Of a stretch of 64,000 nt of DNA, positions 1 to 64,000 are shown one piece after another. The DNA is from Oscillospiraceae bacterium (GTDB lineage: Bacteria > Bacillota > Clostridia > Oscillospirales > Oscillospiraceae): contig JAAWQS010000003.1 of assembly GCA_022800665.1 (NCBI GenBank), positions 16,828-80,827 of the forward strand, read 5' to 3'. Positions within the stretch are counted from its first letter, which is position 1; each line of letters begins with the position of its first letter. A program made the position numbers and the translations under genes. Below the pieces are notes generated by a model. It ran no database searches. It was not told the DNA's origin and saw nothing but the letters and a program-made list of their open reading frames with translations.

Positions 1-681
1 GCCGGTATCTTCGGCGCGGAGGCGTGGAGCGAGGAGATGCGCCAGGATATCCAGAACAAGCTGGGCATCAAAGCCTACGATATCTACGGCCTCACCGAGA
101 CCAGCGGTCCGGGCGTCAGCTTCGAATGCTCCGCCCAGACCGGTATGCACGTCAACGAGGACCACTTTATTGCCGAGATCATTGATCCCGACACCGGCGA
201 GGTCCTGCCGGAGGGCAGCAAAGGGGAGCTGGTATTTTCCTCCATCACCAAGGAGGCGTTCCCCCTCCTGCGCTACCGCACGCGGGATATCTGCGTGCTC
301 ACCAGGGAGAAATGCTCCTGTGGCCGCACCCATGTGAAAATGTGCAAACCCATGGGCCGCAGTGACGATATGCTGATTGTCAAGGGTGTGAACGTGTTCC
401 CGTCCCAGATTGAGACGGTACTGCTGGAGCAGGGCTATCCCGCCAACTATCAGATTATCGTTGACCGGGTCAACAACTCCGATACCCTGGAGGTCATGGT
501 GGAGATGACACCGGAGATCTTCTCCGACAGCCTGGGCCGGGTCAGCGAAATGGAGAAGGGCCTGGTGGCCGCGCTGAAGGCCATGCTGGGAATTTACGCC
601 AGAGTCCGCCTGGTGGCCCCCAAATCCATCACCCGCAGCGAGGGCAAGGCCGTACGTGTGATTGACAAACGGAAAATTTAA
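1..681 (+). CDS. paaK: Phenylacetate-CoA ligase family protein, C-terminal part (truncated by window start)
   Basis: Open from base 1 in frame; YDIYGLTETSGPGVSFEC and GRSDDMLIVKGVNVFPSQIE are typical of PaaK-type adenylate-forming ligases. Confidence 0.9.
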   Translation, partial: AGIFGAEAWSEEMRQDIQNKLGIKAYDIYGLTETSGPGVSFECSAQTGMHVNEDHFIAEIIDPDTGEVLPEGSKGELVFSSITKEAFPLLRYRTRDICVLTREKCSCGRTHVKMCKPMGRSDDMLIVKGVNVFPSQIETVLLEQGYPANYQIIVDRVNNSDTLEVMVEMTPEIFSDSLGRVSEMEKGLVAALKAMLGIYARVRLVAPKSITRSEGKAVRVIDKRKI

Positions 682-719
682 GAGGATTCAAATTCAAGAG
701 AATTAAGAGGAGAACCGCT

Positions 720-1118
720 ATGATTATTCAACAGATTTCTGTGTTTCTGGAGAACCGCGCCGGACAGCTGCTGGACGTGACCAGGGTCCTGGCGGAAAAT
801 GAGATCGACATGCAGGCAATCAATATCGCTGAGACCGCCGATTACGGCATTGCCCGCCTGATCGTGGCGACCCCCCAGCGGGCCATGCGGATTTTGCAGG
901 AAAAGGGCTTTATCCTGCGCCTGACGCCGGTGGTGGAGGCCACGGTGCCGGACCGTCCCGGCGGGCTGAACGAGCTACTGTCCGCTGTGGCGGAGGCGGG
1001 CATTGATATCGAGTATATGTACTCCGCTTTTCAGGGGCAGAGAAACGGTCTGGCGTACATGGTCTTCCGGGTGGGAGACGCCGAACGCCTGGAGGATGTG
1101 CTGAAAAATATCAGCTGA
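720..1118 (+). CDS. ACT domain protein (tandem ACT)
   Basis: 132 aa, QISVFLENRAGQLLDVTRVLAENEIDMQAINIAE and a second ACT half VPDRPGGLNELLSAVAEAGIDIEYMY. Confidence 0.85.
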   Translation: MIIQQISVFLENRAGQLLDVTRVLAENEIDMQAINIAETADYGIARLIVATPQRAMRILQEKGFILRLTPVVEATVPDRPGGLNELLSAVAEAGIDIEYMYSAFQGQRNGLAYMVFRVGDAERLEDVLKNIS

Positions 1119-1158
1119 CCCCCTAATATTCTAAACAAGGAAAAGGAAGAGAAGTACC

Positions 1159-2325
1159 ATGCAGGAAATGAGCAGAAGGAACAAGCTGTTTACGGACTCC
1201 GTCATCCGCCGGATGACCCGGATTGCCATTGACGTGGGGGCCATCAATCTGGCCCAGGGATTTCCGGACTTCGACCCGCCCAAGGCGATGATGGACCGGC
1301 TGGCCGAGGTCAGCCACGCGGGTCCCCATCAGTACCCTATCACCATGGGCGCGCCCAACTTCCGCGCCGCCCTGGCCCGGAAATGCGGCAGATTCATGGG
1401 CCGCACCCTGGACCCGGACCGGGAGATTGTTGTGACCATCGGGTCCACGGAGGCCATGGTGGACACCATCTTTGCCCTCACCAATCCCGGTGACAAGATC
1501 ATCATGTTCTCTCCCTACTTTGAGAACTACCACGCCCAGGCGATCATGGCGGACTGCGAGGCGGTTTTCGTCCCCTTGGTTCCCCCTGCGTTCCATTTTG
1601 ACCCCAATGTGCTGGAGGACGCTTTCCGCCAGGGTGCGAAGGCGATTCTGATCTGCAACCCCTCCAACCCCAGCGGCAAGGTGTTCACCCGCGACGAGCT
1701 GAAGCTGATTGCGGACCTGTGCATCAAGTACGACGTGTATGCCATCATGGACGAGGTCTACGAGCACATCCTCTACGACGGCAACCAGCACACCTACATG
1801 AACAGCCTGCCCGGCATGTGGGAGCGGACCGTCAGCTGTTCCAGCCTCTCCAAGACGTATTCCGTCACCGGCTGGCGGCTGGGCTACGCCATTGCCCCGG
1901 AGCCGATTATGGAGCGGATCAAGCAGTACCACGACTTCAACACCGTGGGTGCGCCCTCCCCGCTGATGGAAGCGGCGATTGTGGGTCTGGATATGCCGGA
2001 CAGCTATTACGAGGAGTTCGGAGCGCATTACGCCCACATGAAAAAACTGTTTACCGACGGTCTGAAGAACATCGGCATCCCCTTCACCGATCCCCAGGGC
2101 GCGTATTTCGTGCTGGCCAACATCGGACCGTATCTGAAGAAGGGACAGAGCGACGTGGAGTTCTGCGAGGAGATGGCCCGGAAGGTGGGCGTGGCCTGCG
2201 TGCCGGGAACGTCGTTCTTCAAGGAGGACGTCAACGATATCGTCCGGGTGCACTTCGCCAAGAAGGACGAGACGCTGTATGACGCATTGGAGCGGTTGTC
2301 CCACATCAAAGAGAAAATGGCGTGA
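1159..2325 (+). CDS. Class I/II pyridoxal phosphate aminotransferase
   Basis: NPSNPSGKVFTRDEL, SLSKTYSVTGWRLGY PLP-lysine motif, 388 aa. Confidence 0.92.
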   Translation: MQEMSRRNKLFTDSVIRRMTRIAIDVGAINLAQGFPDFDPPKAMMDRLAEVSHAGPHQYPITMGAPNFRAALARKCGRFMGRTLDPDREIVVTIGSTEAMVDTIFALTNPGDKIIMFSPYFENYHAQAIMADCEAVFVPLVPPAFHFDPNVLEDAFRQGAKAILICNPSNPSGKVFTRDELKLIADLCIKYDVYAIMDEVYEHILYDGNQHTYMNSLPGMWERTVSCSSLSKTYSVTGWRLGYAIAPEPIMERIKQYHDFNTVGAPSPLMEAAIVGLDMPDSYYEEFGAHYAHMKKLFTDGLKNIGIPFTDPQGAYFVLANIGPYLKKGQSDVEFCEEMARKVGVACVPGTSFFKEDVNDIVRVHFAKKDETLYDALERLSHIKEKMA

Positions 2326-2340
2326 GGACCAGCGCATAAA

Positions 2341-2382
2341 AAAGAGGACCGGCGGAGGGTTATCCCCCCTGCCGGTCCTCTT
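2341..2382. terminator. Bidirectional hairpin terminator between convergent genes
   Basis: AAAGAGGACCGGCGGAGGG-TTAT-CCCCCCTGCCGGTCCTCTT inverted repeat. Confidence 0.75.
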
Positions 2383-3301
2383 CTGTATGGGCAAAGCGGA
2401 TGAACAGATCCGCCGCTTTTCCCAGGCCGCTGTCATCCAGGAGGACCACCGTGTGCCAGGATTCCTCCCCGCTGTCCGGGGGACTGTAGGCTGTGCGGAC
2501 GGTCCCGTCCCTGCTCTTTTCCTCCACCAGCACCCACGCCGTATCGGGCAGGCACTCCAGTTCCGGCAGTTCCTCCCGCAGGGCCAGTTCGTCGGACTGC
2601 AAAAGCATGTTGTTCCCGTCGAATTGGGACACCGTCAGCTTCTCCAGACGGGGCTTGTACTCCATATTGACTGTCACCTTAATTGTTTCAGAGGCTTTCT
2701 TACCCGCTAACGCCGATGCATATGTGTGCGTTTCGTAGTATGAGCCAAGTCCCACCGAACCGTTGCCGCTGTTTTTCAGGTACACCATACCCTCCGAAGT
2801 CTCATAGACCCGGTAAAAGGTCAAATAGCCGCTGTCCGTAAATTGGTCCCACTCCGGTCCTGCGTCCAACGGCGGGCCGATATAGAGGGTACCGCTGATG
2901 ATGTTGGCGGTTTCGTTTTCGCTGTCTTGACACTCAAACTGGAGATTTGCCATATCGGATATGGTTTCCGAAAAAATCTGCGGTCCGTTCGGGTCGCTGC
3001 CGTGGATCAGAAACAGACTGCGGCCCTCCATGCCGAAGCTGTACTGCCCGTCTTTTTGCTTTTCCCCAACCACGATCTCCTGGGGAAGGCTGTATGTGCC
3101 GTATTGCGTACGCAGTGTATCTGTGCCGTAGGTGGTCAGATTCGGATTGTTTTCAAAGCTGTCCCGGACTGCGTCCATGGAATCATAGACCACGAAAAAT
3201 CCGGCAAAGCGGTCCCCATTCCCCTCCTCCGGCTGGGCCAGGGAGCAGCCGCTGAGAACCGCCAGCAGCGCCGCCAGGAGCAGAGCAAGTTTACATCTCA
3301 T
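2360..3301 (-). CDS. Hypothetical lipoprotein
   Basis: Lipobox signal MRCKLALLLAALLAVLSGCS; start placed at internal ATG 3301. Confidence 0.75.
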   Translation of the reverse strand: MRCKLALLLAALLAVLSGCSLAQPEEGNGDRFAGFFVVYDSMDAVRDSFENNPNLTTYGTDTLRTQYGTYSLPQEIVVGEKQKDGQYSFGMEGRSLFLIHGSDPNGPQIFSETISDMANLQFECQDSENETANIISGTLYIGPPLDAGPEWDQFTDSGYLTFYRVYETSEGMVYLKNSGNGSVGLGSYYETHTYASALAGKKASETIKVTVNMEYKPRLEKLTVSQFDGNNMLLQSDELALREELPELECLPDTAWVLVEEKSRDGTVRTAYSPPDSGEESWHTVVLLDDSGLGKAADLFIRFAHTEEDRQGG

Positions 3302-3521
3302 CTTCAGATTCCTCCAATCTCCCGTCAAAATGCAGGATATCCCCCACATCGCACTCCATATAGTAACAGATTTTATTGATGGTATGGAACCGGACGCCGT
3401 TGGCCTTGCCGGAGCGGAGGATGGAGAGATTGGCCTCCGTGATGCCGACCTTGGCGCACAGCTCCTTGCCGGTGACGCCCCGCTGCTTGAGGACCTCGTT
3501 CAATGTCACAATGATTGCCAT
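3291..3521 (-). CDS. Small XRE/Cro-type HTH regulator (YozG-like)
   Basis: MAIIVTLNEVLKQRGVTGKELCAKVGITEANLSILRSGKANGVRFHTINKICYYMECDVGDIL. Confidence 0.85.
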   Translation of the reverse strand: MAIIVTLNEVLKQRGVTGKELCAKVGITEANLSILRSGKANGVRFHTINKICYYMECDVGDILHFDGRLEESEDEM

Positions 3522-3531
3522 AACCGCCGCC

Positions 3532-4440
3532 TCAAATGATGCTCTCGTTGTCGTCGCTGACAGCCTTGGCCCCCTGTATATAGCGGCAGAGCAGTCCCAG
3601 CGCAGCCGACAGCAATACCGTGGCGGCTGGGAAGGAGACGGTGGAGGAAATATGCTGCAGGGACGAGAAAAACAGCATCTGGAAGGCGTTCCCCGCCACG
3701 CAGGTAAGCACGGAAGCGGCGGCGGTTCTGGCGCACCAGAGACTGAGCTTTTCCGCCAGCCGTACCGTCTCCGCACCGAAGGGATCGGCCTCCATGGCGC
3801 GGGCCAGGTCCCCGCCCCACAGCAGTACCAGGCAGCCCAGCAGCGCGGGGAGCATCCCGAAGACTGCCAGCAGCGTCAGGGAGGCATAGGTGGGGAAGAG
3901 CTGCTGGTTCGGGATGGCGGTGTTGCCCTCCGCGACCTGGCGAACGGTCTGTACCAGGGCGGCGGCGTGGTTCCAGACAATCAGGCACGGCAGCAGACAG
4001 CCCGCGCCGTTGAGAAGGGACGCCAGGGTGTCGCCCAGGACGGCGGTTTTCCCCAGCCGGTCCAGGCCCCGCAGCACGGCCCACGCCAGCAGGGTGGCGG
4101 CTGTGCCGCCGGCGGCGGCAAGGCTCCACAAGGGCGCAAGGTCCTGGCCTGTACTCAGCAGGCCAGGGTTGACCAGAAAGTACAGTCCCGCCAGGATTTG
4201 CAGGGAGCCCAGAAGCAGCAGCCAGTCCCACCCGCACCGTCCCCGCCGTAGCAGTCCCAGTCCGGGCAGGGCGGACAGCAGCAGTACGATGGTCCAGGCC
4301 CCGGCGTTCCCGCCGCGCCCGGAGAGGGACAGGGTGCGCAGCCACTGGCCGAATTGGGTGAACAGTCCGGTGTGGAGCAGGAGGGTCAGGAACACCGCCA
4401 GGGTCAGTCCGGCGGCGAGGCCCATTCGTTTGGCTTTCAC
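3532..4440 (-). CDS. Multi-pass membrane protein, probably DUF2975-like
   Basis: Several hydrophobic helices; position directly upstream of a YozG-like HTH gene is typical of DUF2975 pairs. Confidence 0.65.
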   Translation of the reverse strand: MKAKRMGLAAGLTLAVFLTLLLHTGLFTQFGQWLRTLSLSGRGGNAGAWTIVLLLSALPGLGLLRRGRCGWDWLLLLGSLQILAGLYFLVNPGLLSTGQDLAPLWSLAAAGGTAATLLAWAVLRGLDRLGKTAVLGDTLASLLNGAGCLLPCLIVWNHAAALVQTVRQVAEGNTAIPNQQLFPTYASLTLLAVFGMLPALLGCLVLLWGGDLARAMEADPFGAETVRLAEKLSLWCARTAAASVLTCVAGNAFQMLFFSSLQHISSTVSFPAATVLLSAALGLLCRYIQGAKAVSDDNESII

Positions 4441-4597
4441 GGCGCGTTCCTCCTTTGATTATTGTTTTACGATAATTATAGGGAGAGCATATCACACAAA
4501 TTATCGTTTGTCAATAATTTTTCTGATAAAAACAGGCGGGCGGCTTTTTCCAAAGACACCCGCCTGGGATTCTGCTGCTATACGGCTGTCCGGTTGG

Positions 4598-5641
4598 TCA
4601 GCCGAGATAGGCGTTCAGGAGGCGGATGGTATTCTCCACCCCTTTCCGATGGGTCCGCTCATAGCCGTGGGACGCATAGACGCCGGGACCGCAGAGTCCG
4701 TGGCGCAGGTCGTGTCCGGCGCTGAGGGATACGTCCACATCCGAGCCGTACATTGGGTAGACGTCCACCGCAAAGTCCGCGCCGCCCCGGCGCGCCGCCT
4801 CGATCAGCGCGCTGACCACCTCATAGTTGTACGGACCTTTTTTATCCTTGGCGCAGATGGAGACCTGCGTTTCCCGGCACGCCAGCCCGTCGCCCACGCA
4901 GCCCATGTCCAGAGAGATGGCCTCTGTAACGCCGGCGGGGACAGAGGCCGCGGCGCCATGCCCCACCTCCTCAAAGACGGTCAGATGGTGCCACACCCGC
5001 CGGCGCAGGGTTACGGCTTTCTCCGCCGCCGCCTGGGCCTGGGCCAGCAGGATGCCCGCGCACAGCTTGTCGTCCAGGAAGCGGCTTTTGATGTAGCCGG
5101 AGGATGTGACCATGGTGCGGGGGTCGAAGCAGACAATATCCCCGTTCATAATCCCCAGGGCCTCCACCGCCTCCTTTGTGTCCGCCTCCTCGTCCAGCAG
5201 GACCTCCATCACGTCAAAATCCCGCTTGGTATCCCGATAGTGGGGGTTGACATGGACGGAGGCGTTTTTCAGCTGGAAAACGCCGGTATAGCTCTTTCCG
5301 CTCCGGGTGACGACCCGCACGTTCTCGCACTCCGCATTGACAGCGGCCAGTCCGCCCAGATTGCTCAGCCGCAGGCGGCCATTGGGCATGATTTCCGCCA
5401 CAATGCCGCCCAGGGTGTCCAGATGAGCCTGGAGGAGCAGGGCGTTTTCCTCCGGGGCCTCCGGGTTCAGACAGACCAGCACGCCGCCTTTCACGGTGCG
5501 CTGGGGGCGGAACCCCAATTTTTCATACTCCGCCGCTGTGTACGCGGCTGCATTGGCCGTATAGCCGGTAGGGCTGTCAATCGCCAGCAGGGCCAGCGTC
5601 TGGCTGATGGCAGCATCCGTATAAGACTGCATGGAAATCAT
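4598..5641 (-). CDS. M42 family metallopeptidase
   Basis: LLQAHLDTLGGIVAEI, FDPRTMVTSSGYIKSRFLDDKLCAGILL, VFEEVGHGAA. Confidence 0.9.
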   Translation of the reverse strand: MISMQSYTDAAISQTLALLAIDSPTGYTANAAAYTAAEYEKLGFRPQRTVKGGVLVCLNPEAPEENALLLQAHLDTLGGIVAEIMPNGRLRLSNLGGLAAVNAECENVRVVTRSGKSYTGVFQLKNASVHVNPHYRDTKRDFDVMEVLLDEEADTKEAVEALGIMNGDIVCFDPRTMVTSSGYIKSRFLDDKLCAGILLAQAQAAAEKAVTLRRRVWHHLTVFEEVGHGAAASVPAGVTEAISLDMGCVGDGLACRETQVSICAKDKKGPYNYEVVSALIEAARRGGADFAVDVYPMYGSDVDVSLSAGHDLRHGLCGPGVYASHGYERTHRKGVENTIRLLNAYLG

Positions 5642-5645
5642 CCTC

Positions 5646-6320
5646 CTATTTTTCTATAATCTCCTCATCCAAGATGAGCACCTTCCGCAATACCAGATTC
5701 CCCAGCAGGCAGGGGATGGAGAATCCGACCAGCAGCATGAACGCCAGGCTGAGGGGGAACCACAGCAGTCCGATCAGCGGCGGCGTCCAGTACCACGCCG
5801 CCGCCAACACCGCCCGCATAGGCCGTCCGATGCTCAGCAGTACCGCCAGACGCACCGTCTCCCGCGACAGGCTCCGTCCGTTTGCCAGCAGGCGGTAGAG
5901 GTAGACCGATGAGAGCAGCACGATGATGAAGACCGTGGCGCAGAGCATGAAGGGCAGGTAGAACAGCCAGTTTTCCCCGGCGAAGCCGATGTAGAACCGC
6001 GCCCCGTACCCGGCGGCGGACAGTGGGAACGCCGTCAGCAGGAACGCGCCCCAGGCCGCGCCCCATCGCTCCTGAAAGTGGCGCAGGAAATCCCCGGCCC
6101 GCACCGGCTTGTCGTCCAACGCCTCCCGGACGGTCCGGTTCAGGGCGAAGACCGCCGCCGGTATGGTCGCCACCGGAATGCAGACGGCCACAAACAGCGC
6201 GTTCACCACCAGCAGCCCGGCGCACTCCGTCTTCAGAATTTCCCAGAACCGCCGGGGGCTGGGACACATGGTCTCCCGCTCCGGGTTCCGCTCTACCTCT
6301 TCTTCCTTGTTCCACCCCAT
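5646..6320 (-). CDS. DUF624 (YesL-like) membrane protein
   Basis: 224 aa multi-helix protein next to sugar ABC operon; N-terminal RFWEILKTECAGLLVVNALFVAVCIPVATIPAAVFAL. Confidence 0.75.
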   Translation of the reverse strand: MGWNKEEEVERNPERETMCPSPRRFWEILKTECAGLLVVNALFVAVCIPVATIPAAVFALNRTVREALDDKPVRAGDFLRHFQERWGAAWGAFLLTAFPLSAAGYGARFYIGFAGENWLFYLPFMLCATVFIIVLLSSVYLYRLLANGRSLSRETVRLAVLLSIGRPMRAVLAAAWYWTPPLIGLLWFPLSLAFMLLVGFSIPCLLGNLVLRKVLILDEEIIEK

Positions 6321-6747
6321 AACAGGCCTCCCTTCCGCCGCTCCGGGGCGGCGTTTTTTTCGCTGTGCGACAGTGTATCATACCTATTCTGAAATTTCAA
6401 CTCCAGTCCGGGCCTATTGGGGAAATTTATTTTATAAAAAGCGCATTCTTACATATTTTGGAAGCGTCTGTGTACCGGCGGCAGGACCCGTTTCCAGAAC
6501 GCCAGACCTGCTTTTCGGGTATATTGTACAAAAAGAAGGGGTACAAATCTGACAATTATAACGAAATTGATTGGAAATATACAAAAATGCGAGATGATAT
6601 CACTGAAATTGGACATTTTAACAATCTGTGAATATTTTGCACAAAAATACGCATTTACATATATACCCTCCGCGTATTATAGTAATGCAAATCGTGCAGG
6701 GCCGAAGGAGGCCAAAAGACACGAAAAAATGAAAAAGGAGTGGAGTT

Positions 6748-8034
6748 ATGAGAAAATTACCCCGTATGATAGCGGCGGCCCTGGCGCTGGCTCTGCTGCT
6801 GTCAGTCACCGGATGCGGCGGCTCCGCAGATGGCAAAACCCACCTGAGCTTCCAGATCTGGGACGTCTTCCAGCGCGACGGTATGCAGGCGATGTGTGAC
6901 GCCTACACAGCCCAGCATCCCGATGTAGTCATTGACGTACAGGTCACAAGCTGGAGCGAATACTGGACCAAGCTGGAGGCGGCTGCGGAAAGCAACACCA
7001 TGCCAGACATCTATTGGATGCACACGGATCAGATTCTCTATTATGCCGACTTCGGCATTCTGGCAGACCTGACGGACCTCTATGCAGATGAGGACCCCAA
7101 TTACTATGCCAACCACTTCTCGGATGTCTCCATCGCCAACGCCAGCGGCAGCGATGGCCGCATTTACGGCGTGCCCAAGGATAAGGACAACGTGGTCCTG
7201 GTCTACAACAAGGAGATGTTTGATGCCGCAGGCGTCGCCTACCCCGACGACACCTGGACCTGGGACGACATGATGGACGCCTCCCAGAAGGTCTACGACG
7301 CCACCGGAAAATACGGCTACCTGGCCTACAACGACGAGCAGCTGGGCTACTGGAACTTCGTCTACCAGAACGGCGGCTACATACTGGACGAGAATAACGT
7401 CTATGCCGGATACACCAACCCCGCCACGGCAGACGCCATCAAATTCTATGTAGGCATCCAGCAAAACGAGTGGTGCCCCGACCAGACCTACTTTACGGAG
7501 ACCAGCCCCGGCACCGCCTTCTTCTCCGAGGTGGGCTGCATGTTCCTGGAGGGCAGCTGGAACCTGCTGGCCGAGATGCAGAACTATCCTGAGATGGTGG
7601 GCAAGTGGGACATCGCGCCCCTGCCGAAATGCCCCAATCCCGCCAGCGGCGACGGACGGGGAACCATCTCCAACGGCCTGTGCTACTCCACCGCCGCAAA
7701 GGGCAAGCAGCTGGAGCAGGTCAAGGATGTGCTCCGCTTCTTCGGCAGCGAAGAGGGACAGCGCATTCAGGGCGAGTCCGGCGCAGCCATCCCCGCGTAT
7801 CTGGGCCTGGAGGAAACCTGGTCCACCGCCTATGAATCCTTTGATTACATGCTGGATGTGGGCGTGTGCTACGATCAGTTCGATTACGCCGTCAAGTACA
7901 TCAACAACCCCTCCCGCCGCAAGTGGAAGCCCCTTGTGGCCGACGAGATGGTCAAGATCTACAAGGGCGAGGATATCGACAGCACCCTGGCCCGTATGCA
8001 GGAAATTGCAGACAGCTATGTGACAACTGAGTGA
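6748..8034 (+). CDS. Sugar ABC transporter substrate-binding lipoprotein
   Basis: Lipobox LLLSVTGCGG; family 1 SBP motifs YWMHTDQ, YGVPKDKDNVVLVYNKEMFDAAGVAYPDDTWTWDD. Confidence 0.93.
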   Translation: MRKLPRMIAAALALALLLSVTGCGGSADGKTHLSFQIWDVFQRDGMQAMCDAYTAQHPDVVIDVQVTSWSEYWTKLEAAAESNTMPDIYWMHTDQILYYADFGILADLTDLYADEDPNYYANHFSDVSIANASGSDGRIYGVPKDKDNVVLVYNKEMFDAAGVAYPDDTWTWDDMMDASQKVYDATGKYGYLAYNDEQLGYWNFVYQNGGYILDENNVYAGYTNPATADAIKFYVGIQQNEWCPDQTYFTETSPGTAFFSEVGCMFLEGSWNLLAEMQNYPEMVGKWDIAPLPKCPNPASGDGRGTISNGLCYSTAAKGKQLEQVKDVLRFFGSEEGQRIQGESGAAIPAYLGLEETWSTAYESFDYMLDVGVCYDQFDYAVKYINNPSRRKWKPLVADEMVKIYKGEDIDSTLARMQEIADSYVTTE

Positions 8035-8939
8035 GGGGAGGTATTTTCTTGAATAAGACAAAACTGTCCGCCGCCGCCCGGCGGGAAGAAAACTGGGGCT
8101 GGTTCATGGTGGCTCCGACCATCATCGGCCTAGTGGTCCTGAACCTGTGGCCCTTTGTGCAGACGCTGTACGCCAGCTTCTGCGAGCACCTGGGCTTCGG
8201 CCACTATAAATTCATCGGCCTGAAAAACTATGTGGACATGTTCGGCAACACCGAGTTCTGGAAAGCAACCTGGAATACCGTCTACTTCTGTATCCTGACC
8301 GTGCCTGTGGGCATTGTCCTGGCCCTCTTTGTGGCCATGCTCCTCAACGCCAAGGTGAAGTTCAAGGGCGGCTTCCGCACCATCTTCTTCCTCCCCTTGG
8401 TCTGCGCTCCCGCCGCCGTGGCTATGGTGTGGCGTTGGATTTTCAACGGCGAGTACGGCATCCTCAACCAGATGCTGGGCCAGAAGATCCAGTGGATCAC
8501 CGACCCGAAGACGGCTGTGCTGGCGGTGGCGATTGTGTCCGTGTGGAGCAGCGTGGGTTATGACGCGGTGCTGCTGCTGGCCGGTCTCCAGAACATCCCC
8601 AAGACCCTCTATGAGGCCAACAGCATCGACGGCGCAGGCAAAATCCGTCAGTTCTTCACCATCACCCTGCCCATGGTCTCCCCCACCATGTTCTCCGTCC
8701 TCATCATGCGCCTGATGGCCTCCATGAAAATCTACGACCTCATCTACATGATGGCAGACGAGACCAACCCCGCACTGACCGATATGCAGAGCTTGATGTA
8801 CCTGTTCTATCGCTCGTCCTTCGTGTCCGGAAGCCGCGGCTATGGTTCCGCCATCGTCATCTGGACCGTCGGCCTGATTCTGCTTGTGACGCTGGTCCAG
8901 TTCATGGGTCAGAAGAAGTGGGTCACATACGATATTTAA
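8031..8939 (+). CDS. Sugar ABC transporter permease (MalF-type)
   Basis: EANSIDGAGKIRQFFTITLPMVSPTMF EAA loop; start may be TTG 8049. Confidence 0.92.
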   Translation: MRGGIFLNKTKLSAAARREENWGWFMVAPTIIGLVVLNLWPFVQTLYASFCEHLGFGHYKFIGLKNYVDMFGNTEFWKATWNTVYFCILTVPVGIVLALFVAMLLNAKVKFKGGFRTIFFLPLVCAPAAVAMVWRWIFNGEYGILNQMLGQKIQWITDPKTAVLAVAIVSVWSSVGYDAVLLLAGLQNIPKTLYEANSIDGAGKIRQFFTITLPMVSPTMFSVLIMRLMASMKIYDLIYMMADETNPALTDMQSLMYLFYRSSFVSGSRGYGSAIVIWTVGLILLVTLVQFMGQKKWVTYDI

Positions 8940-8951
8940 GGAGGAACCGGC

Positions 8952-9794
8952 ATGAAAAGTACAGATTCTTTGAGACGCTCCTATGCAATCAACAAGTTTA
9001 TCACATACTTCTTCCTGGTCCTGGGCGCAGTGATTATGATCTTCCCCTTTGTGTGGATGATCCTCACCAGCTCCAAGACCGTCCCGGAGAGTATGCAGAT
9101 TCCTCCCACCATTCTCCCCAAGCAGTTCACCCTGGACAATTTCTCCGACGCCATTGCCAGCCTCCCCTTCGCCAACCTGTACATCAACACCATCCTGATG
9201 GTCTTTTTCCGGGTTGTCTGCGCGGTTCTCTTCAGCTCCATGGCGGGCTATGCCTTCGCTAAGCTGAAGTTCAGAGGCAAGAACCTCCTGTTCGGCATTG
9301 TGCTGGTTCAGATGTCCCTGCCCAGCCAGATCTTCATTATCCCCCAGTATCAGATGGTCGCTAAAATGGGCATGGCCAACACCATTTTCGCCCTGGTCTT
9401 TCCGGGCCTGGTCAGCGCCTTCGGCGTGTTCTTCCTGCGGCAGACCTACATGAGCATACCGGACGAGGTGGGCGAGGCCGCCTATCTGGACGGCTGCAAC
9501 CAGTGGCAGACCTTCTATAAGGTCATGTTCCCCCTGACGGGAACCTCCGTGGCCGCTCTGACCATCTTCACCGCCGTGTTTGCCTACGGCGACCTGATGT
9601 GGCCCCTGGTGGTCAACTCCGACCTGAAGATGATGACCCTTTCCTCCGGCCTTTCCACCCTGAAGGGCCAGTTCACCACCAACTTCCCTGTCCTGATGGC
9701 AGGCTCCCTGCTGGCTATGCTGCCGATGGTGGTTCTGTATCTGTTCTTCCAGAAGCAGTTCGTGGAAGGCATCGCGGGTACCGGCGGCAAGTAA
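8952..9794 (+). CDS. Carbohydrate ABC transporter permease (MalG-type)
   Basis: EAAYLDGCNQWQTFYKVMFPLTGTSVAAL EAA loop. Confidence 0.92.
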   Translation: MKSTDSLRRSYAINKFITYFFLVLGAVIMIFPFVWMILTSSKTVPESMQIPPTILPKQFTLDNFSDAIASLPFANLYINTILMVFFRVVCAVLFSSMAGYAFAKLKFRGKNLLFGIVLVQMSLPSQIFIIPQYQMVAKMGMANTIFALVFPGLVSAFGVFFLRQTYMSIPDEVGEAAYLDGCNQWQTFYKVMFPLTGTSVAALTIFTAVFAYGDLMWPLVVNSDLKMMTLSSGLSTLKGQFTTNFPVLMAGSLLAMLPMVVLYLFFQKQFVEGIAGTGGK

Positions 9795-10056
9795 GGACGG
9801 CGGCCAGTGCGCTCCCCGCTCCCTTCCATACCTGGATTTGCGCCTGATAAGGGCAGATCCCCCTTGCGGCGGATGCGCGGGCCAAACTAAATTCGCTTCT
9901 TCCATTCTTCTCCTTCCGACAGCCCCGACAGACATTGTTTGCCGGGGCTGTCCCATTAGGGTTCGGAGAGCGCGAAAGGCGGCGGATGGGTCCGGGGCCG
10001 TCAGACCATACAAACGGCCCGGACAAAACCGGCAAAAGTTTATTGACTTCTCCCTG

Positions 10057-10085
10057 TTGCATCTTTGGAGAAAATCCCCTACAAT
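10057..10085 (+). promoter_or_regulatory. Predicted sigma-A promoter for the alpha-galactosidase gene
   Basis: TTGCAT-17 nt-TACAAT, 33 bp before the ATG at 10118. Confidence 0.5.
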
Positions 10086-10117
10086 TGCCGCTGAAATACA
10101 TTTCCGGGAGGTCCATT

Positions 10118-12337
10118 ATGATCCTCTACAATGAAACCAGCCGTACGCTGACGCTGCACACCCGGCGTACGACGTATCAGATGAAGGCCGACGCCTTCAA
10201 CGTACTGCTGCATACCTACTACGGTCCCCGCGTGGGAGACGACGACCTGTCCTGCCTGGTCCAGTATTTTGACCGCGGCTTTTCTCCCAACCCCCGCGAG
10301 GCGGGGATCGACCGGACCTATTCTCTGGATACGCTCCCCCAGGAGTACGCCACCTGCGGCGTAGGCGACTTCCGGTCCAGTGCGGCGGAGGTGGAGCAGC
10401 CCGACGGCAGCCTGCTGCTGGATTTCCGCTATGCGGGCCATGAGATTCGTCCGGGCAAATATACCCTGGAGGGCCTGCCCTCCTTCACCGGCGGCGAGGG
10501 CTGGGAGACCCTGTCCGTGCGCCTGCAGGACCCCAGCTCCGGCGTGGAGGCGGAGCTGCTCTACGGCGTGTGCGAGGAGCACGACCTCATCACCCGCGCC
10601 GCCGTCCTCGCCAACTGCGGACAGGCCCCCGTGCGCCTGCGCCGGGCGATGAGCCTGTGCCTGGACCTGAACGGGAACCTGAACCGCACGGACCTGGATT
10701 TCATCACCTTCTATGGCGGGCATGTCCGGGAGCGGAACATGAGCCGGGCGCAGGTCTGCCACGGCATCCAGAGTGTGGGCAGCGTCCGGGGCGTGTCCAG
10801 CCACCAGTATAACCCCTTTGTCATGCTCTGCGAGCGTTCCGCCGGGGAGGATGCCGGTCTCTGTTACGGCGCGGCGCTGCTGTACAGCGGAAACTTTACC
10901 GCCCAGGTGGAGCACAGTCAGTTCAACGACACCCGGCTGCTCATAGGCATCCATCCCCACCACTTCTGCTGGACCCTGGCTCCCGGTGAACGCTTCACCG
11001 CGCCGGAGGCGGCGTTGATCTGCTCCCCCGACGGCTTTGCCGCCATGACCCACCGCTTTCACCGGGCTATGCGGGCCAGTCTCATCCAGGACCCCTGTCC
11101 GGGAACTCGCCGTCCGGTGCTCATCAACAACTGGGAGGTCACGGAGTTCCATTTCAGTGCGGACCAGCTGGTGGAAATCGCCAGGGAGGCGTCCAAGCTG
11201 GGCATGGAGCTGTTTGTCATGGACGACGGCTGGTTCGGCAATCGGAACAGCGATTACAGCGGCCTGGGGGACTGGGTGGTCAACCAGGACAAGATCCCCG
11301 GCGGGCTGGAGGCCCTGGTCCCGCGGATTCAGGCATTGGGGATGCGGTTTGGCCTGTGGGTGGAGCCGGAGATGGTCAGCGAGGACAGCGGCCTGTACCG
11401 CGCCCATCCGGATTGGGCGTTGGGCGCGCCGGGCCGTCCCCAGACCAGAGGGCGCAGTCAGCTGGCGTTGGATTTCACCCGGCAGGATGTACGGGACTAT
11501 GTGTATGCATCCCTGCGCCGGGTACTGGACAGCGCGGATATCTCGTATATCAAGTGGGACATGAACCGCGCCCTGACCGATGTGTGGTCCGCCGCTCTGC
11601 CGGCGGAACGGCAGGGGGAAGTCTTCCACCGGTACGTGTTGGGCGTATACAGCTTTCTGGAGCAGCTGCGCCGGGATTACCCGAAGCTGTTTATTGAGGG
11701 CTGCGCCGGCGGCGGCGGACGGTTCGACGCCGGAATGCTCTACTACACGCCCCAGATCTGGGCCAGCGACAACACCGACGCCATTGACCGTCTGAAGATT
11801 CAGTACGGCACCTCCTTCTGCTACCCCATCAGCGCCATCGGCGCGCACGTCTCCGCCGTACCCAACGGCCAGACCCACCGGTCCACCCCCATGGAGACCC
11901 GCGGCGTGGTGGCGATGAGCGGAACCTTCGGCTACGAGATGGACCTGGGGGAGTGTACGGAGGAGGAGAAGAAGACGGTCCGCCGTCAGATTGAAACCTT
12001 TAAGGCCCATTACAACCTCATTCAAGAGGGGGACTACTACCGGCTGACCAATCCCTTCCAGGACAAGGACTACACCGCCTGGGAGCATGTGTCGCCGGAC
12101 CAGCGGGAGGCGTTGGTATCCCTGGTCACTGGCAGCGCCAGGGCGGCGCAGCCGTTTACCGTCCTGCGTCTGAAGGGCCTGGACCCCCAGCGCCGGTACC
12201 GGATCACTGGCACCGACGGGCTGTACGGCTCCGATACCCTCTACCGGGGGGACACCCTGATGTACGCGGGCTATCCCATCCCGCTGCTGTGGGGGGATTA
12301 CCAGTCTGTGCAGCTGTATTTGGAGGCTGTCGAATAA
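10118..12337 (+). CDS. Alpha-galactosidase, GH36
   Basis: ELFVMDDGWFGNRNSDYSGLGDWVVNQDKIPGGL, GLWVEPEMVSEDS, YIKWDMNR, FIEGCAGGGGRFD. Confidence 0.95.
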   Translation: MILYNETSRTLTLHTRRTTYQMKADAFNVLLHTYYGPRVGDDDLSCLVQYFDRGFSPNPREAGIDRTYSLDTLPQEYATCGVGDFRSSAAEVEQPDGSLLLDFRYAGHEIRPGKYTLEGLPSFTGGEGWETLSVRLQDPSSGVEAELLYGVCEEHDLITRAAVLANCGQAPVRLRRAMSLCLDLNGNLNRTDLDFITFYGGHVRERNMSRAQVCHGIQSVGSVRGVSSHQYNPFVMLCERSAGEDAGLCYGAALLYSGNFTAQVEHSQFNDTRLLIGIHPHHFCWTLAPGERFTAPEAALICSPDGFAAMTHRFHRAMRASLIQDPCPGTRRPVLINNWEVTEFHFSADQLVEIAREASKLGMELFVMDDGWFGNRNSDYSGLGDWVVNQDKIPGGLEALVPRIQALGMRFGLWVEPEMVSEDSGLYRAHPDWALGAPGRPQTRGRSQLALDFTRQDVRDYVYASLRRVLDSADISYIKWDMNRALTDVWSAALPAERQGEVFHRYVLGVYSFLEQLRRDYPKLFIEGCAGGGGRFDAGMLYYTPQIWASDNTDAIDRLKIQYGTSFCYPISAIGAHVSAVPNGQTHRSTPMETRGVVAMSGTFGYEMDLGECTEEEKKTVRRQIETFKAHYNLIQEGDYYRLTNPFQDKDYTAWEHVSPDQREALVSLVTGSARAAQPFTVLRLKGLDPQRRYRITGTDGLYGSDTLYRGDTLMYAGYPIPLLWGDYQSVQLYLEAVE

Positions 12338-12344
12338 TGCGGGA

Positions 12345-12380
12345 AGAACCGGTCTGGAGGCAGACCGGTTCTCTTTTTTT
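12345..12380 (+). terminator. Rho-independent terminator
   Basis: AGAACCGGTCTG-GAGG-CAGACCGGTTCT followed by T-tract. Confidence 0.9.
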
Positions 12381-12527
12381 GACAGCAGAATAGACAAGAA
12401 CGGCGGGGCAATATTTGTGTGGAATGACGAATTATGGGAAATTGCTTGTATTTTGCGGGAGGATACTATACTATATATATAAAGAAACTGTAAAAATACA
12501 TGAAATGAAAGCAGGGAGGATACAGAT

Positions 12528-13937
12528 ATGGCTGGTATAGAAAAGGACAAGCAGGACCAACGCAAGACGATGATGCTGAATGAACCGCTGCCGAAGGTGA
12601 TTTCTAAAATGGCGGTTCCTTCCATCGTCGCTTTTTTGATTACATCCATCTACAATCTGGCGGACACGTTTTTTGTCAGCTCTCTGGGGACCAACGCCAC
12701 CGCCGCCGTCAGCGTCAACGCCTCCCTGGACCAGATCATCATGATGGCCGGTTCTATGCTGGCTGTAGGCGCGGCCAGCTATATTTCCCGGCTGCTGGGG
12801 GCGAAAAAGGACGAAAAAGCCAGCCGTGTCCTCTCCACCGCCTTTTTCCTGGCCCTGGGCTTCGGCGGGGCGGTGATGATTCTGGGCAGCGTCTTTATGA
12901 CCCCTATGGTCCGTCTCCTGGGCGCGACCGATACCTGCGAGCAATACGCGGTTGAATACGCCACCTATGTCCTGCTGGTGGCCCCCCTCATGGCGGCCAC
13001 CTTTGTTATGAACCAGTGCCTGCGGGCGGAGGGCAGCGCCATGCTGTCCATGATCGGCATGGGCTTCGGCGGCATCCTCAACTGCTTTTTAGACCCTATC
13101 TTTATTTTTTATCTGGATTTGGGCGTGGCCGGGGCCTCCATGGCCACCGCGATTTCCAAGCTTGTCAGCTTCTCCATCCTGATTTTCCCCTACGTGACCC
13201 GCCGCAGTCTCCTGCATCTCTCCATCCGCAATTTCCAGTTCAGCCGGGATATTGTGGTGCAGATTATCAGCGTCGGGTCCTCGTCCATGTTCCGTTCCGG
13301 GCTGGCGGTGGTGTCGGCTATTGTGCTGAACAATATTGCCGGCGCGATTTCCGACTCCGTCCTGGCGGGGATCGGTGTGTCCACAAAGATTATGATGTTC
13401 CCCTTTGGCATCATCCTGGGCTTCGGCACCGGGTTCCAGCCGGTGGCGGGCTTCAACTGGGGGGCGGAGCGGTACGACCGGGTGCTGGACAGCTACCGCT
13501 TCGCCGCCCGGACCGCCTTTATTGGCGCGGCGGCAATGGGGCTTGCGCTGGCGGTGTTTGCCGGGCCGCTGATTGTGCTCTTTGCGGAGACGGACCCGGA
13601 GATGCAGATGGTGGGCGCGCTGTCCATCCGGCTGCAGTGCCTGGCCCTGCCGGTCCACGCCTGGGTGGCGGTGGTCAATATGTTCTGCGCCGCCCTGGGC
13701 AACGCCAAGGGCGCGGTGCTGCTGTCCACCTCCCGGCAGGGGACGTGCTTCCTGCCCATCGTGTACCCCATGGCCTATTGGGGCGGCGCGTACGGCGTGG
13801 CGGCGGTCCAGGCGGCGGCGGACATCCTGACGCTGTTCCTGGCTCTGCCCCTCATCCGCAGGGTAAAACGGCAGATCGGAGCTGCTCAGGAGGCGCAGAA
13901 ACGGACGGCGGGACAAATGATAAACAGCGAGGTGTGA
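12528..13937 (+). CDS. MATE family efflux transporter
   Basis: AVPSIVAFLITSIYNLADTFFVSSLG; PVAGFNWGAERYDRV. Confidence 0.93.
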   Translation: MAGIEKDKQDQRKTMMLNEPLPKVISKMAVPSIVAFLITSIYNLADTFFVSSLGTNATAAVSVNASLDQIIMMAGSMLAVGAASYISRLLGAKKDEKASRVLSTAFFLALGFGGAVMILGSVFMTPMVRLLGATDTCEQYAVEYATYVLLVAPLMAATFVMNQCLRAEGSAMLSMIGMGFGGILNCFLDPIFIFYLDLGVAGASMATAISKLVSFSILIFPYVTRRSLLHLSIRNFQFSRDIVVQIISVGSSSMFRSGLAVVSAIVLNNIAGAISDSVLAGIGVSTKIMMFPFGIILGFGTGFQPVAGFNWGAERYDRVLDSYRFAARTAFIGAAAMGLALAVFAGPLIVLFAETDPEMQMVGALSIRLQCLALPVHAWVAVVNMFCAALGNAKGAVLLSTSRQGTCFLPIVYPMAYWGGAYGVAAVQAAADILTLFLALPLIRRVKRQIGAAQEAQKRTAGQMINSEV

Positions 13938-13940
13938 TCT

Positions 13941-15080
13941 ATGAAATTACTGCATCTGTCGGACCTCCACCTTGGGAAACGGGTCAACGAATTTTCTATG
14001 CTGGAGGACCAAAAGTATATCCTGTCAGAAATAATACAAATTGTTGAGAAAGAAGCTCCGGATGCCGTCCTGATTGCCGGGGACGTCTACGACAAATCCG
14101 TGCCGCCGGCGGAGGCGGTGGAGCTGTTCGACGATTTCCTGGTGCGGCTCTCCCGGCTGGGAACCCAGGTCTTTGTCATCAGCGGCAACCACGATTCCCC
14201 GGAGCGCGTTGCTTTCGGCGGGCGGCTCATGGACCCCAGCGGCATCCATATGTCGCCGGTCTACAGCGGGCAGGTCCAGCCTGTCCCCCTGACCGACGCT
14301 TTCGGGACGGTGAACATTTACATGCTTCCCTTTGTCAAGCCCATCCACGTGCGCCGTTTTTTTCCGGAGGCCGAAACCGGTACATATACAGATACCCTGC
14401 GCACGGCGGTTGAGCAGATGTCTGTGGACCCGGCGGCGCGGAACGTCCTGATGACCCACCAGTTTGTCACCGGGGCCTGGCGGTCGGAGTCGGAGGATAT
14501 CTCCGTAGGCGGGACGGACAACGTGGATGCGTCTGTATTCGATACCTTCGATTACGTGGCCCTGGGCCACATCCATGGCCCCCAGCATGTGGGCCGGGAA
14601 ACGGTGCGCTACTGCGGGACCCCGCTGAAATACTCCTTTTCCGAGGCCGGACATCAAAAGTCCGTAACTGCGGTGGAGCTGGGGGAGAAGGGCAGCGTCC
14701 AGGTCCGCGCCATCCCCCTGGCGCCCCGCCGGGATATGCGGGAGATTCGGGGGACTTACCTGGAGCTGACTGCCAAGAGCTATTATGACAGCTTCCCCAA
14801 GGACAGCTATCTGCACATCACCCTGACGGATGAGGAGGATGTGCTGGATGCCGTGGGCCGCCTGCGGGTGATCTATCCCAACCTGATGAAGCTGGACTAC
14901 GACAACAAGCGCACGCGGGGCGGCGGCGCGGCGTTGGAGGACGCGGGGCCGCCGGAGCGGAGATCGCCCCTGGAGCTGTTCGCGGAGTTCTATGAGCTGC
15001 AGAACTGCCAGCCAATGGGGGAGGAGCAGCGGGCGTTTATGCAGGACTTGATTGAGCAGATTTGGGGGGATGAGACATGA
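13941..15080 (+). CDS. sbcD: Exonuclease SbcCD subunit D
   Basis: MKLLHLSDLHLGKRVNEFSMLEDQ, AGDVYDKSVPP, ISGNHDSPERV, ALGHIHGPQ. Confidence 0.96.
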   Translation: MKLLHLSDLHLGKRVNEFSMLEDQKYILSEIIQIVEKEAPDAVLIAGDVYDKSVPPAEAVELFDDFLVRLSRLGTQVFVISGNHDSPERVAFGGRLMDPSGIHMSPVYSGQVQPVPLTDAFGTVNIYMLPFVKPIHVRRFFPEAETGTYTDTLRTAVEQMSVDPAARNVLMTHQFVTGAWRSESEDISVGGTDNVDASVFDTFDYVALGHIHGPQHVGRETVRYCGTPLKYSFSEAGHQKSVTAVELGEKGSVQVRAIPLAPRRDMREIRGTYLELTAKSYYDSFPKDSYLHITLTDEEDVLDAVGRLRVIYPNLMKLDYDNKRTRGGGAALEDAGPPERRSPLELFAEFYELQNCQPMGEEQRAFMQDLIEQIWGDET

Positions 15081-17887
15081 GGCCGGACAAACTGAAGATT
15101 TCCGCATTTGGACCCTACGCCGGCGTTGTGGAGCTGGACATGGACCGTCTGGGGAGCAGCGGGCTGTACCTGATTACCGGCGACACCGGCGCAGGCAAGA
15201 CCACCATTTTTGACGCCATCACCTTTGCCCTCTACGGCGAGGCCAGCGGCAGCAGCCGGGACCCGTCCATGCTGCGCTCCAAGTACGCCGCCCCGGAGAC
15301 CCCCACAGAGGTGGAGCTGGTCTTCACCTACGACGGGCAGCAGTATACTATCCGCCGGAATCCGGAGTACCAGCGTCCTGCGAAGAAGGGGACGGGTTTT
15401 ACCACCCAGAGGGCCAATGCGGAGCTGATTTATCCCGACGGCAGAGCGGTCACGCAGAAGCGGGAGGTCAACAGCGCGGTCCGGGAGCTTCTGGGGATTG
15501 ACCGGGGGCAGTTCTCCCAGATCGCTATGATTGCCCAGGGGGATTTCCTGCGGCTGCTGCTGGCGGATACAAAGGAGCGGCAGACAATTTTCCGGGAAAT
15601 ATTTCAGACCGGATTCTATCAGACCCTGCAGGACCGCCTGCGGGAGAAGACAACGGAACTGAACAGGCAGTACGAGGCGGCAAAGAGCAGCATCCGGCAG
15701 CACACCGGCGGCGCACAGTGGACCGGCGGCGGAGACCAGGTTCTGCTGGAGGAGGCCAAGGAGGGCCGGATGCCCCTGCCCGAAATCATAGAGCTGCTGG
15801 AGCGGCTGGCCGCGCAGGACCGGGAGACGGACCGGCAGCTGTCGGAGCGGGCGGCGGCGGTCAATCGGGAACTGGATGAGGTCAATGGGAACCTGGCCCG
15901 TGGGGCGGAGTTCCGGAAGATGCGGGACGCGCTGGCAGCGGCGGAGCGGCAGCGGCAGGCGGCGGCGGAAAAGCAGGCGGCGTTGGCAGCGGCTCTGGAG
16001 GCGCAGCGGGCGATGCAGCCCCAGCGGGAGGAGCTGGACCGGGAGATTGTCCGGCTGGAGGAAGCCCTGGGGGACTATGACGCCTTGGACCGGCAGCAGA
16101 AGCAGCTGGCAGCGGCGCGGGAGCAGATGGCCGGTACAGACAGACAGCTGGAAGAACAGCGGCAGGCCCGTGAAAAGGGGCTGGGGACGGTCTCCCAGTG
16201 GGAGGGCGAGCGGGAGTCGCTGCAATCCGCCGGGGAGGAGCTGGAGCGGCTGAAGCGGGAGCGGGAGGACGTAGAGCGGAAGCTGTCCGACCTGAAAAAG
16301 CTGTCCGGTCAGATGGCCGGCTACCAGCGGGACTGCCGGGCTTTGCGGAATGCCCAGGATGCGTACGCGAAAGCCGCGGAAAAGGCGCGGCGCAGCCGGG
16401 ACAGGTACAATGAACAGAACGACCTGTTTCTGGGCGAGCAGGCGGGCATCCTGGCCGAGACCCTGCGCAGCGGACAGCGGTGTCCGGTGTGCGGCGCGTT
16501 GGAGCATCCCTGTCCCGCCCGCAAGGCGGAAAACGCCCCCTCCGAGGCACAGCTGAAGCGGTTCCAGGCCGATGCGGAGCAGACCCGCGGGGCGGCGGAT
16601 ACCGCCAGCCGTGAGGCTGGAGTCATCAAGGGCCGCGTGGACGCACAGCTGGAAAAACTGCGGGAGCAGGCCAGCCAGATTCTCCGTACCGCCCAGTCCG
16701 GCCTTCTCGCCGGAGAGACCCGGCAGGCGTTGGCGGCGTTGCAGGATTTTCAGACCATCCCCCCGGAACTGGCGGCTCTGGAGGAGCGGTATGCTGGTGC
16801 GGCGGACCGGCTGTCCCGGCAGATTGCGGCGGAAAACCGCCATATCCAGCGGCGGGCAGAGCTGGATGGACTGATTCCAAAGGGGAAAAAGCGTCTGGAG
16901 GCAATCGACGGCGAGATTGCCCGCCTGACCGGGCAGCTCCATACCGCCGCCGGACAGATGTCGGAACTGGAAAAACAAATCGGCGAGTACGCCGGACGTC
17001 TGGAGTTCCCCAGCCGGGCGGAGGCAGAGGCCCGCAAAAGCGAACTCCTCCGGCGGCAGAACGCCATGCGGCGGGACCTGGAGGCTGCTCAGTCGGCCCA
17101 CGACGGAGCGGAAAGGAATCTGTCCGCGCTGGACGGGCAGATCCTCCAGCTGCAATCCCAGCTGGAGGCCGCGCCTCCGGCGGACCAGAGCCGGGAGCAG
17201 GAGAAGCAGTCCAGCCTTCTGCGGGAGCGGGACGCCCTGAGCGGGCAGCAGAAGACCGTCCACATCCGCATGGCGGCCAACGAAACTGCGCTGAAAAACA
17301 TCCGGGCCGCAGCGGAGGAGAGCGCGGCTCTGGAGGCCCGCATCACCTGGATGTCGGCCCTCCACAACACCGCCAGCGGCAAGCTCAGCGGGAAGAAAAT
17401 GATGCTGGAGACCTACATCCAAACCAGCTATTTTGACCGCATCATCGCACGGGCCAACCGGCGGTTCCTGGTGATGTCCAGCGCACAGTTTGAGCTGGTC
17501 CGCCGGAAGGAGGACAGCAGTCAGGGCCAGGGCGGTCTGGAGCTGGACGTAATCGACCACTACAACGGCGCTGCCCGCAGCGTCAGAACCCTCTCCGGCG
17601 GGGAGTCCTTCCTGGCCTCCCTGTCCCTGGCCCTGGGGCTTTCGGACGAGGTGCAGTCGGCAGCGGCCAAGGGCATCCGGCTGGACACCATGTTTGTGGA
17701 CGAGGGCTTTGGCTCCCTGGATGACGAGTCCCTCCAGCAGGCGTTGAAGGCGTTGGCGGGCCTGACCGAAGGCAGCCGTCTGGTGGGCGTCATTTCCCAC
17801 GTGGGAGAGCTGAAGGAGCGGATTGAAAAGCAGATTGTTGTGAAAAAGGGGCCGGGCGGACAGCGGCAGGTGTGCATGATTGTCTAG
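15077..17887 (+). CDS. sbcC: Exonuclease SbcCD subunit C
   Basis: Walker A GDTGAGKTTIFDAITFALYGE, coiled coil with CPVCG zinc hook, SGGESFLASLSLALGLSD; overlaps sbcD by 4 nt. Confidence 0.96.
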   Translation: MRPDKLKISAFGPYAGVVELDMDRLGSSGLYLITGDTGAGKTTIFDAITFALYGEASGSSRDPSMLRSKYAAPETPTEVELVFTYDGQQYTIRRNPEYQRPAKKGTGFTTQRANAELIYPDGRAVTQKREVNSAVRELLGIDRGQFSQIAMIAQGDFLRLLLADTKERQTIFREIFQTGFYQTLQDRLREKTTELNRQYEAAKSSIRQHTGGAQWTGGGDQVLLEEAKEGRMPLPEIIELLERLAAQDRETDRQLSERAAAVNRELDEVNGNLARGAEFRKMRDALAAAERQRQAAAEKQAALAAALEAQRAMQPQREELDREIVRLEEALGDYDALDRQQKQLAAAREQMAGTDRQLEEQRQAREKGLGTVSQWEGERESLQSAGEELERLKREREDVERKLSDLKKLSGQMAGYQRDCRALRNAQDAYAKAAEKARRSRDRYNEQNDLFLGEQAGILAETLRSGQRCPVCGALEHPCPARKAENAPSEAQLKRFQADAEQTRGAADTASREAGVIKGRVDAQLEKLREQASQILRTAQSGLLAGETRQALAALQDFQTIPPELAALEERYAGAADRLSRQIAAENRHIQRRAELDGLIPKGKKRLEAIDGEIARLTGQLHTAAGQMSELEKQIGEYAGRLEFPSRAEAEARKSELLRRQNAMRRDLEAAQSAHDGAERNLSALDGQILQLQSQLEAAPPADQSREQEKQSSLLRERDALSGQQKTVHIRMAANETALKNIRAAAEESAALEARITWMSALHNTASGKLSGKKMMLETYIQTSYFDRIIARANRRFLVMSSAQFELVRRKEDSSQGQGGLELDVIDHYNGAARSVRTLSGGESFLASLSLALGLSDEVQSAAAKGIRLDTMFVDEGFGSLDDESLQQALKALAGLTEGSRLVGVISHVGELKERIEKQIVVKKGPGGQRQVCMIV

Positions 17888-18036
17888 TAAGACCGGGATA
17901 AATCGGTACAGATTACCATGTTATGTGAAAATTATTATATGTGCTAAAGGTTGCATTCTCCTCTGAAATCTGGTATAATTGTTGCTGGCAAGATTGATTT
18001 AGGCCAGGTTTTCGGCAGAAAGAGAAGTGATCAAAC

Positions 18037-18888
18037 ATGGACACAGTATCCTTTTCTGTTTTCCCGGACGATACCTTCCTTGACCTCCGCCTCTACCAGT
18101 ACGGATGGGAGGAGTGCGCCCCCCTCCACTCCTTCGGCCCTTTTGTCCGCAACCACTTTCTGTTCCACTACATTATCTCCGGACAGGGGAAGCTGGACTC
18201 CAATAACGCAGACGGCGTCACCCGCTATTACCGCCTTGGCCCGGGCCAAGGGTTCTTGATCTGCCCTGGGCAGATCAATACCTATTGCGCCGACGAAAAC
18301 CACCCTTGGAAATATGTGTGGCTGGAGTTCGACGGCCTGCGGGCCGCGGAGTATCTGGACAGCGCCGGGCTGAGCGTTTCCCAGCCGATTTACCGCCCGC
18401 AGTCCCCGTCGCGGGGCGATATGCTCTGCGAGCGGATGCTCTATATTGCCGAAAATGCCTCCGCTTCGCCGCTGCACCTGGTGGGACACCTGTGCCTGTT
18501 CCTGGACGAGCTGATCCAGTCCTCCGTAACCCGGCGGGAAACCAAGGGGGGCCAGCTGCGGGACTTCTATATCCAGGAGGCAGTCATGTATATTCAGCAG
18601 AATTACCACAGGCCGATCACCGTGGAGGAGGTGGCCGACGGCTGCAAGCTGAACAGGAGCTACTTCAGCAAGCTGTTCAAGGAGGTCATCGGCTGTACGC
18701 CCCAGGAGTTTATTATCCGCCTGCGGCTGACAAAGGCGGCGGAGATGATGAGGACCACCAGTGCGCCTATCGGGGATATTGCCGTGCGGTGCGGGTATCC
18801 CAACCAGCTCCATTTTTCCCAGGCGTTCAAAAAGCGGTACGGACTGGCTCCGCGGGAGTGGCGGAAACAGAACGGCGTTGCCACGTAA
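18037..18888 (+). CDS. AraC family transcriptional regulator
   Basis: C-terminal HTH VEEVADGCKLNRSYFSKLFKEVIGCTPQEFIIRLRLTKAAEMM and IAVRCGYPNQLHFSQAFKKRYG. Confidence 0.93.
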   Translation: MDTVSFSVFPDDTFLDLRLYQYGWEECAPLHSFGPFVRNHFLFHYIISGQGKLDSNNADGVTRYYRLGPGQGFLICPGQINTYCADENHPWKYVWLEFDGLRAAEYLDSAGLSVSQPIYRPQSPSRGDMLCERMLYIAENASASPLHLVGHLCLFLDELIQSSVTRRETKGGQLRDFYIQEAVMYIQQNYHRPITVEEVADGCKLNRSYFSKLFKEVIGCTPQEFIIRLRLTKAAEMMRTTSAPIGDIAVRCGYPNQLHFSQAFKKRYGLAPREWRKQNGVAT

Positions 18889-18907
18889 TCCCCCTATCAT
18901 AATTTCA

Positions 18908-18943
18908 ACAGCGGCGGCTTTGAGTCATCAAAGCCGCCGCTGT
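18908..18943. terminator. Hairpin between convergent genes
   Basis: ACAGCGGCGGCTTTGA-GTCA-TCAAAGCCGCCGCTGT perfect inverted repeat. Confidence 0.7.
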
Positions 18944-18950
18944 ATCGCGT

Positions 18951-20363
18951 CTATTCCTGAATCTGAATTCCAATTGTGCCGTCCTCTCCGGCCACAACCT
19001 GCATCTGGCTGACAATTTTGCTGTGGAACTGCTGCCACTCCACCTCCGACAGCTCCACCCGCGCGGCGCGGGAGGCATGTTCCATCATATCCCGGACAGT
19101 AATGCGGATGGAATTTTTGAGAAATGCGTTCATCTCCCGGACCAGCGCGCCGGTTTTGATGTCCCCGCAGTCGCCGGAACAGAAATCGTCCAGATAGCAG
19201 TATGCAATGCCGGCTGAATCCATTGTCTCCTTCAAGCTGCCGCTGACATGGTTCCGCTCCACCATCACCAGAAACCGCGCGTCCGGCAGGGCGGAGATTA
19301 ATCCCCAGTAATCGGAATCGCTGGAGACCAGAATAAAGGAATCCACCGCGTTTTGATAAAACTCCTTGCACGCGCCTGCGGTCAGGCGGATATCCACCAG
19401 AGATTTTTCTTTTTTGACCCGGTCAATCATAATATGCTCCACCGGACAGTTCACATAGGAACCCAGAATCCGCCACGCGCTTGCGCTGTGGCTGTCGTCA
19501 TAGAGGATGATTTTTGAAATGCGGTCCATGGTGTCCCGCTCCAGGGCCCGGAGGGCGGCGCACAGCTTATAGGGGTCCGAATTTTCGCAGTCCACCACAA
19601 TGACTGCCTTTTTGCTGTCCTCCAGAAAGCTGTGGATATCTTTTTTTGACTGCCGGTCTGTGCTGGAAACCTTGTTGAAATCTGTAAAATTGTCGTTGTT
19701 CCAGCGGTATAGCAGCACGGCAAATTTCATGTCGGAATAGAGGATATTCCCCTCGTTGACCGGCGTCCAGTTCATATATACCTGATACGGATACAGGGGC
19801 CGGTTTCTGAGATACATGTTGGCAGCGGACTGGATACCCGCCGCCGTGAGGCCGTCCGGCACAATGAACAGGTTTTCGATATAGTCCCAGCGAATCCACA
19901 GGGGAAAGATGTCCCGGCAGCCGGCGATCTGGTCCGCAATCAGGCGGTTGATCTCCAGGATGCACTCCACCGGCTGATAGAAGGTCCACAGCAGATTCAC
20001 GCCGTCCTGGGAGAGATGGCTGACGCAGTCCTCCGGCGCATAGTCCGCCAGGGCAAAGAGCTTTTTGTTGCCCGGCGGCGCTTTTGTGCATAAGATTTTG
20101 TACCGCTTGAACAGTTCTGTCCTTAAAATGCACAGGTTCCGTATCACGCGGGCCTGCCTGCATTCCTCCAGCTCCTGGTATATTTCCCAATCCGGCGGCT
20201 CGTGGTCTTTTTCAAAAATAAACGTGGGAACGCCCAGCAGATAGGCCGCCTTGGAAACGACGGACTGCCGTTTGTCCAACTGGGGCAGACTGGTCCGCTG
20301 GGTCCACTGGGTATGCTGGGTCCGCCGGGCGCCTCTTGACTGCACTTTTTTGGTTGGAGCCAT
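18951..20363 (-). CDS. NYN (PIN-like) domain protein of unknown function
   Basis: KAVIVVDCENSDPYKL, VDSFILVSSDSDYWGLISALPDARFLVMVE acidic motifs typical of NYN/LabA-like nucleases; long uncharacterised N-terminal half. Confidence 0.75.
   Translation of the reverse strand: MAPTKKVQSRGARRTQHTQWTQRTSLPQLDKRQSVVSKAAYLLGVPTFIFEKDHEPPDWEIYQELEECRQARVIRNLCILRTELFKRYKILCTKAPPGNKKLFALADYAPEDCVSHLSQDGVNLLWTFYQPVECILEINRLIADQIAGCRDIFPLWIRWDYIENLFIVPDGLTAAGIQSAANMYLRNRPLYPYQVYMNWTPVNEGNILYSDMKFAVLLYRWNNDNFTDFNKVSSTDRQSKKDIHSFLEDSKKAVIVVDCENSDPYKLCAALRALERDTMDRISKIILYDDSHSASAWRILGSYVNCPVEHIMIDRVKKEKSLVDIRLTAGACKEFYQNAVDSFILVSSDSDYWGLISALPDARFLVMVERNHVSGSLKETMDSAGIAYCYLDDFCSGDCGDIKTGALVREMNAFLKNSIRITVRDMMEHASRAARVELSEVEWQQFHSKIVSQMQVVAGEDGTIGIQIQE
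20290..20327. repeat. Imperfect 9-bp tandem repeat (CTGGGTCCR) within the NYN gene 5' end
   Basis: ctggtccg ctgggtcca ctgggtatg ctgggtccg ccgggcg. Confidence 0.7.
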
Positions 20364-20448
20364 AAGAATATCGCCTCCTTTTGTAGATGTTTTTGTTTAC
20401 TGCGGTACGCCGGCTGGCCGCTCGCCGGGCGCAGCCGGCGTACCGTCC

Positions 20449-22422
20449 TCACCGCAGGGTAAATCCGCTCACCAGCTGGTTGAGCACCGCGGCCTGATGG
20501 GAGAGGTCCTCGCTGGTTGCCGCGCTCTCCTCTGCGGCGGCGGAGTTGGACTGCACGGCGTCGGAAATCTGGCCGACGGCCTGGCTGACCTGGCTGATGG
20601 AGCCTGTCTGCCGCTCCACCGCCTCCGCCATCTGTTCCATCTGCTCCGCCGCCTGCACGGCCAGCTCTGCCGCCTGGGACACGGAGCCGGTGACATTCCT
20701 GACAGCCTGCCCGCCGCTGCTGACGGCGTCAATAGACCGCTGGATCAGCTCCCTGGTAGCCTTCGTAGCCTCGTCGGATTTGGACGCCAGTTCCCGCACC
20801 TCGTCCGCCACCACGGCAAAGCCCTTTCCCGCCTCTCCGGCTCTCGCGGCCTCCACGGCGGCGTTCAGTGCCAGAATATTGGTCTGGAACGAGATGTCCT
20901 CAATGGCGTCGATAATGCGGGTGATCTCGTTGGAAGCCGCTGTAATCATCTCCATAGCGCGGTTCATGTCCTCGATATTCCGGCGGCTCTCCAACAGACG
21001 CGCCTGCGCGCCGTCCACTGCCGTTTTTGTCTGCTCCGACAGCTGGGCGGTCCGCGCCGCCTCCTGGTCCATATCCGACAGGGTGGCGGACAGCTCTGCC
21101 ACGGCGCTGGCCTGCTCTGTGGAGCCTTGGGAGAGCGCGGTACTGGCGGAGGCCGCCTGGGAGGAGCCGGTGGAGACATGGCTGGCCGCTTTGGCGATGT
21201 CCCGCAGGGTCTGGTTCAAACGGTCGTTGATGGTCAGCAGGTCGTCCCGCAGGGCGTGGAAGTCTCCGGGATACTGGGCCTGTACGTTGTCCTTGGTCAG
21301 ATCGCCGTTGGCAATGCTGCTGAGGACGACGCCGATCTCCGCCAGCATTGCCTGGAAGTTTGTCACCAGCTGGGCGGTGGAGTCCGCGAGGATGCGGGTT
21401 TCGTCCTGAGACGGCGTCTGGGGCAGGGGGCTGTTCAGGTCCCCCTGGGAGAGCGCGTGCAGGCGTGCGGCGCATTGGACAATGGGGCCCGCGATGGAGC
21501 GGCATACAGGGGCGGAGAGCAGAATGACCAGAATGCACAGTACCACGCCCACAATCAGCTGGAGGTTGTTGCCCACATAGGCGTAATGCAGGAATTCATC
21601 CTCGCTGATGGTCACGCCCACGCTCCAGCCGTCGGTGCCGGGGATGGGGGTGTAGCCCTGGATATAGTCCACATTGTCGCCGGGATAGGTATATCTTCCC
21701 ACGCCCTGCTCTCCGGCAACCATTTTTTTCTCAATGGCCCCCAGCTCCTGTATGTATTTGTCCTCCGGATTGGCGGCCATCTCCTGGATCAGGTTCTCCT
21801 GGCTGAGAACCTCCTCCAGCTCCAGGGCGGCAATGGTGGTGCCGTCCCGGTCCAGAATGTAGGCGTCGCCGTCCTCGCCGATCTGGATTTCTTCAATAAT
21901 GGACTGCAGAATATTGGTATCGCACTGGAAATAGACCACGCCCTGGACCGCGCCGTCCACCGTCACAGGCGCGGATACCACCAGATACATATCGCCGTCC
22001 TCGCTGTACGGGGTGGACATATAGCTTTTGCCCTGGAGAGCCGCCTGGAAAAACGGCTCGCCGGAGAGATCCGTGCCGTGGACCGCGTCCCGGCCCCGCA
22101 CGTCCGTCATGCCGCCGGCGCGCATGTAATAGGCGTCCACCTTCGACTGCAAATAGGACTGCTTCTCCGCAGCCGTTGTCTCCGGGGAGGTGAGGACAGG
22201 GGAAGCGGCAATTTCAGAAATGGTCAGGGTATAGGTTGAGATCATATTCTGCGCGGCCAGCGCGGCCAGGTCCGTGGTCTCGACCAGAGCCTGCTCCATG
22301 GCCGTCAGCGTAGAATTCCGGGAAATCGCCGTGCTTAGCGCCACGTTCAAAAAAGTGACGCTCAATGCCGCCAGAATCACCAGTATCATGATTTTGGTCT
22401 GAATTTTTTTGATTGCTTTCAT
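20449..22422 (-). CDS. Methyl-accepting chemotaxis protein with periplasmic Cache-type sensor
   Basis: [43 protein letters not shown] signalling hairpin; TM at N-terminus and HAMP region. Confidence 0.95.
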
Positions 22423-22562
22423 GTCTTCTTGCCGCAGCTTCCGCCGCGCCAGCCTCCTTTTTGTTTCTTTGCCCTCGGCAGTCCCAAGTTATTTTACATA
22501 AGATAGGAAATAAATGCAAGGTCTTCTGGAAAAAAAAACGGATTATTCAGGCGGGCGGCGTC

Positions 22563-23012
22563 CTACGCCTGCTCCCGCAGCCGCCGGAAGAAGCGGCTCA
22601 GGACCTCCCCGCACTCCCGTTCCAGCACGCCGCCGGTCACTGCGGGCCGGTTGGGGAAGTCCTCCATGAACAGGTTCAGCACCCCGCCGCAGGCCCCCAT
22701 GACCCGGTCCCGCGCGCCGAAATACACCCGTGCAATCCGCGCGTTCAGAATGGCCCCCGCGCACATGGGACACGGCTCCAGTGTCACATACAGCTCGCAC
22801 CCGTCCAGCCGCCAGGACCGCAGCCGCCCGTTGGCCTGGGCGATGGCCTCCGTCTCTGCGTGGGACAGCGCGCTCTGTTTCTCCTCCCGGCGGTTCCGGC
22901 CCCGGCCCACGACCACGCCCGCCCGCACAATCACGCAGCCCACCGGCACCTCCCCATCCGCCGCCGCTTCCTCCGCCAGCGTCAACGCCTGGCGCATATA
23001 GGCTTCCTCCAC
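22563..23012 (-). CDS. tadA: tRNA-specific adenosine deaminase
   Basis: HAETEAIAQAN, TLEPCPMCAGAILNARI; probable GTG start at 23012 preceded by GGAGGAATATATA. Confidence 0.92.
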   Translation of the reverse strand: MEEAYMRQALTLAEEAAADGEVPVGCVIVRAGVVVGRGRNRREEKQSALSHAETEAIAQANGRLRSWRLDGCELYVTLEPCPMCAGAILNARIARVYFGARDRVMGACGGVLNLFMEDFPNRPAVTGGVLERECGEVLSRFFRRLREQA

Positions 23013-23112
23013 TATATATTCCTCCTCCCCGGTATTTTTTCCTCCCGCGGTAATAAAAATTGGAATAGTTGTCCAAACTTCACATAGATTGGGAACAAAG
23101 GAGGGATTTTCC

Positions 23113-23379
23113 ATGAAACGCATTTCCCCCATTCGTACCCGGCGGACAGACGCCCCTGCGCTGCTTGAATTAAAGACAAGCCTGCAGGACACGCAGAATG
23201 CGCTGAGCCATGCCTATGCCGCCTTCGACTACACCAGCGACCCGGAGCTGACGGAAGCCTGTATTTTTGAGATTCGCTCCCTGCAGGCCCGGATGAACTA
23301 TCTGGTGCGGAAGATCAAGGAGTTAGACCGCTGTGCCGCCGCCGCGGCCCGGACGGCAGGGAGGGCGCGATGGACGTAA
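23113..23379 (+). CDS. DUF2508 (YaaL-like) small protein
   Basis: LLELKTSLQDTQNALSHAYAAFDYTSDPELTEACIFEIRSLQARMNYLVRKIKE; directly upstream of bofA as in Bacillus. Confidence 0.8.
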   Translation: MKRISPIRTRRTDAPALLELKTSLQDTQNALSHAYAAFDYTSDPELTEACIFEIRSLQARMNYLVRKIKELDRCAAAAARTAGRARWT

Positions 23380-23636
23380 GGCTTCTGTTGATGCTGGCTC
23401 TTGGGGGCCTTGCGCTGCTGGCAATAGCGGCGCGGGCCTTCTCCGCGCCCCTGCGGCTGGCTGGAAAGGCGGCGGTCAACATGGCGCTGGGCTTTGCCGC
23501 CCTGCTGCTGCTCAACGCCGCCTCCCCTGTGACCGGCGTGAGCCTGGGGGTGAATTTCTTCAACGCCTTGGTGGTGGGTGTGCTGGGCGTGCCTGGCCTG
23601 GTGTTGCTGCTGCTGGTGCAGTGGGCGTTTACATAG
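23370..23636 (+). CDS. bofA: Pro-sigma-K processing inhibitor BofA family protein
   Basis: NMALGFAALLLLNAASPVTGVSLGVNFFNALVVGVLGVPGLVLLLLVQ. Confidence 0.85.
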   Translation: MDVRLLLMLALGGLALLAIAARAFSAPLRLAGKAAVNMALGFAALLLLNAASPVTGVSLGVNFFNALVVGVLGVPGLVLLLLVQWAFT

Positions 23637-24062
23637 GAAATTTGAAACAAAAAAATGGAAAATTCAGGAATTTCTATTTTTTCCCAAAAACGAATTTTGT
23701 CTTACTTTTGTGGCGAAAATAGACCTATTTTACTGGATAAACTCCCTGTTTTCTGTCTGGTTTCATCAAATAAGCAATTTCCAGAATTTGAAAAAAACAC
23801 AACATATGGTATGCCGGAGAGGGGGGTCATATCCTCTACATTGTGGTTTTGCGAAAAAAATCTTTTTCCCTCGACTTCTTTCGACAAAATATCCGCTGTC
23901 TCTTGGATATACTAGGCGACAGAGAGCGACAGACATAGATGGCTTTTGCCACGGTCTGCTATATTTCCCCTGTTTCCGACAGCTGCAGGGAACCGCCCTC
24001 TGCCACTCCCTCATTCTACTATACGCCCCAAGCATACGGGCAGATTTATGGAGGAATCGACT

Positions 24063-24227
24063 ATGAATTATCAAAAGGAATACGCTATGCTGGTCAGCCA
24101 GGTTGACCGGGCGATCTCTGTTCTGGAGCATTACGCACCCGGCGACCCCATTGTCAGAAAAGCTGGAGACTTGCTCATCACCGCCCTCCAGGCCGCTGAG
24201 GAGCGCTACATAGCCCAGGAGTCCTGA
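24063..24227 (+). CDS. Small hypothetical protein (54 aa)
   Basis: MNYQKEYAMLVSQVDRAISVLEHYAPGDPIVRKAGDLLITALQAAEERYIAQES, RBS GGAGG upstream, terminator downstream. Confidence 0.7.
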   Translation: MNYQKEYAMLVSQVDRAISVLEHYAPGDPIVRKAGDLLITALQAAEERYIAQES

Positions 24228-24273
24228 CAAGGCGCAGGGCGGCGGATGGCTTCCTGCCGCGCTGTCTGACGGA

Positions 24274-24306
24274 AATATGCCGCCCGGCCAGGGCGGCATA
24301 TTTTTT
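24274..24306 (+). terminator. Rho-independent terminator
   Basis: AATATGCCGCCC-loop-GGGCGGCATATT + T-tract. Confidence 0.85.
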
Positions 24307-26158
24307 ATGCGTCTTCCTCCGCCGGCGCGGCCTTCGGGAAGCCCATGACCGACGCGAAGTCCTCTCCGGACATGGTCTCGTGCTCCAGCAGATAAGCGGC
24401 CACGGCCTCCATCTTCTCCCGGTGCCGTTTCAGTACCTCCTCGCAGCGGCGGTAGGCGGTGTCGATGATCTCTTTGACCTCCGTGTCAATCCGCGCCGCC
24501 ACCTCCTCGGAGTACGCCTTGGCCTGGGCCATACTGCGGCCAATGAACACCTCGTCGTGGCCGGAATCAAAGCTCACCGGCCCCAGCTTTTCGCTCATGC
24601 CGTAGGTCATGACCATCTTTCGGGCCATGCTGCTGGCCCGCTGAATGTCGTTGGACGCGCCGGTGGAGATGTCGCTGAGGAACAGGGACTCTGCCACGCG
24701 GCCTCCCAGCAGGGCGGCGATCTCCTCCTCCATATACCGCTTGGAGTAGTAGCCCCGGTCGTCGGCGGGCAGGGAGATGGTCATACCCCCGGTCTGGCCT
24801 CTGGGGACGATGGTCACTTGGTGGACCGGGTCCACGCTCTCCAGACAGTGGTGCATCACCGCGTGACCGGCCTCATGGTAGGCGGTCAGCCGCCGCTCGT
24901 GCTGGGGGACCACCCGGCTACGCTTTTCCGGACCGGCAATCACTTTGATGACCGCCTCCTGGAGATTGTCCATGGAGATGAACTTCTGATTCTGCCGGGC
25001 CGCCAGCAGCGCGCCTTCGTTTACCAGGTTCTCCAGATCGGCCCCCGTAAAGCCGGACGTCCCCTGGGCCAGCACATGCAGGTCCACATCCTCCGCCAGA
25101 GGCTTGTTCCGGGTGTGGACGGCCAGGATTTCCTCCCGTCCCTTGCTGTCCGGACGGCCCACATATACCTGCCGGTCAAACCGGCCCGGACGCAGCAGAG
25201 CCGGGTCCAGAATATCCGCACGGTTGGTGGCGGCCAGGACCACCACGCCCTCGTTGTTGGAGAATCCGTCCATCTCCACCAGCAGCTGATTCAAGGTCTG
25301 CTCCCGTTCGTCGTGGCCGCCGCCCAGACCCGCGCCCCTCTGCCGGCCCACAGCGTCGATCTCGTCGATAAATACCACCGACGGGGCGACTTTCTTTGCC
25401 TCGTCAAAGAGGTCCCGGACCCGGCTTGCGCCGACGCCCACGTACAGCTCCACAAAGTCCGAGCCGGAGATAGACAGAAACTGCACCCCCGCCTCGCCGG
25501 CCACGGCCTTTGCCAGCAGCGTCTTACCGGTACCCGGAGGGCCTACCAGCAGCACGCCCTTGGGAATCCGCGCCCCCAGGTCCAGATATTTTTTCGGCTC
25601 CTGGAGAAAGCTGACAATTTCCTGCAGCTCCGCCTTTTCCTCCGCGGCTCCGGCCACGTCCGCAAAACCCCGCTTCTCCTTGCTGTCCGAGCCGAAGCGG
25701 ATACGCGCCCGTCCGAAGCGGCGTCCCTGGTCCATACCGCCCCCTCCCTGGCCCTTGTTCATCATATACTGCCAGAGCAGGAAGACGCCGCCGATGAGGA
25801 AGATATACAGCAGAATTTCGCTCCACCACGGTGGGGAGTAGGTGGGGGCGTAGTCGTAATCCTTCAGGACGCCCTTGGCCTTCTGCGCCGCGATCAGCTC
25901 CCCCAGGTCGGCCCGGAAAGCGTCGGTGCTCTCCAGTTCGTTGCGCACGGTGGCGCCGCTCTTCAGGTTCAGGTACAGGCTGCCGCCGTCCTTCACATAG
26001 AAGCTCTCCACCTGCTCCTGCTGGAACAGGTTCTGAACCTGGGAATAGGTAATGGAGGATGTCCCCATCGGCCCATAAAACATGTAGTAAGCGGCCAGCA
26101 GCAGGATAATGGCCATAAAGTACAATCCGAACCCCGGATATCTTCCTTTTTTCGTCAA
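24305..26158 (-). CDS. ftsH: ATP-dependent zinc metalloprotease FtsH
   Basis: [43 protein letters not shown]. Confidence 0.97.
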
Positions 26159-26194
26159 GGGACTTCCACTCCTTTTTTATCCGTTTTGGCGTTC

Positions 26195-26746
26195 TTACGC
26201 CTGCGTATAGACTTCCGGCTTCAGGACGCCGATGTAAGGCAGATTGCGGTATTTCTGACCGTAATCCAGGCCGTAGCCCACCACGAACTCATCCGGCACA
26301 GTGAACCCGGTGTAATCGGGGACAATCATCTTGGTCCGGCGGCTGGGCTTGTCCAGCAGGGTGCAGATGGACACCGACGCCGCGCCCTTAGTCATAAAAT
26401 ACTGCTTCAAAAAGTGCAGGGTGTTTCCGGAATCCAGAATATCCTCGATCACCACCAGATGGCGTCCGGTAATATCCTGCTGGATGTCGTGGGTGATCTG
26501 CACAATGCCGGAGCTGCTGGTGGAATTGCCGTAGGAGGACACGGCGATAAACTCCACGTCGCACCGCACCGGGCAGGCCCGGACGATATCCGCCATAAAG
26601 ATAAACGCCCCCCGCAGCACGCTGACGAACAGCGGCTCTTTGTCCTGCAAATCCCCGTACATCTGCGCCCCCATCTCCTGAATGCGCCCGGCGATCTGCT
26701 CCTCGGTGTACAGCACCTTTAAGATGTCCTGCTCCATGCTAACCAT
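26195..26746 (-). CDS. hpt: Hypoxanthine phosphoribosyltransferase
   Basis: LVVIEDILDSGNTLHFLKQY PRPP motif, FVVGYGLDYGQKYRNLPYIGVL. Confidence 0.95.
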   Translation of the reverse strand: MVSMEQDILKVLYTEEQIAGRIQEMGAQMYGDLQDKEPLFVSVLRGAFIFMADIVRACPVRCDVEFIAVSSYGNSTSSSGIVQITHDIQQDITGRHLVVIEDILDSGNTLHFLKQYFMTKGAASVSICTLLDKPSRRTKMIVPDYTGFTVPDEFVVGYGLDYGQKYRNLPYIGVLKPEVYTQA

Positions 26747-26761
26747 AAATCTACTCCTTTA

Positions 26762-28087
26762 TCATTCTTCCCCAGGAATGGGGGTAAATACAACCAGAAT
26801 ACAGGGCCGTCCGGCCTGGGGACGCAGGTTCCAGTCCACTGCCGCGCCCAGAGCGGCGGCGGGTTTCCCGGCGGCGTACAGAACCGGGTGTTCCCCCCGC
26901 CGTTCCGGCGGGATGCCTTGGTCCAGAAAGAGCCGTTTCAGCGTCCGGGTTCCGTTTTCCACCGCCAGGCGTCCGGTCCCGTCCCAGGCCCCCACCGCCA
27001 GCGGACCGGCGGCGGCGTCCAGAACCAGGGTATCCGGCCCCTGCGCCGCTGGTTCCGGGGATTCCGTCACGGTAATCCGCCAGGGACCCCAGACCTGCTC
27101 TCCCGGCTGCAGCGTCAAAGGCGGCGGCAGGGCCTCCGTTTTCCGCAGGACCAGCTGATGGGCCCGCCGCACCGCACAGATTCCGCCGGGCAGGCTGGCC
27201 ATCCCGCCGCTGCCCAGGGCCAGCACGCCGTCCACCTGGGTCCGGGTCAGGGTCACGCCCAGCCGCTGCCCCATAGTCCGCACCAGACGGCGGCGCATCG
27301 CCCCGTCCTGACGGTTCAAGACCGGGACCGGCAGAATCATCTCCCGTCCGTCCCCGGCGGGGAGCATCGCCCCGGCTTCCGCCTGTAGATGGGCGTCCTC
27401 CTCCCGCAGCAGGACCCCTGCCGCAGCAATCCGGGCCGTGCAGCCGGGGGAAATCTCCTCCAGCAGTGGCAGCGCCTCCAGACGGAGGCGGTTGCGGGTA
27501 TAGACGGTCTCTCCGTTGGTTTCGTCCTCCACATAGGGGATGCGGTTTTCCGCCGCGTAGGCGTCGATCTCCGCCCGGCTGACCTCCAGCAGAGGCCGGA
27601 TAATCCGGCCCCGTACCGGCGGGATGCCGCCCAGACCGCAGGTCCCCGCCCCCCGCAGGAGGTGGAGGAGCACAGTCTCCGCGTTGTCGTCCTGATGGTG
27701 GGCGGTGGCAATCCGGGACGCGCCCAGCCGGTCTGCGGCGTCCTCCAAAAAGGCGTACCGCAGCCTGCGGGCGGCATCCTCCACCCCGGTTCCGGTCATG
27801 TGGGCGCGGACGTCCCCGCCTCCAGAGAGGAAGGCAACGCCCTGTTTTCCGCACCAGTCCCGGACAAATCTCTCGTCCCGGTCCGCCCCAGGCCGCAGCC
27901 GGTGGTTGAAGTGGGCCGCAACAAGCCGCAGGCCCTCCCGCTCCGCCAGCCGCATAAGGATATGCAGCAGCGTCATGGAGTCCCGCCCGCCGGAGACAGC
28001 GCACAGCGCCGTCCCTCCGGCGGGCGGGAGCATGTTCCATTGACGGCAGAAGGCGGCGGTCCGGTCCACAAGCTCATTCGTCCTCAT
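26762..28087 (-). CDS. tilS: tRNA(Ile)-lysidine synthase
   Basis: CAVSGGRDSMTLLHIL PP-loop, AHFNHRLRPGADRDERFV, HHQDDNAETVLLHLLRGAG; start at MRTNELV overlapping dnaB. Confidence 0.94.
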   Translation of the reverse strand: MRTNELVDRTAAFCRQWNMLPPAGGTALCAVSGGRDSMTLLHILMRLAEREGLRLVAAHFNHRLRPGADRDERFVRDWCGKQGVAFLSGGGDVRAHMTGTGVEDAARRLRYAFLEDAADRLGASRIATAHHQDDNAETVLLHLLRGAGTCGLGGIPPVRGRIIRPLLEVSRAEIDAYAAENRIPYVEDETNGETVYTRNRLRLEALPLLEEISPGCTARIAAAGVLLREEDAHLQAEAGAMLPAGDGREMILPVPVLNRQDGAMRRRLVRTMGQRLGVTLTRTQVDGVLALGSGGMASLPGGICAVRRAHQLVLRKTEALPPPLTLQPGEQVWGPWRITVTESPEPAAQGPDTLVLDAAAGPLAVGAWDGTGRLAVENGTRTLKRLFLDQGIPPERRGEHPVLYAAGKPAAALGAAVDWNLRPQAGRPCILVVFTPIPGEE

Positions 28088-29426
28088 CAAAGCGCATCTC
28101 CACTGTACTGAAGGTAGTGTACTCCGGCGTCCACCGCAGGGGAATTTTACCCGTCTCCCCGTGCCGGTTCTTCGCCACAATACACTCCGCAATATTTCGG
28201 TTCTCCGATTCCTCCCGGTAGTAGTCCTCCCGGTAGAGGAACATAACGATATCCGCGTCCTGCTCAATCGCACCGGAGTCCCGGAGGTCCGACAGCATAG
28301 GCCGCTTGTCCTCCCGCTTCTCGTTGGCGCGGCTGAGCTGGCTGAGACACACCACCGGCACGTTCAGCTCCTTTGCCATAATCTTCAGCATACGGGACAT
28401 ATCGCTGACCGCCTGCTGGCGGTTCTCGCCGGCGTAGCTCCGGCCCCCGGCGGAACTCATCAATTGCAGGTAGTCGATCACCACCAGCCCCAGGTTGTCC
28501 AGGCGGCGGCACTTGGCGTTCATATCCGCCGCGGTGAGCATGGGGTTGTCGTCAATACGGATATCCGTCTGCCGCAGGACGCGGGCCGCCTGGGTCAGCT
28601 TTCCCCAGTCGGTACTGTTGAGGCGCCCGGTGGAGAGGGCGCCCAGGTCGATTAAGCCCTCCGAGGCCATGAGGCGGATAAGCAGCTGCTCCCTGCTCAT
28701 CTCCAGGGAGAACACGGCCACCGTCTTCTGGGTCTGCTTGGCTACGTTCAGGGCGATATTCAGGGCAAAGGAGCTCTTGCCCATGCCGGGACGCGCGGCC
28801 AGCAGGATCAGGTCCGATTTGTTCAGACCGTGGATTTTCCGGTCCACATAGGAGAAGCCGCTGGGCAGTCCCGCCAGGTCCAGCTTTCCTGCGGCCAGCG
28901 CGTTCAGGCGGTCCAGAAAGGGTTTGATGAGCTGGGCGATGGGGACCATATCCTGGGAACTGCGGCCCCGCCGGATGGCGTAGACCTTCTGTTCCGCCGC
29001 CTCCAGAATCGCGCCCGCCTCCCCCAGCCCCTCCTGCACCATGCCGGAAATCTCCCCCGCAGCTTTCGCCAGGCTCCGCAGGAGGGATTTGTCCCGGATG
29101 ATGTTCACGTACTCCATGACGTTTGCGCTGGTGGGGGTCATCTCCATGAGCTGGATGAGATAGCTACGGGTGGTGTCCTGGTTGAAGGTGCCGTTTTTCT
29201 GCATCTCCTCCGCTACCGTCACGCCGTCGATGGCTCTGGAGTAGCTGAACATAGTATAGATGGTCTCAAAAATGTCACGGTTCTGCTGGATGTAAAAATC
29301 ATCCGGCTGGAGCTTGTCCATGACATCCTTGACGCAGTCCGCGTCGATGAGCAGTGCGCCCAGCGCGGCCTGTTCCGCCTCCAGGCTGTGGGGCATCTGG
29401 CGGGAGAGCAGTTCGTCAATTGCCAT
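28074..29426 (-). CDS. dnaB: Replicative DNA helicase DnaB
   Basis: MPHSLEAEQAALGALL, ARPGMGKSSFALNIALN, VVIDYLQLM. Confidence 0.97.
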   Translation of the reverse strand: MAIDELLSRQMPHSLEAEQAALGALLIDADCVKDVMDKLQPDDFYIQQNRDIFETIYTMFSYSRAIDGVTVAEEMQKNGTFNQDTTRSYLIQLMEMTPTSANVMEYVNIIRDKSLLRSLAKAAGEISGMVQEGLGEAGAILEAAEQKVYAIRRGRSSQDMVPIAQLIKPFLDRLNALAAGKLDLAGLPSGFSYVDRKIHGLNKSDLILLAARPGMGKSSFALNIALNVAKQTQKTVAVFSLEMSREQLLIRLMASEGLIDLGALSTGRLNSTDWGKLTQAARVLRQTDIRIDDNPMLTAADMNAKCRRLDNLGLVVIDYLQLMSSAGGRSYAGENRQQAVSDMSRMLKIMAKELNVPVVCLSQLSRANEKREDKRPMLSDLRDSGAIEQDADIVMFLYREDYYREESENRNIAECIVAKNRHGETGKIPLRWTPEYTTFSTVEMRFDEDE

Positions 29427-29488
29427 TGGGTACGCTCCTTTCTGCATGCGGTTCCTGTGGATTGGCGGCGACGTCGAAGCCCTCTTGG

Positions 29489-29708
29489 TCAGCTTCGCGC
29501 TTTTACCTCCCGGCACGCCGGTTCATCCAAAGAGATGCCGTAAAAATCTGCCAGTGCAATCTATTTTGACAATGTCGGCTTGCTGGTTCCATATTCATAG
29601 CGCTGATAGGTTTGCAGTGCAACGCCTATTGCATCGGCAACCTCCCTCTGCAAGAGCCGTTTGCAGACACGAAGTTGATAAATGCTCAGTGTCTGTTTTT
29701 CGGCGGCT
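29489..29708 (-). pseudogene. Remnant of an XRE-family HTH regulator
   Basis: Minus-strand reading TLSIYQLRVCKRLLQREVADAIGVALQTYQRYEYGTSKPTLSK*IALADFYGISLDEPACREVKARS*: HTH homology interrupted by TAG, no start codon. Confidence 0.75.
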
Positions 29709-29710
29709 GA

Positions 29711-30160
29711 TTACTTCTCCTCCACCACCATTACATAGATGGTCCCGCTGACCTCAAAGCCCAGCTTTGCTTTCAGCTCGTAATTCCCGTACGCCTTGAT
29801 CGGCTCCTCCATAACAATCTTCTGCTTTGCCAGCTCAATGCCGTGCTGCTCCTTCAGCGCGTCGGAGACCTCCTTGCTGGTCACTGCGCCGAACAGCTTC
29901 CCATTCGCGCCCGCGCGGGCCGTCACCTTCACCGGCGAATTTTTCAGCTTCGCGCTCACCGCCTCCGCTTCTGCCTTCAGCCGCGCGTCCTCCGCTTTCT
30001 TCGCCTTGTCCCGCAGCTGCATCGTGTTCACCGCGTCCGCCGTGGCCAGCACCGCCAGCTTCCGGGGCAGCAGATAGTTGCGGGCGTAGCCCTCCGCCAC
30101 CTCCACCAGCTGGCCCCGCTTGCCCTTGCCGCTTACATCCTGCTGTAAAATCACTTTCAT
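29711..30160 (-). CDS. rplI: 50S ribosomal protein L9
   Basis: MKVILQQDVSGKGKRGQLVEVAEGYARNYLLPRKLA. Confidence 0.98.
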   Translation of the reverse strand: MKVILQQDVSGKGKRGQLVEVAEGYARNYLLPRKLAVLATADAVNTMQLRDKAKKAEDARLKAEAEAVSAKLKNSPVKVTARAGANGKLFGAVTSKEVSDALKEQHGIELAKQKIVMEEPIKAYGNYELKAKLGFEVSGTIYVMVVEEK

Positions 30161-30192
30161 AACGCTTATCCTCCTAAAATAAAACAGATTGT

Positions 30193-32226
30193 TTAAGACT
30201 CATAGTATTTTTCAATGGATGCCATCAGCCGCAGCCGCACGGACTCCATACTGCCGCAGTTGGGGATGTACCCTCCCGCCGCCGTAGCGTTGCCGCCGCC
30301 GCCCAGGGGCTCCACAATCACCTGCACGTTGATCTCCCCCAGGGATCGGGCCGACATGGACACGCCGTCCCCCTGGCGGTAGAGGACGATGGACGCCTGA
30401 ATCCCCTGGAGCGTCAGCAGATCGTCCGCCGCCTTCGCCGCCGTGATCCGGGACACGTCGTTTTCCGCCACCGCCACCGCGATATCGCCGTGGACCACCT
30501 TTGCTGTGCGGATGATATCGTACCGCTGGATCATGCTGGGCAGGTCGCTCTGGAAGTACCGCCGCACCTCCGACGTCTCCGCCCCCGACCGCCGCAGGAA
30601 GGCCGCTGCCTCAAAGGTGCGCCCGCCGGTATGGAGGATGAAGTTCTTCGTGTCCAGCATGATGCCCGCCATCAACGCCTCCGCCTCCTCGTCCAGCAGG
30701 TCGCTGGGCTCCACCAGATATTGCAGCAGCTCCGTCACCAGCTCCGAGGCGGAGGAGGCGTAGGGCTCGTGGAAGTTCAGGGCGGCGTTTTCAATATAGG
30801 TTGCCGCCCGGCGGTGGTGGTCGATGACCGCCACCCGGTTGCAGGCGTCCAGGAGCTGGCGGCTCTCCACCAGCTCAGGCCGGTTGGTGTCCACCACCAC
30901 CAGCAGCGCGCCGGGCTGGGCGTGGATGAAGGCTTCCTGCCCGCTGACAAAGACGTCCTCATACTCCGGCAGGCCCGCCAGCTTCCGGACCAGAGGCCGG
31001 GCGTTGTTGCCCTCCATGTCAATGACAATCTGGGCCTTCTTTCCCCGCTTCCGGGCGGCGCAGCAGATGCCAGCCGCCGCCCCCACCGCGTCCATGTCCG
31101 CGTATTCGTGGCCCATCACATAGATCTGTCCTGCGTCGGCCAGCAGCTCGCCCAGAGCCTTTGCCATAACGCGGGACTTTACTTTTGTCCGCTTTTCCGT
31201 GGATTTCGACTTTCCGCCGTAAAACTGGTAATCCAGGCTGTCTTTCACCACCGCCTGATCGCCGCCCCGGCTCAGGGCCATTTCAATGGATTTTTCCGCC
31301 CAGCGAATGGCCTCGTCGTAGTTCCCGCACTCCTTGCCGATGCCGATGGAGAGGGTAGCGGAAAACCCCTCCCCGCCGATCACCTGGTGCATATCCTCCA
31401 GCACGGAGAACTTCTCCGCGACCATCTTGTCATAGAATCCCTCGTCGCACACGAAGATGTACCGGTCCCGGTTGTACTTGCGGAGCATTCCGCCGGAACC
31501 TGCCACGTAGTCGCAGAGCTTGCCGTCGATCTGCGCCTGCATGGCGGAGCGGGCGGCGTCGCTGATGGATTTCATCAGCTCGTCGTAATTGTCCACCACG
31601 AACACCGCTACCACCGGACGGGTGGAGGCGTAGACCTCCTGGAGCTTCCGGCTGCCGGTGACGTCGATGAAATAGGCCGTGATGACCTGGGAGCCGTCCG
31701 CCAGCCGGCTGGCCCCGCCGTAGACCTGGTAGAAGCAGCCGTCCATCTCCGTGCAGTCCTCCGGCTGTATGCCCTCCGCGGCCCACTGCCAGCTGAAATT
31801 GGGCGATAAATCCCGGATATTCATCTCGAAAATATCGTCCTGTGTATCGGGCAGGGCGGCAAAGGCGTCGTTGGCCCAGATGATCTCCCCGGAGTCGTCC
31901 CGGAAAACCACCACGGGGAGCGGCGTATTCAGGAGGCTGTTTTTACGGATGTCGCCGCCTGTCAGATTCTCCAGATACTGCATGGCGGAGCGGCGCCGGC
32001 GGGAACGCTGCTTCCGGTAGGCGATGAAAAAGGCGGTCATGACGGCGGCCTCCACCACCGCCAGCCAGGGCTGTACAGGGACTGCGGCTATGATAAACAG
32101 GATCAGGCAAAGGAAACATGGCTGGATATTCGGCTCGATCAGCCGCGACAGCTTTTTACGCACAGGCAGCTTCCCCCTTCTCGATGTCCCGCCGCCAGGG
32201 CGGGCGTAATGCCGTGTGTCTGCCAT
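30193..32226 (-). CDS. gdpP: Cyclic-di-AMP phosphodiesterase GdpP (PAS-degenerate GGDEF-DHH-DHHA1)
   Basis: GHEYADMDAVGAAAG, VVDTNRPELVES, VIDHHRRA, GGGGNATAAG. Confidence 0.93.
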   Translation of the reverse strand: MADTRHYARPGGGTSRRGKLPVRKKLSRLIEPNIQPCFLCLILFIIAAVPVQPWLAVVEAAVMTAFFIAYRKQRSRRRRSAMQYLENLTGGDIRKNSLLNTPLPVVVFRDDSGEIIWANDAFAALPDTQDDIFEMNIRDLSPNFSWQWAAEGIQPEDCTEMDGCFYQVYGGASRLADGSQVITAYFIDVTGSRKLQEVYASTRPVVAVFVVDNYDELMKSISDAARSAMQAQIDGKLCDYVAGSGGMLRKYNRDRYIFVCDEGFYDKMVAEKFSVLEDMHQVIGGEGFSATLSIGIGKECGNYDEAIRWAEKSIEMALSRGGDQAVVKDSLDYQFYGGKSKSTEKRTKVKSRVMAKALGELLADAGQIYVMGHEYADMDAVGAAAGICCAARKRGKKAQIVIDMEGNNARPLVRKLAGLPEYEDVFVSGQEAFIHAQPGALLVVVDTNRPELVESRQLLDACNRVAVIDHHRRAATYIENAALNFHEPYASSASELVTELLQYLVEPSDLLDEEAEALMAGIMLDTKNFILHTGGRTFEAAAFLRRSGAETSEVRRYFQSDLPSMIQRYDIIRTAKVVHGDIAVAVAENDVSRITAAKAADDLLTLQGIQASIVLYRQGDGVSMSARSLGEINVQVIVEPLGGGGNATAAGGYIPNCGSMESVRLRLMASIEKYYES

Positions 32227-32308
32227 TATAACACAACGCCGGCGCAAAGCCAAGATGCGCGATAGAGGAACGCGCCCGGTTATTATGAAAATAACCGGGC
32301 GTTTTTCC

Positions 32309-32539
32309 TCAATCTACGATATCGACGGAAACCTTCTGACCAGTCCTCTGCGCACAGGAGCGGACCAGCGTACGGATTTCCTTGGCAATCCGGCCCTGGC
32401 GTCCGATGACCTTACCCATGTCGTCCGGGGCAACGCGCAGCTCCAGAGTCAGCTCCTGCTCGCCCTGCAGCTCCGTCACGGTGACGGCGTCCGGATTGTC
32501 CACAAGGTTCCTGGCGATGTAGAGCAGCAAGTCTTTCAT
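32309..32539 (-). CDS. khpA: KH domain RNA-binding protein KhpA
   Basis: MKDLLLYIARNLVDNPDAVTVTE... DDMGKVIGRQGRIAKEIRTLVRS. Confidence 0.95.
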   Translation of the reverse strand: MKDLLLYIARNLVDNPDAVTVTELQGEQELTLELRVAPDDMGKVIGRQGRIAKEIRTLVRSCAQRTGQKVSVDIVD

Positions 32540-32562
32540 GCTGTGCCCTCCAGTCGCTTCCA

Positions 32563-32802
32563 TTACAGCACGTCAGCCTTCTTCAGCAGCGCGCGCACCG
32601 TATCCGTGGGCTGAGCGCCGGTCTTGATCCACTCCTTTGCCCGCTCGGCGTCGATTTTGATTTCAGCAGGGGAGACGCAGGGATTGTACGTGCCGATCTC
32701 CTCAATGAAGCGGCCGTCGCGGGGATAGCGGCTGTCCGCCACCACCACGCGGTAGAAAGGCGCTTTCTTTGCGCCCATACGGCGCAGTCTGATCTTTACC
32801 AT
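32563..32802 (-). CDS. rpsP: 30S ribosomal protein S16
   Basis: [41 protein letters not shown]. Confidence 0.98.
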
Positions 32803-32874
32803 GTCACATTTCCTCCAAATAGTAAATTATTCAATGTTTGTTTTATCATAAATGCGTAAGCATTTAACGCGCGC

Positions 32875-34263
32875 TTATTTCAGCCGTTTTTTCCGGCCAA
32901 AGCCCTGCATCTTGCTCATGCCGCCGATCTTGCCGACGTTGGGCATCCTGCCCAGCCCCAGGGGCGTCCGGCCCTTGGAGAGCGAGCGGGTCAGCTGGAG
33001 CATCAGCTCGTACTGTTTCAGCAGCCGGTTTACGTCGGAAACCTGCAGGCCGCACCCGGCGGCAATTCTCTTCTTCCGGCTGGCATCCAGAATGCCGGGG
33101 TTTTCCCGCTCCTTGAGGGTCATAGACTGAATGATAGCCTCCTGACGGATCAGGATCCGCTCGTCAATCTGGGTGTTGGCCATCTGCCGCCCCATATCGC
33201 CGGGCATCATGGCGGCCAGCTGGTTGAGGTCGCCCATCTTCCGCAGCTGGGACATCTGGTCCATATAGTCGGAGAGGGTGAAGCGGTTCTTTTTCAACTT
33301 CCGCTCCAGCTCGGCGGCCTTCTTCTCGTCAAAGGTCTGCTCCGCCTTCTCGATCAGGGACAGCATATCGCCCATGCCCAGAATCCTGGAGGCCATACGC
33401 TCCGGGTGGAACAACTCGATCATATCCAGCTTTTCGCCGGTGCCGATGAACTTGATGGGCTTGCCGGTAGCGGCCCGGATAGAGAGGGCTGCGCCGCCTC
33501 TGGCGTCGCCGTCCATCTTGGTCAGCAGCACGCCGTCGATTCCCAGGGCATCGTCAAAGGCCGTGGCCGCGCTGACGGCGTCCTGACCGGTCATGGCGTC
33601 CACCACCAGCAGGATCTCGTTGGGTTCTACGGCGGACTTGATTTTTTTCAGCTCCGTCATGAGCTGCTCGTCAATATGCAGCCGTCCGGCGGTATCCAGC
33701 AGGACCGTATCAAAGCCGTTTTCCCTGGCATAGCGCACCGCGTGCTGGGAAATCTGCACCGGGTTGACCTGGCCCAAGGCAAAGACGGGGATATCCAGCT
33801 GTTCGCCGACCACCTGCAGCTGGGTAATCGCGGCGGGGCGGTACACGTCGCAGGCTACCAGCAGGGGCCGCTTGCCCATATTGCTTTTCAGGTAGCCCGC
33901 CAGCTTTGCGCCGTTTGTGGTTTTACCGGCGCCCTGTAGACCCACCATCATGATGACTGTGGGGGGGTGGGAGGCCATATTCAGCCGCTCGTTGCCGCCG
34001 CCCATCAGCTGTGTCAGCTCTTCGTTGACGATTTTAATAATCTGCTGGGCGGGGGTCAGGCTCTCCAGCACATCGCTGCCTACAGCCCGCTCGGTGATTT
34101 TCGCCACAAAGTCCTTGACCACAGAATAGCTGACGTCCGCGTCCAGCAGGGCGAGGCGGACCTCCTTCATGGCCTCTCTGACATCCGCCTCGGTAATGCG
34201 TCCCTTGCCCCGCAGGCGTCGGAACGCGGCATTCAGTTTTTCGGAAAGACCTTCAAATGCCAT
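32875..34263 (-). CDS. ffh: Signal recognition particle protein Ffh
   Basis: GLQGAGKTTNGAKLAGYL, DTAGRLHIDEQLM, M domain at C-terminus. Confidence 0.98.
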   Translation of the reverse strand: MAFEGLSEKLNAAFRRLRGKGRITEADVREAMKEVRLALLDADVSYSVVKDFVAKITERAVGSDVLESLTPAQQIIKIVNEELTQLMGGGNERLNMASHPPTVIMMVGLQGAGKTTNGAKLAGYLKSNMGKRPLLVACDVYRPAAITQLQVVGEQLDIPVFALGQVNPVQISQHAVRYARENGFDTVLLDTAGRLHIDEQLMTELKKIKSAVEPNEILLVVDAMTGQDAVSAATAFDDALGIDGVLLTKMDGDARGGAALSIRAATGKPIKFIGTGEKLDMIELFHPERMASRILGMGDMLSLIEKAEQTFDEKKAAELERKLKKNRFTLSDYMDQMSQLRKMGDLNQLAAMMPGDMGRQMANTQIDERILIRQEAIIQSMTLKERENPGILDASRKKRIAAGCGLQVSDVNRLLKQYELMLQLTRSLSKGRTPLGLGRMPNVGKIGGMSKMQGFGRKKRLK

Positions 34264-34279
34264 AGTGTAAAACTCCTCT

Positions 34280-34645
34280 TTATTCCTTCAGCGCCTGGGC
34301 GGCGCGGGCGATGGACGTAATCAGGAAATCCACCCGCGGGTCCTCGTACTGGCGGTAATTGATGGTTTTGATCTCAGCCGCGGCGCTCTCAATGGCCGCG
34401 ATGTGGGACTGCATCTGCATATAGCGGCGGATCAGCCCGGTTTTGTCCTCCACCTCCTGCATCGCGGCTTCAGCCCGAACGATGACGTCCCGGACTCCCT
34501 GCCGGCTGATGCCGCTGTTTTCAGCGATTTCCGACAGGCTTAGGTCCTCATTATAATAGAGGTCGAAAAACTCTTTCTGACGATCGGTGAGAAGCTCGCC
34601 GTAAAAATCAAACAGCATGGTCATGCGATAGGTCTGGTTTTTCAC
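34280..34645 (-). CDS. ylxM: YlxM/p13-like (UPF0122) DNA-binding protein
   Basis: DFYGELLTDRQKEFFDLYYNEDLSLSEIAENSGISRQGVRDVI, adjacent to ffh. Confidence 0.93.
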   Translation of the reverse strand: MKNQTYRMTMLFDFYGELLTDRQKEFFDLYYNEDLSLSEIAENSGISRQGVRDVIVRAEAAMQEVEDKTGLIRRYMQMQSHIAAIESAAAEIKTINYRQYEDPRVDFLITSIARAAQALKE

Positions 34646-34772
34646 AGCACAAGCCTCCCTTTCGTTGTGTAAAGCTCACACGCTTTACAAGCAGTATCTA
34701 TAATAACCGACTTTCCACCAAAAGTCAAGAGGGAATTGAGAGAAATTTTTCTGGGAAGCTGTGGATTAGGTC

Positions 34773-34801
34773 TTGACAGACAGCGGCAGGTGTGCTATAG
34801 T
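34773..34801 (+). promoter_or_regulatory. Sigma-A promoter for tRNA-Thr
   Basis: TTGACA-17 nt-TATAGT, about 30 bp before the tRNA. Confidence 0.8.
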
Positions 34802-34829
34802 TTACCCGCTGTGAATTTGTCGTAAATAC

Positions 34830-34905
34830 GCTGGTGTAGCTCAGCCGGTAGAGCAGCTGATTCGTAATCAGCAGGTCAGGTGTTCGAGTCACCCCACCAG
34901 CTCCA
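34830..34905 (+). tRNA. tRNA-Thr (anticodon CGT), CCA encoded
   Basis: Full cloverleaf: acceptor GCTGGTG/CACCAGC, anticodon stem-loop GCTGA-TTCGTAA-TCAGC, T-arm AGGTG-TTCGAGT-CACCC, TCCA 3' end. Confidence 0.97.
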
Positions 34906-34944
34906 AATACCCTGGAAAACTGTTGGTTTTCCGGGGTATTTTGT
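34906..34944 (+). terminator. Terminator of tRNA-Thr
   Basis: AATACCCTGGAAAAC-TGTT-GGTTTTCCGGGGTATT followed by TTGT. Confidence 0.8.
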
Positions 34945-35309
34945 ATGTTTGGCCTGCTTTTGCGAGCGCTCTCCAAAGACGGAAACATATTGGTGTCAGC
35001 CGCTCCCTTTTGGCCGAGGGTGAAAATCATATTTATGCCCAATGATACGCTTTATACCTTAAATCCAGAGAAATGCACCGTTATTTTTGAGGACTATGAA
35101 ATAAAGGCTACAATTATATTCTGGAAGTATTTGTATGTGGGTCAACTGGTGTAGAGCAGAGGAGACTATTTGAATATGAACGTCACTGATGGCAGAAATT
35201 TGTTAATCTTGACAATTTTCAGGGCTTTTGGTAAACTATATCCAAGTGTTTTTACTAAAACAATCGCCGCCTGCGCCGCTTTGCCTGGACAGACGGCTGG
35301 GAGGGAGTC

Positions 35310-36593
35310 ATGAAAAAGAACGATCCGAGATACCGCAATTTCGTCCAGATTCTGCGGGAGGAGCTGGTCCCCGCCATGGGCTGTACGGAACCCATCGCCA
35401 TTGCCTACGGCGCGGCCAAGGCCCGCGAGGTGTTGGGCTGTCTGCCAGAGAGCATCCGCGTGGAGGCCAGCGGCAATATTATTAAAAATGTCAAGAGCGT
35501 GGTTGTCCCCAACACCGGAGGGTTGAAGGGTATCGAAGCTGCTGCGGCGGCGGGAGCCGTAGCCGGAGACGCCGGGAAAATTCTGGAGGTTATCTCCCAG
35601 GTCACGGACGTCCAAAAGTCAGAGATCAGAGGCTACCTGGACAGCCGCGATGTCACCGTCGCCCCGGCGGAGGGGGACGTAATCTTCGACATCATCCTGA
35701 CCCTGACCGCCGGAACCGATACTGTCCGGCTGCGGATTGCCGACTACCACACCAACATTATCCTCATTGAAAAAAATGGGGAGACGCTTCTGAAAGGCGG
35801 CGCAGTCGCCGCCGCCGGAAACGCCGCCGGGCTTACCGACCGGTCCTGCCTGGAGGTGGAGGCAATCATGGATTTTGTGGAGACCATGGATGTGGACGAC
35901 GTGCGGGAGATGGTTCAGCGGCAGGTGGATTACAACTACGCCATCGCCCAGGAGGGCATGTCCGGCGACTGGGGAGCCAATATCGGCAAGGTGCTCCGCG
36001 AGCACTACGGCGAGGATGTGAAAATCCGCGCCCGATACATGGCCGCGGCAGGCTCCGACGCAAGAATGAGCGGTTGTGAAATGCCGGTTATCATCGTCTC
36101 CGGCAGCGGCAACCAGGGGATTACCGCCTCTGTGCCGGTGGTCGAGTACGCCAAGGAGCTGGGAACGGACCTTGAGACTATGCTCCGGGCCGTCGCCCTC
36201 AGCGATTTGCTGACCATCCACATGAAAACCGGTATCGGACGGCTGAGCGCATACTGCGGCGCAGTCAGCGCAGGCTGCGGCGCGGGAGCCGCCATTGCCT
36301 ATCTCAACGGCGGCGGCTTCCGGGAGGTGGCCCACACCCTGGTCAACGCCCTGGCTACCGTCTCCGGTATGATCTGCGACGGGGCGAAGCCCTCCTGCGC
36401 GGCGAAAATTGCGGCGGCGGTGGACGCCGGTATCCTGGGCTACAACATGTTCCGGAGCAGTCAGCAGTTCCGGGGCGGCGAGGGCATCGTCGCCAAGGGC
36501 GTGGAGGCTACCATCTCCAATATCGGACGGCTGGGCCGCTTCGGGATGCGGGAGACGGACCGGGAGATTATCCGTATTATGACTGGCGTCTGA
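35310..36593 (+). CDS. UPF0597/CyuA-type L-cysteine desulfidase family protein (serine dehydratase alpha fold)
   Basis: VPAMGCTEPIAIAYGAAKA, LPESIRVEASGNIIKNVKSVVVPNT, CDGAKPSCAAKIA. Confidence 0.88.
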   Translation: MKKNDPRYRNFVQILREELVPAMGCTEPIAIAYGAAKAREVLGCLPESIRVEASGNIIKNVKSVVVPNTGGLKGIEAAAAAGAVAGDAGKILEVISQVTDVQKSEIRGYLDSRDVTVAPAEGDVIFDIILTLTAGTDTVRLRIADYHTNIILIEKNGETLLKGGAVAAAGNAAGLTDRSCLEVEAIMDFVETMDVDDVREMVQRQVDYNYAIAQEGMSGDWGANIGKVLREHYGEDVKIRARYMAAAGSDARMSGCEMPVIIVSGSGNQGITASVPVVEYAKELGTDLETMLRAVALSDLLTIHMKTGIGRLSAYCGAVSAGCGAGAAIAYLNGGGFREVAHTLVNALATVSGMICDGAKPSCAAKIAAAVDAGILGYNMFRSSQQFRGGEGIVAKGVEATISNIGRLGRFGMRETDREIIRIMTGV

Positions 36594-36729
36594 AACAGCA
36601 GACGCAGTAGCCGGGAATCCATGTGTCCAAAAATTTGTTTTCAGCAAAATGAAAAATAATTCTGTACAAGCGGGGAAAAAAATGGTATACTATCAACAGA
36701 TACCCTAAGAGGAAGAAAGGAGCGATTTT

Positions 36730-37272
36730 ATGAAGTTCACATTTACATGCAAAAAGGTGTCCCTGAACGATTCAATCAAGGAGTATGCCGAGAAGAAAAT
36801 CTCTAAACTGGACCGCTACTTCCGTGAGGACGCCGACGCACTTGTGACCTTCTCGGTGGAGAAAAGCCACCGCTGCGTTGTGGAAATCACCATCGTCAGC
36901 GGCAGCACTCTGTTCCGCGCCCAGGAGGAGTCCAGAGACGGCGATATGCGGGGCGCCATTGACGCCGCCGCCGCCACCATTGACCGCCAGATCCGCAAGA
37001 ACAAAACCCGTCTGTCCAAACGCCTGCGCCAGGATGCCCTCGCGCCTGCCGTCCCCGCGGAGTTCGATGTCAGCGAGGAAACCGAGTTCCAGGTCGTCCG
37101 CACCAAGCACATCTTCGCAAAACCCATGAGCGAGGATGAGGCAATTCTGCAGATGAACCTGCTGGACCACGATTTCTTCGTTTACCGCAATATGGAGGGT
37201 GTGGTCAGCGTTGTGTACCGCCGTAAAAACGGCGGCTATGGCCTGCTGGAGACCGACGGCGTAGAGGAATAA
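36730..37272 (+). CDS. hpf: Long-form ribosome hibernation promoting factor
   Basis: MKFTFTCKKVSLNDSIKEYAEKKISKLDRYF; C-terminal IVRTKHIFAKPMSEDEAILQMNLLDHDFFVYRN-type domain. Confidence 0.95.
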   Translation: MKFTFTCKKVSLNDSIKEYAEKKISKLDRYFREDADALVTFSVEKSHRCVVEITIVSGSTLFRAQEESRDGDMRGAIDAAAATIDRQIRKNKTRLSKRLRQDALAPAVPAEFDVSEETEFQVVRTKHIFAKPMSEDEAILQMNLLDHDFFVYRNMEGVVSVVYRRKNGGYGLLETDGVEE

Positions 37273-37302
37273 GCCATCCGGCGCATGATGCGCCCATTGA
37301 TA

Positions 37303-37335
37303 CGCTGGAGCGGGGCCGCGAGGCTCCGCTCCAGC
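37303..37335 (+). terminator. Rho-independent-like hairpin after hpf
   Basis: CTGGAGCGG ... CCGCTCCAG followed by CTTT. Confidence 0.6.
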
Positions 37336-37362
37336 TTTATGAGCTGAATTTGGAGATAATAT

Positions 37363-38034
37363 ATGTATAGAATCTTTCTCGTTGAGGACGATGACGCCAT
37401 TGCCTCTGCCGTCGCCGCGCACATCTCCTCCTGGGGCTGGGAGGCCCGGCGGGCCGGAGACCTGACGCGGGTGCTGGAGGAGTTCGCCGCCTTTGCCCCC
37501 CATCTGGTGCTGCTGGACATCGGCCTGCCCTATCGCAACGGCTACCACTGGTGCAGTGAAATCCGGCGGCTGAGCCGGGTGCCGGTTGTCTTCCTCTCCT
37601 CTGCCTCGGACAACATGAACATTGTCATGGCCATGAACATGGGCGGGGACGACTTCATCGCCAAGCCCTTTGACCTGGAGGTGCTGGCTGCAAAGGTGCA
37701 GGCCCTGCTGCGGCGGACCTATGATTTCGGCTCCGTTGCGCCGCTGCTGGAGCACCGGGGCGCGGCGCTGGATACCGGAGACAACACCCTCTCCTACGAG
37801 GGCCGGAAGCTGGAGCTGACCCGGAACGAATACCGGATTCTCCAGGTCCTGCTGGAGCACAAGGGGAAGACCGTCTCCAGAGATACCCTGATGCAGAAGC
37901 TGTGGGAGACGGACAGCTTTGTGGACGAAAATACCCTGACCGTCAACATGACCCGCCTCCGGCGGAAGCTGGAGGGCTTGGGTCTGGAGAATTTTATCCA
38001 TACCAAGAAGGGCTTGGGATACCTGCTGGAGTGA
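37363..38034 (+). CDS. OmpR-family response regulator
   Basis: MYRIFLVEDDDAIASAV, LDIGLPYRNGYHWC, winged-helix C-terminus. Confidence 0.94.
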   Translation: MYRIFLVEDDDAIASAVAAHISSWGWEARRAGDLTRVLEEFAAFAPHLVLLDIGLPYRNGYHWCSEIRRLSRVPVVFLSSASDNMNIVMAMNMGGDDFIAKPFDLEVLAAKVQALLRRTYDFGSVAPLLEHRGAALDTGDNTLSYEGRKLELTRNEYRILQVLLEHKGKTVSRDTLMQKLWETDSFVDENTLTVNMTRLRRKLEGLGLENFIHTKKGLGYLLE

Positions 38035-38038
38035 TACA

Positions 38039-39025
38039 ATGAGAATGCTTTTGGGATATTTGAAGGAACGGACCTGGTTCGTACTGCTGCTGGCGCTGTG
38101 GGTGGCCCTGTTTGCAGGGGTGCTGTATCTCTACAATTTGCCGCCGGAGGCGGCGGGGTACGGCGGACTGCTGTGCGCGGCGGCGCTGCTGCTGTGGACG
38201 GCGGTGGATTTCGTGCGCTACCGGCGGAAAATCTGGCTGCTGCGGAGTATGCTGGGGCAGGCGTCGCTGCTGATGGACTCCCTGCCGGAAGCCGTGGGAC
38301 CGAAGGAGGAGGTCTACCACGCGCTGCTCCAGGAGCTGCATCGGGAGCAGCAGGCCGCCGTCTCCGCCTCCGACGCTTGGCGGCGGGAGACAACGGATTA
38401 CTATACCCTCTGGGTCCACCAGATCAAAACGCCCATCGCCGCTATGCGCCTGATGCTCCAGGGGGACGAAACGGACCAGGGCCGGGAGCTGGCAGCGGAA
38501 CTGTTCCGGGTGGAGCGGTACGTGGAACTGGCGTTGAGCTACCTGCGTTTAGGCGGCTCCGGTACGGATTACGTTATTCGGGAGTACCCCCTGGACAACA
38601 TCCTCCGCAAAGCCGTGCGGAAGTATGCGCCGCTGTTTATCCGGGGGAAGGTGTCTATAGACCTCCAGGAGACGGGAATGACCGTACTGACAGATGAGAA
38701 GTGGCTGCAATTGGTGGTGGAGCAGGTACTGTCCAATGCGGTGAAGTATGCGCCCGGCGGACGGGTGACAATGCGCCAGGAGATGGATGCCCTCCTCATT
38801 GAAGACAACGGCATCGGCATCGCCCAGGAGGACCTGCCGCGGGTGTTTGAACAGGGCTTCACCGGGTATAATGGCCGGGTGGATAATCGGTCCACCGGCA
38901 TCGGGCTGTACCTCTGCCGCCAGATTTGCCGGAAATTGGGCCACACCATCACGGTGGATTCCGAGCAGGGGAAGGGGACCAGGGTCTCCATCGGTCTGGC
39001 AAGGCCATTTCTGGATGTGGAGTAG
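38039..39025 (+). CDS. Sensor histidine kinase (BceS-like, two short N-terminal TM helices)
   Basis: DYYTLWVHQIKTPIAAMRLML H-box, DNGIGIAQEDLPRVFEQGFTGYNGR, STGIGLYLC. Confidence 0.93.
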   Translation: MRMLLGYLKERTWFVLLLALWVALFAGVLYLYNLPPEAAGYGGLLCAAALLLWTAVDFVRYRRKIWLLRSMLGQASLLMDSLPEAVGPKEEVYHALLQELHREQQAAVSASDAWRRETTDYYTLWVHQIKTPIAAMRLMLQGDETDQGRELAAELFRVERYVELALSYLRLGGSGTDYVIREYPLDNILRKAVRKYAPLFIRGKVSIDLQETGMTVLTDEKWLQLVVEQVLSNAVKYAPGGRVTMRQEMDALLIEDNGIGIAQEDLPRVFEQGFTGYNGRVDNRSTGIGLYLCRQICRKLGHTITVDSEQGKGTRVSIGLARPFLDVE

Positions 39026-39123
39026 CAGAACCGGAAACCGTTGCAAACAGGGGACTCTACTGCTGGTCGGTTGCAAAAAATCCGCCGGTTATGCTATACT
39101 TGCGGTCAGGAGGTGTGCCAACC

Positions 39124-39897
39124 ATGTTTAGAATCGACAATCAAAAATTCGGCGCATTTGTTGCAGAGCTGCGAAGAGAAAAGGGCATGACCCAGAAGGA
39201 GCTGGCAGAGCGTCTGTTTGTCTCGGACAAAGCGGTGAGCAAGTGGGAGCGGGGGCTGAGCCTGCCGGATATATCCCTGCTGCAGCCTATGGCGGATATT
39301 TTCGGCGTGTCCGTCACTGAGCTGCTGGGCGGAGAGCATAGAAAAGCCAGGGAGTTCTCCACCAGCGAGGAAGAATGGATCGTAGAGGGCGCGGTGGTCG
39401 CGCTGACCGGCCAGGAGGAGGCGCGGCAGAGACAGAATCGCCGCCGCTGGGGGGGACTCTACGCCGCCGCGCTGGCCTGCGCTGTGCTGGAGGCGCTGCT
39501 GTTCGGCAGGCGCCTGCTGGACCCGGCTGCTGCACTGATGATTCTCCCCCCTGTGCTGGCCGCAATATTTGGGCTGCATTTCTGCTGCTTTGCCAAGGAA
39601 AAGCTGCCTGCTTTTTATGACCAGTACAAAGTCAACTTCTACAGCTCCGGGATGATGCGCATGGATGTGGGCGGCGTTTATTTCAACAACAGCAACTGGC
39701 CCCATATTTTATATGTCCTCCGGGTCTGGTGTACGGCCATGCTGGCCGGATGGATTCCCGCGTATGCAGTTGTCTACAGTGCGGCGGCTTTGCTGCCGGA
39801 GATTGCGCGGTACGTTGTGCTGCTGCTCCTGTTTTTCCCAGCCTTCTTTGGAGGACTCTTCGGGCCGGTCTATGCAGTCGGAAAAAAGTACGAGTAA
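39124..39897 (+). CDS. XRE-family HTH regulator with C-terminal transmembrane domain
   Basis: GAFVAELRREKGMTQKELAERLFVSDKAVSKWERGLSLPDISLLQPMADIFGVSVTELL followed by several TM helices. Confidence 0.85.
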   Translation: MFRIDNQKFGAFVAELRREKGMTQKELAERLFVSDKAVSKWERGLSLPDISLLQPMADIFGVSVTELLGGEHRKAREFSTSEEEWIVEGAVVALTGQEEARQRQNRRRWGGLYAAALACAVLEALLFGRRLLDPAAALMILPPVLAAIFGLHFCCFAKEKLPAFYDQYKVNFYSSGMMRMDVGGVYFNNSNWPHILYVLRVWCTAMLAGWIPAYAVVYSAAALLPEIARYVVLLLLFFPAFFGGLFGPVYAVGKKYE

Positions 39898-39905
39898 ACC
39901 TATAA

Positions 39906-40250
39906 TTAGGGACGCAGTGGCATTTTGGCATGAAGCGCCACACCGTAGGGGCCACAGCCGCCAACGTCCACGACATCACTGTGGCAGCGGAGCTGCTGCG
40001 TGAGGATGACGAGATTGTCTACAGAGACAGCGCTTATTTGGGACTCCAAAGCCGGGAGGAAGTCAAACAGGATCCGCACCTTTCCCCCATCGAATGCAGA
40101 ATCAACCGTCGGCCCAAAGTCTCCGACAACGCCATGGCGTAGCGGCCTCTCCCATGCAGGGCGCCACCGTGCTACCGGCCTTGCCGGCGGTCCTGGTGGC
40201 GCCACTTCCCACGCGGTCATACATTAACTTCTTTATGGTATGTGCCCTAA
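39906..40250 (+). mobile_element. Internally deleted IS5-type insertion sequence remnant
   Basis: Contains transposase tail fragment KRHTVGATAANVHDITVAAELLREDDEIVYRDSAYLGLQSRE...CRINRRPK (39930..40142); flanked by TTAGGG (39906) and inverted CCCTAA (40245). Confidence 0.65.
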
Positions 40251-40273
40251 ATGGCTCCGCCTGTTTTTATCCC

Positions 40274-41026
40274 TTAAAGCCCTGGGATTTTCGGTCTCTT
40301 CGCCAACAGAACCTTGCCCATGCACACCAGCCCCCGTCCGCTGTCCGGGGGCAGTACCACATCGGCGTCGGCACGCGCCCGGTTCAGGGAGAAGAGATAC
40401 ACCATCCCCATACGGTCCCGGACATACTGCTTACACAGCATGTCGCCGTCCACACAGAAAATGCCTACATCCCCGTTGGACAGCGGGTCCCGGTTGACAT
40501 AGGCAATGGCTCCGTCGTGAATATACGGCTCCATGGAGTCCCCTTGTATACGCACCGCAAATTCTGCCCCCTGCGGCACGGCCCCGCTGACTTCGATCCA
40601 GTCGAAGTCCTCCCCAAAGACCGGGGAGGCATAGCCCGCCGCTGCCGGACTGCAGTAGAGGGGAATCTGGCGAACCTCCTCCATCTCTCCATCCAGCTCC
40701 CAGTCCTGCCGGTAGGCGCACAGCGCGTCCGCCACCGCATGGAGGGCCTGCCGTCCGCCGATGTCCAACCCCCGGTATTTCTGCAGCAGGCTCAGCTCAT
40801 CCGGCCCGCAGGCTGGGCCTTTGTTCTCGAAATCGTCTTGATAGAGATAGTTGGGGTCCACGTCCAGCGCCGAGAAGAGGCGCAGCAGCACATCCTCTCG
40901 CATGGCGTTATGGCCGGTTTCATAGTTGCTGACCGCAGAGAGACTCACACCCAGCGCTTTGGCCAGTTCCCCTTGGCTGATGCCCAATTCCTTTCGCCGC
41001 GCCCGCAGCCGCTGCCCAAAGCTCAT
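40274..41026 (-). CDS. XRE HTH - S24/LexA-like repressor
   Basis: MSFGQRLRARRKELGISQGELAKALGVSLSAVSNYETG; S24 motif IQGDSMEPYIHDGAIAYVNRDPLSNGDVGIFCVDGDMLCKQYV. Confidence 0.93.
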   Translation of the reverse strand: MSFGQRLRARRKELGISQGELAKALGVSLSAVSNYETGHNAMREDVLLRLFSALDVDPNYLYQDDFENKGPACGPDELSLLQKYRGLDIGGRQALHAVADALCAYRQDWELDGEMEEVRQIPLYCSPAAAGYASPVFGEDFDWIEVSGAVPQGAEFAVRIQGDSMEPYIHDGAIAYVNRDPLSNGDVGIFCVDGDMLCKQYVRDRMGMVYLFSLNRARADADVVLPPDSGRGLVCMGKVLLAKRPKIPGL

Positions 41027-41118
41027 AATGCGTCCTCCTGTGGAATAGTAGCAATAGTATACCGAAAATCCTGTAAAAAATCAACCTCTGCCGAGCAGAG
41101 AACTTTTCCAGTCCCCTC

Positions 41119-41146
41119 TTGACAAATGGTAAAAATAGGGTACAAT
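41119..41146 (+). promoter_or_regulatory. Predicted sigma-A promoter of the EIIC-like gene
   Basis: TTGACA-16 nt-TACAAT. Confidence 0.65.
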
Positions 41147-41153
41147 AGGACAG

Positions 41154-41173
41154 GCATATGTCATGACATATGC
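41154..41173. promoter_or_regulatory. Perfect 20-bp palindrome, candidate operator
   Basis: GCATATGTCATGACATATGC, beginning 7 bp after the -10 element. Confidence 0.75.
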
Positions 41174-41199
41174 AAATTCAAGGAAAAGAGTACATAACA

Positions 41200-42300
41200 A
41201 TGGATAAGCTGTAAGCATTTCTGAAACGAAAAAACATCGTCATTTCCGGCAAACGCTATGGCATCGACGCCCTGAGCGCCATGGCCCAGGGCCTGTTCTG
41301 CTCCCTCCTCATTGGTACGATTGTCAAAACGCTGGGCGAACAGGCGGGCCTCCCCTTCCTGGTGGACGCGGGCGGCTACGCCGCCACTATGAGCGGAGCC
41401 GCCATGGCGGTCGCCATTGGCTTTGCCCTCCAGGCCCCGCCCCTGGTTCTCTTCTCCCTGGCTACCGTGGGCTATGCCGCCAACGCTCTGGGCAGCACCA
41501 GCCTGGTCCCTGGCCAGGCTGGCGCTGGTGGACCGCTGGCAGTTCTTTTCATCGCCATTATTGCCGCCGAGCTTGGTAAGGCCGTGTCCAAGGAAACCAA
41601 GGTCGATATTTTGGTCACGCCCCTGGCGACAATCCTGACCGGCGTAGCCCTGTCCGCCTGGTGGGCCCCTGCCATCGGCACCGCCGCTACCGCCATAGGC
41701 AACGTTATTATGTGGGCCACCGAGCTGCAGCCCTTCCTGATGGGCATTGTGGTCTCCGTCCTCATCGGCATCGCTCTCACCCTGCCCATCTCCTCCGCCG
41801 CCATCTGCGCCGCCTTCGGCCTGACCGGTTTGGCGGGAGGCGCGGCAGTGGCAGGCTGCTGTGCCAACATGGTGGGCTTCGCAGCGCTCTCCTTCCGGGA
41901 AAACAGCTGGGGCGGACTGGTAAGCCAGGGACTTGGGACCTCTATGCTCCAGATGGGCAACATTGTAAAAAACCCCCGTATCTGGCTCCCCGCTATTTTT
42001 ACATCCGCGATCACTGGCCCTATTGCCACCTGCGTGTTCCACCTGGAGATGAACGGCCCGCCGGTGTCCTCCGGTATGGGTACCTGCGGCCTGGTGGCCC
42101 AGATCGGCGTGTGGACCGGCTGGCTGGCCCCCAGCGAACTGGCGCTGGCCAACGGAGCAGCTGCTATTGTACCCGGCGCAATGGACTGGCTGGGCCTGCT
42201 CCTGATCTCCTTTGTTCTGCCTGCGGCGCTGTGCTGGGCTTTCGGACTCTGGTTCCGGAGGATTGGCTGGATCAAGGAGGGGGATTTGACCCTGCAATAA
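41200..42300 (+). pseudogene. PTS EIIC-like (PTS_EIIC_2) membrane transporter with an in-frame TAA at codon 5; ORF open from 41215, first downstream ATG 41281
   Basis: ATG GAT AAG CTG TAA GCA TTT CTG AAA CGA AAA AAC ATC..., then uninterrupted GKRYGIDALSAMAQGLFCSLLIGTIVKTLG... to 42300. Confidence 0.65.
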
Positions 42301-42307
42301 GAGTCCC

Positions 42308-42829
42308 CTATCCTCCAAAAAACAGCCGTACCGCAAAGGCGGCGGACATGAAGCCTGCCAGGTCGGCCAGCAGTGCGGCAGGTATCGCATAGCGGGTTTT
42401 GCGTATGCCTGCGGAGCCGAAATAGACGGCGATGGTGTAAAAGGTGGTCTCTGTGCTGCCCAGCATCACCGCCGCCGTCCGTCCAATATAGGAATCCGGA
42501 CCGTAGGCGGCCATCAGCTCGCTGCCAATCGCCAGCGCACCGCTGCCGCTGACCGGACGGACAAACAACAGCCCCACTGTCTCCGGCGGGATGCACAGAG
42601 CCGCCAACGCCGGCGCCAGCAGCTGCCCCAGCAGGTCCATGGCCCCGGAGGCCCGCAGCATATATACCGCCGTCATCAGTCCCACCAGGGACGGCAGAAT
42701 GCCTGTGAGAATGGTCAGGCCCTCCTGCGCCCCTTGGGTCAGGGCTTCGTAGACGTTCACCCGCTTTCCCAGCCCGAACAGCGCCACAAAGGCCAGCAGC
42801 AGCGGTACCAAATATGCAGAATAGTCCAT
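42308..42829 (-). CDS. spmB: Spore maturation protein B
   Basis: GAQEGLTILTGILPSLVGLMTAVYMLRASGAMD, RPVSGSGALAIGSELM, LGSTETTFYTIAVYFGSAGIRKTRYAI. Confidence 0.93.
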   Translation of the reverse strand: MDYSAYLVPLLLAFVALFGLGKRVNVYEALTQGAQEGLTILTGILPSLVGLMTAVYMLRASGAMDLLGQLLAPALAALCIPPETVGLLFVRPVSGSGALAIGSELMAAYGPDSYIGRTAAVMLGSTETTFYTIAVYFGSAGIRKTRYAIPAALLADLAGFMSAAFAVRLFFGG

Positions 42830-42839
42830 AAGTTCCCCC

Positions 42840-43418
42840 TCAATTTCTCCAGATTTTGGAGAATATGCCCGCCGCCAGCAGTCCCGCCGCCACCGAGAGC
42901 GCGGACGCCGTCCAAACCGCCGGCAGGATATCAAACGCGCTTTCCGCGCCCAGAGCCGCCCGTACGCCTGCTACCGTGGTGGGCAGGAGCTGGATGGAGG
43001 CTGTATTCAGCACCACCAGCCTGCACAGCTCATCCGTCGCCCTGCCGCCGGTCCCCGCCGCCATGCGCTGCGCCGCCTTCACCCCCAGAGGCGTGGCGGC
43101 GTTGCCCAGCCCCAGCAGGTTAGCGGATACATTGCCGGACAGCGCGGCCAGCGTATCCGGGTCCTGGGAGGCCCGTGGCAGCAGCCGCCCCAGCAGGGGC
43201 CGGAACAGACGGCAGAGTCCGTCCAGCAGCCCGCAGGCTTTCATCACCGACATCACCCCGTTCCACAGACACATGACCCCCGCCATGCCCAGGCAGAGCT
43301 CTACCGCCGCCCCCGCTCCCTCCAGCGCGGCGCTGCCCACCGCGCCGATGGTTCCCTTGAAAAGACCGCACACAACAGACAGTGCCACCATGCCGGACCA
43401 CACCCAAGCCATTGCCAT
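42840..43418 (-). CDS. spmA: Spore maturation protein A
   Basis: GMAGVMCLWNGVMSVMKACGLLD, NVSANLLGLGNAATPLGVKAAQRM. Confidence 0.93.
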   Translation of the reverse strand: MAMAWVWSGMVALSVVCGLFKGTIGAVGSAALEGAGAAVELCLGMAGVMCLWNGVMSVMKACGLLDGLCRLFRPLLGRLLPRASQDPDTLAALSGNVSANLLGLGNAATPLGVKAAQRMAAGTGGRATDELCRLVVLNTASIQLLPTTVAGVRAALGAESAFDILPAVWTASALSVAAGLLAAGIFSKIWRN

Positions 43419-43620
43419 TTTATTCCACTTCCTTATTATTTTTGAACGGTAAACGCTATCCCTAAATATATAGCGATAAAAATCAAAAAAATGCGAAGAT
43501 TTTACTATAATTTTTGTAAAAAATGGTTGAAATGCACCCCCATTGTGTGGTAATCTAACTTATACAATCCAGGAGAGGCAAGTACCTCTGAATTTGTGGA
43601 GTTGAAAGGGAGGGTTTACC

Positions 43621-43902
43621 ATGAAGACGACTGGAATTGTAAGACGGGTAGACGAATTGGGAAGGATTGTGCTGCCGATTGAACTGCGCCGGACGATGGA
43701 TATTGCGGAGAAAGATATGTTGGAAATCTTTGTGGAAGATTCCTCTATCGTTCTGAAGAAGTACGTGAATACCTGCATCTTTTGCAACAGCGCCGAGGAC
43801 ATTGCCGTATTTCGCGGCAAAAATGTGTGCCCGCAGTGCCTGCGGGATTTGCAGGACCTGACCGCAAAGCTGATCAAGCCGGCGCAGATGGCAGGCGACT
43901 AA
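43621..43902 (+). CDS. AbrB/SpoVT-family transition-state regulator
   Basis: MKTTGIVRRVDELGRIVLPIELRRTMDIAEKDMLEIFVEDSSIVLKKY + Cys-x2-Cys tail. Confidence 0.93.
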   Translation: MKTTGIVRRVDELGRIVLPIELRRTMDIAEKDMLEIFVEDSSIVLKKYVNTCIFCNSAEDIAVFRGKNVCPQCLRDLQDLTAKLIKPAQMAGD

Positions 43903-43955
43903 CCGCGTCAGCCGGTTTTCCGGCGGGCACACGGTTGGCCTCTGATATGCGCTGA

Positions 43956-43983
43956 GCGCCTGAAACCTTACGGTTCCAGGCGC
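43956..43983 (+). terminator. Hairpin downstream of AbrB-like gene
   Basis: GCGCCTGAAACC-TTAC-GGTTCCAGGCGC. Confidence 0.65.
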
Positions 43984-44005
43984 TTCCCGTTGTCTGTATG
44001 CGCTT

Positions 44006-45079
44006 TTATAAGTAACTCTCAATCCGCTCCAGCTCCCGTGCGGTGCAGGCGTTGACGCCGTCGAAGTCCACGTATGGCACGTAGACCGCCTCCAGAGCGT
44101 CATGGGCGGCTTTTGCTTCCCGCAGAGCCTCCAGTCCCTCCGCCCGCAGGACCTCTACGACGCGCCGTACAAATTTCAGCCTGGATTTATTCCGCTTATA
44201 ATAGGAGCCGGGCATCATCGCGTCCAACCGTACCCGGCGGTAGGCGGGACCGTCGTAGACCATGCCCTCCCGCGATGTCACAAAGGCCAGCCCCAGGTCC
44301 GGCAGCAGCAGATGCTGGATGCGGTCAATATGCTCCGGGTCCGGACAGACGATGGCCCGGTATCCCCGGCTCCGCGCCGCTGCACGGATTTGCTCCAGCA
44401 TCGGCGCGGCAAAGCCAAAGCTGTCCTGCAGCTGGTAGACCTTCGGACACAACGCCGCGGCAGTGTCAAACCGCCAGATGGGCCCCTTGCAGGTCATGCT
44501 CCCCAGAAAGCGGAAGGCGTCCGGCCCGCCAGGACCCTTCCCGCGAATCTCCCGGCCAATGATCCCCTCTGTGCGCCGCAGCAGCTTATCCCCGTCCAGC
44601 CCGCCGGTCATCAGGACGGCAGTGTCGTCCTCAATCTGCCGGGCAGCGCCCAGGGCGCGGTAGGCCCGCTGGTAGGCGGCGGAGACCGCTTTGGTGTGGC
44701 GGATGATGTCGGCCCGTGCCGTCTTGGCGGCGGTGATGTCGTAGAATTCCCCCAGGTTGACATACCGGTCCGCCGCTGCGGGATATTTAGGCTCGATGAC
44801 GTGGGGCGCCGTACCATCCACAATCGCCGTCCGAATCCTTGGGATATGCACGCCGTCCAGGGATTTCGGGTCTCCGGAGCAATAAAAATACTCCACCTGC
44901 TCCCCCCGCTGCTCCATAGCCTGACCGATCCGCCTCATCATTGTTGATTTGCCCGCACCGGGCCCGCCTTTCAGCACCAGCAGGTCGTGGTGGTCCTCCG
45001 GCGTACAGAATTCACCGAAAAGATTCTGAAATCCCCGTCCGCTGTTGGCGCCCAGGAAAAAATGTGTGGTTTTTGTCAT
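44006..45079 (-). CDS. P-loop ATPase of unknown function (PRK06851-like)
   Basis: HHDLLVLKGGPGAGKSTMMRRIGQAMEQRG Walker A; YFYCSGDPKSLDGVHIPRIRTAIVDGTAPHVIEP. Confidence 0.8.
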   Translation of the reverse strand: MTKTTHFFLGANSGRGFQNLFGEFCTPEDHHDLLVLKGGPGAGKSTMMRRIGQAMEQRGEQVEYFYCSGDPKSLDGVHIPRIRTAIVDGTAPHVIEPKYPAAADRYVNLGEFYDITAAKTARADIIRHTKAVSAAYQRAYRALGAARQIEDDTAVLMTGGLDGDKLLRRTEGIIGREIRGKGPGGPDAFRFLGSMTCKGPIWRFDTAAALCPKVYQLQDSFGFAAPMLEQIRAAARSRGYRAIVCPDPEHIDRIQHLLLPDLGLAFVTSREGMVYDGPAYRRVRLDAMMPGSYYKRNKSRLKFVRRVVEVLRAEGLEALREAKAAHDALEAVYVPYVDFDGVNACTARELERIESYL

Positions 45080-45305
45080 GGCGTACCCTCCTGCTTCAAA
45101 TTTCTCTCCCCACAATATGCGGCAAATAAACCAAGTGACAGCGTCAGTTATCAGAGGACAACCGCTAAAATGCACAAAAAAAAGATGGAAACTTCCACAT
45201 TGTTGCCATTGAGTTTTTAGGAAAGGAATGGTAAAATAAGTGCGATCGAAGACGGTGGGGCTGATATCCCGCCAGCTTTGCAAAATTTGAGGAGGGCATA
45301 CTAAA

Positions 45306-46658
45306 ATGAATGCTTATGTCGCCAGCGTAATTGAGAACGTCAAAAAGAAACACGGCAATGAGCCGGAGTTTGTTCAGACCGTGGAGGAAGTCTTCTCTTC
45401 CATCTCCCCCGTAATGGACAAGCACCCTGAGTACGAGAAGGCCGACCTGCTCAACCGCATGGTGGAGCCGGAGCGGATGTTTACCTTCCGTGTGGTGTGG
45501 ATGGACGACAAGGGCGATTATCATACCAATATCGGCTACCGCTGCCAGTTCAACGGCGCAATCGGTCCCTACAAGGGCGGCCTGCGCTTCCAGCCCAATG
45601 TCTACCCCGGTATCATCAAGTTCCTGGGCTTTGAGCAGATCTTCAAGAACAGTCTGACCGGACTGCCCATCGGCGGCGGCAAGGGCGGCGCGGACTTCGA
45701 TCCCACCGGCAAGTCCGATGCTGAGATTATGCGCTTCTGCCAGAGCTTCATGACCGCTCTGTACCGCTACATCGGGCCCGACATCGACGTCCCCGCCGGC
45801 GACATGGGCGTGGGTGGCCGGGAGATCGGTTATCTGTACGGTCAGTACCGCCGCCTCAAGGGCGTGTGGGAGAACGGTGTGCTCACCGGCAAGGGCTTCA
45901 GCTACGGCGGCAGCCTGACCCGTCCTGAGGCTACCGGCTACGGCGCTATGTATTACCTGCAGGAAGTGCTCAAGCACGAGGGCGAGGACATCAAGGGCAA
46001 GACCATTGCCTGCGCCGGCTTCGGCAACGTGACCTGGGGCATCTGCAAGAAGGCCCACCACCTGGGCGCAAAGGTCGTGACCCTGTCCGGTCCCGACGGC
46101 TACATCTACGATCCCGACGGCGTGTCCTCCTCCATGGAGAAGGTGGACTACCTGGTGACTATGCGCAACTCTGGCCGCAACAAGGTGAAGGACTACGCCG
46201 ACAAGTTCGGCTGCGAGTTCCATCCCGGCGAGAAGCCCTGGGGCGTCAAGGCTGACGTCATCATGCCCTCCGCCATGCAGAACGACGTGCATATGGAGCA
46301 CGCCCAGCAGATCGCGGCCAATGGCATCAAGTACTACATCGAAGTCGCCAATATGCCCACTACCAACGACGCGCTGCAGTTCCTGATGAGCCAGCCCAAC
46401 ATGATCGTGGCCCCCTCCAAGGCCGTCAACGCCGGCGGCGTGGGCGTGTCCGCTCTGGAGATGAGCCAGAACAGCGAGCGTCTGGTGTGGACCGCTGAGG
46501 AAGTGGACGCCCAGCTGCACAAGATGATGGAGAACATCCACCGCGTGTCCATGGAAGCCGCTGAGGAATACGGCCTGGGTTACAACCTGGTTGCCGGCGC
46601 CAACATCGCAGGCTTCAAGAAGATTGCCGAGGCCATGATGGAGCAGGGCGTCTTCTAA
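45306..46658 (+). CDS. gdhA: NADP-specific glutamate dehydrogenase
   Basis: YKGGLRFQPNVYPGIIKFLGFEQIFKNSLTGLPIGGGKGG. Confidence 0.97.
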   Translation: MNAYVASVIENVKKKHGNEPEFVQTVEEVFSSISPVMDKHPEYEKADLLNRMVEPERMFTFRVVWMDDKGDYHTNIGYRCQFNGAIGPYKGGLRFQPNVYPGIIKFLGFEQIFKNSLTGLPIGGGKGGADFDPTGKSDAEIMRFCQSFMTALYRYIGPDIDVPAGDMGVGGREIGYLYGQYRRLKGVWENGVLTGKGFSYGGSLTRPEATGYGAMYYLQEVLKHEGEDIKGKTIACAGFGNVTWGICKKAHHLGAKVVTLSGPDGYIYDPDGVSSSMEKVDYLVTMRNSGRNKVKDYADKFGCEFHPGEKPWGVKADVIMPSAMQNDVHMEHAQQIAANGIKYYIEVANMPTTNDALQFLMSQPNMIVAPSKAVNAGGVGVSALEMSQNSERLVWTAEEVDAQLHKMMENIHRVSMEAAEEYGLGYNLVAGANIAGFKKIAEAMMEQGVF

Positions 46659-46684
46659 GAAATATTTACCCTTTAATCAGTCAG

Positions 46685-46712
46685 GAGCGCCCCAAGGCAG
46701 CTTGGGGCGCTC
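46685..46712 (+). terminator. Terminator of gdhA
   Basis: GAGCGCCCCAAG-GCAG-CTTGGGGCGCTC. Confidence 0.8.
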
Positions 46713-46761
46713 TTAGCATCTCGCTCTATCCGACAGGACAATAAATAGGAGGACCCCCGCT

Positions 46762-48090
46762 ATGAATATCCAAACGATCCTTGAAAAAGCCCCCATTCTG
46801 GAGCAGGTACGCGCCGGGACCGAAACGCTCTGGCTCAATCCCCACAAGACTAACAGCACGGCCAGCCCGCAGGACATTCCCCTCACGGTCCGGGATATCG
46901 CGGACGCGGAGGCCCGGCTGCAGCGGTTCGCTCCCTTTCTCCAACTCCGCTTCCCTGAGACCAGAGCCAGAAACGGACTGATCGAGTCCCCCCTGTCCCC
47001 TATCCCCAACATGCAGGCCCGGCTGAACGAATCATACGCCGCAAAACTGCCGGGCCGCTTGCTGCTCAAGCAGGACAGCCATCTGGCGATTGCCGGGTCC
47101 ATCAAGGCCCGCGGCGGTATTTACGAAGTGCTCAAACACACCGAGGACCTGGCTTTGGAACACGGCTTCCTCATGCCCGGCGACAGCTACGAAAAGCTGG
47201 CGGACCCCCACAGCCATGATTTCTTCAGCAGCTATACCATTCAGGTCGGGTCCACCGGCAACCTGGGTATGAGCATCGGCATCATGGCGGCGGCAGTGGG
47301 GTTTCATGCGGTGGTCCATATGTCCGCGGACGCCCGGCAGTGGAAAAAAGACCTGCTGCGCAGTCACGGCGTGACGGTGCTGGAGTACGGCGCGGATTAC
47401 AGCGAGGTGGTGAAACAGGGGCGGCGGCTGTCCGACGAGGACCCCCGCAGTTATTTTGTGGACGACGAAAAATCGGTGGACCTGTTTCTGGGCTACGCCG
47501 TGGCAGCCCGGCGTCTGGCGGCGCAGTTGGAGCGGCTGCAGATTGCCGTGGACGGAGACCATCCGCTGTTTGTGTACCTCCCCTGCGGCGTCGGCGGCGC
47601 GCCGGGCGGCATCACCTTCGGCCTGAAGCAGCTGTACGGCGAGAATGTCCACTGCTTCTTTGTAGAACCGGTGCAGGCTCCGTGTATGCTGGCGGGCATG
47701 GCCTCCGGACTGCATGAGCAGATTTCCGTGCAGGACATCGGGCTGACAGGCCGGACCCATGCGGATGGTCTGGCGGTGGGGCGTCCCTCCGGGCTGGTGG
47801 GCCGGATGATGGAGCATATGCTCAGCGGAGAATTCACCGTCCGGGACAGCCGTCTCTATGACTATCTCCGCGACCTGCTGGAGACAGAGGGAATTTTCCT
47901 GGAACCCAGCGCCTGTGCCGCCTTCCAGGGTCCGGCCCGGCTGTTTGGCTGCGAGGCGGGACGGCGTTATCTGGATGACAACGGGCTGACCGGCCATATG
48001 GACCAGGCTGTCCACATCGCCTGGGCGACAGGCGGAAATATGGTGCCGGAGGCGGTTCGGGAGGAGTATATAGGGACCCATTTGGATTGA
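46762..48090 (+). CDS. dsdA: D-serine ammonia-lyase
   Basis: LLLKQDSHLAIAGSIKARGGIYEVLKHTEDLALE, YTIQVGSTGNLGMSIGIM. Confidence 0.95.
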   Translation: MNIQTILEKAPILEQVRAGTETLWLNPHKTNSTASPQDIPLTVRDIADAEARLQRFAPFLQLRFPETRARNGLIESPLSPIPNMQARLNESYAAKLPGRLLLKQDSHLAIAGSIKARGGIYEVLKHTEDLALEHGFLMPGDSYEKLADPHSHDFFSSYTIQVGSTGNLGMSIGIMAAAVGFHAVVHMSADARQWKKDLLRSHGVTVLEYGADYSEVVKQGRRLSDEDPRSYFVDDEKSVDLFLGYAVAARRLAAQLERLQIAVDGDHPLFVYLPCGVGGAPGGITFGLKQLYGENVHCFFVEPVQAPCMLAGMASGLHEQISVQDIGLTGRTHADGLAVGRPSGLVGRMMEHMLSGEFTVRDSRLYDYLRDLLETEGIFLEPSACAAFQGPARLFGCEAGRRYLDDNGLTGHMDQAVHIAWATGGNMVPEAVREEYIGTHLD

Positions 48091-48119
48091 TTGCGGCATC
48101 TCAAACAGAAAACAGCGCA

Positions 48120-48215
48120 AGGATAAAAACACATCCCGGTCGGTAGTCCGGGAGCGGGCGCACGGCCCGTCAGTAACCTGCCTCCTTTGGTTGTCCGTTC
48201 CTTGCTGGAGAAATA
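48120..48215 (+). promoter_or_regulatory. Candidate yjdF-motif riboswitch leader
   Basis: AAAAACACATCCCGGTCGGTAGTCCGGGAGCGGGCGCACGGCCCGTCAGTAACCTGCC with hairpins CCCGG/CCGGG and CGGGC/GCCCG, in the leader of a YjdF-family gene. Confidence 0.65.
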
Positions 48216-48232
48216 AAAAGGAGGAACATCCC

Positions 48233-48643
48233 ATGGAAACAGCGCAGGCCAGACTGACCGTACTCTTCGAGGCCCCCTTCTGGGTGGGGCTATTCGAGCG
48301 GGAATCCGAGGGCCGCTACAGCGTATGCAAGGTTACATTTGGTGCGGAACCGAAGGACTGCGAGGTCTACCAGTACCTGCTGGACCACTGGCACACCCTG
48401 GCCTTCAGCCCGGCTCTGACCACCCGCCCCCCGGACACCCGTCCCGTCAATCCCAAGCGGCGGAACCGGCTGATCCAGAAACAGGACGGCATCGGTACGA
48501 AGGCCCAGCAAGCGTTAAAGCTCCAGCAGGAACAGGGAAAATTGGCCCGCAGGTCCCGCACCCGGCAGCAGCGTGAGGAGGAACAGGAGCGGAAATTCCG
48601 GCTTTTGCAGCAGAAGAAAAAAGAGAAACGCCGGGGCCGTTAG
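48233..48643 (+). CDS. yjdF: YjdF/DUF2992 family protein
   Basis: ARLTVLFEAPFWVGLFERESEGRYSVCKVTFGAEPKDCEVYQYLLDHW and basic C-terminal tail. Confidence 0.88.
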   Translation: METAQARLTVLFEAPFWVGLFERESEGRYSVCKVTFGAEPKDCEVYQYLLDHWHTLAFSPALTTRPPDTRPVNPKRRNRLIQKQDGIGTKAQQALKLQQEQGKLARRSRTRQQREEEQERKFRLLQQKKKEKRRGR

Positions 48644-48670
48644 CCACCAATAATTTTGTGCATCCGATTC

Positions 48671-48699
48671 TTGCAATTCACGGCTGTTTGTGCTAGACT
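48671..48699 (+). promoter_or_regulatory. Predicted sigma-A promoter for Cys/His-rich protein gene
   Basis: TTGCAA-17 nt-TAGACT. Confidence 0.55.
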
Positions 48700-48751
48700 G
48701 TATGTATAGTATCCCGCCTAATCCGGCAGGGAAGTAAAGGAGGAAAATCTA

Positions 48752-49288
48752 ATGCAGCATACAAGACGGCTGACCACAGGAGCAGTGGCAGTCCTGACAG
48801 CCCTGATGCTCATGCTCCCGGCGTCGGCCCACGGCGGACGCCACCATCAAACTGCCGCCCAGACTCCTGTGACCAACTGCGGCGTCTGTGCCGTGGAGAC
48901 CTGTCATACCAGCGGACGGCATACTCACAGCGGTGTGACCTACTGCGGTTACGACCATACCAACGGCATCTGCAATGGTACCTGCGCGGCCCTGTGCGCC
49001 GTAGAGGACTGCACCGTTACCGGACGGCACGTCCACAGCAAGACCACCTACTGCGGCTACGACCATGCCGGCGGGTTCTGCGACGGTACCTGCGCGGCTC
49101 TGTGCGGCGTGTCCGGCTGCACCGCTGCCGGACGGCACACCCACAGCGGCGTGACCTACTGCGGCTATGACCACGCGGGCGGGTTCTGCGACGGCGCCTG
49201 CACCGCTATTCTGGCTGCGCAGGCCGCTGCAAAGGCTGCGCCCGCTGTGACCGCCGGAGGATGCGGCCACCACGGCCACCACTGCTGA
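48752..49288 (+). CDS. Secreted Cys/His-rich repeat protein of unknown function
   Basis: Signal peptide MQHTRRLTTGAVAVLTALMLMLPASA, three 36-aa repeats, C-terminal GGCGHHGHHC. Confidence 0.85.
   Translation: MQHTRRLTTGAVAVLTALMLMLPASAHGGRHHQTAAQTPVTNCGVCAVETCHTSGRHTHSGVTYCGYDHTNGICNGTCAALCAVEDCTVTGRHVHSKTTYCGYDHAGGFCDGTCAALCGVSGCTAAGRHTHSGVTYCGYDHAGGFCDGACTAILAAQAAAKAAPAVTAGGCGHHGHHC
48887..49210 (+). repeat. Three tandem 108-bp (36-aa) coding repeats
   Basis: Units 48887-48994, 48995-49102, 49103-49210; consensus CxVxxCtxxGRHtHSgvTYCGYDHagGfCdGtCaal. Confidence 0.92.
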
Positions 49289-49293
49289 AGGCG

Positions 49294-50028
49294 ATGAAGA
49301 AGGCCGCATTTATCACCGGCGGCAGCCGGGGAATTGGCCGCGCTATCGCCGTGCGCCTGGCGGCGGAGGGCTATGCAGTGGGGATCGACTACCTGCATTC
49401 CCAGGAGCAGGCGGAGGCTTTGGTCAAGGAACTGCGCCTCCAGGGCGCGGATGCCCTGGCCGTCCAGGGGGACGTGGCGGACCGGGAGGCCATTACCGCC
49501 GCCATCCATTTGGTGGAGGCTTCTCTGGGTCCCATCGAGGCGCTGGTCAACAACGCGGGCATCGCTGCGCAGAGCCAGTTCCAGGATATCTCCGACGCCT
49601 TCTGGCACAGAATCTTTGCGGTCAATGTGGACGGCGCGTTCCACACCATCCAGGCGGTTCTGCCCCACATGATTCAGGTGAAGTCCGGCAGCATCATCAA
49701 TATTTCATCCATCTGGGGACAGCGGGGCGCGTCCTGCGAAGCGGCCTACTCCGCGACAAAAGCGGCTGTCATCGGCCTCACCCGGTCCCTGGCCATGGAG
49801 CTGGCCCCCTCCGGTATCCGGGTCAACTGTATTGCCCCCGGCGTGATTTTCACCGACATGGTGAAGGTACTGGGAGACGAGACGCTGGCGATGCTGGCCG
49901 AACAGACGCCCATGGGACGGCTGGGAACACCGGAGGATATCGCTAAACTGGCGGCTTTCCTGGCCGGGGAGAGCGCGTCCTTTGTCACCGGACAGGTGAT
50001 CACAGCGGACGGCGGTTTCATCGTGTAA
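49294..50028 (+). CDS. SDR-family oxidoreductase (FabG-like)
   Basis: KAAFITGGSRGIGRAIAVRLA, NNAGIAAQSQF, YSATKAAVIGLTRSLAMELA. Confidence 0.93.
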   Translation: MKKAAFITGGSRGIGRAIAVRLAAEGYAVGIDYLHSQEQAEALVKELRLQGADALAVQGDVADREAITAAIHLVEASLGPIEALVNNAGIAAQSQFQDISDAFWHRIFAVNVDGAFHTIQAVLPHMIQVKSGSIINISSIWGQRGASCEAAYSATKAAVIGLTRSLAMELAPSGIRVNCIAPGVIFTDMVKVLGDETLAMLAEQTPMGRLGTPEDIAKLAAFLAGESASFVTGQVITADGGFIV

Positions 50029-50188
50029 CGCCCCAATCGCATCTATCCTTTCAGCCACTCGAAGAACACAGCTGGTTTTTCGGGTGGCTCTTTTCATTAT
50101 TTTTTTCTGGGGCGGAACATCCCCGGCTGCTTTGCGTCTATATCTGATAGAGGCCCGCACTTGCAAAAATAAAAAGGAGGAAGTTGTG

Positions 50189-51151
50189 ATGAAGATGAAA
50201 AAGAAGTTCCTGTCTGTCCTGCTGGCCCTGCTGCTCCTGTCCCTGACCGCCTGCGGCGGCGGTCCTTCCCTCTCCGGAGGGGACACTGGTCCGTCTTCCA
50301 GCGATTCCGTTTCCTCATCCAACCAGGAGAATGGCTGGGGCGGCGGCGAGTTCTATGACGACGCTGCAGCGGAGGTGGCCGCCAGCGAGGACGCTGGCGG
50401 CGGCAGTATCCTCCCCGCCAACACAAAGCTGATCTACTCCGCCGACATCGCCATGGAAACCACTGAATTCGACGCCGCCGAGCAGTCGATCAGCCGCATT
50501 GTCGAGAACCTGGACGGCTGGTTCGAGAGCCGCAGTATCTACCAGGGCGGCGGGTCCCGCAGCCTGCGGTGTACCGTGCGGGTCCCGGCCAAATCCTTCC
50601 AGTCCTTTTTGGAACAGGCGGGACAAGCCGCCCACGTTACCAGCCGGGACGAGTACACCGAGGACGTCAGCGAGGCGTACTACGACCAGGAATCCCGCCT
50701 GGTCACACAGCGGACCAAGCTGGACCGCCTCCATGCCCTCCTCGCCCAAGCCACGGAGATGGAGGCCATTATTTCCCTGGAAAACGCCATCAGCGACACG
50801 GAGCTGGAGATCGAACAGCTCACCGGCAGTCTGCGCAAATATGACAGCCTGGTGGGTTACTCCACCATCACCCTGCGGCTGGAAGAGGTCTACAAGCTTT
50901 CCACCGACGAGGAGGTTGCCGTCACCTTCGGCCAGCGGCTGGGCAGAGCCTTTGCCCTGGGCCTGCGGCGGGGCGTCAGCGGCCTGGAGGAATTCAGCAT
51001 CGCTGCGGCCCAGAACTGGTTCAACCTTCTGATTCTGGCTGCTATCGCAGCGGCGGCGGTTCTGTTCCTCCGCCGGAGACGGAAGCGGGTGAGCGCGCCC
51101 CGGCCCCCCAAGCCGCCTCAGCCGCCGAAACCGCCGGAGTCCAAAGAATAA
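50189..51151 (+). CDS. DUF4349 domain lipoprotein
   Basis: Lipobox LLLLSLTACGGG; SADIAMETTEFDAAEQSISRIVENLDGWFESRSIYQGG; C-terminal TM. Confidence 0.88.
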   Translation: MKMKKKFLSVLLALLLLSLTACGGGPSLSGGDTGPSSSDSVSSSNQENGWGGGEFYDDAAAEVAASEDAGGGSILPANTKLIYSADIAMETTEFDAAEQSISRIVENLDGWFESRSIYQGGGSRSLRCTVRVPAKSFQSFLEQAGQAAHVTSRDEYTEDVSEAYYDQESRLVTQRTKLDRLHALLAQATEMEAIISLENAISDTELEIEQLTGSLRKYDSLVGYSTITLRLEEVYKLSTDEEVAVTFGQRLGRAFALGLRRGVSGLEEFSIAAAQNWFNLLILAAIAAAAVLFLRRRRKRVSAPRPPKPPQPPKPPESKE

Positions 51152-51164
51152 ATCCGCCCCTATA

Positions 51165-51204
51165 AAACCGGCGGAGGAGAACAATTGCTCTCCTCCGCCG
51201 GTTT
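51165..51204. terminator. Bidirectional terminator hairpin
   Basis: AAACCGGCGGAGGAGA-ACAATTGC-TCTCCTCCGCCGGTTT perfect inverted repeat. Confidence 0.85.
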
Positions 51205-51215
51205 CTTCAGGTTCC

Positions 51216-52586
51216 TTAACCAGGAATATTCGTCAAAACATATTTCAGTACAAACAGGACCGCGATGATATACACCAGAATGGGAACTTCCTTGGCCTTG
51301 CCGCGGGCGGCCTTGATAATGCTGTAGGAGATAAAGCCAAAGCCGATGCCGTCGGAGATAGAGTAAGCAAAGGCCATCATAGAGATGGTAAGGAATGCGG
51401 GGACCGCACACTCGAAATCATCCCAGGCAATGCTGGCCGCGCTCTTCATCATCAGCACGCCCACGATAATCAACGCCGGAGCGGTAGCCGCAGAGGGAAT
51501 GATGCCCGCCACAGGGGCCAGCAGGATGGCCAGGAGGAACATGAAGCCCACGGTGATAGAGCTGAGACCGGTCCGTGCGCCCTCGGAGATACCGGTGGAG
51601 GACTCGACGAAGGTGGTGACGGTGGAGGTACCCAGACACGCGCCGCAGCAGGTGGCTACCGCATCGGCAATCAGGGCGCGGTCGCCGCCGGGCAGATTGC
51701 CGTGGCGGTCGGTCATACCGGCGTTGGTAGCGGTACCGATGAGGGTGCCCACGGTGTCAAAGCAGTCCACCAGCGCAAAGCTGACAACGGCGGTAAGCAG
51801 GGGCAGGAAGCCCTTTGCCATCACGCCGCCCAGATCCAGCTTCATAAACAGAGGGGCCAGGGTGATGCCCTCGGTGGTGATGTTGTCGGGAATGCTGGTC
51901 ACGCCCATGGGCAGGCCGATGAGAGTTGTGAGCACGATACCGATGACAATCGCGCCTTTGACCTTGAAGCACATGAGAATAGCAGTAATCAGCAGGCCGA
52001 TGATGCACAGCAGGCCCGCCATGTTGACGGCCCGCACATCGCCGTCCATATACGAGAAGTTCAGGGCAGGCACCGCGCCGCCGATGGAGATCAGGTTTAC
52101 GTTCAGGAGTCCGATGAAGGCGATGAACAGGCCGATTCCGGCGGAAATCGCGTTTTTCAGGAAAGCCGGGATCGAGGCGATGATCTTACTGCGGAGCGGG
52201 GACACGGCAATGATGAGGAACAGGACGCCGCTGAGGAGCACGATTGCCAGGCCCTCCTGCCAGGTGTAGCCCATGCTCAGGCACACCGTATAGGTGAAAA
52301 AGGCGTTGAGTCCCATACCTGGGGCCTGGGCGAAGGGTACGTTTGCCAACAGAGCGGTCAGGAAACAGCCGATGGCGGCAGAGATGCAGGTCGCCACCAG
52401 TACGGGCGCCCACAGTTCTTTGGGCATAGCGGGATAAAAGGGGTTGGCTGCGTCCGCCAGATTGACGCAGAGGGTGTTGGGATTGACAAAGATAATGTAG
52501 GCCATGGCAAAGAACGTGGTGATGCCGCCTACAATCTCTGTCCGGAAGGTACTTCCGCGTTCAGAGATTTTGAAGAACTTGTCCAT
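51216..52586 (-). CDS. NCS2/AzgA-family purine permease
   Basis: TEIVGGITTFFAMAYIIFVNPNTL, GMGLNAFFTYTVC, ALVDCFDTVGTLIGTATNAGM. Confidence 0.93.
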   Translation of the reverse strand: MDKFFKISERGSTFRTEIVGGITTFFAMAYIIFVNPNTLCVNLADAANPFYPAMPKELWAPVLVATCISAAIGCFLTALLANVPFAQAPGMGLNAFFTYTVCLSMGYTWQEGLAIVLLSGVLFLIIAVSPLRSKIIASIPAFLKNAISAGIGLFIAFIGLLNVNLISIGGAVPALNFSYMDGDVRAVNMAGLLCIIGLLITAILMCFKVKGAIVIGIVLTTLIGLPMGVTSIPDNITTEGITLAPLFMKLDLGGVMAKGFLPLLTAVVSFALVDCFDTVGTLIGTATNAGMTDRHGNLPGGDRALIADAVATCCGACLGTSTVTTFVESSTGISEGARTGLSSITVGFMFLLAILLAPVAGIIPSAATAPALIIVGVLMMKSAASIAWDDFECAVPAFLTISMMAFAYSISDGIGFGFISYSIIKAARGKAKEVPILVYIIAVLFVLKYVLTNIPG

Positions 52587-52706
52587 GATTTCTCCTCCTT
52601 TAGATGAAGTTTTGCGGGCTGACTCCTAAAACGTGCAAGTGTATTGTACACGAAAAGGGCAAAAAAGAAAAGAGGCTGGCGTAAAACTGAAAAATATTTG
52701 TAGGAC

Positions 52707-53648
52707 CTAACGAATTTTTTGCTTTTGCTTTGGTAAAATTTTCTGCTGTATGCAAATTCGCTCCCGCACCAGGGCGGCAAACTCCGGCGGCGAGCGAACC
52801 TCCAGCGCCGGCCCGAAGGAGAGGATGCGGATAAGCAGTTCCGTTTCGTCCGCTGGATCGTACCGCAGACGGATTTCATAGAGACGGCTGTCCAGCCGCC
52901 GGGTCACCTTCTCAAAGTGGGAAAAATGCAGCAAAACCCGCTCCAGTCCGTTCCGCTCGTCCCGGAGCAGCAGAACCAGCTCCCGCCGGCGGGGCTTGGG
53001 CAGGCGGAGCTGGCTGGGGTCGTACGGCTCCAGCAGCTGGCAGGCGCAGAGCCGGGAGAGGTTGATGGTACGGAGCCTGCGCTTCCAGAGGGAGGTCAGG
53101 CGGAATTTGTCGTCCTTTTCCGAGTATTCCAGACGGCAGGGTACACATACGCTGGAACGCCGGACTCCGGCGCGGTCATAGAAGCGGAGCAGCAGCATCC
53201 GTTTCTCCCGCAGCGCCTGCAAGACCGTCTGGAAGCAGGCCGCATATACGGCGTCTTCGTAGGGGTCGCCGTCTGTGTACTGGTCGAACAGGACGATGGC
53301 GTCCGGCTCATACAGCGGTTCCACATCCTCCAGACCGGCGGCGCTGGGGGCAAACAGCGCAATGCGCCGGTCCAGCAGCAACGCCTTCAGCCAGCGTTTC
53401 TCCAGGGTGGTCAGGGGCATGGACGGCCTGAAGGTCAGAACTGTCTGCATCTCCCGGTCCAGCAGGGGCCAGGTTCCGTCCTGTAACGCCGCCGGAATCG
53501 AAAGCGCGCTCTCCGCAAAAGCCTTTTCCCGCACAAGCTCTGTCATCCGGCTCCCGGTCAGGCCCCCGGCGGACGCCTCTGTCAGAATCGCGGCTACCAC
53601 GCGGAAATAGCTCCCGTAAATTTCACTGAACAGCATCTCCGCCTCCAT
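52707..53648 (-). CDS. WYL-domain regulator
   Basis: RLTSLWKRRLRTINLSRLCACQLLEPYDP-type WYL region; overlaps upstream WYL gene by 26 nt. Confidence 0.75.
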   Translation of the reverse strand: MEAEMLFSEIYGSYFRVVAAILTEASAGGLTGSRMTELVREKAFAESALSIPAALQDGTWPLLDREMQTVLTFRPSMPLTTLEKRWLKALLLDRRIALFAPSAAGLEDVEPLYEPDAIVLFDQYTDGDPYEDAVYAACFQTVLQALREKRMLLLRFYDRAGVRRSSVCVPCRLEYSEKDDKFRLTSLWKRRLRTINLSRLCACQLLEPYDPSQLRLPKPRRRELVLLLRDERNGLERVLLHFSHFEKVTRRLDSRLYEIRLRYDPADETELLIRILSFGPALEVRSPPEFAALVRERICIQQKILPKQKQKIR

Positions 53649-54855
53649 ATAACGCGCTCATGCGCTCCAGGTCCGCGAAAAAGGTGTCCGTCACAAACTG
53701 GCTGCTGCACTGCAGGTCCACAATGCGCCCGATAAACGTGCGCAGCCACGGCAGCATCTCCGCCGCGTCATAGACCTCCGCCGTAAATTTGCAGGTGTGG
53801 CTGTCGATTCTCTCCACGGTTCCGTGCCGCTTCTCCCGCTCCAGCCGCTGCAGAATGTGGGGCTCGCCGTCCTCTATGCGGATTGTCATTTCCAGACGGT
53901 CCAGCCTGCGCCCCCCGCCGGTGGAGACGCCCCACAGATGGCGGCTGAATCGGTTACAGGCTTCCAGATATTCCTCGTACCTGTCTTCAATGTTCCCCAT
54001 TTCCAGCTTTTTAATTGCATCCACACGGAAAAAAGACATATGTCCGCTGTGGCGGCAGAGCAGATACTGGCGTCCTGTCTGCGTACTGCGGTAAATTTTC
54101 AGCGGGCAGACCGTCGCCTGAAAATCGGAGCCGCCGCGCAGGCTCTTTATGTCCAGCGCGACCGTGCGCCGCTGGCGGATGGCGTCCAGGAGGCGGCAGA
54201 GAACGCCGCTGTCCAGGGCGTAGAGGATGTAGTGGTGCTTAAACCGGAAAATATCCGGCGGCGCATCCAGCTTGTCCAGCAGATAGGAGCCGATAACCCC
54301 CACGGGGTTTTCCTCCGAATAAAAGGCCAGGGCCTCCGCCCAGGACGTCAGATCAAAGGGGTCCGTCCGTTGAAAGCGGACCTCGCGCCCCCGCCTGACC
54401 GTGCGCAGCAGGCCCAACGTCTGGTATTCCTTCAGCTTCTTGCGGACGGTGGACTCGTCCAGAGAGAGCACGTTCTCAAACCGGGACAGATATCTGCCGC
54501 TGATCCGGTCGGCAATCTCGCGGACGGTGAGCGCGCTGCCGTCCGCGAGACTGTCCAGAATATAAAAATGCAGGGTGATATCCTTGGCGGTGAAGCTCTT
54601 GGCCTTGAACGCCTGGTATAAGGGGTTGCGGGGAATGTTCCGGCTGTCCACGGAAAGAAACACCCGCTTCACCCCTGCGTCCCGGCGGAAGGACATGTAC
54701 GCCCCCAGCCAGCTCTCCAGCCTGCGCCGCTCGTTGTCGTAGCTGCGTCCGCTTTTGGCGTCGTATTCCTCCCGGCTCTTGAAGCCGTAGACGTAGAATT
54801 CCCGCATGTAATCCCGAATGCGCTCAAAATCCTTGATTAGCTCGTGGTAGGCCAC
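53623..54855 (-). CDS. WYL-domain regulator with N-terminal HTH
   Basis: ALTVREIADRISGRYLSRFENVLSLDESTVRKKLKEYQTLGLL; QYLLCRHSGHMSFFRVDAIKKLEMG. Confidence 0.82.
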   Translation of the reverse strand: MAYHELIKDFERIRDYMREFYVYGFKSREEYDAKSGRSYDNERRRLESWLGAYMSFRRDAGVKRVFLSVDSRNIPRNPLYQAFKAKSFTAKDITLHFYILDSLADGSALTVREIADRISGRYLSRFENVLSLDESTVRKKLKEYQTLGLLRTVRRGREVRFQRTDPFDLTSWAEALAFYSEENPVGVIGSYLLDKLDAPPDIFRFKHHYILYALDSGVLCRLLDAIRQRRTVALDIKSLRGGSDFQATVCPLKIYRSTQTGRQYLLCRHSGHMSFFRVDAIKKLEMGNIEDRYEEYLEACNRFSRHLWGVSTGGGRRLDRLEMTIRIEDGEPHILQRLEREKRHGTVERIDSHTCKFTAEVYDAAEMLPWLRTFIGRIVDLQCSSQFVTDTFFADLERMSALYGGGDAVQ

Positions 54856-54886
54856 AGCGTCCGCCTCGCTTCCATCTGGTTTTCGA

Positions 54887-55588
54887 TTACTCAGTGCGCC
54901 TGGATTTCCTGCAAATTTCCCGATAGACCGCTATTCCGGCCGCGCTGATAACAAGCGTACCTGCAAACACGATCACGGCAAACAGATAATTGCCCACTCC
55001 CAGCGCATTGCCTCCGATAGTGGAGGTGACAATTGAAGGCAGGGGCGCGACCAGGCTGATACATATCCAGGTGCGCAGCGGCAGCTTCGTCAGCCCGACA
55101 AAATAGCTGAGCACATCCTTTGGCGTGCCCGGCAGGAAAAACAGGAAAAAGACCCAGAAGCTCAGCTTCCTTTCGTTTTGGAGGAACCGCAGGGACTGTA
55201 ATTTTTCCAGCGGGAAGAACACCTCCACCGCCATGGTACCGAACCGCCGCACCAGCAGGAACACCAGCAGCCGTCCCAGGAAGGCGCCCAGTACGCACAG
55301 CAGCGTCCCCTCCAGCGCGCCGAAGGCATAGCCCGCCGCAATCTCCAGCGGCTCCCCTGGAATCACGGCCACGATAATCTGCAGGATAACCATGCCCATG
55401 AAGAGGCCCGGCGCACGGATGCCCTGCTGGTCCACCCAGGCGCGGAAGCGGTCCGGCTCCTTGGCAAAGCGGATCAGGGGACGCCCGGCAAACCAGCATA
55501 TCAGGGCAGACAAAAATAAAAACAGAAAAATCCCAATTCCGACAATCCATCGTTTCTGCGCGTTGGATAATGGCTTATGCCGCCTCAT
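54887..55588 (-). CDS. TVP38/TMEM64 (SNARE-associated/VTT) family membrane protein
   Basis: IPGEPLEIAAGYAFGALEGTLLCVLGAFLGRLLVFLLVRRFG; FFLPGTPKDVLSYFVGLT. Confidence 0.92.
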   Translation of the reverse strand: MRRHKPLSNAQKRWIVGIGIFLFLFLSALICWFAGRPLIRFAKEPDRFRAWVDQQGIRAPGLFMGMVILQIIVAVIPGEPLEIAAGYAFGALEGTLLCVLGAFLGRLLVFLLVRRFGTMAVEVFFPLEKLQSLRFLQNERKLSFWVFFLFFLPGTPKDVLSYFVGLTKLPLRTWICISLVAPLPSIVTSTIGGNALGVGNYLFAVIVFAGTLVISAAGIAVYREICRKSRRTE

Positions 55589-55788
55589 AGCCCCGTCCTC
55601 CTTTGTGATGTATGCCTGTATTGTACATGGATTTTTCTTAAATGAAAAGTGGGTAAATCTATAAGAAAAGATTAACGGCGTAAAGTACGCCGCCCGCAGA
55701 ATGACAGAAAGCCGCAGAGAATTGCCTGTAGTACAATTCCCCGCGGCTCTCCGTAGGCCGCCCCCGTGTTCCGGGGCGCGGCAGGCGG

Positions 55789-56064
55789 TTAAAGGGCGAT
55801 GCTTCCGTTATCGCTGTCATTGACGACGTAGTATGCCTTGCCCTCGTCGGGCTTGAGATACACGACCAGCTTTTTGATTCCGGCCTCCTTGTGGCCCTCC
55901 GCAATGTAGGCTGCGGCAGCGCGTTCCCGGCAGTCGGAAATGTTCCACTCCTGACCGCCAATCTGGAGGTAGACCTCCTCCGTTTTCTTCTCATTCCTGG
56001 CCTGCACGGCCTCGCTGGCGGCGGGTTTTGTCTCTGCGGATGCGCTCTTTTTTGTACGCGGCAT
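55789..56064 (-). CDS. DUF6465-like small protein
   Basis: EEVYLQIGGQEWNISDCRERAAAAYIAEGHKEAGIKKLVVYLKPDEGKAYYVVND. Confidence 0.7.
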   Translation of the reverse strand: MPRTKKSASAETKPAASEAVQARNEKKTEEVYLQIGGQEWNISDCRERAAAAYIAEGHKEAGIKKLVVYLKPDEGKAYYVVNDSDNGSIAL

Positions 56065-56244
56065 AGTTTGTTTTCTCCAATCTTTTTTAGTGCAGCGCTT
56101 CGCTTTTAACGAATGCGTTATGTATAGTATACCTTTCTTTCCCGTTTTGCAACGCTTTACTGAATAAATTTTTGCTGCTCAAAGAGAATAAACATGGTAT
56201 ATTGCACAAATTTAAGGAGAATACCGCCGTCTGCGGCCACGGTT

Positions 56245-57177
56245 TTACTCTCCGAACAAGGGTGTGGACAGATATCGGTCTCCGGTATCCGGCAGCAGGA
56301 CGACAATCGTCTTCCCCCGATTTTCCGGCCTCCTGGCCAGCTGGAGCGCGGCCCACAACGCCGCGCCGGAGGAAATGCCCACCAATACGCCCTCGCTTCT
56401 GCCTAACTTCCGTCCGGCGGCGAAAGCGTCTTCATTCTCCACGGCAATCACCTCATCGTAAACGCCGGTATTCAGCACCTCCGGCACGAACCCCGCGCCG
56501 ATCCCCTGAATCTTATGGGCGCCGGAAGTCCCCTGGCTCAGCACGGGGGAGGAGGCGGGTTCCACAGCTACCACCCGCACCGCCGGATTTTTACTCTTGA
56601 GATACTCCCCGACGCCGGTGATGGTACCGCCGGTTCCCACGCCAGCCACAAAAATATCCACCGCGCCGCCGGTGTCCTCCCAGATTTCCGGACCGGTAGA
56701 CGCTTTGTGAGCGGACGGATTTGCAGGGTTCACAAACTGGCCGGGAATAAAGCTGCCGGGGGTCTCGCGGGCCAGCTCCTCCGCCTTGGCAATCGCGCCT
56801 TTCATACCCTTTGCGCCCTCTGTCAGCACCAGCTCCGCGCCGTAGGCCCGCATCAGCTGCCGCCGCTCCACGCTCATGGTCTCCGGCATGACAATGATGA
56901 TGCGGTAGCCCTTTGCCGCCGCTACGGAGGCCAGACCGATTCCCGTGTTGCCGGAAGTCGGCTCAATAATGACAGAGCCAGGCTGCAGGAGGCCCTTTGC
57001 CTCTGCGCCGTCAATCATAGCCTTGGCAATGCGGTCCTTCACGCTGCCCGCTGGATTGAGATACTCCAGCTTGGCCAGCACCCTGGCCTCCAGGCCCTCC
57101 TGCCGCTCTATGCGCGTCAGCTCCAGCAGCGGCGTTCTGCCAATCAGCTGGTCGGCGGACGTGTAAATCTTACTCAT
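56245..57177 (-). CDS. cysK: Cysteine synthase A
   Basis: [56 protein letters not shown]. Confidence 0.96.
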
Positions 57178-57212
57178 GGGAAATCCTCCTGTCCAATGGA
57201 CGGTTTGATTAA

Positions 57213-57231
57213 ACCGATATAATTAGTAGGT
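57213..57231. promoter_or_regulatory. Imperfect dyad upstream of cysK
   Basis: ACCGATATAATTAGTAGGT, ACC.A...T.GGT symmetry. Confidence 0.3.
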
Positions 57232-57760
57232 ATATAGATATTATATGGTTTCCAATTTCTGCTGTCAATGGATATTTGCACAAAGTCTTCTGGGATATAC
57301 TGGTCCAGATTATGGCAATCCATCAGGAAAAAGGACCGGCATATGCAGGAAAGCATGGGAAATACTGAATTTATTCGGATATTGTCATTATGTAAAGCGG
57401 ATGCGGGGCGCAGAACGGTGGAAACTATCGTCTCCGGATTTGTGGACTTTTGTGGGAAAGCCGGAAAGCGTCTGTTGTATAAGGCATATGCCGTGTGGAA
57501 AACCGTGTGGAAAATGTTCATAACTTACTGTACTAGAAAATTATCATGGACCTTATGTGAACTTATCGAACAAACGATCTGTGTTGAAGGGTACAGAAGC
57601 CTGTCATTTTTTTTCGCGCATTTTGCGATTTTTGTCGAATATTTCAGAAACTGCGAATCGGGTACACTGGGGCGGACCGGAGAAACCGGGAAGGCAGAAT
57701 GGAAATCCTGCAAGCTGTCCTGCAAAAATTACAAACGGTTATCACCCGCCTCCAAACGGA

Positions 57761-57800
57761 AAAAGGCGTCCATGTTCCCAAAGGAACACGGACGCCTTTT
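57761..57800. terminator. Bidirectional terminator
   Basis: AAAAGGCGTCCATGTTCC-CAAA-GGAACACGGACGCCTTTT. Confidence 0.85.
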
Positions 57801-57814
57801 GTGTCCAATTGATC

Positions 57815-58984
57815 TTACAGCCCGCCGCCCGAAACCAGCGGCACCGCCTGCTTCTGCAGGGACAGATACAGCTTTTCCGCCGCCGCGCCGAAGGCTTCGG
57901 CAGAAAACCGCTCCGCAGAGGCCAACGCCGCCCGCTGCATCTCCTGCCGCAGCGCACGGTTTTCGCAGAAGGCGTGGAGGCACCGTGCAAACTCCTCCCC
58001 GCTCTCATACTGCCAGCCGTTGACCCCGTCCTCCACCACGCCGTCCACACAGCTGTCCCGCAGGCAGAGCACCGGCAGTCCGGCGGCCAGGGCCTCGAAG
58101 TAGGTCAGCCCCTGGGTCTCGCTGGTGGAGGCGGTGACGAAGATGTCGCCCAGCCGGTAGTAATCCGGCACCTCGCCGTGGGGGACCATGCCGGTGTATA
58201 TAACCGGCACCTGCCGCTGTCTGGCCCGCTCCAACGCCGCCTCCCGGTCCGGACCGTCGCCCACCAGCAGCAGCGTCACATCCTGCCGTCCGGCGTCTGC
58301 AATCTGGTCGATGAGGGATTCCAGATTCTTCTCCTTTGCCATCCGGCCCAGATACAGCAGAATGGTATGGTCCTGGGGGATGTTCCACTGCTGCCGCAGT
58401 GCCTCCCCCGCCTGGGGATTGTCATTCTCCCGGAACGAGCGCAGGTCCACGCCGGTGGGGATGACCTCGATCCGGCAGTGAACGCCGTACCGCCGCAGCA
58501 GCTGTTCCACCTTCTGGGTGGGCGCAACAATGCACGCCGTATGCCCGCAGATCCAGCGGGAAAAGGCAGTCACCACATACCGCCCCACCCGGCGGCTGAG
58601 GTACAGGTAGTGGGTGTAATCCTCGTACACCGTGTGGTAGGTATGGACAATAGGCGTCCCCAGCCGGTTGGACAGGGCCGACGCCACCCGGAACGTGCTG
58701 AACTCACATTGACTGTGGATTACATCCGGCTGCCAGTCCGCCAGCTCCCGGAGCAGGCTTCCGGCCCGGTTCATTTTCAGACGCGCGCCGGGGTAAATCC
58801 GGTTCGCGCTGACGGAACCCATGTAGTAGACATTGCCGTCCTTATAGGAGTGCATACTGTTGGATAATGTGACGATGCGCACCTCGTGGCCCCGCGCCTC
58901 CAACTCGCGCCGGAGCATCAGCACAGAGGTGACGACGCCGTTGATAACCGGTGCATACCAGTCTGTTGTAATCAATACTTTCAT
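57815..58984 (-). CDS. Glycosyltransferase family 4 (1,2-diacylglycerol glucosyltransferase-like)
   Basis: MKVLITTDWYAPVINGVVTSVLMLRRELEARGHEVRIVT; FVTASTSETQGLTYFEALAAGLPVL. Confidence 0.92.
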   Translation of the reverse strand: MKVLITTDWYAPVINGVVTSVLMLRRELEARGHEVRIVTLSNSMHSYKDGNVYYMGSVSANRIYPGARLKMNRAGSLLRELADWQPDVIHSQCEFSTFRVASALSNRLGTPIVHTYHTVYEDYTHYLYLSRRVGRYVVTAFSRWICGHTACIVAPTQKVEQLLRRYGVHCRIEVIPTGVDLRSFRENDNPQAGEALRQQWNIPQDHTILLYLGRMAKEKNLESLIDQIADAGRQDVTLLLVGDGPDREAALERARQRQVPVIYTGMVPHGEVPDYYRLGDIFVTASTSETQGLTYFEALAAGLPVLCLRDSCVDGVVEDGVNGWQYESGEEFARCLHAFCENRALRQEMQRAALASAERFSAEAFGAAAEKLYLSLQKQAVPLVSGGGL

Positions 58985-59041
58985 ATGGCTTCCTTCCGAT
59001 GGAGTATCGTTTCCCGGCCTGTTGCCGTAAACCCATTATAA

Positions 59042-59073
59042 CAAATACCGTTTGCAGACGCAAGCGGTATTTG
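59042..59073. repeat. Inverted repeat upstream of glycosyltransferase
   Basis: CAAATACCGTTTGC-AGAC-GCAAGCGGTATTTG, 13/14 pairing plus one G-T. Confidence 0.8.
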
Positions 59074-59141
59074 CAGGCTTAAAAGAATCCTAAAATACTT
59101 TTGCAGCCGTTGTATGCCCGGCAGTGTCCGCAGACCCTGAT

Positions 59142-59171
59142 TTTGCATCATGATTGTGCGCATTATGCAAA
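59142..59171. repeat. Inverted repeat upstream of citrate synthase
   Basis: TTTGCATCATG-ATTGTGCG-CATTATGCAAA, 10/11 match. Confidence 0.65.
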
Positions 59172-59209
59172 TCAAAAAGAAATTTCAGGCAGATTTGTGG
59201 AATCCCCTA

Positions 59210-59238
59210 TTGAAAATGAAAGTCTGATGTGTTATAAT
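59210..59238 (+). promoter_or_regulatory. Sigma-A promoter of citrate synthase
   Basis: TTGAAA-17 nt-TATAAT. Confidence 0.75.
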
Positions 59239-59282
59239 TGCAAAAACGGAAACCATCTCCGTCCACGAAAGGAGTACCGCCC

Positions 59283-60659
59283 ATGATCTGGAAAGAAAAC
59301 CACGAGAACGCATATTGTGAAATCACACCCGCAATCCTTGCCCTGAAGGAGCAGTGGGAAAAGGAAAACTACATCGACCCCCGGCTCTACCGGGAGTACA
59401 ACGTCAAACGGGGCCTGCGGGACGAGGACGGGCGGGGCGTGCTGACGGGCCTGACCCGTGTGGCGGAGATTCAGTCCTACAACGTGACCGAGGACGAGCA
59501 TATTGTCCCCACGGACGGCGTCCTCTATTACCGTGGCATCGACTGCCGGAAGCTTGTCACCGGCTCCGAGGTGCGGGGACGGTTCGCCTTTGAGGAAACC
59601 GCTTATCTGCTGCTGTTCGGCCAGCTGCCCGACCAGGCCCAGCTGGAGGATTTCTGCGGCCAGCTGGCCTCCTACCGGACTCTGCCCACCAATTTTTTCC
59701 GGGATATCATCATGAAAGCCCCGCCCCAGGACCTGATGAACACCATGCAGCGGGCTATCCTCACCCTGTACTGCTATGACGACAAGGCCAACGATATCAG
59801 TCTGGAAAACGTTCTGCGTCAGAGCTTACAGCTGCTAAGCAACATGCCGGTCCTGGCGATATACGCCTACCAGGCGTGGCGGTACTACCGTGGAGAGAGC
59901 CTGTTCATCCACGTCCCCCAGCCGGAGCTGTCCACAGCGGAGAACTTCCTCTACATGCTGCGGGAGGACCGGCGCTACACCCCGCTGGAGGCCCGGACGC
60001 TGGACGTGGCTCTGGTGCTCCACGCGGACAACGGCGGCGGCAACAACTCCACCTTTACCAACCACGTTGTCACCTCCTCCGGTACGGACACCTACTCCGC
60101 GATTTCCGCCTCCATGGCCTCCCTGAAAGGCCCCCGCCACGGCGGCGCCAACAGCAAGGTAATGGCTATGATGGCGGACATCAAGGAACACGTGGAGGAC
60201 TGGGAGGACGAGGGGCGTCTGGGCGACTACCTGACCCGGATCCTGGACCGGGACGCCTTTGACGGCAGCGGCCTCATCTACGGTCTGGGCCACGCGGTCT
60301 ACACCCGCAGCGACCCCCGGTGCGAGGTTTTCCGGCAGTATGTGAAGAACCTGGCGGCGGAAAAGGCGCGCAATAAGGACCTGGCCCTCTATGAGAACGT
60401 GGAGCGCATCGGCAAGGAGCTGCTGATGAAACGCCGGAACAGGTCCGCCCTGTCCACCAACATCGACTTTTACAGCGGTCTGGTATACGAAATGCTGGGC
60501 CTGCCCATGGAGCTATACACCCCCCTGTTTGCGGTGGCCCGTATCTCCGGCTGGAGCGCCCACCGGATGGAGGAGCTGTCCGGCGGCGGCAAGCTGATCC
60601 GGCCCCGGTATGAGTGCGTCGAGGGACGCCGGGACTATATTCCCATGGAGGAACGTTGA
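59283..60659 (+). CDS. Citrate synthase
   Basis: VLYYRGIDCRKLV, ALVLHADNGGGNNSTFTNHVVTSSGTDTYSAISASMASLKGPRHGGAN, GLGHAVYTRSDPR. Confidence 0.94.
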   Translation: MIWKENHENAYCEITPAILALKEQWEKENYIDPRLYREYNVKRGLRDEDGRGVLTGLTRVAEIQSYNVTEDEHIVPTDGVLYYRGIDCRKLVTGSEVRGRFAFEETAYLLLFGQLPDQAQLEDFCGQLASYRTLPTNFFRDIIMKAPPQDLMNTMQRAILTLYCYDDKANDISLENVLRQSLQLLSNMPVLAIYAYQAWRYYRGESLFIHVPQPELSTAENFLYMLREDRRYTPLEARTLDVALVLHADNGGGNNSTFTNHVVTSSGTDTYSAISASMASLKGPRHGGANSKVMAMMADIKEHVEDWEDEGRLGDYLTRILDRDAFDGSGLIYGLGHAVYTRSDPRCEVFRQYVKNLAAEKARNKDLALYENVERIGKELLMKRRNRSALSTNIDFYSGLVYEMLGLPMELYTPLFAVARISGWSAHRMEELSGGGKLIRPRYECVEGRRDYIPMEER

Positions 60660-60696
60660 TATTCTGCCATCCGCAGAGGCAGAAACGGAAAAACGC

Positions 60697-60745
60697 CGGA
60701 AAGGGCTTACTGTCTGTAAAGAGCGGACGGTAAGCCCTTCCGTTT
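60697..60745 (+). terminator. Terminator of citrate synthase
   Basis: GGAAAGGGCTTACTGTC ... GACGGTAAGCCCTTCC + GTTTTG. Confidence 0.75.
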
Positions 60746-60769
60746 TGCATGAATGCGGCGGTAAATGAA

Positions 60770-60961
60770 TCACGTTCTTTCGTTGACATACAGCTCCGCC
60801 CGGTCCTGGATCAGTTCCACCGTTTCCGCAAGCGACCGGTCCCCCGGCAAAGTACGCCTGGGCCTGTTCACTCACGATTTCCAACAAGTCATCGTCATCC
60901 CAATAAATTGTATTTGTATCGTTGTAAAGCTGCATGACCTGGTCGTTATATCGCTCCATAG
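60770..60961 (-). pseudogene. C-terminal remnant of an ABC-type extracellular solute-binding protein, frameshifted
   Basis: MERYNDQVMQLYNDTNTIYWDDDDLLEIVSEQAQAYFAG then, after shifting at the 5-C run 60841-60845, DRSLAETVELIQDRAELYVNERT*. Confidence 0.7.
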
Positions 60962-61014
60962 TTCTTGAAAAGCAAGCAATATCATTACCAGGCAAAAATA
61001 CAGGACCAGTTTTT

Positions 61015-63597
61015 TCAACGCCGCAGCCGTCCCATAACCTGGAACATTTTCCCAATATCCACAGGTTTTGCCAGATGTTCGTTCATACCAGCGTCTTTCG
61101 CCAACGCCACATCCTCTTCGAACGCATTGGCCGACAGCGCAATAATGGGTACAGCTTTTGCATCTGGCCGGTCCAGGCTGCGAATCACGCGGGTCGCCTC
61201 ATATCCGCTCATAACCGGCATCATCAAATCCATCAGCACACAGTCAAACGCGCCTGGATTGGAGGCTGTAAAGGCATCCACGGCGGCTTTTCCGTCATTT
61301 GCGGTTACGACCTCCGCCCCCGCCTCTCTCAGCATGAACTCCACAATTTCGCAGTTGATCTCATTGTCCTCAACCAAAAGGACGCGCATACCGGCAACAT
61401 TGCTCTGTACATTCCGCTCTTCATCCACAGGCCGTCCGCTCCAGGACTGATCGACCTGAATGGGCAGTGTAATCTGGAATACGCTCCCCTTTCCTACCTG
61501 GCTGACAACCTCAATGGACCCGCCCATCTGGTCCACCAATTTTTTGGCAATGGACATACCCAATCCAACGCCGTTATAGTGCGTCCTTGCGCCCTGATGC
61601 TCCTGGGTAAACGGCTCAAAAATATGCTTTTTGAAGTCCTCTCCGATGCCGATACCGGTGTCTTCGATCACAAAGCGGCAGTTTACGACTCCATTCCGGC
61701 AGGCAGTTTCCTTCACCTGGACAAATACAGAGCCATTGGGCCGGTTATATCGAATGGCGTTGTCGATGACATTCATCAAAATTTGTTTCAAGTGCAGCGC
61801 ATTTCCGATCAGCCTGCTGTGCCGCAGGTCAACCTCCTCCAGCACCAGCCGGATTCCCGCCTCCTCCGCCTGGGCGGATAAGATAGCTATGCAGCTTTCC
61901 AATGTATCGTGCAGGTCGAAGGGCTCCTCCACATCCGTCGGCATACCGCTTTCCAGCTTGCTGACCTGGAGCACGTCGTTGACCAGGGAGAGCAGATGCT
62001 CTGCCGACACGCGGATTTTTGCCCGGCAGGCTCTCTGCCGCTCCGTGTCGTCCAGCGTCTTTTCCTGGATGGCCAGCATTCCTATAATCCCGTTGATGGG
62101 GGTGCGGAGGTCATGGGACATATGGGAGAGGAATTCGCTTTTTGCGGAATTGGCCCGCCGGACCTTCTCCAGCAGCTCCATGATGGCCTGTTCCTGTTTC
62201 TTCCGCGTCACCATGGTTTCTGTGATGTCCTGATGGTATCCGTTCAGGCAGACGCCCGGTTTTTTGAAGGTTTTGTCCGGCACGCCGCCGCAGCGGACAT
62301 AGATTTTCCCCAGCTCTGGATGATTCCATGGGTACGTCACCTCGGCGCGCCCGGTTTCCACGATCTCCTGCACCACTTCCTGCACCATCTCCACATAGTC
62401 CGGCTCAATGCTTCCAAACCAATGCCGGTAGCACTCCTCCGGCTCAATCCCGTCCGGCACGCCCAGGAGAATCCGCATGGTCCGGTCCGCATACATCCTG
62501 GGCTCGCAGCCCTCCTCCAGCTCGATGGTCCAGATGCCGGTCCTGGCTCCCTCCAGAATGTCCTCCAGGCTCCGCCTGGCCTCCAGCTTGTATTTCTCCT
62601 CCTGCTCCACCACCGCATTGACATCCCGCAGGGCAAAAATCATGCAGTTCTCTTCTCCCGTCTTCTCTGCGGCGGAAAAATGGATCTCCAGGTGTTTCAG
62701 GCCATAGGGATTGTCCTGCACCTGGTAACGGACATAGAACTTCTTCCTGGTCCGCAGCTGTGCCAGCACATAGTCTTTTTTTGTCACAGCCCGGAGCCGT
62801 TCCTGGTCGCGGGGGACCGCGCACTGAGAAATATACCGCTCCATAGCCGTCTGATAGCCGTCCTCAAAATTGACGGCCCAATCCACCTGCATCCGTTTGC
62901 TGTCCCGGTAGATTTCAAATTCGCCCGTGTCGAAGTTCACCTGATAGATTCCCAGATAGTCCACACTGAGGGCATGGAGAACATTATAACTCCGTTTTTG
63001 AATCTCCCGGACCAGATTGCGCCGTTTCAAAGAGGATACGATAAAGTACGCCGCAGTCTGGAGCATATTTGAGGCGTACTCCAGGGATTTGGCGGGCGGG
63101 TTGTCCACGCCGTAAAAGCCGATCAGCTTTTCGCTGTCATAGAGGGGGACCACCACAAGGGAATGAATATTCTGCCGCTTCAGGTTCTCATACTGGAGGG
63201 TGTCGGTCTCCCGGATATTCTCCAGACTTTCAATGACAATATGCTTGCCGACACCGAAATTTCGATACCAGCTGGCGCACACCTCCGGGGGAACATTTTG
63301 CAGCGTCTCTTTTTCCGGCGCGACCCCGTCAGCCGTCCACTCATAGGTGTTGTCATCGCTGCCGGACTCGTTCCGCTCAAATATGTAGGTCCGGTCCCCG
63401 TTCAGCGCTTTTCCCAGGTGCTTGAGCAGCACCTCCAGAGACTGGTCCGGAGTTTCCTCCAGCAGGGCGACGCGAAGGCCCTCGTTGATGACAGCCTCCA
63501 GATTCTGAACGCTCCGCATAACGCTGTGCTGTTCACGGCTCCGGACTGCCGGCATATCTTCGCTGGACCGCTCAAAATGCTCCCTTGAATAACCCAT
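61015..63597 (-). CDS. Hybrid sensor histidine kinase/response regulator (GAF, PAS, HisKA, HATPase, REC)
   Basis: SEFLSHMSHDLRTPINGIIGML, HYNGVGLGMSIAKKLVDQMGG, VLLVEDNEINCEIVEFMLREAG, CVLMDLMMPVMSGYEATR. Confidence 0.95.
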   Translation of the reverse strand: MGYSREHFERSSEDMPAVRSREQHSVMRSVQNLEAVINEGLRVALLEETPDQSLEVLLKHLGKALNGDRTYIFERNESGSDDNTYEWTADGVAPEKETLQNVPPEVCASWYRNFGVGKHIVIESLENIRETDTLQYENLKRQNIHSLVVVPLYDSEKLIGFYGVDNPPAKSLEYASNMLQTAAYFIVSSLKRRNLVREIQKRSYNVLHALSVDYLGIYQVNFDTGEFEIYRDSKRMQVDWAVNFEDGYQTAMERYISQCAVPRDQERLRAVTKKDYVLAQLRTRKKFYVRYQVQDNPYGLKHLEIHFSAAEKTGEENCMIFALRDVNAVVEQEEKYKLEARRSLEDILEGARTGIWTIELEEGCEPRMYADRTMRILLGVPDGIEPEECYRHWFGSIEPDYVEMVQEVVQEIVETGRAEVTYPWNHPELGKIYVRCGGVPDKTFKKPGVCLNGYHQDITETMVTRKKQEQAIMELLEKVRRANSAKSEFLSHMSHDLRTPINGIIGMLAIQEKTLDDTERQRACRAKIRVSAEHLLSLVNDVLQVSKLESGMPTDVEEPFDLHDTLESCIAILSAQAEEAGIRLVLEEVDLRHSRLIGNALHLKQILMNVIDNAIRYNRPNGSVFVQVKETACRNGVVNCRFVIEDTGIGIGEDFKKHIFEPFTQEHQGARTHYNGVGLGMSIAKKLVDQMGGSIEVVSQVGKGSVFQITLPIQVDQSWSGRPVDEERNVQSNVAGMRVLLVEDNEINCEIVEFMLREAGAEVVTANDGKAAVDAFTASNPGAFDCVLMDLMMPVMSGYEATRVIRSLDRPDAKAVPIIALSANAFEEDVALAKDAGMNEHLAKPVDIGKMFQVMGRLRR

Positions 63598-63820
63598 AAA
63601 TCTACCCTCCATATGGACCGTTTCCCAAGCGCCTCGCCGCAAAAAGCAGCAGTTTATGTGTCATAATACCATGTGTCACCCGGTCACGTCAATATAGAGG
63701 TTCATCCAGGGTCAGACTGCCGTTACATCATGGCCCTCCTGAAGCAGCCGCATAAGCCAATCCGGCGCATAACCAGCGAGATTACAATTGAATGTTTCTA
63801 ATTATATCATTCCATTTTCC

Positions 63821-64000
63821 CTATGCAAGCTCTGCGTCCGTGGATTCCTTTTCAAGAACCGCAAAAACCTTTTTGGAATACAGCGAAACCGCCATAGCCA
63901 AAACCGACGCGCCTGTCGTTATCCAATACGGCTTGTCTGCAAAAGCATCAAACAACACTCCGTAAACCGCCTGTCCCACAGGCTGGGAGCAGCTTGACAC
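63821..64000 (-). CDS. MFS-type transporter, C-terminal fragment (truncated by window end)
   Basis: Minus-strand VSSCSQPVGQAVYGVLFDAFADKPYWITTGASVLAMAVSLYSKKVFAVLEKESTDAELA*. Confidence 0.65.
   Translation of the reverse strand: MSSCSQPVGQAVYGVLFDAFADKPYWITTGASVLAMAVSLYSKKVFAVLEKESTDAELA

Follow-up and report, generated by a model that had tools for sequence, protein, structure and literature searches.

Exported 36-residue Cys/His repeat proteins of Oscillospiraceae and their relatives: candidates for extracellular metal capture

Introduction

Bacterial metallothioneins, for example those of the PmtA/SmtA type, are not known to be exported or to contain repeats, the familiar ones being cytoplasmic. 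The Cys/His repeat protein described here is likewise small, rich in Cys and His, and probably able to hold several metal ions per chain. No metallothionein family appeared among the Pfam matches, at E-values up to 10, of this protein or of 18 members of its family. As a functional analogy metallothionein would be the best available, though the repeat protein is exported and modular and appears to have two classes of site.

Three other described systems share some of its features. The CDGSH domain (CISD3, Protein Data Bank chain 6avj; PF09360) contains a comparable C-x8-C-D-G-[SAT]-x segment, and CISD3 likewise has two copies; the repeat protein differs in lacking the first Cys and the terminal His ligands and in having an extra C2H2 half and an export signal. 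C2H2_ASCIZ zinc fingers (PF24757) share the Cys2His2 content, and four of 18 members matched them marginally (best E 0.0015), but the repeat protein has a short C-x5-H-x-H spacing and a second, C3H half, and is secreted and bacterial. BlaI/BlaR1 pairs (Penicillinase_R, PF03965; Peptidase_M56, PF05569) combine a repressor gene with an M56-sensor gene, the layout that we observed at the repeat-gene loci of five congeners and of Parablautia muri. In PMC3356374, the C-terminal part of BlaR1 is described as an extracellular sensor and its L3 loop as a zinc protease. The sensors of the congeners differ from this model by a His cluster in the ectodomain, and a scan of L008, the only complete sensor scanned, reported no penicillin-binding domain.

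Results

The repeat gene and its product

The features of the window, i.e. the whole stretch of 64,000 nucleotides analysed here, are collected in Table 1 together with those of related loci. Re-reading of the sequence agreed with the original prediction on the reading frame and its coordinates, the signal peptide, the three gapless 36-residue repeats and the His-rich C-terminus. The product starts with a signal peptide ending in PASA, followed by HGGRHH, a short linker containing NCGVC, the three units and the tail CGHHGHHC; the N-terminal His cluster, also foreseen, could be placed more precisely, as it begins exactly at the predicted signal-peptidase site, directly after ASA. The mature protein has 152 residues, including 18 Cys and 17 His.

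Table 1. Features of the repeat-gene locus in the window and of related loci in other genomes.
Feature	Position	Strand	Remarks
DUF2992-family gene	48233-48643		immediately upstream of the repeat gene
Ribosome-binding site AGGAGG	48738..48743	+	sequence; 8 nt between the end of AGGAGG and ATG
Cys/His repeat protein gene	48752..49288	+	178 aa; no Pfam/NCBIfam match
Antisense ORF overlapping the repeat gene	48749-49309	-	mirror frame
Signal peptide, residues 1-26	48752..48829	+	sequence motif; predicted cleavage between ASA and H
Mature N-terminus HGGRHH	48830..48847	+	sequence
Repeat 1	48887..48994	+	putative site 1: C46 C51 H57 H59; putative site 2: C65 H69 C74 C78
Repeat 2	48995..49102	+	eight ligand positions as in repeat 1; putative two-site assignment
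Repeat 3	49103..49210	+	eight ligand positions as in repeat 1; putative two-site assignment
C-terminal tail CGHHGHHC	49262..49285	+	sequence; like the HC or HHGHC tails of most members
SDR gene (FabG/YmfI-like)	49294..50028	+	starts 5 nt after the repeat-gene stop codon
Terminator-like stem-loop after SDR	50053..50089	+	1 found versus 1.6 expected by chance
Region with many long mirror ORFs	44006-53648		opposite real genes
BlaI and BlaR1-like M56 sensor genes upstream of the repeat gene	L008:1608-4930, L031:5247-8092, L032:5854-8039, L075:2060-4791, L077:2010-5269		five congeners
BlaI and M56-M23 fusion pair	L002:2515-4649		Parablautia muri
DUF1540 protein gene	L004:5813-6208		adjoins the six-unit member
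Units with diverged or lost C3H half	L092:4796-5218, L006:1235-1336		C2H2 half intact

At the DNA level, Tandem Repeats Finder recovered a 108-nt period with an 80% match, no indels and a score of 311. When the three units were compared with those of G1086, whose protein is the closest orthologue at 70% identity, dN was 0.20 and dS 1.10; selection therefore acts at the protein level and is purifying. The antisense ORF overlapping the gene is a mirror frame of a kind common in this GC-rich DNA. Many such long ORFs lie opposite real genes in the surrounding region, a high-GC effect that misleads longest-ORF gene calls.

An AxA-type signal-peptidase motif is present in all 32 near-complete members, and the residue that follows is His (29 members) or Cys (three members). 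With cleavage sites called by reading the motif, without a trained predictor, the first residue of the mature protein is thus predicted to be His or Cys throughout, a striking consistency. Most members also end in HHC- or HGC-type tails.

Anatomy of the repeat unit

Units were detected by the pattern of their first four ligands, which yielded 86 units from the 32 members. The five Cys and three His per unit that had been noted in the window protein hold family-wide as C1 C6 H12 H14 C20 H24 C29 C33, all eight being kept in 81 of the 86 units, and they form two successive patterns, C-x4-C-x5-H-x-H and C-x3-H-x4-C-x3-C. Across 58 units, C1, C6, H12, H14 and G21 were invariant, C20, H24, C29 and G10 nearly so, and C33 was conserved in > 90%; His positions were conserved as strongly as Cys positions.

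The five incomplete units (unit 1 of L006, unit 3 of L007, unit 1 of L083 and both units of L092), among whose sources is the distant relative G323, keep C1/C6/H12/H14 and have lost some or all of C20/H24/C29/C33. From this pattern of loss, in which only the second ligand set is affected, we infer that each unit comprises two four-ligand sites, C2H2 and C3H. Detection by the first pattern biases the observation that site 1 is kept; a reverse search for site 2 standing alone, without site 1, found none. In L092 and L006 the intact C2H2 half accompanies a lost or diverged C3H half, suggesting that the halves are separable. AlphaFold2 models of the full protein (12 rows) and of tandem units (28 rows) were of low confidence (pLDDT 54 and 60). 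The structure prediction that had been proposed as a check returned a hairpin per unit (RHxH / VTYC) as the only feature and no ligand geometry, and the models neither support nor refute the two-site grouping.

A patchy, accessory family

The window protein matched no family above the curated cut-offs of Pfam and NCBIfam, and 18 members gave marginal, inconsistent Pfam matches only, bearing out the initial impression that the repeat belongs to no named family. A profile search, also suggested at the outset, led to no clear characterized family; its weak CISD3 signal is considered below. The repeat protein is thus a real, previously unlisted family, on which a literature search found no paper.

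Members occur in about 35 genomes, mostly of Oscillospiraceae (among named taxa Lawsonibacter, Oscillibacter, Pseudoflavonifractor and CE91-St43), also of Lachnospiraceae (Parablautia muri, SC0398) and, within the class and phylum, of a small number of further families. The repeat gene is present in 15 of 25 congeners; matches were obtained in 16 of 301 genomes sampled from the window's own family, and evenly drawn class and phylum samples contributed only G323, G856 and G891, the last without confirmation as a readable member. The distribution is therefore patchy, and the family accessory. One of the 16 matches, that of G264 (L027/L044), was rejected since inspection gave no recognizable member. 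A phage or mobile origin was likewise rejected, as IMG/VR viral contigs contain no relative. The survey of copy number across relatives, again part of the original plan, revealed one to six units per protein.

Gene neighbourhood

Two main gene settings were found in the genus, with either an SDR gene starting a few nt downstream of the repeat gene or BlaI and BlaR1-like genes upstream of it. The former applies to the window, where repeat gene and SDR gene are probably co-transcribed, and to G1086, G1087, G274, G1080 and G1081. Of 25 congeners, 24 have one strong SDR match each, mostly without an adjoining repeat gene; because the SDR gene is a core gene that usually lies apart, the pairing says little about function, and we rejected the SDR as a specific partner. 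The DUF2992-family gene was not found beside the relatives examined. Loci of distant members had no neighbour in common, most loci lacked a metal-related neighbour, and visual inspection of the upstream regions of 22 members revealed no obvious shared operator. Beside the six-unit member lies a gene for a Cys-rich DUF1540 protein.

The second setting is absent from the window. It was seen in G185, G029, G1077, G1074 and G1088, where the repeat gene follows the BlaI-like and BlaR1-like M56 genes by ∼6-45 nt. All five linked sensors carry an ectodomain His cluster (e.g. PGHHDEEHGEHRQERRH, AGHHHGDHHQ and SNHHGEDHHEEH), which is missing at the aligned site of three homologous unlinked sensors (G123, the second copy of G029, and G1079); the linked sensors are possibly metal-sensing BlaR1 variants. 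The adjacency is suggestive of a link to the repeat gene, short of proof, because M56 matches are abundant (about 3-15 per genome) and a single event may account for all five cases, which come from one genus. In P. muri, a divergent BlaI and M56-M23 fusion pair adjoins the repeat gene, and the ectodomain of this sensor is an M23 peptidase domain.

Discussion

The ligand-rich repeats could serve either metal binding or disulfide bonding. A disulfide-stabilized extracellular protein with a structural, adhesive or protease-resistant role, in which the His residues are incidental or bind surfaces, would agree with the frequent disulfide bonding of Cys-rich exported repeats, with the even number of Cys in the mature window protein and with the functional DsbA or VKOR of some Clostridia (PMC12453122). 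Even Cys numbers mark disulfide-bonded exported proteins (PMC12453122), but of the 32 members 16 have an odd and 16 an even mature Cys count, and the equally strict conservation of His speaks against an incidental role. A search of the host genome (95.4% complete) that covered VKOR, DsbB and DSBA gave no match for VKOR or DsbB and a single DSBA-family protein, which starts MSIHLKIASDFVCPYC, apparently has no export signal and is apparently cytosolic; an SdbA-like oxidase of the AhpC/TSA type may still be present. Neither the even Cys number across members nor the host machinery expected of a disulfide-rich secreted protein was therefore found. Because of this parity and gene content, complete disulfide pairing appears unlikely, and reduced thiolates, hence metal, are favoured; we regard the disulfide explanation as improbable. 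The earlier argument that five Cys per unit are odd for disulfides is weak by itself, because the protein ends add Cys and bring the window protein to its total of 18; parity across the family is the better version of it. Moreover, the exported proteins of obligate anaerobes tend to lack Cys (PMC12453122), so that the retention of a Cys-rich export by an anaerobe suggests a use for thiolates.

The neighbouring sensors allow another interpretation, i.e. a cell-envelope stress response of the BlaI/BlaR1 type to β-lactam or peptidoglycan signals, in which the repeat protein acts on the wall and zinc is structural only. The adjoining pairs in five congeners, and the different pair in P. muri, would fit; however, M56 genes are abundant enough for the adjacency in P. 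muri to be fortuitous, and both the His cluster of the linked sensors and the L008 scan point away from a penicillin-type signal, which makes this explanation less probable still. That the protein is a precursor cleaved to 36-residue antimicrobial or signalling peptides is very unlikely: an export signal and a varying number of near-identical tandem units would fit such a precursor, but conserved maturation, immunity or transport neighbours are lacking and the unit junction (-AALC-) offers no obvious protease site. Least credible of all is a relationship to CDGSH/mitoNEET domains, which would make this an extracellular iron-sulfur protein. The idea derives from the sole Protein Data Bank signal of the family profile search, CISD3 chain 6avj (E 0.0058), obtained through C-x8-C-D-G-x-C, and C-x8-C-D-G-[SAT]-C indeed occurs 33 times in the family. 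However, none of 32 proteins matches the CDGSH pattern C-x-C-x2-[ST]-x3-P-x-C-D-G-[SAT]-H, every unit counted has Thr or some other residue in place of the first Cys ligand, the His ligand is usually replaced by Cys, and Pfam scans of the window protein and 18 members gave no match to PF09360. The 6avj chain itself reads CDGSC/CDGTC and is apparently an altered CISD3. We therefore rejected CDGSH membership and consider the likeness a resemblance only.

We think it rather likely, from the sequence and comparative evidence, that the family consists of secreted or wall-retained proteins with two sites per unit that capture divalent metal outside the strictly anaerobic cell. The original prediction of an exported metal-binding protein gains indirect support from ligand conservation, the lack of an even-Cys bias, the disulfide machinery sought but not found in the host, and the His-cluster sensors beside the gene in five congeners; metal binding itself we infer. 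After Sec export, the protein would be released or retained in the wall and would bind a divalent transition metal, most likely Zn2+ and possibly Cu or Ni. Each unit would provide a tetrahedral C2H2 site (C1, C6, H12, H14), with its two His on one β-hairpin strand, and a second tetrahedral site of the C3H type (C20, H24, C29, C33), giving six sites in the three-unit window protein, while the His-rich ends, including the His at mature residue 1, may add looser binding. Capacity would then be set by the number of units, and the physiological role may be buffering or detoxification, or else scavenging. In some congeners the adjacent BlaI/BlaR1-like pair probably controls expression, and the ectodomain His cluster may sense the same metal.

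A fuller picture can be offered tentatively and is, in all its parts together, doubtful: a new modular extracellular metal-capture family in gut Clostridia, with two different zinc-type sites per unit, a metal-binding His as the first mature residue and, in some species, induction by a BlaR1-type protease sensor re-purposed, by way of its ectodomain His cluster, for metal instead of β-lactam. A widespread exported family with up to 33 Cys in one member suggests that reduced thiolates are kept outside the cell for metal handling in the gut, where host and microbes compete for metals. Through the linked His-cluster sensors, the idea of a metal-sensing BlaR1 relay is open to direct testing.
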